Positions 1 to 32,760 of a DNA stretch of 32,760 nt are shown piece by piece. Both the position numbers and the translations under genes were made by a program. The stretch's first letter is position 1; each line of letters opens with the position of its first letter. The notes below the pieces were generated by a model. It saw only the letters and a list, made by a program, of their open reading frames with translations, made no database searches and had not been told where the DNA came from. Source of the DNA: an uncultured Hyphomicrobiales bacterium (lineage in GTDB: Bacteria; Pseudomonadota; Alphaproteobacteria; Rhizobiales; Beijerinckiaceae); assembly GCA_903825465.1 (NCBI GenBank), contig CAIKAR010000122.1, forward strand, positions 1 to 32,760. Reading direction: 5' to 3'.

Positions 1-224
1 CAGCCATGCCACCCGGGCGGGGTCGTCGAGGCCTCGCTGTAGCCGTTGAAAATCATCCATCGCCGCTCGAAACCGAGAGCCGGATCGATTCGGCCCCCGC
101 GCGTCCGGTAATAGGTGTTGCCGAATTCGTCGTGGCCGACGACCTCCCCGTTCCGCGCGGTGTGCAGCCGGGTGTTGAGCGTCTGCCCGTTCCACCAGGT
201 GAAGAGCTGTTTCAGCCAAAGCAT
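1..224 (-). CDS. NADH:ubiquinone oxidoreductase NDUFA12-family subunit (partial, C-terminus off left edge)
   Basis: This is the N-terminal part (about 74 residues) of an NDUFA12-family protein, an accessory subunit of respiratory complex I shared by alphaproteobacteria and mitochondria. It is peripheral to the inner membrane arm and has no redox centre. The sequence shows the family signature: a start reading MLWLKQLFTWWNGQTLNTR, then a VGHDEFGNTYYR block, then RRWMIFNGYSEAS followed by PPGWHG at the edge. The rest of the family's roughly 110-130 residues would lie to the left of the window. I chose the ATG at 224 because homologues begin just before the FTWWN block. The frame stays open upstream and the ribosome binding site is weak, so a longer N-terminus is possible. 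An NDUFAF5-like complex I assembly-type methyltransferase is encoded at the other end of the window. Confidence 0.88.
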   Translation of the reverse strand, partial: MLWLKQLFTWWNGQTLNTRLHTARNGEVVGHDEFGNTYYRTRGGRIDPALGFERRWMIFNGYSEASTTPPGWHG

Positions 225-348
225 GTCGAGCGGATCCGGGGCGTTGCTGGACTCGCGCGCAAGCCCGCGAGCGACGCGACTATGGCGGGGCGGGGTTGGC
301 AAGTCCAGCGGGAATGACCCAGCCTTCTGACGCGGGGTTCTGGCGTTT

Positions 349-361
349 TGACCCGGGGTCA
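349..361. repeat. Inverted repeat TGACCC-G-GGGTCA, possible operator
   Basis: A perfect 6-bp inverted repeat with a 1-nt centre. The same half-site, TGACCC, occurs once more as a direct copy at 315-320, and all copies lie 90-140 bp upstream of the NDUFA12-family start. The symmetry is seen directly; a role as a protein-binding operator is inference. Confidence 0.3.
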
Positions 362-560
362 CGGCGGCGGATGAATCACCTGTGGATTTCATCGAAGAGT
401 TGAATTTTTGTCACAGGACGAATCGGGACGCGGGCAATTTCGCGGGAGACTAGCGGGCGACCATCGTGCGAAATGTCGGGATTTCCGTGGTGTTGGCGCG
501 ATTTTCGACCCCTAAGGAGGCGTTGCGGCGTCTCGGCGCAGGCTTAGCTCGAAGACGGCC

Positions 561-601
561 GCCAGACGGGCCGCGCTCCCTAAACCAAGCGCCCGTCTGG
601 C
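561..601. repeat. 11-bp inverted repeat in the nrdJ upstream region
   Basis: GCCAGACGGGC at 561-571 is exactly complementary to GCCCGTCTGGC at 591-601, leaving a 19-nt loop. There is no T-run after either arm, so it is not a typical intrinsic terminator. It may form a hairpin or be a pair of half-sites; it lies about 140 bp upstream of the candidate nrdJ promoter. Confidence 0.4.
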
Positions 602-739
602 CGCCGCCGCCCTGGCGAACGCGGCGCTCGAAGCAAATAGAACGACACATCAAACACTTGCGAGGCGACCGTAAAATTTCCCCACTGTTCACAGGTCGGC
701 ACCATATTTAGCGATGCGTTCACAAACTCGCGCTACTGC

Positions 740-768
740 TTGACGGACCGGGCGCGGCGACATACCTT
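740..768 (+). promoter_or_regulatory. Candidate sigma70-type promoter for nrdJ
   Basis: TTGACG at 740-745 is followed by a 17-bp spacer and TACCTT at 763-768. The -35 matches consensus well and the -10 moderately. Transcription would begin near 775, giving a 5' leader of about 175 nt before the nrdJ start, long enough to carry regulation. The boxes are seen; their use is inferred. Confidence 0.4.
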
Positions 769-951
769 TATCGAAGTCGCTGAGCACGCCGCCGCCGAGT
801 GTCCCGAGGGGCAATTGCGGTGGGGCCGCGACCAGTAAATCCGTCGGCCATTGGCGGAAGATTACGTGTTTCAGGGATCGTTATTCGGGGACAGGGGCCT
901 GGGATTTGGCCTCGCGCTGGCGCTTGCCCGCGCTCAAAGGGACGGATCAAG

Positions 952-3900
952 ATGCGCATTGAACGCCGATACACCAAAGCCGGCCAATCACCCTACGCCG
1001 ACATCGCCTTCCGCAAGGCGAAGAGCGAGATCAAGAATCCTGACGGGTCCATCGTCTTTTCGCAGGATGGCATTGATGTGCCGGCCTCCTGGAGCCAGGT
1101 CGCCTGCGACGTCATCGCGCAAAAGTATTTCCGCAAGGCCGGCGTTCCCGCGCATGTGAAGAAGGTGGAGGAGAACGACGTTCCCTCCTTCCTGTGGCGT
1201 TCCGCGCCCGACGAGGCGGCGCTCGACGCCCTGCCGAAAGAGCAGCGCTTCGGTTCCGAGAAAACAGCCACCGACGTGTTCGACCGCCTCGCCGGCGCCT
1301 GGACCTACTGGGGCTGGAAGGGCAAGTATTTCACCACCGAGGAGGACGCGGGCGCGTTCCACGACGAGTTGCGCTTCATGCTGGCCAGCCAGATGGCCGC
1401 GCCCAATTCGCCGCAATGGTTCAACACCGGCCTGCACTGGGCCTATGGCATCGACGGGCCGAGCCAGGGCCATTTCTACGTCGATCCCTTCACCCACAAG
1501 CTGACGAAATCGAAAAGCTCCTACGAGCATCCGCAGCCGCACGCCTGCTTCATCCAGTCGGTCGCCGACGACCTCGTCAACGAGGGCGGCATCATGGACC
1601 TGTGGGTGCGCGAGGCCCGGCTCTTCAAGTACGGCTCGGGCACCGGCTCCAACTTCTCGCATCTGCGCGGCGAAAACGAGCGCCTGTCGGGCGGCGGCAA
1701 ATCGTCGGGCCTGATGTCCTTCCTCAAGATCGGCGACCGCGCGGCGGGCGCGATAAAGTCGGGCGGCACGACGCGCCGCGCCGCCAAAATGGTGGTGGTG
1801 GACGCCGACCATCCCGACATTGAAGCCTTTATCGACTGGAAGGTGAAGGAGGAGGAGAAGGTCGCCTGCCTCGTCGCCGGCTCGAAGATCGTCAAGAAGC
1901 ACATGAAGGCCGTGATGAAGGCCTGCGTGAACTGCGAGGGCCAGGGCGACGACTGCTTCAACCCGGAGAAGAACCCGGTGCTGAAGAAGGCCGTCAAGAT
2001 GGCGCGCCGCGACGAGGTGGTTGATTCCTACATCAAGCGCGTCATCCAGTTCGCCCGGCAGGGCTACAAGGACATCGCCTTCGACACCTACGACACGGAC
2101 TGGGATTCGGACGCCTATCTCACGGTCGCGGGCCAGAATTCGAACAACACCGTGCGCATCACCGACGATTTTCTGCGCGCGGTCGAGAACGACGCCGACT
2201 GGAAGCTGACGCGAAGAACCGACGGCAAGGTCCACAAGACCCTCAAGGCGCGCGACCTGTGGGAGAAGATCGGCTACGCCGCCTGGGCCTCCGCCGATCC
2301 CGGGCTGCAGTTCCACACCACCATCAACGACTGGCACACCTGCCCGGCGGCCGGCCCGATCGTCGCGTCGAATCCGTGCTCGGAATACATGTTCCTCGAC
2401 GACACCGCCTGCAACCTCGCCTCGCTGAACCTGTTGCAGTTCCGCGACGCGGCGACGGGCAGGATCGAGATCGCCTCCTACGAGCACGCCACGCGCCTGT
2501 GGACGATGGTGCTCGAAATCTCGGTCATGATGGCGCAATTCCCGTCGAAGGAAATCGCCCGCCTCTCCTACGACTACCGCACGCTCGGCCTCGGCTACGC
2601 CAATGTCGGCGGCCTGCTGATGTCGTCGGGCATCGGCTACGACAGCGACGAGGGCCGCGCCATCGTTGGCGCGCTCACCGCGATCATGACCGGCGTCTGC
2701 TACGCGACCTCGGCCGAGATGGCGTCGGAACTCGGCGCCTTCGCCGAATACAAGCCGAACGCCGCGCATATGCTGCGCGTCATCCGCAACCACCGCCGCG
2801 CCGCGCATGGATTGAGCGAAAGCTACGAGAAGCTGGCGGTGTCGCCGGTGCCACTCGACCACGCCTCGATCGAGGACAAGGCGCTTGTCGAAGCGGCGAA
2901 GCGCGCCTGGGACCGCGCGCTCGAACTCGGCGAGGCGCACGGCTACCGCAACGCCCAGACCAGCGTCGTCGCGCCGACCGGCACCATCGGCCTCGTGATG
3001 GATTGCGACACCACCGGCATCGAGCCGGACTTCGCGCTGGTGAAGTTCAAGAAGCTCGCCGGCGGCGGCTATTTCAAGATCATCAACCGCGCCGTGCCCG
3101 AGGCGCTGCGCGTGCTGGGCTATTCGCCCGCCGAGATAGCGGAAATCGAGGTTTACGCGACCGGCCACGCCTCTATCGCGCAGGCTCCGGCGATCAACAC
3201 CACGAGCTTGCGCGCCAAGGGCTTCACCGACGAGAAGCTCGCGACGGTGGGGAAAGCGCTCGCCAGCGCCTTCGACATCAAGTTCGTCTTCAACAAGTGG
3301 ACGCTCGGCGCCGACTTCCTGACCGGCGCGCTGAAAGTGCCGGCGGAGAAGCTCGACGATCCCTCGTTCGAGCTGCTGACGCATCTCGGCTTCTCCAAAG
3401 CCGACATCGACGCGGCGAATGTCCACGTCTGCGGCGCGATGACGCTGGAAGGCGCGCCGCACCTGAGGAAAGAGCACTACAACGTGTTCGACTGCGCCAA
3501 CCCCTGCGGGCGGCTCGGCAAGCGGTATCTGTCGGTCGAGAGCCACATCCGCATGCTGGCGGCGGCGCAGCCGTTCATCACCGGCGCGATCTCCAAGACC
3601 ATCAACATGCCCAACGACGCCAGCGTCGACGACTGCAAGGACGCCTACATGATGTCCTGGCGCCTGGGGTTGAAGGCGAACGCGCTCTACCGCGACGGCT
3701 CGAAGCTGTCGCAGCCGCTGAACTCGCAGCTCATCTCGGACGAAGAGGACGAGGACGACGACGCCCTCCAGGAATTCGCGCAGTTGCCGGCCGCCGCGAA
3801 GGCGGCGACGCTGGCGGAGCGCATCGTCGAGCGCGTGGTGGAGCGCGTCGAGCGCATGCGCGAGCGCGAAAAGCTGCCCGACCGCCGCAAGGGCTACACG

Positions 3901-4641
3901 CAGAAAGCCGTTGTCGGCGGGCATAAAGTGTACTTGCGCACCGGCGAATACGAGGACGGCCGCATCGGCGAGATCTTCATCGACATGCACAAGGAGGGCG
4001 CCGCCTTCCGCTCGCTGATGAACAACTTCGCCATCGCGATTTCCGTCGGCCTGCAATACGGCGTGCCGCTCGACGAATATGTCGACGCCTTCACCTTCAC
4101 CCGCTTCGAGCCGGCGGGCCTCGTGCAGGGCAACGACGCCATCAAGAACGCCACGTCGATCCTCGACTACGTGTTCCGCGAGCTGGCGATCTCCTATCTG
4201 CACCGCAACGACCTCGCGCACGTCACGCCCGAGGACCTCAACCTCACCGCGCTCGGCGGCGGCGACGACGGCGATGGAACGCGCAACTCGGCGCCGCTGG
4301 TGTCGAGCGGCTTTGTGCGCGGCAAGCAGGACAAGCTGATGGTGGTGAAGGGCACCGGCACGCATGGCGCGCCGGCGACGGAGGTGACCTACGCGCAGCC
4401 GGCGGGCGCCGTGGTGACGGCGCTGCGCGACGACGGCGGCGAGGCCACGCGGCGCCTGGATTGGGCGCCAGCGCCCGCGGCGACCCACGCCGCGCGCGAC
4501 AGAGCCGCCGACATGCGCGCCGAGGCGCGGATGAAGGGCTATGTCGGCGAAGCCTGCCCGGAATGCGCGAACTTCACGCTGGTGCGGAACGGCACATGTC
4601 TGAAGTGCGACACATGCGGAAGCACGACTGGATGCTCGTGA
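952..4641 (+). CDS. nrdJ: Vitamin B12-dependent (class II) ribonucleoside-diphosphate reductase
   Basis: This 1229-residue cytoplasmic enzyme reduces ribonucleotides to deoxyribonucleotides using adenosylcobalamin as radical generator, so it needs no oxygen. The catalytic motif NPCSE gives N474, the thiyl Cys476 and E478; C199 and C487 are the active-site redox pair, and the 11-residue Cys476-Cys487 spacing matches class II enzymes. Between the first Cys and the catalytic loop there is an insertion at roughly residues 303-400, rich in Lys and Cys ([14 protein letters not shown]), as in the long proteobacterial forms. A TSCPD-type region follows at about 980-1070, and the C-terminus is a zinc-ribbon/redox tail with CPEC, CLKC and a final CGSTTGCS. 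The start at MRIERRY is chosen because homologues begin there; AAAGGGA lies upstream. An in-frame GTG at 799 would add 51 unrelated residues. A strong terminator follows the stop. Confidence 0.97.
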
Positions 4642-4666
4642 TCGACGTTTGATCCCCGGAACAGTC

Positions 4667-4692
4667 AAAGGCGGCCTCCGGGCCGCCTTTTT
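4667..4692 (+). terminator. Intrinsic terminator of nrdJ
   Basis: A 10-bp perfect stem (AAAGGCGGCC pairing with GGCCGCCTTT), a TCCG loop and a run of T begin 25 nt after the nrdJ stop codon. Confidence 0.9.
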
Positions 4693-4730
4693 CGTTTCGA
4701 CCGCCGCGTTGGAGGCATGTTCGCGCCCCC

Positions 4731-4764
4731 AAAAACAAAAACCCCGCGGCTTTCGCCGCGGGGT
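4731..4764 (-). terminator. Intrinsic terminator of the Bax-inhibitor-1 gene
   Basis: Read on the minus strand, a 10-bp GC-rich stem (ACCCCGCGGC pairing with GCCGCGGGGT, 4-nt loop) is followed by TTTTTGTTTT. It lies 28 nt downstream of the Bax-inhibitor-1 family stop codon, so the convergent transcripts are separated by two back-to-back terminators. Confidence 0.9.
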
Positions 4765-4792
4765 TCGAAATCCAGCCTGTCGCCTGGATGGC

Positions 4793-5548
4793 TCAGTCGT
4801 TGCGGCTGCCCGTCAACTGAAGCACGGCGAGGAAGATGTTGATGAAGTCCAGATAGAGCTTCAGGGCGCCGAAGATCGACTTCTTCGTCGCGGTCTGGGC
4901 GTCGTCGCTGACGTAGTACATTTCCTTCAGCATCTGGGTGTCGTAGGCGGTGAAGCCGGCGAATATCAGCACTGTCAGACAGCTCAGCGCGAACTGCAAA
5001 CCCGTGCTCTGGGTGAACACGTTGACGAGGCTCGCCAGGATGAGGCCAATCAGGCCCATCGTCAGGAACGCCCCCATGCCGGAGAGGTCGCGGCGCGTGG
5101 TGTAGCCGTAGAGGCTTAGCCCGCCGAAAGCGCCGGCCGTCACGAACAGCGACCGAACGATGGATTGCCCTGTGTAAACGATCAAAATCGTCGACAGGAA
5201 CACGCCCATCGTCGCGGCGTAGAGATAAAACACGCTCCTCGCCGTCGCCGCCGACATCTGGTTGAGCCGGAACGAGAAGAACAACACGAAGCCCAGCGGC
5301 GCGAGCCACACCACCCAGTGCAGCGGTCCGCGGTAGATGGCTTCGCCGAAAGCCGTCAGATGACGGTCGGCCGTGACCGCCAGCATGTTGGTGCCAAGCG
5401 CCACCATCGCCGTGATCGCCAGCCCAATCGTCATGTGGTTGTAGATGCCCAGCATATAGGCGCGCAGGCCCTGGTCGAGTTCCGCGCCTTGGGACCTGGC
5501 GACGCCAGCTCCCCACCGGGTCGAGCCATTGCGGTCGTAGTTAGACAT
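4793..5548 (-). CDS. Bax inhibitor-1 (BI-1/YccA) family inner-membrane protein
   Basis: This is a 251-residue polytopic membrane protein of the BI-1/LFG/YccA family. Members are calcium-leak or stress-associated membrane proteins; bacterial YccA-type members interact with the FtsH protease, but the role here is not shown by sequence. After a soluble N-terminus of about 30 residues, seven hydrophobic segments can be traced, among them LAITAMVALGTNML, WVVWLAPLGFVLFFSF, FLTMGLIGLILASLVNVF and LQFALSCLTVLIFAGFTAYD. The last contains the conserved Tyr-Asp of the family, followed by LKLYLDFINIFLAVL near the end. The start at MSNYDRNG is set by a strong AAGGGGAAA ribosome binding site; an in-frame ATG at 5617 is rejected. 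It appears monocistronic, with its own promoter and terminator. Confidence 0.93.
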   Translation of the reverse strand: MSNYDRNGSTRWGAGVARSQGAELDQGLRAYMLGIYNHMTIGLAITAMVALGTNMLAVTADRHLTAFGEAIYRGPLHWVVWLAPLGFVLFFSFRLNQMSAATARSVFYLYAATMGVFLSTILIVYTGQSIVRSLFVTAGAFGGLSLYGYTTRRDLSGMGAFLTMGLIGLILASLVNVFTQSTGLQFALSCLTVLIFAGFTAYDTQMLKEMYYVSDDAQTATKKSIFGALKLYLDFINIFLAVLQLTGSRND

Positions 5549-5565
5549 GGGTTTCCCCTTTAGCT

Positions 5566-5580
5566 GGGGCGTGTCGCCCC
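5566..5580 (-). other. Small hairpin in the leader of the BI-1 family gene
   Basis: GGGGCG and CGCCCC form a perfect 6-bp stem with a 3-nt loop. It lies about 17 nt upstream of the start codon, just before the ribosome binding site, and could influence translation or mRNA stability; that role is inference. Confidence 0.3.
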
Positions 5581-5615
5581 GGAAGTTTCCACCGCTAGGC
5601 GGAGAAAACAGCTTC

Positions 5616-5644
5616 AATATGGAGCCGAACCGCCCGGCTTACAA
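5616..5644 (-). promoter_or_regulatory. Candidate promoter of the BI-1 family gene
   Basis: On the minus strand, TTGTAA (5644-5639), a 17-bp spacer and CATATT (5621-5616) form a good sigma70-like promoter. It lies in the 102-bp gap after the upstream permease gene and would give a leader of about 60 nt. Confidence 0.5.
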
Positions 5645-5650
5645 GCCCGC

Positions 5651-8209
5651 TCAGAGTTCGCGCAGGAACGCCGCCGGCTTCTGGCCGAAAACCCGCCACG
5701 CGCCGGCGAGGCCGAAACCGATCGTCAGCGTCAACGCCACCGCGACGGCGCCGAGAACAGACGGCCATATCCAGACGAAGGAGTCGATCTTCATGATCTC
5801 CGTCAGCACGCCCCAAGCCGCCAATCCGCCCGCGACGACGCCGAAAACCGCCGTCGCCAGGCCCAGGATGCCATATTCGAACAGCAGCGTCGCCAGCAGC
5901 CGCGGCCGCGTCGCGCCAAGGGTTTTCAGCACGACGCCCTCGTAGAGCTTCACGCGCTGCCCCGCCGCGACCGCGCCCGCCAGCACCAGCGCCGAGGCCA
6001 CCAGCGCGACGGCCGACGCGGCGCGGATGGCGAGCGTCAACTGCCCCATGATGTCGTTCAACGCGTCGAGCGCCTCCTTCACGCGAACGCTGGTGACGGT
6101 GGGAAACGCCGTCGAAACGTCCTTCAGCAGGGCCAACTCGCGCGCGGAATCGCCGCCGGCGGGAAACGTCGCCGTCGCCAGCAGGCTGAGCGGCGCGCCG
6201 GCGAACGTGTTCGGCGAATACACAAACACGAAATTGATGCCGAGCGTGCGCCAGTTGACGACCCGCAGATTGGCGATCCTGGCCGAGACATCGCGGCCCA
6301 GCACGTTGACGACGACCTCGTCGCCGACCTTCAATCCCAACCCTTTCGCGGAACCCTGATCCATCGAAACCAGCGGCGGGCCGGCGTAGTTCTCCGGCCA
6401 CCACTCCCCGGCGGCGAGCGTCGAGCCCTCGGGAATGCCAGTGGAATAGGTGATGCCCCGGTCGCCTTCGAGCACCCAGGCCGCGTCCTCGCTGGCGTGA
6501 ACGTCCTCCGGCTTTTTGCCGTTGAGAAGCGCGACGCGCCCCCGCATCATCGGCACTTCCTCGACCTTGGCTTCGGGCGCCGCGTTTTGCAAAAAGGCCT
6601 GAAAATCCTTCGCCTGCGAGCTTCGGATGTCGAGAAAGAAGAAGCTCGGCGTCTTGCCCGGCATCGTGCGTTGCAACTGGTCGCGCAGATTGCCGTCAAT
6701 GAGCGTCAACGTCACCAGCAGCATCAGGCCGAGGCCAAGCGACAGCACCACCGACGGCGTCATGGCCCCGGGGCGGTGCAGGTTGGCGATGGCGAAGCGC
6801 GCCGCGAAACCACGCGGCTTGGGAGCGCGCCGCGCCAACGCCATGACAAGCGAGGCGACGCCGCGCAGCGCGACAAAGCCCGCCGCCGTCGCCATGATGT
6901 AAACGAGCGCGAGCTTGCGGTCGCTCGACAACGCGACGATCGCCGCGATCAACGCCGCCGCGACACAGGCCAGCGCGACGAGATAGCGCGCGCGCGGCGT
7001 CCCGCCGACCGTCTCGACGCGCCCGCGAAACAGCGCCGCGACGGGCGTGTCGTGGGCTCGGCCAAGCGGCGCCAGGGAAAACGCCAGCGCCACAAGCATG
7101 CCGTACAACGCGCCGGCGGCGAGTTCGCCCGGATAAACAGAAGGCTCGAACGGGACCGGCGCGATCGATTTGATGCCGGACGCCGCGGCGAAAGGCGCCG
7201 CCGCCCCGAGCGCCAGCCCAATGGCGACGCCGAGCGCCGCGATGACGGCGATTTCCGCCAGGGCGAAGGCGAACACGCGCCCGCCGCTCGCGCCCAGCGC
7301 CTTGTAGGTGGCGAAATCGTTGGCCTTGCGATCGACGAAGGCGCGCGACGCGTTGGCGACGCCGACGCCGCCGACGACCAGCGCGGTCAAGCCCACCAGC
7401 ACGAGAAACTGGGTGAAGCGTTCGAGGTTCTTCTCGAACTGCGGCGACACATTGGTCCGCGTGCGGACCTCCCATCCCGCCTGCGGAAACGCCGAGCGCG
7501 CGTCATCGACGATTTTCGCCAACGCGGCGTCGCCGGCGGGGTTTCCGTTGACATCGGGCGTGGCGAGAATCCGGTTGGTGAATTTCACCAGCGAGCCCGG
7601 CTGCTCAAGCCCCGCCGCGTGAAACGCGTCGAGCGACATGATCGCGCGCGGGCCAAAACCCACGCCGCCGCCGAGCTTGTCGGGCTCGGACACGAGTTCC
7701 GCGCGGTATTGCAGCCGCGCGTCGCCGATCATGACGATGTCGCCGGGCTTGAGCCCGAGCCGCGCCGCCAAAGCGGCTTCCGCGACAAATCCATCGACGC
7801 CATCGCGTTTGCCAAGCGCGTCCGCGAGCGCCGTCGCCGGCGACAGGACAACCTCGCCGATCGAGGGATATTCCGGTGGAACCGCCTTGATTTCGGTCAG
7901 CGCCGCGTCGCCGTCGGCCTTGCGGGCCATGGCGCGCATGGTGGCGACCATCGCGACCGTTCCGCGCGCGTCGAAGAAGGCGCGTTCCGCCGGCGAGAGT
8001 TCGCGGTGGATCAGCGAGAAGGCGAGATCGCCGCCGAGAATGCGCCTGCCCTCCCGCGCCAGGCCATCCGACAAGCCGCGCGAGATCGACGCCACCGCGA
8101 CAATCGCCGCCACGCCCAGCGCGATGCAGGCGAGAAAAACGCCGAAGCCGCGAAGACCGCCGCGCAGATCGCGCAGGGCGACGCGCAGCGGCAACATGAC
8201 GACGCTCAT
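5651..8209 (-). CDS. ABC transporter permease, FtsX/YbbP family
   Basis: This 852-residue inner-membrane permease belongs to the MacB/LolC/FtsX superfamily, in the YbbP-type group with two FtsX domains. An N-terminal anchor (GVFLACIALGVAAIVAVASI, about residues 23-42) is followed by a large periplasmic domain of about 200 residues. A first set of transmembrane segments comes at about 260-480, then a second periplasmic domain, and a final set of three helices near the C-terminus ending in GFGLAGAWRVFGQKPAAFLREL-type sequence. Such permeases do mechanotransmission or substrate extraction rather than classic transport; the substrate is unknown. Its ATG overlaps the stop of the upstream ATPase gene by 4 nt (ATGA), showing translational coupling, and the divergent esterase gene completes an arrangement seen with tesA-ybbA-ybbP in other proteobacteria. 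Confidence 0.9.
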   Translation of the reverse strand: MSVVMLPLRVALRDLRGGLRGFGVFLACIALGVAAIVAVASISRGLSDGLAREGRRILGGDLAFSLIHRELSPAERAFFDARGTVAMVATMRAMARKADGDAALTEIKAVPPEYPSIGEVVLSPATALADALGKRDGVDGFVAEAALAARLGLKPGDIVMIGDARLQYRAELVSEPDKLGGGVGFGPRAIMSLDAFHAAGLEQPGSLVKFTNRILATPDVNGNPAGDAALAKIVDDARSAFPQAGWEVRTRTNVSPQFEKNLERFTQFLVLVGLTALVVGGVGVANASRAFVDRKANDFATYKALGASGGRVFAFALAEIAVIAALGVAIGLALGAAAPFAAASGIKSIAPVPFEPSVYPGELAAGALYGMLVALAFSLAPLGRAHDTPVAALFRGRVETVGGTPRARYLVALACVAAALIAAIVALSSDRKLALVYIMATAAGFVALRGVASLVMALARRAPKPRGFAARFAIANLHRPGAMTPSVVLSLGLGLMLLVTLTLIDGNLRDQLQRTMPGKTPSFFFLDIRSSQAKDFQAFLQNAAPEAKVEEVPMMRGRVALLNGKKPEDVHASEDAAWVLEGDRGITYSTGIPEGSTLAAGEWWPENYAGPPLVSMDQGSAKGLGLKVGDEVVVNVLGRDVSARIANLRVVNWRTLGINFVFVYSPNTFAGAPLSLLATATFPAGGDSARELALLKDVSTAFPTVTSVRVKEALDALNDIMGQLTLAIRAASAVALVASALVLAGAVAAGQRVKLYEGVVLKTLGATRPRLLATLLFEYGILGLATAVFGVVAGGLAAWGVLTEIMKIDSFVWIWPSVLGAVAVALTLTIGFGLAGAWRVFGQKPAAFLREL

Positions 8210-8925
8210 TGCGCCGCCGCCGCGATGGCCGCGGCCTCGACGACGGCGCCCGACCGCAAGCGGATCGTCCGGTCGCAGCGGGCGGCGAGCGCGGCGTCGT
8301 GGGTCACCAGCACCAGCGTCGCGCCGCGCTCGCGCCGCAGCGCGAACATGAGCTCGACGATCTGCGCGCCGGAGGCCTCGTCGAGGTTGCCGGTGGGCTC
8401 GTCGGCGACGAGGATCGCCGGGTTGGGCGCCAGCGCGCGGGCGAGCGCCACGCGCTGCTGCTCGCCGCCGGAGAGTTGCGCGGGGTAGTGCGAGAGCCGC
8501 TCGCCGAGGCCGACAGCGGCCAACTCGCGCGCCGCCGTGGCGAAGGCGTCGGGCCGCCCCAGCAATTCGAGCGGCACGGCGACGTTCTCCAGCGCGGTCA
8601 GCGTCGGGATGAGATGGAAGGACTGAAAAACAATGCCAATCCGGGCGCCGCGGAAGCGCGCCAGTTCGTCCTCGCCCATGGCGTCGATGCGGCGGCCATC
8701 GAGCGAGACCACGCCGGAATCCGGCCGCTCAAGCCCGGCCATGATCATCAACAGCGTCGATTTGCCCGACCCTGACGGACCGACGAGGCCCACCGCCTCG
8801 CCGGAACCAACCGAAAGACTGACGCCTTTGAGGATGTGGACACGGGCGGCGGCGCGCCCCAAACTGATATGGACATCGCGAAGGTCTATCGCGGTCTGAT
8901 CTTGTCCGGTCTTCGGTGGCGACAT
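8206..8925 (-). CDS. ABC transporter ATP-binding protein, YbbA/LolD type
   Basis: This 239-residue cytoplasmic ATPase should energise the FtsX-type permease encoded directly after it. All nucleotide-binding elements are present in order: Walker A GPSGSGKST (residues 49-57), Q-loop at VFQSFHL (about 99-105), signature LSGGEQQR (151-158), Walker B ILVADEP (171-177) and the H-loop LVTHD (about 203-207). The IGIVFQSFHLIPTLTALENV block is typical of the MacB/LolD/YbbA subgroup. The frame stays open upstream for more than 160 codons, but that sequence is the shadow of the divergent esterase gene. I chose the ATG at 8925, which gives the family's usual length, though no clear ribosome binding site precedes it. 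The downstream permease overlaps by 4 nt. Confidence 0.94.
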   Translation of the reverse strand: MSPPKTGQDQTAIDLRDVHISLGRAAARVHILKGVSLSVGSGEAVGLVGPSGSGKSTLLMIMAGLERPDSGVVSLDGRRIDAMGEDELARFRGARIGIVFQSFHLIPTLTALENVAVPLELLGRPDAFATAARELAAVGLGERLSHYPAQLSGGEQQRVALARALAPNPAILVADEPTGNLDEASGAQIVELMFALRRERGATLVLVTHDAALAARCDRTIRLRSGAVVEAAAIAAAAQ

Positions 8926-9646
8926 GAATGGCAGCTTTGTTTTGGGCGGCGTCTTGGGCGGGCGGCGGCGCAACCCGCAATATGGGGTCGCCGGGCGATT
9001 CGTCCACGCCTTCGCCCTCGCTTTGGCGGCCTCCCTCGCGATTGTGATCGCCAGCGCGGGTTTGAACGCCGCGGCCGCGCGTCCCCTGCGGCTGCTGGCC
9101 CTCGGCGACAGCCTCACCGCCGGCTTCGGCCTGCCGACCAAAGACGCCTTCACGACCCTGCTGGAACAGCGGCTGCGCGCCGACGGGCTCGATGTCGAAG
9201 TCATCAACGCCGGGGTTTCGGGGGACACGGCCACCGACGCGCTCGACCGGCTGGACTGGGCGATGGGCGAAGGCGTCGATTGCGCCATCGTCGAAGTCGG
9301 CGCGAACGACATGTTTCGCGGCATCGACCCCGCGATCACAAAAAGCGCGATTTCCGGCATCCTGACGAAATTGCGCGGCAGGAACGTCAAAACCCTGCTC
9401 GCCGGCATGATCGCCGCGCCCGGCATCGGCAAAGACTACGAGACGAAATTCAACGCCATTTACGCCGATCTGGCGAAGGAGTTCGACGTGCCGCTTTATC
9501 CGTTTTTTCTGGAGGGGGTCATTCAAGACCCGGCGTTGATCCAGGCCGACGGAATTCATCCCAACGCGGCCGGAGAGCGGGTGTTGGTGGACAAGGTGGC
9601 GCCGGCGGTGGAGCAATTGGCGAGGGCGGCGGGGAAAGCGAACTGA
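8924..9646 (+). CDS. tesA: GDSL-family arylesterase / acyl-CoA thioesterase I (TesA-like)
   Basis: This 240-residue SGNH hydrolase is related to E. coli TesA (thioesterase I/protease I/lysophospholipase L1). An N-terminal hydrophobic stretch at about residues 27-51, ending in AAAA, looks like a signal peptide, so the enzyme is probably exported to the periplasm. The four SGNH blocks are visible: GDSL with nucleophile S63, NAGVSGDT with the oxyanion Gly100, GAND with N128, and DGIHP with D209 and H212. The ATG lies inside a CATG that also provides the start of the divergent ABC ATPase gene. GGTGG lies upstream as a possible ribosome binding site. The long basic region before the hydrophobic core (about 25 residues) leaves the exact start uncertain. 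The stop abuts that of the convergent cutA. Confidence 0.9.
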   Translation: MNGSFVLGGVLGGRRRNPQYGVAGRFVHAFALALAASLAIVIASAGLNAAAARPLRLLALGDSLTAGFGLPTKDAFTTLLEQRLRADGLDVEVINAGVSGDTATDALDRLDWAMGEGVDCAIVEVGANDMFRGIDPAITKSAISGILTKLRGRNVKTLLAGMIAAPGIGKDYETKFNAIYADLAKEFDVPLYPFFLEGVIQDPALIQADGIHPNAAGERVLVDKVAPAVEQLARAAGKAN

Positions 9647-9964
9647 TCAGCTTGTCGCCGCCTCGATCCAAGCCAGATAAGCCTTCGAAGCGTCGGCCAT
9701 CTCGATCCGCGCAATCTCCGGGATTTCGTAATCGTGGACGGATTTGATCGCGGCTTCAATCGCCGCCCAGTCCGAGGTCTTCGCCTTGATCAGCAGCAGC
9801 AACTCGTCGTCGCGGGCGATGGCGTCCTTCCAAACGTAGGCGGATTTGATCGGCAGGGTCTGCACGCAGGCGGCGAGTTTTCGCTCCAGCAGACAGTCGG
9901 CTATCGCCGTCGCGGCCGCCTCCGAGGGCGCCGTGGTCAGCACAATCGAAAAGCCAGTCGTCAT
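9647..9964 (-). CDS. cutA: Divalent-cation tolerance protein CutA
   Basis: This 105-residue protein is of the CutA1 family, small cytoplasmic trimers with a ferredoxin-like (PII-like) fold. E. coli mutants link it to copper tolerance, but its molecular role is still debated. The family features are visible: an N-terminal strand with IVLTTAPSEAAA, LAACVQ at about 30-35, a YVW segment at 43-45, and VHDYEIPEI at 76-84, the most conserved block. The start at MTTGF is chosen because TTTGGAGG, a very good ribosome binding site, lies 8 nt upstream; an in-frame upstream start at 9997 would run into the rplS terminator. It follows rplS on the same strand but is separated from it by that terminator, so it may depend on read-through or a promoter within the 65-bp gap. 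Confidence 0.93.
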   Translation of the reverse strand: MTTGFSIVLTTAPSEAAATAIADCLLERKLAACVQTLPIKSAYVWKDAIARDDELLLLIKAKTSDWAAIEAAIKSVHDYEIPEIARIEMADASKAYLAWIEAATS

Positions 9965-9980
9965 CGCGCGGCCTCCAAAC

Positions 9981-10006
9981 GAAAACGGGGGCCGCAAGGG
10001 CCCCCG
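9981..10006 (-). terminator. Intrinsic terminator after rplS
   Basis: On the minus strand, an 8-bp stem (CGGGGGCC pairing with GGCCCCCG, 5-nt loop) is followed by TTTTC. It lies between rplS and cutA, and its T-run ends just before the cutA ribosome binding site. Confidence 0.8.
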
Positions 10007-10029
10007 CGTCGATACGTCGGCGAAAACCC

Positions 10030-10452
10030 TCAGGCCTTTTTCGCGGCCGCTTTGGCGGCGACCTTCGCGCTCGCCTTTTCGGCGCGCTCGGCGGCGCTGT
10101 CCATCTTCTCGGCGATGCGGGCCGACTTGCCGCGGCGGTCGCGCAGATAATACAGCTTGGCGCGGCGCACCTTGCCGCGGCGCACGACCTTGATCGAGTC
10201 GATGTTCGGCGAAAACAGCGGGAAGACGCGCTCGACGCCCTCGCCGTAGGAAATCTTGCGGACGGTGAAATTCTCGTTGATGCCGCCGCCGTTGCGGGCG
10301 ATGCAGACGCCTTCGTAGGCCTGCACGCGCGAACGCTCGCCTTCCTTCACCTTGACGTTGACGATGACGGTGTCGCCCGGGGCGAATTCCGGGATCGTCG
10401 GGTTCAGCCGGGCCATCTGCTCGGCGTCGATTTCTTTAATAATATCAACCAT
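10030..10452 (-). CDS. rplS: 50S ribosomal protein L19
   Basis: This 140-residue ribosomal protein L19 sits at the interface of the 30S and 50S subunits. The typical sequence is complete: [20 protein letters not shown] at about 23-42, [20 protein letters not shown], then [17 protein letters not shown] and [21 protein letters not shown]. Beyond the usual end near residue 115 there is an Ala/Lys-rich basic tail (about 25 residues), which is common in alphaproteobacterial L19. AAGGA lies 8 nt upstream of the start. In most bacteria rplS follows rpsP-rimM-trmD; here the gene upstream is the divergent ligA, so rplS stands alone with its own promoter and terminator. Confidence 0.98.
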
Positions 10453-10512
10453 TTCACAAGTCCTTGCTGTTTCGCCGTTGTGGCGAGCGTTTCGCGACGC
10501 TGTTGTGATTGA

Positions 10513-12750
<2,238 letters not shown>

Positions 12751-12783
12751 TCCATTCCTTCCTCCTCTTAAACAGGTGCTGAG

Positions 12784-13284
12784 ATGAACAGACGCGCTTT
12801 TCTGGCCGCCGTCGCGGGGCTTGCGCCGATCGCTCGCGCGACCGCCGCGCCCAAAATTCCCGACGATCCCAAAGCGATCGTCGTTGAAATCTATCGCCTG
12901 AGCGCCGGCAAGAACGGCAAATACGAGGGCAGTTCGGCCTTCACGGCGCCGAGCGTTCGCAAACGCTGGTTTTCACGCAAGTTTTTGGCGGCTGTTGTCG
13001 CCGACGAACGCGCCGCGAAGGGGGAAGTCGGCAATATCGATTTCGACCCGGTGACGGCCTCGCAAGACCCCAGCGTCAAGAACCTGACGATCTCGGACGA
13101 AAGCAAGTCGGCGGACAACGCGGTCGTGAGGGCGGAATTTTTTTCGTTCGACGAGAAAACGTCCACCGTCGTGCGCTATTTCTTCATCCGCGAGGGCGGC
13201 GGCTGGAAGCTCGACAATATGACCTGCGTCGCGCCATCCGACACGAAGTGGGACCTGCGGGAACTTTTGAAACCGGCTAAATGA
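12784..13284 (+). CDS. DUF3828-domain protein with twin-arginine signal
   Basis: This 166-residue protein is probably exported. Its N-terminus, NRRAFLAAVAGLAPIARATA, has the paired arginines and hydrophobic core of a Tat signal, with a likely cleavage after ATA-A (about residues 20-22). The mature part resembles DUF3828: VVEIYRLSAGKNGKY at the start and, near the end, VVRYFFIREGGGWKLDNMTC, a pattern of NTF2/YchJ-like small ligand-binding folds. No catalytic motif is recognised and the function is unknown. AGGTG precedes the ATG. It begins 33 nt after ligA on the same strand, so it could be co-transcribed. A 71-nt gap separates it from the next gene. Assignment to DUF3828 is from sequence pattern only and is moderate. 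Confidence 0.8.
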   Translation: MNRRAFLAAVAGLAPIARATAAPKIPDDPKAIVVEIYRLSAGKNGKYEGSSAFTAPSVRKRWFSRKFLAAVVADERAAKGEVGNIDFDPVTASQDPSVKNLTISDESKSADNAVVRAEFFSFDEKTSTVVRYFFIREGGGWKLDNMTCVAPSDTKWDLRELLKPAK

Positions 13285-13355
13285 CCCGCATTGCAGTCAA
13301 GTGTTTTGTCGCCATCAATGTGTGAAAACCACCCGACAACGCCAAGGAGCGCGCC

Positions 13356-14036
13356 ATGAGCATGGCCAACACCGCCACCCAGACCGCCCCTCCGGGCGCC
13401 GACATCTGGACCACCCCCGTCATCAACCGCGACGCCATCCGCGCGGCGGACGTCAAGCGCGATCCCTACACCTATATGTTGGCGTCGGGCGCGCTGGCGG
13501 CGGACGCCGTTCCCGCGTTGCGGGCCGAGTTTCCCGTCATCACGAAGCCGGGCTTTCTCACCGTCGACGAGGTCGCGCTGAAGGGCCGCTTCAAGCAGTT
13601 CGTCGACGAGATCGAGAGCCCCGAATTTTCGGAGCTGATGTCGCAAAAAATGGGCCTCGACCTCCACCCCTATCCGCGGCTGACGACAATCCGCAAGCTC
13701 AGCCAGTTGAAGGACGGCCGGCCGCACCAGGACGGCAAGGCCAAGATCATGACCGCGCTGTTTTACCTGAACGACGACTGGGGCGACAACGGCGCTGGCC
13801 GCCTGCGCGTGTTGCGGGGGCCCGACAAGTTCGAGCCCTATGATTGCGAAGTGCCGCCAACCATGGGCTGGATGTTCGCCTTCTTGCGGTCCGACATGTC
13901 CTGGCACGGCCACCCGCCATTCGCCGGCGAGCGCAAGGTGGTGCAGACCGCCTGGGTGAAGGACGAAGGCGAACTCCAGCGCAAAAAGAAGCGCAACGCG
14001 ACGGCGCAATTCTTCAAGGGGATTTTCGGGCGGTAG
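13356..14036 (+). CDS. 2-oxoglutarate/Fe(II)-dependent oxygenase family protein
   Basis: This 226-residue cytoplasmic protein has the double-stranded beta-helix signature of prolyl-4-hydroxylase-like oxygenases, which couple 2-oxoglutarate decarboxylation to hydroxylation. The facial triad can be assigned to H124 and D126 (PHQDG) and a distal His, H184 or H186, in SWHGHPPFAGER. The Arg in that block (about residue 192) would bind 2-oxoglutarate. Strands around MTALFYLNDDW and GRLRVLRG match the core. The substrate is unknown; proteins of this type in proteobacteria are often linked to cell-surface or peptide hydroxylation, but nothing here identifies it. The start has a strong AAGGAG ribosome binding site 8 nt upstream. 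The basic C-terminus (QRKKKRNATAQ) is unusual and could bind nucleic acid or membrane. Confidence 0.88.
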   Translation: MSMANTATQTAPPGADIWTTPVINRDAIRAADVKRDPYTYMLASGALAADAVPALRAEFPVITKPGFLTVDEVALKGRFKQFVDEIESPEFSELMSQKMGLDLHPYPRLTTIRKLSQLKDGRPHQDGKAKIMTALFYLNDDWGDNGAGRLRVLRGPDKFEPYDCEVPPTMGWMFAFLRSDMSWHGHPPFAGERKVVQTAWVKDEGELQRKKKRNATAQFFKGIFGR

Positions 14037-14258
14037 CGGAAGTCCACCCCCGGTCGCCGCGCGTGGCTCGCGAACCCGCCGAAGCTATCACCGGATGACC
14101 CGTTTTGAAACGGCCGCGCCGACGCCGCCGTAACCGCTCTTCAAGCTTAAGGCGCGATAACCATAAGCGGGCGCGTCTCGCGGCTCGACTGTGGCTTTTG
14201 GGCGACGGTCGGCCGGCGCGGCGATCATGTTTGTGGCGCGGGTTCCGCCGCGCGCGTT

Positions 14259-15497
14259 GTGGCGTGTTTGCTGATGGGTCGGACGCAAATCGGTTGGGCC
14301 ATGGGCGTCGTCGCGCCCTGGTGCCTGGGCATGGGGCTTGTCGTCTCGTTCACAGCGGACGCCGGCCAGGATTCCTCCATCGGCGCCAGCCAGGCGATCG
14401 CCGCGGCGCGCGCGCCCGCGGCGCCATTCACCTTCATGCCGCCGGCGTCTGGCGGTCTTGCCGCCCTGTTTCCAGTGGGCGCCCGCGTTCATTTGGCGAG
14501 CGTCCATCCGGGAGACGTTGTCACCGCCACGCCGGACGACGCGGGCGACACGCCCCGCTCCGCTCTCAAGCGCAACGCTCACGGCTGGCCAACGCCGGAC
14601 CGCAGCCACAAGGGCGATCCCTCCGTGGGATTGCGACCAACCTTCGACGCCAAATTCCGCCAACCCGGCGGCCTGGCCGCGTTGCGCGCCCGCGATCTTT
14701 TGTTGAACGCGGACGATTCTCTCGCCTTCGACGGATTTTCGCCGATGACGCCGGCCGCGGACGCCGCGGTTGAACCGGCGTCCACGGACGATGAGAGCGG
14801 CGCCGCGACCCCCGCCGCCGCCGAACCGGACGCGCAAACGGCTTCGACGCCGACATTGCGCGCGGCCAGCCGCCAATCCCCGGGTGTTTTCGACGGCGCG
14901 ACGCCCGGCGTGCCCCGCGCCGTCGCGCTGGGTTCCACAACGCCGGCGGAAGCCGATCAAACGCCTATCGAAATCGTCGCCGTCGCCGGACCCGCGATCG
15001 GCGACATCGCGGCCAAGCCCGCGCCGAACGCCACCATTGTCGAGCGCAACGGCGACAAGCCCGGCTTCGCCGACCTCGCGGAATTCGAAGGCGGCGCCGA
15101 AGAACGCTGCCTCGCGCAGGCCGTTTATTTCGAGGCGCGCAGCGAACCCGAAGCGGGTCAAGCGGCTGTCGCGCAAGTGGTGCTCAACCGCGTCAAAAGC
15201 GGCCTCTATCCGCCGACGATCTGCGGCGTGGTCTATCAAAACCGCCAGCGCCGCAACGCCTGCCAATTCTCGTTCGCCTGCGAGGGCAAGGCGTTGCGCG
15301 TGACCGAGCTCGAGGCGTGGGCGACGGCCTCCGAAATCGCTCATAAAGTGCTGGGAGGCGACACCTATCTCGCCGATGTCGGCGGCGCGACACACTACCA
15401 CGCCGACTACGTGCGGCCGCGCTGGGCGCGCGCGCTGCAAAAGATGGACACCATCGGCCACCACGTCTTCTATTCCCTGCGGCCAGGCCAGACGTAG
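14259..15497 (+). CDS. SleB-type cell wall hydrolase, membrane-anchored
   Basis: This 412-residue protein carries a C-terminal Hydrolase_2 (SleB/CwlJ-like) domain, a putative peptidoglycan hydrolase. An N-terminal hydrophobic segment at about residues 11-31 (WAMGVVAPWCLGMGLVVSF) acts as signal or anchor. The following 240 residues are Ala/Pro/Thr/Asp-rich and low in complexity, a likely periplasmic linker. The catalytic domain begins near 284 with CLAQAVYFEARSEPEAG, containing the conserved Glu (E292), followed by VAQVVLNRV, CGVVYQN and CQFSFACEG, and ends with ATHYHADYV. The domain assignment is secure; the linker function is inferred. The start is uncertain: GTG at 14259 or ATG at 14274, neither with a clear ribosome binding site. 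A 222-bp gap upstream may hold its promoter. Confidence 0.9.
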   Translation: MACLLMGRTQIGWAMGVVAPWCLGMGLVVSFTADAGQDSSIGASQAIAAARAPAAPFTFMPPASGGLAALFPVGARVHLASVHPGDVVTATPDDAGDTPRSALKRNAHGWPTPDRSHKGDPSVGLRPTFDAKFRQPGGLAALRARDLLLNADDSLAFDGFSPMTPAADAAVEPASTDDESGAATPAAAEPDAQTASTPTLRAASRQSPGVFDGATPGVPRAVALGSTTPAEADQTPIEIVAVAGPAIGDIAAKPAPNATIVERNGDKPGFADLAEFEGGAEERCLAQAVYFEARSEPEAGQAAVAQVVLNRVKSGLYPPTICGVVYQNRQRRNACQFSFACEGKALRVTELEAWATASEIAHKVLGGDTYLADVGGATHYHADYVRPRWARALQKMDTIGHHVFYSLRPGQT

Positions 15498-15552
15498 ACG
15501 CCGGCATGGCTCGCCGCTAATATCCGCGCAATCCATTCGCGGGGAAGCGGCC

Positions 15553-16416
15553 ATGAACGTCATGACTAAAAGCGGGCTCGAAGTGATTCCGCTGTCGCGC
15601 CACATCGGCGCGGAACTGCGCGGCCTCGATCTGTCCAAGCCGTTGAACGAGGCGGATGTCGCCGCGATCAACAAGGCCTGGCTCGACCACATCGTCATCC
15701 TGTTCCGCGGCCAGACGTTGACGCAGGAAGATCAAATCCGGCTGACCGAGTATTTCGGCCCCGTCGGCGCGCTTGGCCGGCCGCCGAAGTTTTTTCCGCC
15801 GGGTTTCAAAAGCCTGCTGCCGGGCGTCATGATGATCTCCAACATCCGCGAAAACGGCGAGCCCATTGGCGCGCTGCCCGACGGCGAGATGATGTTCCAC
15901 CACGACATGATCCACCACGCGCTTCCGCACGACGGCACGATGCTCTATTCGCTCGAAATCCCGGACCATGGCGGCGACACGCTCTTCGCCAGCGGCTACG
16001 CCGCCTATGAGACGCTGGACCCCGCGTTGAAGGCCCGGCTCGAAGGCCGGCGCGCCATCCACGTTTACAACTATGGCTCGACCCAGCGCGGCGACTCGCG
16101 CGGCGTCGATTCGCAGGCGCGGTCCCTCCATCCCGTGTTCCGCACGCACGACCGGACCGGCCGCAAATCGACCTATGTCAACCGGCTGATGACGGTGGGC
16201 GTCGAAGGCATGGACGACGCGGAGTCGGCGCCGATGCTTGAGGCGCTGTTCGACCACACCGAAAAGCCCGAGTTCGTTTACACGCACCAGTGGCGCGTCG
16301 GCGACGTGTTGCTGTGGGACAACCGCTGCTCGACCCACGCGCGCACCGATTTTCCCGCCGACCAGCGCCGGCTGATGCTGCGCACAACGGTGGCGGGGAA
16401 CGTGGTTCCGGTCTAA
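15553..16416 (+). CDS. TauD/TfdA-family 2-oxoglutarate dioxygenase
   Basis: This 287-residue cytoplasmic dioxygenase is of the TauD/TfdA family. Members use Fe(II), O2 and 2-oxoglutarate to open or hydroxylate small substrates, such as taurine, other sulfonates, phenoxyacetates or alkyl sulfates. The N-terminus has the family block IGAELRGLDLSKPL and VILFRGQTLT. The iron ligands are H116 and D118 (FHHDMIHH) and distal H262 (RCSTHAR), with an Arg in RRLMLRTTV to bind 2-oxoglutarate. The FHHD form and the GALPDGEMMFHHD context are characteristic of uncharacterised members rather than of taurine dioxygenase itself, so the substrate is left open. The start has GGGGAAG upstream. Its TAA overlaps the stop of the convergent TMEM175-family gene by 4 nt. 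It is the second 2-oxoglutarate enzyme in this stretch. Confidence 0.93.
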   Translation: MNVMTKSGLEVIPLSRHIGAELRGLDLSKPLNEADVAAINKAWLDHIVILFRGQTLTQEDQIRLTEYFGPVGALGRPPKFFPPGFKSLLPGVMMISNIRENGEPIGALPDGEMMFHHDMIHHALPHDGTMLYSLEIPDHGGDTLFASGYAAYETLDPALKARLEGRRAIHVYNYGSTQRGDSRGVDSQARSLHPVFRTHDRTGRKSTYVNRLMTVGVEGMDDAESAPMLEALFDHTEKPEFVYTHQWRVGDVLLWDNRCSTHARTDFPADQRRLMLRTTVAGNVVPV

Positions 16417-17015
16417 GCCCCGCTCGCGGGCGCCTGTCCGGCTTCGCCAACGCGCTTTTCTATGCGGGTGTCGGGCACGATCCAGATGAGCGCGACCGCG
16501 CCGAAGCAAACGTAGGACAACGCCGGCGCGAAGAAACCAAGCGCGATGCCCGCGACATAAAGCGCCAGCGAAATATTCCCCTTGACGTCGGCGCCGACGG
16601 CGCGCGCCAACTCGGAATCGTCGGGCTGCGCCTTGATGATCGTCCGGACGAGGACCGAGAACGCCAGCGCCGGCATCAACAGCGCGACCCCGTAAACAAT
16701 GGTGGGCTGCTTGGCGAAATGGGTTTCGCCCGCCCAGGTGGTGGTGAAGGGCACCAGCGACAGCCAGAACAACAGGTTGTTGTTGGCCCACAGGATCGCG
16801 CCGTTGACGCGCGTCACCGTGTGCAGGAGATGGTGGTGGTTGTTCCAGTAGATCGCGATATACGCGAAGCTCAGCGCGTAGCTCAGGAACACCGGCCACA
16901 GCTCGACAAGCCCGCTCCAGTCCGGCGAACTCGGAACCTTCAGTTCCAGCGCCATGATGGTGATGATGATCGCCAGCACGCCATCGCTGAACGCCGCCAA
17001 TCGGTCCTTGTTCAC
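16413..17015 (-). CDS. TMEM175-family (DUF1211) potassium channel subunit
   Basis: This 200-residue membrane protein resembles bacterial TMEM175, a six-helix potassium channel subunit that assembles as a tetramer without the classic TVGYG filter. The diagnostic first-helix motif is at the very start: R5 and FSDGV at 9-13, within RLAAFSDGVLAIIITIMALE. Five further hydrophobic stretches follow, including VFLSYALSFAYIAIYWNNHH, with the His-rich end typical of the family, and LWANNNLLFWLSLVPFTT. The start is a GTG at 17015 preceded by GGAGG at good spacing; no ATG fits the conserved N-terminus. The long open frame beyond it to the right is the shadow of downstream plus-strand genes. It is divergent from the DsbA-fold gene and convergent with the TauD-family gene. 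Confidence 0.92.
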   Translation of the reverse strand: MNKDRLAAFSDGVLAIIITIMALELKVPSSPDWSGLVELWPVFLSYALSFAYIAIYWNNHHHLLHTVTRVNGAILWANNNLLFWLSLVPFTTTWAGETHFAKQPTIVYGVALLMPALAFSVLVRTIIKAQPDDSELARAVGADVKGNISLALYVAGIALGFFAPALSYVCFGAVALIWIVPDTRIEKRVGEAGQAPASGA

Positions 17016-17114
17016 CGCGCGCCTCCGTGCAATCGTCGTCCCAATGGCCTTTATGCGGACAAAAAAGCCGCTTAGCCAAGGCTTGTATCTCAATTCGCTT
17101 TCAAACACGGCGCG

Positions 17115-17750
17115 ATGCGCGGACCCATCGAGTTTTATTTCGATTTCATGTCGCCTTTCGGCTACCTCGGCTCGGTGGAGATCGAGCGCGTCGCCGCGCG
17201 CCACGGGCGCGAAGTCGATTGGCGGCCCATTTTGCTCGGCGTCACCGTGCTGAAGGCCATGGGTCTGCCGCCCATTCCAACGATTCCGCTGAAGGGGCCG
17301 TGGCTCGACCGCGACCGCGAGCGGCTGTCGTCGCTGCTCGACATCCCCGTTCGCAAGCACGGCCTTCGCGGCGTCAACTCGCTCGTCGCGGCGCGGGCGT
17401 TTCTCTGGATCAAGGCGCGCGACGCCGCCCTCGCCAAACGATTCGGCCAGGCTGTTTTCGCGCGTCTGTGGACGCGCGGCGAGGATATCACGCCGGTCGA
17501 GGCCGTTTTGGCGGAGGCCGCGAAACTCGGCGTCGACGCGCGCGAACTGGGCGCCGCGCTGGAGACGCCCGAACTCAAGGCGGACTTGCGAAACGCGGTC
17601 GACGCCGCCATGGCGAAGGGGGTGTTCGGCGCGCCCTTCTTCATCTGCGACGGCGAGGGGTTTTTCGGCGTCGACCACGTCTGGATGTTGGAACATTGGC
17701 TGCGACACGGGCATTTCAACCCCGCGCGCGGCGAACGCGCCGGAGGATAA
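17115..17750 (+). CDS. DsbA-fold 2-hydroxychromene-2-carboxylate isomerase family protein
   Basis: This 211-residue protein is of the DsbA/kappa-class GST family. Characterised members isomerise 2-hydroxychromene-2-carboxylate with glutathione in naphthalene breakdown, but many relatives have other or unknown substrates. The thioredoxin-fold start IEFYFDFMSPFGYLGS has Ser13 at the position where DsbA has its reactive Cys, as in the isomerases. GVFGAPFF near 173-180 provides the cis-proline loop. No other naphthalene pathway gene is nearby, so a general glutathione-linked role is more likely. The exporter gene begins directly after its TAA, and the exporter's ribosome binding site GGAGG is inside its last codons, so the two are translated together. 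The ATG at 17115 matches family length; the ribosome binding site is weak. Confidence 0.88.
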   Translation: MRGPIEFYFDFMSPFGYLGSVEIERVAARHGREVDWRPILLGVTVLKAMGLPPIPTIPLKGPWLDRDRERLSSLLDIPVRKHGLRGVNSLVAARAFLWIKARDAALAKRFGQAVFARLWTRGEDITPVEAVLAEAAKLGVDARELGAALETPELKADLRNAVDAAMAKGVFGAPFFICDGEGFFGVDHVWMLEHWLRHGHFNPARGERAGG

Positions 17751-19253
17751 GTGGCGAGCATAGAACCCAAGAACGTGACGCCCATTATGTTCGGGCTCGT
17801 GCTGTCGCTGTTCCTCGCGAACCTGGATCAGACGATCGTCGCGACCTGCCTGCCCGCCATCGCCAGGGATCTCGACGGCTGGGACCTGCTGCCGTGGATC
17901 GTCTCCTCCTACCTCGTCACCTCGACGGCGACGACGCCGATCTATGGCCGGCTGAGCGACATCTACGGCCGCCGTCCCATGCTGCTCGCCTCCATCGCCC
18001 TGTTCGTTGCGGCTTCGGCGCTCTGCGCGCTGGCGCCGACGATGCCGGCGCTGATCGCGGCGCGCGCGCTGCAAGGCGCCGGCGGCGGCGGCCTGCGCGC
18101 CATCAGCCAGATCGTCATCGCCGACATCATACCGCCGCGCTTCCGCGGCAAATACCAGGGCTGGATGTCGGGCACGTTCCTCGTGTCCACCGCGCTTGGC
18201 CCCGTGCTGGGCGGCTTTTTCGCCGAACATGTGACGTGGCAATGGGCGTTCTGGATCAACCTGCCGCTTGGCGCGATCGCGTTTTTCGTCATCGACCGCC
18301 AGTTGCGCAAGCTGACGCTGCCGACCCGCTCGGTGAAGGTCGACTGGATCGGCGCGCTTTGCATTGTCGCCTTCGCGGCGCCGCTCATGATCGGCATCAG
18401 CCAGGTGGAGCAGCAGGGCGGCTGGCTCAATCTGGTGGTCATGACCCCGCTGCTCGCCGGCCTCGTCGCGGGGGTTGTTCTCGTCTGGTGGGAGTTGCGC
18501 GCGCCCGAGCCAATGCTGCCCATGCGGCTCTTCAGCAACAACGTTTACACGCTCGGCAACGTGGCCCTCGCGGCGCCGTCGATGACGATGACGGCGATGA
18601 TCATCATCATCCCCCTCTATTACCAGGTCGTGCTGAACTGGTCCGCCGACGCCGCCGGCCCGCGCCTCATCGCGCTCACCGCCGGCATGTCGATCGGCAG
18701 TTTCATCGTCGGCTCGGCGATCACGCGCACCGGCCGGGCGCGCGTCTATCCAATCGTCGCCGGCTTCGTCGCCGTGGCCGTCTGCCTGTTGATCGCGCGC
18801 GTCGGCCTGGGAACCTCGCTCGTCTTCGATCTCCTCAGCATCCTCGCGCTCGGCGCGGCGCTGGGCTGCCAGATCAACCCGATGCTCGTCATCGTGCCAA
18901 ACGGCCTCGAAATCCGCGACATCGGCGCGGGCGTGTCGGGCATGACGTTCTTCCGCTCGCTCGCCGGCGCCTTCGGCGTCGCGGTGTTCACGACGTTCCT
19001 CGTCGACCGCCTCGCCGCCGGCGCGGCGCTGGTGCCGGGCCACGAGAAGCTCGGCGCCAACCTGGGCGTCGGCATGTTGCGGCGGGACATGGACAAGCTG
19101 TTCGACGCGTCGGCGAACGCCGCGTTCGACGTGGTGCGCCAAAGCGCGTTTTCACACGTGTTCGTCATGGCGGCGGGGCTGACGATCGCCGGCGTCGTCG
19201 CCCTCGCCGCGATGCAGGAAAAGCCGCTGCGCGCCAACAGCGGGCTGCTGTAG
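17751..19253 (+). CDS. MFS multidrug exporter, DHA2 (EmrB/QacA-like, 14 TM) family
   Basis: This 500-residue inner-membrane drug:H+ antiporter is of the 14-helix DHA2 family. The first helix has LDQTIVATCLPAIARDL (about 25-41), the family motif D1; motif A is GRLSDIYGRRP at 66-76, and GGGGLRAISQIVIADI and LGPVLGGFF correspond to motifs B and C. Further hydrophobic segments are seen throughout up to the last helix near 470-490. The start is GTG, immediately after the TAA of the previous gene, with GGAGG 6 nt upstream. Coupling with a glutathione-type isomerase suggests detoxification and efflux of an organic compound, but the substrate is not revealed. The stop is 3 nt from that of the convergent substrate-binding protein gene. 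No regulator or membrane-fusion partner is adjacent. Confidence 0.94.
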   Translation: MASIEPKNVTPIMFGLVLSLFLANLDQTIVATCLPAIARDLDGWDLLPWIVSSYLVTSTATTPIYGRLSDIYGRRPMLLASIALFVAASALCALAPTMPALIAARALQGAGGGGLRAISQIVIADIIPPRFRGKYQGWMSGTFLVSTALGPVLGGFFAEHVTWQWAFWINLPLGAIAFFVIDRQLRKLTLPTRSVKVDWIGALCIVAFAAPLMIGISQVEQQGGWLNLVVMTPLLAGLVAGVVLVWWELRAPEPMLPMRLFSNNVYTLGNVALAAPSMTMTAMIIIIPLYYQVVLNWSADAAGPRLIALTAGMSIGSFIVGSAITRTGRARVYPIVAGFVAVAVCLLIARVGLGTSLVFDLLSILALGAALGCQINPMLVIVPNGLEIRDIGAGVSGMTFFRSLAGAFGVAVFTTFLVDRLAAGAALVPGHEKLGANLGVGMLRRDMDKLFDASANAAFDVVRQSAFSHVFVMAAGLTIAGVVALAAMQEKPLRANSGLL

Positions 19254-19256
19254 GCC

Positions 19257-20189
19257 TCAGCCCAGTTCCGCCACCGCCTCGTTGTAATAGGAGAGGTCGA
19301 TGTATTTGTGGGGATCGTTCAGCGCCGCGCCCGGCTTGCCGTAGCGCGTGCGCAAATCGAGCACCGCGCGGACGCCGGGAATGGTCACCGCGCCCTTCGG
19401 CGTCAGGCCGGACGCCGGCGACAACAGGCTCGCCATCACCGAACCGACGACGCCGGGCTTGATGTCCGGCATCTCGCGCAGCAGGATTTTCGCGCCCTCT
19501 TCGCGGTTGGCGGGATCGAGCGTCCACGCGAGCCCGTCGAGATAGGCCTTGACGAAGCCCTTCAACGCCTCCTTGTTTTCCGCCGCCCAGGAGCGCCGCG
19601 ACGCGAAGACGCCGCCCTGGTAGTCGGCGAGCGTTTCGGTGCTGCGCGCCAGAATATTGAAGCCCTGCGCCTTGCCGATCGAGGTGAAGGGCTCGATGGT
19701 CATGGTCGCCGCGTGCTTGCCGTCGCGCACCGATTCCCAGCGCGTCGGCGTCGCGCCGACGGCCGCGCGCTCGTATTGGCCGGGCTTGACGCCGCCCTTT
19801 TCCAGCATGTTGTAAAACACAAAGGCGAAGCCGGTGCCCGGCGCGTCGAGCGCCAGGTTCTGGCCCGCGAGGTCGGCGATGGATTTGAATTCCGGCCGCG
19901 CGACGATGGCGAGCTCGATTTGCGTCGCGCCGAGGAACGCGAAGAAATCCGGCGGCGTGTCGAAAGCGACGGCGCCCTGCCCCTCGGTGTAGGCGACGAC
20001 ATTGTCGAAGGCGGTGCCCGCGACGTCGAACTCGCCCTTCGCCAGCGCTTCGGCCTGATAGGCGGAGTTCGGCGTCAGCTTCATGTCGAGCGTCACGCCA
20101 TGCTTGGCGAACCAGCCCTTTTCGCGCGCGACGAAAATCGGCAGGTTCGGCGCGCCCGGGAAGGCGATGAGTTTGACCGTGTGCGTCAC
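19257..20189 (-). CDS. NMT1/THI5-like substrate-binding protein without signal peptide
   Basis: This 310-residue protein has the type II periplasmic-binding fold of the NMT1/THI5/SsuA group. It starts straight at the first strand, VKLIAFPGAPNLPIFVAREK, and continues with FAKHGVTLDMKLTP, EFDVAGTAFDNVVAY and LAGQNLALDAPGTG, a binding-cleft pattern. No signal peptide precedes it, and the sequence upstream is the end of the previous gene, so it is probably cytoplasmic. No ABC permease or ATPase is adjacent. Its GTG start overlaps the stop of the molybdopterin subunit gene as GTGA; it is the last gene of a tightly coupled three-gene operon. It may be an intracellular ligand-binding or enzymatic relative (as yeast Thi5 is) rather than a transporter part. 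That reading is inference. Confidence 0.87.
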   Translation of the reverse strand: MTHTVKLIAFPGAPNLPIFVAREKGWFAKHGVTLDMKLTPNSAYQAEALAKGEFDVAGTAFDNVVAYTEGQGAVAFDTPPDFFAFLGATQIELAIVARPEFKSIADLAGQNLALDAPGTGFAFVFYNMLEKGGVKPGQYERAAVGATPTRWESVRDGKHAATMTIEPFTSIGKAQGFNILARSTETLADYQGGVFASRRSWAAENKEALKGFVKAYLDGLAWTLDPANREEGAKILLREMPDIKPGVVGSVMASLLSPASGLTPKGAVTIPGVRAVLDLRTRYGKPGAALNDPHKYIDLSYYNEAVAELG

Positions 20190-22558
20190 TTGGCGGCTCC
20201 CCTCGTCCGCGCGTCGCGGATGGTTTGGAATATTTTGAACGGCGTCACCGGCATGTCGATATGCGAGACGCCATAGGGCTTGAGCGCGTCGACGACGGAC
20301 GACACGAGCGTCGACAGCGCTGGAGTCGTGCCGCCCTCGCCGCCGGCCTTCACGCCCAGTGGGTTCGTCGGCGACAACACTTCGGCGATCTCGGCGCGGA
20401 ACGACGGCATGTCGCCGGCCCGCGGCATGCCGTAGTCCATGAACGAGCCGGCGAGCGGCTGGCCGCTCGATTGGTCGAGGTGGCAAAGCTCGAAAATCGC
20501 CTGTCCGAGGCCCTGAACAATGCCGCCGTGCGTTTGCCCGTGCACGATCATGGGATTGATGCAGCGGCCGACGTCGTCGATGGTGGTGTAGCGGACGACG
20601 CGCATCTCGCACGTCTCCTCGTCGATCTCGACCTCGCAGATCGCCGTGCCGTTGGGAAACACCGGATCGTGCATCTCGTTGTCGCGCGCCACGGCGAGGC
20701 CCGTCTTCAATTCGCCTTCGAGCTTCATGCCCGGAATTTTCCCCGCGAGATCGAGGAAATCGATCGCGAGATTGGTGTTGGCGACGACGAAGCGCTCGTT
20801 GTCGAATTCCACGCGGTCTTCGGACACGCCGAAATACAGGGCGGCTATTTTCTTGCCGCGCGCGATCATGTCCTCGCAGGCGAGCGCGATCACCGTGCCG
20901 GCGTGGCGCATGGAGCGGCCCGAATGCGAGCCGCCGCCGACGCTGACGATGTCGGTGTCGCCGATGATGATCCGCACTTTTTCGACCGGCGCGCCGAGCA
21001 GGTCCGCGGCGACCTGCGCGAAGGAGGTTTCGTGGCCCTGCCCGCTGGGCTGCGTGCCGATGACAACCTCGATCGCGCCCTCGGGCTTGATCTTGATTTC
21101 GGCGCGTTCCTTCGGCGTGCCGATGGACGACTCGACGTAGTTCGCGAGGCCGACGCCGTAGAGCTTGCCGCGCTTTTCCGCGTCGGCGCGGCGGGCCGCG
21201 ACGCCCTCCCATTCGGCGAGCCGCATCGACCAGTCGAGATTGTGCTCGTAGGTTCCGCTGTCGTAGACGGCGCCGACGCCGTTCCTGTAGGGCATCGCGT
21301 CGGGGGACACGAGGTTCATGCGCCTCAGCGCGACGCGGTCGAACCCCAGCTTTTCCGCCGCCATGTCGACAAGCCGCTCAAGGGCGAAATTCACCTCCGG
21401 GCGGCCCGAGCTGCGATAGGCCTGCGTCGGCGTGGTGTTGGTGTAGACGGCCCAGGCGCGCAGCGTCGCCGCGGGAATGGCGTAGGAGCCGGTGATCAGG
21501 CCCGAGCCCTTGCCGAGCGGCGAAAACGACACCGCGCGCGCCCCCATGTTCGACAGGTTTTCGGCGCGCATGGCGAGAAAGCGCCCGTCCTTCCGGATCG
21601 CCAACGACACCTTGCTGACGAGGTCTCGGCCCTGGTAGTCGCTGAGGAAGCACTCGCTCCGCGTCGCGGTGAACTTCACCGGGCGGCCGACCTTCTTCGA
21701 CGCCCAGGCGACGAGCGGAAACTCGACATAGGTGCGGTTGCGCGTGCCGAAATTGCCGCCCACGTCGAACGACAGCACGCGCAGGTTCTTCGGATCGATT
21801 CCCAGAACGCCCGATATCTCCGCCTTCTGCCGCACGGCGCCGCCGCTGCCGGCGTAAAGCGTCGTGCGGCCGGTCGCCGCGTCGTAATTCGCCAGCGCCG
21901 AGCGCGGCTCCAGCGGCACGCCGGTGACGCGGTCGATGTGGAATTCGTATTCCACGACATGGTCGGCCGCGGCGAAGCCCGCGTCCGTCGCCGCCCGGTC
22001 GCCGAAGAACGTTTCGACGCAGATGTTGTCGGGCAGCTCGTCCCACACCGCGGGCGCGCCGGGCGTCGCCGCCGCGCGCGAATCAAGCACGAAGGGCAAC
22101 ACCTCGTAGTCAACGACGACCGCTTCGGCGGCGTCGAGCGCCTGCGCGAGCGTTTCCGCCACGACCATCGCGACCGCTTCGCCGACATGCCGCGCCTTGT
22201 CGGCGGGCAGCGGCATGTGGGGGCCGATGAACACCGGGCCCTTGTTGCCCGGCGCGTGCAGCTTCATGTCGAATTTCGTTTTCGGCAGGGGGTCGTGCGG
22301 AATGGGCTTCAATCCGTCCGCCAACAGGTCGCGCCCGTCGAACACCGCGAGCACGCCGGGCATCGCGAGCGCGGCGGACTTGTCCACGCCCTTGATGCGC
22401 GCGTGCGGATGCGGCGAACGAACCATCGCCGCGCATGTCTGGCCGGGAACCGAGAAATCGTCGGTGAACTGGCCTTTGCCCGTCACCAGCCGCGCGTCCT
22501 CCTTGCGGCGCACGGGCTTGCCGATGGCTTTCAGCAGAACGGATTCGATCGGCCTCAT
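20186..22558 (-). CDS. Xanthine dehydrogenase/CO dehydrogenase-family molybdopterin-binding large subunit (lone)
   Basis: This 790-residue protein is the catalytic molybdenum subunit of the xanthine oxidase superfamily. Such enzymes hydroxylate or oxidise heterocycles, aldehydes, aromatics or CO at a Mo-MCD site. The N-terminal Ald_Xan_dh_C domain starts at GKPVRRKEDARLVTGKGQF. The molybdopterin regions show GGNFGTRN at 268-275, AYRSSGRPE at 380-388, GQGHETSFAQ at 506-515, and AGGEGGTTPAL with catalytic Glu741. The active-site loop differs from form I CoxL (AYxCSFR), so it is not a true CO dehydrogenase; it is nearest to form II AYRGAGR, with SS replacing GA, and GGNFG replaces the usual GGGFG. 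No FeS or FAD subunit gene adjoins. The ATG overlaps the UbiD gene stop as ATGA. The substrate is unknown. Confidence 0.93.
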   Translation of the reverse strand: MRPIESVLLKAIGKPVRRKEDARLVTGKGQFTDDFSVPGQTCAAMVRSPHPHARIKGVDKSAALAMPGVLAVFDGRDLLADGLKPIPHDPLPKTKFDMKLHAPGNKGPVFIGPHMPLPADKARHVGEAVAMVVAETLAQALDAAEAVVVDYEVLPFVLDSRAAATPGAPAVWDELPDNICVETFFGDRAATDAGFAAADHVVEYEFHIDRVTGVPLEPRSALANYDAATGRTTLYAGSGGAVRQKAEISGVLGIDPKNLRVLSFDVGGNFGTRNRTYVEFPLVAWASKKVGRPVKFTATRSECFLSDYQGRDLVSKVSLAIRKDGRFLAMRAENLSNMGARAVSFSPLGKGSGLITGSYAIPAATLRAWAVYTNTTPTQAYRSSGRPEVNFALERLVDMAAEKLGFDRVALRRMNLVSPDAMPYRNGVGAVYDSGTYEHNLDWSMRLAEWEGVAARRADAEKRGKLYGVGLANYVESSIGTPKERAEIKIKPEGAIEVVIGTQPSGQGHETSFAQVAADLLGAPVEKVRIIIGDTDIVSVGGGSHSGRSMRHAGTVIALACEDMIARGKKIAALYFGVSEDRVEFDNERFVVANTNLAIDFLDLAGKIPGMKLEGELKTGLAVARDNEMHDPVFPNGTAICEVEIDEETCEMRVVRYTTIDDVGRCINPMIVHGQTHGGIVQGLGQAIFELCHLDQSSGQPLAGSFMDYGMPRAGDMPSFRAEIAEVLSPTNPLGVKAGGEGGTTPALSTLVSSVVDALKPYGVSHIDMPVTPFKIFQTIRDARTRGAAK

Positions 22559-24183
22559 TTCACGGGTCCAACCTTGCGCGTCGGCGTTTCGGGAATCAGA
22601 TCGGGCATGCGGCGCCCCCAGGTGTTGGCGCCGTTCTCAAGCCATTTCCCGGCCACCGCGTTGTCGGCGAAGCGCTGCCACAGCTCGCCCCAGTCGCCGA
22701 GTTCGTATCCGTGCCAGGGCGCCTGCGGCGTGATGTGGGGAAGGCCGAGCTCTTCCCAGATTCGCATCGCGCGCTCCATGTAGGGCTTCGTCGGCAGCGC
22801 CAGCGGCGGCATCTTCGTCTTCGACGTCGCGTCGATCAGCAGCGTCGAGTTCGCCGCGCCTTTCGGGCCGTGGCCGCCGGCGCGGTTGGGCGCCACAAGC
22901 ACGTCCTCGACCGGGTTCGAGCGATAGGCCATCGACCAGAACACCGCGTCGGTGTTGTTGGGATCGACATCGTCCGAGACCGCGACGCAAATTTTGCCGC
23001 ATTGCGCCTGCAGCGACGACGCGCCCTGCAGGCCGCGCCACACCTCGGTTTGCGGCGCGCCCTGCTTGAACACCAGGAAGATCACGGGCCGCAAGTTCGA
23101 CAAGGGCTCGTGCATGACGACGCGCTGGATTCCCTTGACGTTGAGGTCCTTGCGCAGATGGTTGAGAAACAGCGGCTCGTAGGCCACTTTCTTCATCACG
23201 CTGGACTCGCTCGGCGTGACCTGGCTGACAATCGACACGAACACCGCGTCGCGCCGGCGCGTGATGGCGGTGACGCGCATCGACATATTGAAGCCCTCTA
23301 GCGCGACATGGCCGTGGCTTTCGCCGAACGGCCCCTCGGGCTCGAGCATGTCGGTGTCGATCAATCCCTCGATCACGATTTCGGCGTCGGCGGGAATTTC
23401 AAGATCAACCGTCAACGCCTTGCAAACGCGCATCGGCTCGCCGGCGAGCCCGCCCGCCACCGCCATCTCGTCCTCGTCGATGCGCAACTTTTGCGGGCCG
23501 GTGAACATCACCGCCGGCGTGCAGCCGACAACGATGGCGCAGGGCATCTTTTCGCCGCGCGCCTTGTATTTCAGCCAGTGCTGATAGCCGCCGGCGCCCG
23601 ACAACCGGCTCGCCATGCGCACGCCGAGGCGGTCGTGGTCCTTCAATCCCGCGCGGTAGGTGCCCATGTTGCGCACGCCCGTTTCGGGATCGACCGTCAC
23701 GCACAAGGTCGCGGTGAGATAGGGCGCGGCGTCGAAGCCCGGCGTCGACACGGGCACGGGCAGCGAGGCGAGCCCATGCTCCGCCGTCTTCAGCGCGTCG
23801 CCGACGACGACGATTTCCTGGCACGGCGGATTGTCGATTTTCACCGGCGCGATGGGATGGTCGATGCCGCGCGTCCACACATCGCCGATCTGTTCGACCG
23901 GCACGCCCATGCCGATCGAATAAATCTCCGGCGAGGCGGCGAGCGCGCCGACGACGACGGGCATGTCGAACTTGCGTCCATCGACGCCATGAACATTCGT
24001 GAACATGAAGGCGCGCCGCGCGCTGTCGGGCAAGCCGCCGGTGAACTGCCAGCGCATCAGCGGATGCAGCTCGGTGTCCTTGCAAATCGGCCGGTCGATG
24101 CGCGTCAGCAGCCCGCGCTCCTCGAGCGCGCGCATTTGCGCGTGGAAGTCGGCGGGCGCCTTTTGCGCCGCTGGGACGGTCAT
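22555..24183 (-). CDS. UbiD-family decarboxylase (prenylated-FMN dependent)
   Basis: This 542-residue cytoplasmic enzyme is of the UbiD family, which reversibly decarboxylates aromatic or alpha,beta-unsaturated carboxylates using prenylated FMN supplied by UbiX. The catalytic triad aligns well: R177 in RNMGTYRAGLKD, and E283 and E288 in EPEGPFGE, the same 5-residue spacing as the Glu pair of known (de)carboxylases. The metal and cofactor region around MRVTAITRRRDAVF follows. It is probably not ubiquinone biosynthetic UbiD, because of its operon and divergent sequence. I chose the ATG before TVPAAQ, preceded by GAAGG; an in-frame TTG at 24261 would add a Lys/Pro-rich 26 residues. It is the first gene of the coupled operon with the molybdopterin subunit and the substrate-binding protein. 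No ubiX is nearby. Confidence 0.93.
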   Translation of the reverse strand: MTVPAAQKAPADFHAQMRALEERGLLTRIDRPICKDTELHPLMRWQFTGGLPDSARRAFMFTNVHGVDGRKFDMPVVVGALAASPEIYSIGMGVPVEQIGDVWTRGIDHPIAPVKIDNPPCQEIVVVGDALKTAEHGLASLPVPVSTPGFDAAPYLTATLCVTVDPETGVRNMGTYRAGLKDHDRLGVRMASRLSGAGGYQHWLKYKARGEKMPCAIVVGCTPAVMFTGPQKLRIDEDEMAVAGGLAGEPMRVCKALTVDLEIPADAEIVIEGLIDTDMLEPEGPFGESHGHVALEGFNMSMRVTAITRRRDAVFVSIVSQVTPSESSVMKKVAYEPLFLNHLRKDLNVKGIQRVVMHEPLSNLRPVIFLVFKQGAPQTEVWRGLQGASSLQAQCGKICVAVSDDVDPNNTDAVFWSMAYRSNPVEDVLVAPNRAGGHGPKGAANSTLLIDATSKTKMPPLALPTKPYMERAMRIWEELGLPHITPQAPWHGYELGDWGELWQRFADNAVAGKWLENGANTWGRRMPDLIPETPTRKVGPVK

Positions 24184-24362
24184 GAGTTCGGCCTTCGGTT
24201 TTGCGGGCGGCGTCGCCTTCCCGCGCGACGGCTGCTTAGTCCGCTTCGGGTGGTTTCGCAACTTTCGCGGCGGGCTCGCCGGCGGCGCCGGACGCGCCCG
24301 TTTTTCCTGTTGCCCTTCGCCGCAACCATGCGATGCTGGGCCAATTCAACCGGGAGGCCGCC

Positions 24363-25217
24363 ATGCGTTCAGCCCCGCCGTTTCGCGCCAATGTTTTTGT
24401 CGCCCGCGCCTTGGCGCCCCTGGCGCTCGCGCTGGCGCTCGCCGCCCCCGCCCGCGCGCGCGACCAGGGCATAGCGGTCGACGCGGAACTCGTCTTCGGC
24501 GTCGACATCTCCTACTCGATGAACCGCGACGAGCAGGAATTGCAGCGCAACGGCTACGTGCAGGCGCTGCAATCGCAAGAGTTCCTCAACGCGTTGAAGT
24601 CGAACGCGCTCGGCAAGGTGGCGATCGCCTATATCCAGTGGGCCTCCTACGGCGATCAGAACACGGTGCTCGACTGGACGCTGGTTTCGTCGCCTGAAAG
24701 CGCGAAGGCGGCGGCGGAAAAGCTGGCTGCCGCGCCCTATCGCCGCGCGCGCCGCACGTCGATTTCGGGCGGCGTCGACGCGGCGGTGAAAATGTTCGAG
24801 GGCAACGGCTTCAAAGGCGCGCGGCAGGTGATCGACATTTCCGGCGACGGGCCCAACAACGACGGGCGGCCGGTGACGGAGGCGCGCGCCGACGCCATCG
24901 CCAAGGGAATTTCCGTCAACGGCTTGCCGCTGGAGGGCATCAGGCCTTATCTGGGACCGGCCGACATAAAAGACCTCGACATCTACTACGAGGACTGCGT
25001 CGTCGGCGGCCCGGATTCGTTCATGATCGCCGTTCACGACGTCAAGCAGTTCGTCGACGCGACGCGCACCAAGCTGGTGCGCGAAATCGCGTCGCGCCCG
25101 GCGCCGAAGTACGGCCTGGACACCGCGGGCCTCGTGCAAAAGGCGCAGGCCCGCGAGCCGCGCGTCTCGTGCATGATCGGCGAGAACCTGTGGGGCGGCG
25201 GCAGGTGGCGCAATTGA
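24363..25217 (+). CDS. DUF1194 (von Willebrand factor A-like) exported protein
   Basis: This 284-residue protein is a DUF1194 member, a VWA-type domain of unknown function found mostly in alphaproteobacteria. A signal peptide is clear: a hydrophobic run LAPLALALALAAPARA (about 18-33) with a likely cleavage after ARA. The metal-site motif follows: ELVFGVDISYSMNRDE, with the D-x-S-x-S pattern, then RRTSISGGVD and RQVIDISGDGPNN as further VWA loops. It probably binds a divalent cation and a protein partner in the periplasm. GGAGG lies 5 nt before the ATG. The TGA overlaps the gamma-glutamyltransferase gene, so it may be coupled to it. The divergent UbiD gene is 179 nt upstream. Confidence 0.9.
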   Translation: MRSAPPFRANVFVARALAPLALALALAAPARARDQGIAVDAELVFGVDISYSMNRDEQELQRNGYVQALQSQEFLNALKSNALGKVAIAYIQWASYGDQNTVLDWTLVSSPESAKAAAEKLAAAPYRRARRTSISGGVDAAVKMFEGNGFKGARQVIDISGDGPNNDGRPVTEARADAIAKGISVNGLPLEGIRPYLGPADIKDLDIYYEDCVVGGPDSFMIAVHDVKQFVDATRTKLVREIASRPAPKYGLDTAGLVQKAQAREPRVSCMIGENLWGGGRWRN

Positions 25218-26971
25218 CGAATGGGTTTTCGCGCCGCGGGTTTTCAAGCGGCGTTCTCGGCGCCGGCCTGCTGCGTCCGGCGTTGGCGCAGGAGCCGCCG
25301 AACCAGGCGCAGGCCGAGCCCATCATTTCCACCTACGCGCGCGAGTTGCCGGTGCTGGCCCGCCACGGCATGGTCGCGAGCCAGGAGGACAAGGCCTCGC
25401 GCGTCGGCCTCGACATTCTGCGCGCCGGCGGCAACGCGGTCGACGCCGCGGTGGCGACCGGCTTCGCGCTCGCCGTGACGCTGCCGCGCGCGGGAAACAT
25501 CGGCGGCGGCGGCTTCATGGTGATCCGCCTGGCGCGCGAGAAGCGCGACATCGCCATCGACTACCGCGAGATGGCCGGCGGCTTGACCGACAAAAACGTT
25601 TTTCTCGACGCCAATGGCGGGTTTGTTCCCGCCAAGTCGCAGTCGAGCGGGCTGGGCGTCGGCGTGCCCGGCACGGTGGCGGGCCTGGCGCTCGCGCACG
25701 GAAAATACGGCTCCGGCAAATTCACGCTGGCGCAATTGCTGGCGCCGGCTATCGCGCTGGCGCGGGAAGGTTTCGTCGTCGACGAGGACCTCGCGGATTC
25801 GCTTCCCGTCGCGGCGCGCCGGCTCGCGAAATATCCATCGAGCAAGGCGGTGTTCTTCCGCCCCGACGGCGGACCGCTGCGAAACGGCGACCGGCTGGTT
25901 CAAAGCGACCTCGCCGCGACGCTCGCCCTCGTCGCCGACAAGGGGCCGAAGGGCTTTTACGAAGGCGCCGTGGCGGTCAAAACCGTCGCCGCCGTGGAAC
26001 AGGCCGGCGGACGCATGACGCTGGAGGACCTCTCAAGCTACCAGGCCGTCGAGCGCGCGCCCGTGCGCGGAACCTATCGCGGCCGGGAAATCGTTTCCAT
26101 GCCGCCGCCTTCGTCGGGCGGCGCGCACGTCGTCGAAATCCTCAATATTCTGGAGGGCTATCCGCTCGGCGACTACGGACAGAACTCGGCGCGCTCCATT
26201 CATCTGATCGCCGAGGCGTCGAAGCTCGCCTACGCCGACCGCTCGCTTTATCTTGGCGACCCCGACTTCGTGAAAGTGCCGGTCGCCGGCCTGACGTCGA
26301 AAGCCTACGCGGAAAAGCTGCGCGGAACGATCTCGGAGACGCGCGCGCGGCCGGCGAGCGAAATCGCGCCCGGCAAGCCGCAACCCTACGAGAGCGACCA
26401 GACCACGCATTTCTCCGTCGTGGACGCCGAAGGAAACGCCGTCTCCAACACCTACACGCTGAATTTTTCCTATGGCCTCGGCATGGTCGTCGATGGCGCG
26501 GGTTTTCTGCTCAACAACGAGCTCGACGATTTCGCCGCGCGCGAGGGCGCCGCCAACGCCTATGGGCTCACCGGCGGCGAAGCCAACGCGCCGGGCCCGC
26601 GCAAGCGGCCGCTGTCGTCGATGAGTCCGACAATCGTGCTGAGGAACGGCGGCGTGGAGCTTGTGACGGGCTCGCCCGGCGGCTCGCGCATCATTTCGAT
26701 CGTGACGCAAATCATCCTCAACACCATCGACTTCGGCTTGAACGCCGCGGAGGCCTCGGAGGCCGCGCGCGTGCACGACCAGTGGACGCCGGATTTCCTC
26801 GAGATGGAGCGCGGCGTTTCCATCGACACCATCCGGCTGCTCGAAGGCATGGGCCACAAGATCAGGATCACGCGCGCCTTCGGCTCGGCGCAGACAATAC
26901 AGCGGGTCGACGGCGCGCTGATGGGCGCGGCGGATTCGCGCCAGCGCGGCACGGGCGTCGCGGGTTATTAG
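25205..26971 (+). CDS. ggt: Gamma-glutamyltransferase, Tat-exported
   Basis: This approximately 588-residue periplasmic enzyme hydrolyses or transfers the gamma-glutamyl group of glutathione. It is made as a proenzyme that cuts itself into large and small subunits. The nucleophile Thr is the first residue of TTHFSVVDAEG (T400 on this numbering), and GNAVSNTYTLN, SSMSPTIV and SPGGSRI complete the active site. The N-terminus SRRGFSSGVLGAGLL has the twin-arginine SRRxF signal, ending with ALAQ. The start is uncertain: GTG at 25205 overlaps the previous gene by 13 nt, while TTG at 25214 forms a TTGA start-stop overlap with AGGTGG upstream. A further candidate at 25169 overlaps too much. It is followed by a glutathionyl-hydroquinone reductase gene 19 nt downstream, supporting a glutathione theme. 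Confidence 0.94.
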   Translation: MAQLTNGFSRRGFSSGVLGAGLLRPALAQEPPNQAQAEPIISTYARELPVLARHGMVASQEDKASRVGLDILRAGGNAVDAAVATGFALAVTLPRAGNIGGGGFMVIRLAREKRDIAIDYREMAGGLTDKNVFLDANGGFVPAKSQSSGLGVGVPGTVAGLALAHGKYGSGKFTLAQLLAPAIALAREGFVVDEDLADSLPVAARRLAKYPSSKAVFFRPDGGPLRNGDRLVQSDLAATLALVADKGPKGFYEGAVAVKTVAAVEQAGGRMTLEDLSSYQAVERAPVRGTYRGREIVSMPPPSSGGAHVVEILNILEGYPLGDYGQNSARSIHLIAEASKLAYADRSLYLGDPDFVKVPVAGLTSKAYAEKLRGTISETRARPASEIAPGKPQPYESDQTTHFSVVDAEGNAVSNTYTLNFSYGLGMVVDGAGFLLNNELDDFAAREGAANAYGLTGGEANAPGPRKRPLSSMSPTIVLRNGGVELVTGSPGGSRIISIVTQIILNTIDFGLNAAEASEAARVHDQWTPDFLEMERGVSIDTIRLLEGMGHKIRITRAFGSAQTIQRVDGALMGAADSRQRGTGVAGY

Positions 26972-26990
26972 CTTTCGAAGGAGGGATACA

Positions 26991-27953
26991 ATGGGGCATC
27001 TGCTCAACGGCGCCTGGACGGACAACGACATTCTCGTCGAGAACGCGGGCGGCATGTATGTCAAAAAACCCTCGATCTTTCGAAACTGGGTCAAAGCGGA
27101 CGCCAACGCCGACTTTCCCGCCGCGCGCGGCCGCTACCATCTTTACGCGGCCGTCTCGTGTCCGTGGGCGCATCGCGCGGTTTTGTACCGCGCCTTGAAG
27201 AAGCTCGACGCCGTCGTCGAACTGCATCAGGTCGAGCAAGCCTTGCGCGGGCAGGGCTGGACGTTTCCCGAAGGCGGCCATGTCGTTCCCGGCGCGGACA
27301 AGCATGTGAAATATTTGCATCAGATCTACGCGATCGCCGACCCGGCGTGCACCACGCGCGTCACCGTGCCGACGCTGTGGGACGCGGAAACGCGCCGCGT
27401 CGTCAACAACGAATCCTCCGAGATCATCCGCATGTTCAACTCGGAGTTCGCGGCCTTCGCGCCGCCGACGCCGGACTACTATCCCGCCGCCCTGAGCGCG
27501 GAGATCGACGCGATGAACGACTTCACGCTCAAGGGCGTCAACAACGCCATCAATGGCTGCGGCCGCTCGTCGACGCAGGAGGCCTACAACGAAAGCTTCC
27601 GCTTGCTGTTCAAAACGCTCGACGCGCTCGAGGAGCGGCTCGCGCGGCAACGATACCTGTGCGGCCCGGAGCAAACGGAGGCGGACTGGCGGCTGTTCCC
27701 GAACCTGATCCGCTTCGATCCGATTTCCTACCAAGGCTACAAGTGCAACCTCAGGCGGATCGAGGATTATCCAAATCTCTCGAACTATCTGCGCGACCTC
27801 TACCAGACCGACGGGATCGCCGAGGTGTGCGACATCGAAGGCATGAAGCGCGGCGTCTTCGGCCCGGCGGGCCCGATCAAGTCCAACGGCATCGTGCCGA
27901 TAGGCCCGTGGATCGACCACAACCGCCCGCACGACCGCGCGCGGTTCGGCTGA
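26991..27953 (+). CDS. Glutathionyl-hydroquinone reductase (omega-like GST, YqjG/EcmB family)
   Basis: This 320-residue cytoplasmic enzyme is of the Xi-class GST family, which reduces glutathionyl-hydroquinones to hydroquinones with release of oxidised glutathione. The catalytic Cys57 sits in SCPWAHR, diagnostic for the family. The thioredoxin-fold half contains VPTLWD and VVNNESSEIIR, the glutathione-binding segment. The helical half contains NDFTLKGVNNAINGCGRSSTQEAYN, reported here as two parts (NDFTLKGVNNAI and GRSSTQEAYN), and TEADWRLFPNLIRFD. The C-terminal PIGPWIDHNRPH tail is typical too. AAGGAGG lies 8 nt upstream of the ATG, the strongest ribosome binding site in this run, suggesting high translation. 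It is co-oriented with the gamma-glutamyltransferase gene. The DsrE-like gene converges 4 nt away. Confidence 0.95.
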   Translation: MGHLLNGAWTDNDILVENAGGMYVKKPSIFRNWVKADANADFPAARGRYHLYAAVSCPWAHRAVLYRALKKLDAVVELHQVEQALRGQGWTFPEGGHVVPGADKHVKYLHQIYAIADPACTTRVTVPTLWDAETRRVVNNESSEIIRMFNSEFAAFAPPTPDYYPAALSAEIDAMNDFTLKGVNNAINGCGRSSTQEAYNESFRLLFKTLDALEERLARQRYLCGPEQTEADWRLFPNLIRFDPISYQGYKCNLRRIEDYPNLSNYLRDLYQTDGIAEVCDIEGMKRGVFGPAGPIKSNGIVPIGPWIDHNRPHDRARFG

Positions 27954-27957
27954 TGTC

Positions 27958-28473
27958 TCAGGGCTTCAGATAAACAAAGCCTTGGGCCTGCAGCGCGGCG
28001 ACTTCGGCGACCGCCGCGCCGACGATGTCTCCCGTCTTCACGTCGTAGAGGTCGGCGGGGTCGATGGATCTGCTGACAAGCGAATTGCGGCAAATCAGGA
28101 ACTTCACGCCTTCCCCCTTCAGCTTGTCGACGCGCCGCGAAAAATCCCCGTTCGACTTCGCCTCGCTGAGCAGGTCCAGCCCGTCGCCCTGCAGCACAAT
28201 GCGCAAGTCCAGGTTTTCCTCGCCAACGGCGTCGACGTGGTTTTGCGCGGCTTGCAGCACATGCAGCGTGTAGCCTCGATGCGTGAGCCCGTCGGTCTCC
28301 GTCACGTGGTAGACGACCTTTTGATGCGTGTAGCCCGGCAAAGTGAGGTCCGCGGCCGGCGAGCGCCTCGCGAACGCGCGATGCGTGAACGACCAGCCTC
28401 CCGCCGCGAAACCGATCGAAGCGACGAGCGCTCCGGCGAACATCGCAAACACAACATTGGATCTCTTGCCCAT
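27958..28473 (-). CDS. DsrE/DsrF-like family protein with N-terminal membrane anchor or signal
   Basis: This 171-residue protein looks like a DsrE/DsrF-like (sulfur-relay fold) domain. VVYHVTETDGLTHRGYTLHVLQ, split by the family as a first strand and helix, is followed by NLDLRIVLQGDGLDLL, then GVKFLICRNSL, which has the usual Cys of the family, and AAVAEVAALQAQGFVYLKP at the end. A hydrophobic N-terminus (about 8-29) suggests a signal peptide or anchor, so it acts outside the cytoplasm, unlike the cytoplasmic DsrEFH complex. Proteins of this kind are often called intracellular sulfur oxidation proteins, without proof. The start at MGKRSN is chosen for the signal; an in-frame ATG at 28527 would add 18 residues. 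The ribosome binding site is weak. It may be regulated by the CtrA-like site upstream. Confidence 0.82.
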   Translation of the reverse strand: MGKRSNVVFAMFAGALVASIGFAAGGWSFTHRAFARRSPAADLTLPGYTHQKVVYHVTETDGLTHRGYTLHVLQAAQNHVDAVGEENLDLRIVLQGDGLDLLSEAKSNGDFSRRVDKLKGEGVKFLICRNSLVSRSIDPADLYDVKTGDIVGAAVAEVAALQAQGFVYLKP

Positions 28474-28526
28474 ATCGCCGCCCGCCGCAATCTGAAGAAC
28501 CGACGCGCTTTCCATTCGGCGCGACA

Positions 28527-28544
28527 TTCACAATGGTTCACAAT
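28527..28544. repeat. Direct repeat TTCACAAT, 10-bp period
   Basis: TTCACAAT occurs at 28527-28534 and again at 28537-28544, a spacing of one helical turn, 54-71 bp upstream of the DsrE-like start. On the minus strand it reads ATTGTGAA twice. Such spacing suits a regulator binding on one face of the DNA; that is inference. Confidence 0.35.
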
Positions 28545-28580
28545 CGCGGCGGAACACGGCGGGCGCAAGCGATTGGCCCG

Positions 28581-28595
28581 TTAAATCCTTGTTAA
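28581..28595. promoter_or_regulatory. CtrA-type binding site TTAA-N7-TTAA
   Basis: An exact match to the full CtrA recognition sequence used for cell-cycle control in alphaproteobacteria (TTAA, seven bases, TTAA). It lies about 108 bp upstream of the DsrE-like start and 49 bp beyond the stop of mutT. AT-rich motifs like this are rare by chance in this GC-rich DNA. Two further TTAA sites lie at 28630 and 28644 without the right spacing. Confidence 0.45.
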
Positions 28596-28643
28596 TGATG
28601 AACGCCCGGAGCGCCGACCGCCGGCGGCGTTAACGCGGTTTTC

Positions 28644-29045
28644 TTAACCGAGAAGTTCCACCAGCGGCGGCAACAGCGGCTCGTCGGCGGGCGGCATCGG
28701 GTATTGGCGGAGATCCCGCGCGTGGACCCATTTCAGCGCCTGCCCTTCGCGTGGTTGCGCGAAGCCCTCCCATCTCCGGCAGACGTAGAGCGGCATCAGC
28801 AGGTGGAAATCCTCATAGGCGTGGCTGGCGAAGGTCAGCGGCGCGAGGCATTCCTCCTTCACGGTCACGCCAAGCTCCTCGGCGAGTTCGCGGACGAGCG
28901 CGCGCTCTGGCCGCTCTCCCGCCTCGATCTTGCCGCCAGGAAACTCCCACAGGCCGCCGAGTTGTTTGCCCGGCGGGCGTTGCGCGATCAGCACGCGGTT
29001 GTCGGCGTCGATGAGCGCGACGGCGACGACGAGCAACAGCCGCAT
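28644..29045 (-). CDS. mutT: MutT-type Nudix hydrolase (8-oxo-dGTP diphosphatase)
   Basis: This 133-residue cytoplasmic enzyme removes mutagenic 8-oxo-dGTP from the nucleotide pool. The Nudix box is complete: G38, E44 and R52-E53-L-x-E56-E57-L-G, matching G-x5-E-x7-REUxEExGU, preceded by GGLWEFPGGK. APLTFASHAYEDFHLLMPLYVCRRWEG, represented by the LTFASHAYEDF part, matches the strand pattern of MutT rather than of other Nudix proteins, and KWVHARDL near 106-113 is the usual C-terminal block. It starts one base after the stop of the upstream lipoprotein gene, with AGGCGG as ribosome binding site inside that gene's end, so the two are co-translated. It lies at the end of the minus-strand run. 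Confidence 0.94.
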   Translation of the reverse strand: MRLLLVVAVALIDADNRVLIAQRPPGKQLGGLWEFPGGKIEAGERPERALVRELAEELGVTVKEECLAPLTFASHAYEDFHLLMPLYVCRRWEGFAQPREGQALKWVHARDLRQYPMPPADEPLLPPLVELLG

Positions 29046-29046
29046 G

Positions 29047-29634
29047 TCAGCCGCCTATGCCGCCGGAGACGACGACGTCGATGGGGGCCTTTTCTTTTCC
29101 GCTCACGGTCACTTTTTCGTACATGGCGGCGCCCACCAGCGAAGATTTGTCGTCCTTAAAGGCGTTTTTGACCGCGTCCTTGAGGGCGTCGTCGGATTTC
29201 GACGTGTCGTCTTTTGTCCAGGACATTTGCGTGACGACGAAATACTCTCCCGGCGCGACATTGTCGAAGGTGAATTTGCCGTTCGTGTCCGTTTTCCAGC
29301 GCCGCGTGTATTTGAGATAATCCGGGTCGGACGGCAGCTTGGGAACCTCCCGCGCCTGAACCGACTTGCCCGAATCGAAAATCGCCTCGATCCGCTGCTT
29401 GGAATAAGCGGTTTGCGGAACCAGGTAGACGTCTTGGCCCGCGGCGTTTTGCGCGCGTCCGACGTTGTTGATGACGAAGGCGTGGCCGTGGATCGTCGTC
29501 TTGCCCTGTTTGAGGACATAGGCGGCCTCCTTGGCGTCGAAGGCGACGGGATCGTCGATTTTCTTGTCGTTGCGCGCGTTGCAGCCGGCGCCGGCGAGAC
29601 ACAGCGAAAGCGCGGCGACGGAAACAACACGCAT
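29047..29634 (-). CDS. Lipoprotein with carboxypeptidase-regulatory-like domain
   Basis: This 195-residue exported lipoprotein has a signal MRVVSVAALSLCLAGAGC, with lipobox LAGAGC (modified Cys at about residue 18), so it is lipid-anchored in the membrane. The mature part contains a beta-sandwich segment like the carboxypeptidase regulatory or CNA-B fold: TIHGHAFVINNV, DVYLVPQTAYS, then TRRWKTDTNGKFTFDNVAPG and EYFVVTQM. No catalytic motif is seen and function is unknown; such domains usually bind protein or carbohydrate. The ATG at 29634 is chosen for the lipobox; the frame upstream stays open to 29805 but overlaps the methyltransferase gene. The mutT gene follows after 1 nt. A 52-nt gap separates it from the methyltransferase upstream. 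Confidence 0.87.
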   Translation of the reverse strand: MRVVSVAALSLCLAGAGCNARNDKKIDDPVAFDAKEAAYVLKQGKTTIHGHAFVINNVGRAQNAAGQDVYLVPQTAYSKQRIEAIFDSGKSVQAREVPKLPSDPDYLKYTRRWKTDTNGKFTFDNVAPGEYFVVTQMSWTKDDTSKSDDALKDAVKNAFKDDKSSLVGAAMYEKVTVSGKEKAPIDVVVSGGIGG

Positions 29635-29686
29635 GACCTGGCACCCGGATGACCGAGCGACAACTTGTGTCGAATTCGACGCGAAA

Positions 29687-30574
29687 TCAAGGCTCCAGTT
29701 TGCGTTCTTTGGCGCCAAGGGCGTCGGCGAGCCGGACCCGCGCCGAACCCGGCTTGAGCGGCTGTTGCTGACTCGCGTGCGGCGCCCAGCCAGACACGTG
29801 AACAATGTCGATTGTCGCGCGGACCCTTCCGTCGGGGTCCGAGAATTCGCGCGCGTAAACTTCGGCCGCGCGCGCGAACACCGCGCGGCTCAGCGGGCGC
29901 CGGTCGCGGGAAACAAGCGCGTTCGTCGCTCCCATCGCCCTGAGGTCGCGGATCAGCGCGAACATGCTGTCGTAGCGCAGCGCGACCGCGTCGACATCGG
30001 CCACCGGCAACGCGAAGCCGGCGCGTTGCAACAAGCCGCCCATGTCGCGGACATCGGCGAAGGGCGCGACGCGCGGGCTCGCGCCGCCGCGCAGCTCGAT
30101 CTCCGCCTGCGTCATCGCCGCGCGCAGTTCGCGAAGGCTTTGCCCGCCGACAAGGCAGCCGAGAAAGAGCCCGTCAGGCTTCAGCGCGCGGCGGATTTGG
30201 GCCAGCGCGCCCGGCAGGTCGTTGACATATTGAAGCGCCAGCGCCGACACCACGAGGTCGAAGCTTTCTGGCGCGTAGGGCAGCGCCTCCTCGTCGACGA
30301 CCTCCCCGCGCGACTCCGCGATCGCCGAAGCGATCGGCGCCGCCGTCGTCACGCGGGCGACGCCGCGCGATCGCAGCATGCGGGTGATCAGCGGCCCAGG
30401 CGCGCCAAGATCGAGCGCGTCCTCGAAACGCTTCGTCGTCGCGTCGAGCCGCTCGCGGAGATCATCGGCCGCCCGCTCAAGCAGAAAAACCGCTGGCGCG
30501 CCGCGATAGGCCCGCTCAAGACGGGCGCGCGCGAGCGCCCTGTCGAAGACCCGCGGCGGCGCCGCGGGCGCCAT
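29687..30574 (-). CDS. SAM-dependent methyltransferase-fold protein, NDUFAF5/BioC-like
   Basis: This 295-residue protein resembles alphaproteobacterial relatives of NDUFAF5, a complex I assembly factor that hydroxylates an arginine of the NDUFS7 subunit in mitochondria. It starts with VFDRALARARLERAY and has FDLVVSALALQYVNDLPGAL, partly quoted as SALALQYVND (about 107-116), and LKPDGLFLGCLVGG. The usual SAM motif I (DLGxGxG) reads DLGAPGPL near residue 54, lacking the glycine pattern, so SAM binding may be altered. NDUFAF5 is known to be a hydroxylase on a methyltransferase fold, which fits, but the assignment is by similarity only. It begins 1 nt after asd (TGAGATG), with AAGGCGG as ribosome binding site. 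An NDUFA12-family gene is at the other end of the window. Confidence 0.83.
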   Translation of the reverse strand: MAPAAPPRVFDRALARARLERAYRGAPAVFLLERAADDLRERLDATTKRFEDALDLGAPGPLITRMLRSRGVARVTTAAPIASAIAESRGEVVDEEALPYAPESFDLVVSALALQYVNDLPGALAQIRRALKPDGLFLGCLVGGQSLRELRAAMTQAEIELRGGASPRVAPFADVRDMGGLLQRAGFALPVADVDAVALRYDSMFALIRDLRAMGATNALVSRDRRPLSRAVFARAAEVYAREFSDPDGRVRATIDIVHVSGWAPHASQQQPLKPGSARVRLADALGAKERKLEP

Positions 30575-30575
30575 C

Positions 30576-31610
30576 TCACGCCGCCTTTTTCTTCGGCTGG
30601 ATCAGCTTGCGGTTGATCAGCGTCTCCGCGATCTGCACCGCGTTCAGCGCCGCGCCCTTGCGCAAATTGTCCGACACGCACCAGAACGCCAGGCCGTTCT
30701 CGACCGTCGCGTCCTCGCGGATGCGCGAGATGTAGGTCGCGTCCTCGCCCGCCGCTTCGTGCGGGGTGATGTAGCCGCCGTTCTCGCGCTTGTCGATGAC
30801 GAGAACGCCCGGCGCCGCGCGCAAAATCTCGCGCGCTTCCTCGGGCGTGATCGGCTTCTCGAACTCGACGTTCACCGCTTCGGAATGGCTGATGAACACG
30901 GGCACGCGCACGCATGTCGCGGTCAGCTTGATCTTCGGGTCGAGAATCTTCTTCGTCTCGGCCATCATCTTCCATTCCTCCTTCGTGTATCCATCCTCCA
31001 TGAACACGTCGATATGCGGAATGACATTGAAGGCGATTCGCTTGGTGAACTTCTTCGCAGAGACATCGCCGAGCGAATAAAGCGCCTTGGTCTGGCGGTC
31101 GAGCTCTTCCATGCCGTCCTTGCCGGCGCCCGACACGGATTGATAGGTCGAGACAACCACGCGCTTGATGGTGGCCGCGTCGTGCAGTGGCTTCAGCGCC
31201 ACGACAAGCTGCGCGGTCGAGCAGTTCGGGTTGGCGATGATGTTCTTCTTCTTGAAGCCCGCGACGGCGGCGGCGTTCACCTCCGGCACAATCAGCGGCA
31301 CGTCGGAATCGTAGCGCCAGGCGGCGGAATTATCGATGACCACGCAGCCTTTCGCCGCGATGCGCGGCGACCATTCCTTCGACGGGCCGCCGCCCGCCGA
31401 CATCAGGCAGATGTCGGTGTCGGCGAAGTCGTAGGTGTCGAGATGTTTGCACTTCAGGATCTTGTCGCCGAAGGAGACCTCCCTGCCCATCGAACGGGCG
31501 GAGGCGAGCGCCACCACTTCGTCGGCGGGGAACTGCCGCTCGGCCAGAATGGAGAGCATTTCGCGGCCCACGTTGCCCGTGGCGCCGACGACGGCGACCT
31601 TGTAACCCAT
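30576..31610 (-). CDS. asd: Aspartate-semialdehyde dehydrogenase
   Basis: This 344-residue cytoplasmic enzyme reduces aspartyl phosphate to aspartate semialdehyde with NADPH, the common step toward lysine and diaminopimelate, threonine and methionine. The NADP-binding motif GATGNVG is at 9-15. The catalytic Cys130 is in NPNCSTAQ and the general-base His242 in VFISHSEAVN, with substrate Arg235 in CVRVPVF. VPEVNAAA and STYQSVSGAGKDG are typical of the enzyme. Length and start (MGYKVAVVGATG) match the family; AGGA lies 10 nt upstream of the ATG. The NDUFAF5-like gene follows after 1 nt, so they share an mRNA. A -35-like TTGACA lies 56-61 nt upstream of the start. Confidence 0.97.
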   Translation of the reverse strand: MGYKVAVVGATGNVGREMLSILAERQFPADEVVALASARSMGREVSFGDKILKCKHLDTYDFADTDICLMSAGGGPSKEWSPRIAAKGCVVIDNSAAWRYDSDVPLIVPEVNAAAVAGFKKKNIIANPNCSTAQLVVALKPLHDAATIKRVVVSTYQSVSGAGKDGMEELDRQTKALYSLGDVSAKKFTKRIAFNVIPHIDVFMEDGYTKEEWKMMAETKKILDPKIKLTATCVRVPVFISHSEAVNVEFEKPITPEEAREILRAAPGVLVIDKRENGGYITPHEAAGEDATYISRIREDATVENGLAFWCVSDNLRKGAALNAVQIAETLINRKLIQPKKKAA

Positions 31611-31642
31611 CTAGCGCGGTCCTGTGTTGCGATGCGGGAGGC

Positions 31643-31671
31643 GAGGAACACCCGCGGCGAAGGAATGTCAA
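31643..31671 (-). promoter_or_regulatory. Weak candidate promoter for asd
   Basis: The minus-strand -35 box is a perfect TTGACA (31671-31666), but the best -10 at 17-bp spacing is TTCCTC (31648-31643), a poor match. It sits in the 95-bp gap between rsmD and asd. Treat as tentative. Confidence 0.25.
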
Positions 31672-31705
31672 ATTTCAGGGGCCCGCGCCGCGCTCGCTCC
31701 CGCTC

Positions 31706-32275
31706 TCAAGGCGCTTGGGAGGGCTTCCGCCGCCCAAACCGCACGCTTGTGTCGCCATAGTCCCGCGTTTCGATGGGGTCATACCCCTCGGGCCAGTCGA
31801 ACGCGGCGGAGGCCGCCTCCTCCACGAGGCACAGCGCGTCCGGCGCCAGCCAGCCCCCATCGCGCAACGACACCAGCGCGCGCGGCGCCAGGCCCTGATT
31901 GTAGGGCGGGTCGAGAAAAGCGAGCGTGAACGGCTCCTGTGGCGGCATGGCGCCAAGCTTTGTCGCGTCGCGGCGGAAGATTCGCGTTTCGCCACCCAGA
32001 CCAAGCGCCTCGATGTTTTCGCGCAGGAGCGCGCGGGCTTCCGAGCCATCGTCGACGAACAGCGCGAGTTTGGCGCCGCGCGATATCGCTTCGAGGCCGA
32101 GCCCGCCCGCCCCCGCGAAAAGATCGACCACGCGCGCGCCCGCGACCGCGTCGTCGTAGGAATGCGCCAGAATGTTGAACAGCGCCTCGCGCAGCCGGTC
32201 GCTCGTCGGCCGGATCGCTTGCGACGACGGGCCTTTCAGCGCGCGGCCCCGCAATCGACCGCCGACCACGCGCAT
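31706..32275 (-). CDS. rsmD: 16S rRNA (guanine(966)-N2)-methyltransferase RsmD
   Basis: This 189-residue cytoplasmic enzyme methylates G966 of 16S rRNA with S-adenosylmethionine. It has the N-terminal block MRVVGGRLRGRALKGP, typical of RsmD, followed by RPTSDRLREALFNIL. The SAM-binding motif is VVDLFAGAGGLGLEA at about 50-64, and the catalytic motif LDPPYN near 120 (the NPPY/DPPY motif of N2-guanine methylases). I chose the ATG at 32275; a TTG at 32278 is in frame 3 nt earlier. Its start lies 3 nt after the stop of the pseudouridine synthase gene, so the two are co-transcribed. A 95-nt gap follows before asd. Confidence 0.95.
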   Translation of the reverse strand: MRVVGGRLRGRALKGPSSQAIRPTSDRLREALFNILAHSYDDAVAGARVVDLFAGAGGLGLEAISRGAKLALFVDDGSEARALLRENIEALGLGGETRIFRRDATKLGAMPPQEPFTLAFLDPPYNQGLAPRALVSLRDGGWLAPDALCLVEEAASAAFDWPEGYDPIETRDYGDTSVRFGRRKPSQAP

Positions 32276-32278
32276 CAA

Positions 32279-32760
32279 TCAGCCCTCGCGGCGCGGGGGA
32301 CGCGGCCCCCTTGGCTTGCCCGGACCGCCGGGACGAGGGGGCCCGCCTGATCTGCCACCCGGCCTGTCGGGACGGCGCGGGGGCCTGTCGGCGCCGCCTT
32401 CGGGGCGTTCCCGACGGGCGGGACGCTCGCCGCGCGGTTTGTCGAACGAACGAGGAGCGCCCTTGCCGCCCGGTTTGTCTGAACGGCGGGGACGGTCTCC
32501 GCCGCTCTCGGAGCGCTCGCGGAATGGGCGGGCGGGACGATCCCCGGCGGGCTTGTCAAAACGGCGGGCGGGGCGCTCGCCAGCGGGCTTGTCGAAACGG
32601 CGGGCGGGGCGCTCGCCACCGCCTTCGGAACGCTCGCGGAATGGGCGGGCGGGACGATCCCCGGCGGGCTTGTCAAAGCGGCGGGCCGGGCGGTCGCCGC
32701 CACCCTCGGAGCGCTCGCGGAACGGACGGGCGGGACGATCCCCGGCAGGTTTGTCAAAGC
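32279..32760 (-). CDS. Arg/Pro/Gly-rich C-terminal tail of a pseudouridine synthase (partial, N-terminus off right edge)
   Basis: About 160 residues of a minus-strand frame, open to the window edge, end with PRGPRPPRREG and a stop just before rsmD. The frame is low in complexity and built of Asp-Lys-Pro-Ala-Gly-Asp-Arg-Pro-type repeats with Arg, Pro, Gly and Glu. It has a strong positive charge, typical of the disordered tail of alphaproteobacterial 23S rRNA pseudouridine synthases (RsuA/RluB type), whose catalytic domain would lie to the right. Only the tail is visible, so the identity rests on neighbour order (pseudouridine synthase-rsmD) and on tail type, not on a catalytic motif. Another open frame over 32275-32757 has a TTG start but an Ala/Pro/Ser-rich translation without pattern, and I reject it. 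Confidence 0.65.
   Translation of the reverse strand, partial: FDKPAGDRPARPFRERSEGGGDRPARRFDKPAGDRPARPFRERSEGGGERPARRFDKPAGERPARRFDKPAGDRPARPFRERSESGGDRPRRSDKPGGKGAPRSFDKPRGERPARRERPEGGADRPPRRPDRPGGRSGGPPRPGGPGKPRGPRPPRREG
32480..32758 (-). repeat. In-frame 81-bp tandem repeats in the pseudouridine synthase tail
   Basis: Three 27-codon (81-bp) units, at 32678-32758, 32597-32677 and 32480-32560, begin FDKPAGDRPARPFRERSE, with a 12-codon short unit (FDKPAGERPARR) at 32561-32596 between the second and third. Units are nearly identical in DNA and protein, and multiples of three keep the frame. Degenerate copies continue to about 32400. Slipped-strand or unequal recombination could change the copy number. 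Confidence 0.85.

Follow-up and report, generated by a model that had tools for sequence, protein, structure and literature searches.

In the genome of an uncultured Hyphomicrobiales bacterium we analyzed three overlapping genes, which code for a UbiD-family decarboxylase, the large subunit of a molybdenum (Mo) hydroxylase and a protein with a binding-protein fold (hereafter UbiD, Mo and BP). Genes of this kind are kept together in many different proteobacteria and therefore probably serve one uncharacterised pathway of aromatic-acid breakdown. On balance, we favor the view that the trio represents, in compact form, the local portion of a conserved module for the catabolism of a (hetero)aromatic carboxylate. 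Such a module would be of a known type, UbiD together with a Mo hydroxylase. Its unusual part is the conserved and apparently cytosolic partner with the binding-protein fold.

Gene organization and domain content

The stretch of DNA analyzed here (the window; 32,760 nt) corresponds to contig C122 in a draft genome of 3.9 Mb with a completeness of 98.6%. The preliminary description of this DNA had reported three open reading frames on one strand with 4-nt overlaps at both junctions, all of which is borne out by the sequence (Table 1). For UbiD, translation could alternatively begin with the TTG at 24261; here, the ATG start at 24183 was adopted. Judging by the ends of tblastn alignments, the UbiD/Mo overlap is indicated also in two other loci (L073 and L094), and so is the Mo/BP overlap (L094 and L087).

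Table 1. Genes of the trio and their junctions in the window
Feature	Positions	Strand	Details
UbiD-family prFMN decarboxylase gene (putative)	22555..24183	minus	542 aa; PF01977, PF20695, PF20696
Mo hydroxylase large (Mo-cofactor) subunit gene, xanthine oxidase family	20186..22558	minus	790 aa; PF01315, PF02738, PF20256
BP gene, binding-protein fold, NMT1/SsuA class	19257..20189	minus	310 aa; GTG start
UbiD stop/Mo start overlap	22555..22558	minus	ATGA, 4 nt; from sequence
Mo stop/BP start overlap	20186..20189	minus	GTGA, 4 nt; from sequence

In all three proteins, the assigned Pfam domains score above the gathering thresholds: the N, Rift and C domains in UbiD (PF01977 with an E-value of 4.9e-50), Ald_Xan_dh_C, MoCoBD_1 and MoCoBD_2 in Mo, and NMT1_2 and NMT1 in BP. 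None of the three reaches an NCBIfam cut-off, so that their substrates are not named by curated families.

All three families are well represented in the same genome: there are 15 matches for UbiD, 34 for BP-like proteins and 14 near-full-length ones for the Mo large subunit, two of which contain an internal stop. Three more UbiD-Mo pairs are located on other contigs, in the gene orders CoxM, CoxS, Mo, UbiD (C82), Mo, CoxM, CoxS, UbiD (C139) and Mo, UbiD (C30). Three of the 14 other UbiD genes have a Mo gene no more than 3 kb away, compared with a mean of 0.46 under random placement (P ~0.01). At a distance of 1.5 kb the number is 2 of the 14 (P 0.04), and at 5 kb the P value is 0.02.

Conservation of the linkage

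To collect loci for comparison, genome contigs were searched with a profile of 24 Mo relatives (alignment A1), and the best 80 of the 584 matches, ranked by similarity, were retained. The set also took in 28 loci of the window's genus (identity of at least 62%, L052 included) and three plasmid loci. After fragments shorter than 640 aa and identical copies had been dropped, the 112 loci, including the window, were represented by 98 distinct Mo sequences. Genes in these loci were called with a simple codon-usage script. UbiD was accepted as a partner at 50% identity within 9 kb of Mo, and BP at 48% identity within 4 kb.

Sixty-four distinct Mo relatives have at least 3 kb of flank on both sides. 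Within this group, which includes relatives from the best 80 of the 584 matches, 31 are accompanied by both partners, 9 by UbiD only, 4 by BP only and 20 by neither, some of the partnerless relatives being 64–68% identical to the Mo protein of the window. With the window and the same-genus loci taken out, the corresponding numbers for the remaining 51 relatives are 21, 7, 3 and 20. In the window's genus itself, at least one partner is present at 27 of the 28 fetched Mo relatives (62% identity or more). Accepting short flanks brings the number of both-partner loci to 42, a count that is thereby inflated; 31 of 64 is the stricter figure.

The arrangement of genes in the 42 both-partner loci is variable. 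UbiD is most often divergent from Mo-BP (25 loci), follows the co-directional order of the window in 9 and is more than 600 nt away in 8, while BP lies within 600 nt of Mo in every case (downstream in 38 loci and upstream in 4). The recurrence of the three-gene linkage across genomes and in several arrangements speaks for a common system, as had been proposed in the preliminary description. It is the linkage that is kept, but the window's own order is not the commonest one. The further proposal, that the overlaps imply a fixed stoichiometry, is unsupported because the commonest arrangement puts UbiD divergent from Mo. As a feature of these loci in general, a stoichiometry fixed by translational coupling was rejected.

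Among the matches listed, both partners occur together in records from Rhizobiaceae, Rhodobacteraceae, Thalassospira, SAR116 and Betaproteobacteria; in the two gammaproteobacterial records that show a partner, L133 and L137, this partner is UbiD alone (the names of the latter two classes were taken from record titles). The trio would define a catabolic gene set in diverse proteobacteria, some Sinorhizobium and Neorhizobium strains carrying it on megaplasmids. In a quickly built tree of the Mo proteins, constructed without a mixture model, the linkage labels cluster (15 changes against a mean of 29.5 for shuffled labels), but the linkage has been gained or lost several times.

Two additional samples were drawn by taxonomy. 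In the class sample (385 genomes), such a Mo gene occurs in six genomes besides the bacterium's own, three of the six being from one genus. BP adjoins Mo in five of these six relatives, with one BP only 40% identical, and UbiD is within about 9 kb of Mo in two. In the order sample (397 genomes), BP occurs in four genomes besides the own one; Mo adjoins BP in three of the four, and UbiD is present on the fetched stretch in three, one of which is a 6.6 kb contig without a Mo gene. Given the few carriers in these samples, the system is accessory and patchy. The BP-Mo pair seems to be at least as tight as the UbiD-Mo pair and, since UbiD is near Mo in just two of the six class-sample relatives, UbiD may not be obligatory for the system.

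It might be argued that the linkage is simply a by-product of the many UbiD and Mo genes residing in catabolic islands, with no pathway in common. The abundance of UbiD, Mo and BP-like genes in the bacterium's own genome would fit this explanation, and so would the flanking genes, which differ between loci. However, the orthologous linkage survives several rearrangements in Alpha- and Betaproteobacteria, and random placement seldom yields the UbiD-Mo pairs seen in the own genome. We therefore consider such a by-product highly improbable.

Fuller clusters and neighboring genes

Fuller clusters, found in Sinorhizobium, Neorhizobium, Shinella and Thalassospira, add UbiX, GntR, CoxG, CoxS and CoxM to the trio. 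In Shinella fusca (L118), Rhizobium mayense (L081) and Candidatus Phyllobacterium onerii (L090), UbiX-GntR-UbiD is divergent from Mo-BP-CoxG-CoxS-CoxM, and the core is the same in Thalassospira mesophila (L095). A transporter of the SsuABC type and two hydrolases, one isochorismatase-type and one alpha/beta, are also encoded in the first three loci; in S. fusca and R. mayense, XdhC is near the trio as well. In the annotated record of Neorhizobium petrolearium, the left arm consists of a TIGR02444 protein, UbiX, GntR, a second Mo subunit and UbiD, and the genes divergent from UbiD are Mo, BP, CoxG, CoxS and CoxM, with modABC further on. As full-cluster strains, S. fusca, T. mesophila and N. petrolearium allow direct study of the system.

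Over the 42 both-partner loci, the genes near the trio include CoxS (23 loci), CoxM (17), GntR (15), UbiX (13) and CoxG (9), with CoxS and CoxM occurring together in 17. An alpha/beta hydrolase is near 17 of the trios, and the best PDB match of its representative is 3-oxoadipate enol-lactonase. The isochorismatase-type hydrolase is present in four loci and has PDB matches to N-carbamoylsarcosine amidohydrolase and 3ot4/3uao. Loci of the window's genus have a LigXa-type Rieske oxygenase and a flavin monooxygenase as neighbors, and the window itself contains none of the CoxS, CoxM, UbiX and alpha/beta-hydrolase neighbors. The preliminary description had pointed to ubiX, CoxS/CoxM-like and ring-cleavage genes as flanks worth looking for. 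The first two kinds are indeed found beside trios, but no extradiol or NicX-type ring-cleavage enzyme was seen among the neighbors scanned with Pfam. In the Rhizobiaceae clusters, the genes for the isochorismatase-like protein and the alpha/beta hydrolase might hint at a nicotinate- or pyrimidine-type pathway, but the PDB matches single out no substrate.

The decarboxylase and known pathways

UbiD enzymes carry out the prFMN-dependent loss of carboxylates from aromatic and heteroaromatic rings. Residues R177, E283 and E288 of the window's UbiD align with those of 6h6x, and the same places are occupied by R, E and D in E. coli UbiD. From what is known of Fdc1, we take this Arg/Glu/Glu set to be catalytic. 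The prFMN would be made by an unlinked UbiX. The genome has two PF02441 genes, a family that by itself is not UbiX-specific, and the protein encoded on contig C33 shares 60% identity with a UbiX from the compared loci; this copy is probably the UbiX-type prenyltransferase for the window's UbiD. In the proposed module, UbiD would strip the carboxylate from the ring either before or after hydroxylation by the Mo enzyme.

Such a pairing of hydroxylation with decarboxylation, suggested in the preliminary description, is plausible and has a precedent. According to the accessible part of the report on Pseudomonas umsongensis GO16, its hmf cluster combines UbiD and a Mo hydroxylase for furan catabolism, the decarboxylation preceding the Mo step (PMC12064950). 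Could the present cluster be a version of the furan pathway, with UbiD as the furandicarboxylate decarboxylase and Mo as the furoyl-CoA dehydrogenase? As far as that part of the report goes, both systems have UbiD, a UbiX-type partner, a Mo hydroxylase (three furoyl-CoA oxidase genes in hmf), a Mo-cofactor insertion protein and a hydrolase in one cluster, but hmf differs in proceeding through CoA thioesters (HmfD, HmfE) and its gene table has no BP-like gene (PMC12064950). An acyl-CoA synthetase (AMP-binding) motif was found in none of the 56 UbiD-linked loci by a motif search of the simple gene calls. The best PDB match of the window's UbiD is 6h6x, presumably HmfF; however, the match is distant (133 bits, residues 72–459), the two decarboxylases being just distantly similar. 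Overall, a version of the hmf pathway appears improbable.

Another parallel to the aromatic-acid module that we favor is the anaerobic phenol pathway, in which a UbiD-type enzyme (phenylphosphate carboxylase) and a Mo enzyme of the xanthine oxidase family (4-hydroxybenzoyl-CoA reductase) likewise act on one ring. The phenol pathway is different in that it runs in the direction of carboxylation and reduces a CoA ester. The window's proteins remain below the cut-offs of the respective equivalogs: Mo scores 370 of 994.55 bits for 4-hydroxybenzoyl-CoA reductase, and UbiD scores 101 of 564.6 and 93 of 468.95 bits for phenylphosphate carboxylase subunits.

Literature searches found no description of the trio or of a BP-type cytosolic partner, and the word ‘UbiD’ is absent from the available text of two papers dealing with Rhizobium and Sinorhizobium Mo genes (PMC12904279, PMC6692525). 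The earlier statement that no known pathway has exactly these three components thus stands for the trio as a whole, but not for the combination of UbiD with a Mo hydroxylase, which is already known for furans. By way of the trio, new chemistry of prFMN decarboxylases could be reached.

The binding-protein-fold partner

The preliminary description had characterized the third protein as a cytoplasmic ligand-binding fold without a transporter, and this agrees with both its relatives and its surroundings. BP relatives begin at the first strand of the fold, with the motif FPGAPNLP, and have no signal peptide; in 33 of 59 loci, including the window and some duplicate contigs, an in-frame stop is located at most 25 codons upstream of the BP homology. 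In the window, the BP frame is open far further upstream, into the Mo gene, so that the absence of a signal peptide there rests on the relatives. From these starts, BP is predicted to be cytosolic. It is flanked in the window by Mo on one side and an MFS gene on the other, and no permease or ATPase gene adjoins it. SsuA is near the trio in 5 of the 42 both-partner loci, and the SsuABC sets there carry a binding protein of their own. A role of BP in ABC import was rejected because its relatives are without a signal peptide and the SsuABC sets are separately equipped.

In the proposed module, BP would be the cytosolic partner of the Mo enzyme, either binding substrate or intermediate as an escort or regulatory subunit, or converting it as an enzyme in its own right. 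The former role, in which a retargeted ABC binding protein would deliver or sense the substrate and so serve the Mo hydroxylase as a subunit for ligand binding, as an escort or as an allosteric sensor, is a real possibility, put forward with some reserve. It is consistent with the proximity of BP and Mo in all 42 both-partner loci and in the class and order samples, and with the gene order of full clusters, where BP separates Mo from CoxG or CoxS-CoxM. Moreover, cytosolic regulatory domains with a BP-type fold exist in CmpC and NrtC. On the other hand, the 9 of 64 loci that have UbiD and Mo without BP indicate that BP is not indispensable, and we know of no Mo hydroxylase with a BP-like subunit.

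That BP is itself an enzyme, catalyzing a third reaction of the ring acid on which UbiD and Mo act, seems rather doubtful to us. In its predicted fold and cytosolic location BP resembles Thi5, MqnD, DszB and 4,5-dihydroxyphthalate decarboxylase, two of which act on aromatic acids or sulfinates, but its identity to them is 14% or less. Thi5 and DszB have the nucleophiles His66 and Cys27, respectively, both named in PDB titles. No His or Cys is invariant in the 47 aligned BP rows, His159 being present in 90% or more. The trio provides a testable case of a binding-protein fold used intracellularly with a Mo hydroxylase.

The Mo subunit and the source of its redox partners

Mo hydroxylases insert water-derived oxygen beside ring heteroatoms or at aldehydes. 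The top-scoring solved chain for the window's Mo protein is CoxL (8uem), and its active-site loop reads QAYRSSGRPE. Both the loop and E741, which we take to be the catalytic Glu of this family, are invariant in the 24 rows of alignment A1. In the wider set, which includes the best 80 of the 584 matches, 51 of 55 linked Mo rows carry QAYRSSGRPE versus 3 of 20 unlinked ones, and 8 further unlinked rows have its core AYRSSGR. As the complete loop is mostly confined to linked rows, the linked Mo proteins look like a functional subgroup.

With CoxG, CoxS and CoxM, the full trio clusters have an accessory set like that of aerobic CO dehydrogenase (CoxMSL, CoxG). However, the trio loop fits neither the form I motif, (A/S)YRCS(F/L)R, nor the form II motif, AYRGAGR, as these are given in the accessible part of PMC13240472, and it rules out form I CO dehydrogenase as the identity of the Mo subunit. 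In the same part of that source, CoxG is proposed to hand the electrons of CO dehydrogenase to quinones (PMC13240472). Together with the occurrence of CoxG in 9 of the 42 loci, this suggests, by analogy, that the hydroxylase is quinone-linked.

The Mo subunit had been called ‘lone’ in the preliminary description. Locally this holds, because whole-genome searches gave no match to PF01799 ([2Fe-2S]) or PF00941 (FAD) on contig C122. Functionally it is probably not the case: elsewhere in the genome there are 7 matches to the FAD subunit and 16 to the [2Fe-2S] subunit, all of them off C122, and CoxS and CoxM are linked to the trio in 17 of the 42 loci. If the Mo subunit works like its family, the missing CoxS-CoxM would have to be supplied in trans, and the enzyme so assembled would place water-derived oxygen onto a ring carbon.

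One candidate supplier is an adjacent CoxS-CoxM pair on contig C91, which has no Mo match. Its CoxM is 60% identical to the trio-side CoxM of two same-genus loci (L162 and L180), equally so to another CoxM of the own genome (C108), and 50–57% identical to the CoxM of several other trio loci. In a wider search, closer relatives from the same genus (66–81%) turned out to sit at non-trio loci. At 23 same-genus loci of C91-like CoxM, the own genome excluded, CoxM has another Mo gene beside it in 14, CoxS in 8 and neither in 1 (with a short flank); the 14 Mo genes are 36–40% identical to that of the trio. As C91-like CoxM is mostly found beside a different Mo gene, the CoxS-CoxM of C91 may serve a Mo enzyme other than the trio's. 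We thus rejected it as the definite partner of the trio's Mo and regard it as a candidate at most. More tentatively, the trio could represent a new kind of system: a Mo hydroxylase that has a retargeted protein of BP fold as its dedicated cytosolic partner (substrate escort, allosteric subunit or third enzyme), that is coupled to the prFMN decarboxylase UbiD, and whose electron-transfer subunits serve several Mo large subunits in some genomes.

In source records, relatives of the Mo subunit are often annotated as CO dehydrogenase.

Genomic context of the trio and its relatives

Relatives of the molybdenum hydroxylase large subunit (Mo) also occur outside the UbiD-Mo-binding protein trio. Five loci (L077, L079, L092, L096 and L099) code for Mo relatives (64-68% identity) without UbiD or the binding protein, and the gene set surrounding them is different from the trio and repeatedly conserved. 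In six other loci (L153, L155, L132, L116, L114 and L103) the cluster of CoxS and CoxM, the [2Fe-2S] and FAD subunits, codes for two Mo large subunits, the second of which shares 37-41% identity with that of the window. This arrangement suggests that the electron-transfer subunits are common to both Mo subunits. The gene following the orphan CoxS-CoxM pair of the window's own genome was considered HicB antitoxin-like, as judged by eye alone.

All 37 same-genus genomes searched, including the window's own with 15, have 1-15 UbiD genes each, indicating UbiD expansion; among 24 order-mates, UbiD is absent in 19 and represented by a single gene in five. In the own genome (L204, contig C33) UbiX is directly preceded by a DUF2390/TIGR02444 gene, and several trio loci (L118, Shinella fusca; L090, Candidatus Phyllobacterium onerii; L153) likewise pair this gene with an adjoining UbiX. 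Its product is possibly an accessory protein of UbiX or prFMN.

The genes convergent to the trio are retained in its closest relative.

Coordinates of neighboring genes
Feature	Location	Positions	Orientation
DsbA-fold (HCCA-isomerase-like), MFS and TauD-like genes	window	17115-19253, 15376-16416	convergent to trio
Same genes, closest relative	L073	13312-17031	convergent
Gene after orphan CoxS-CoxM pair	L197 (G000:C91)	10441-10767
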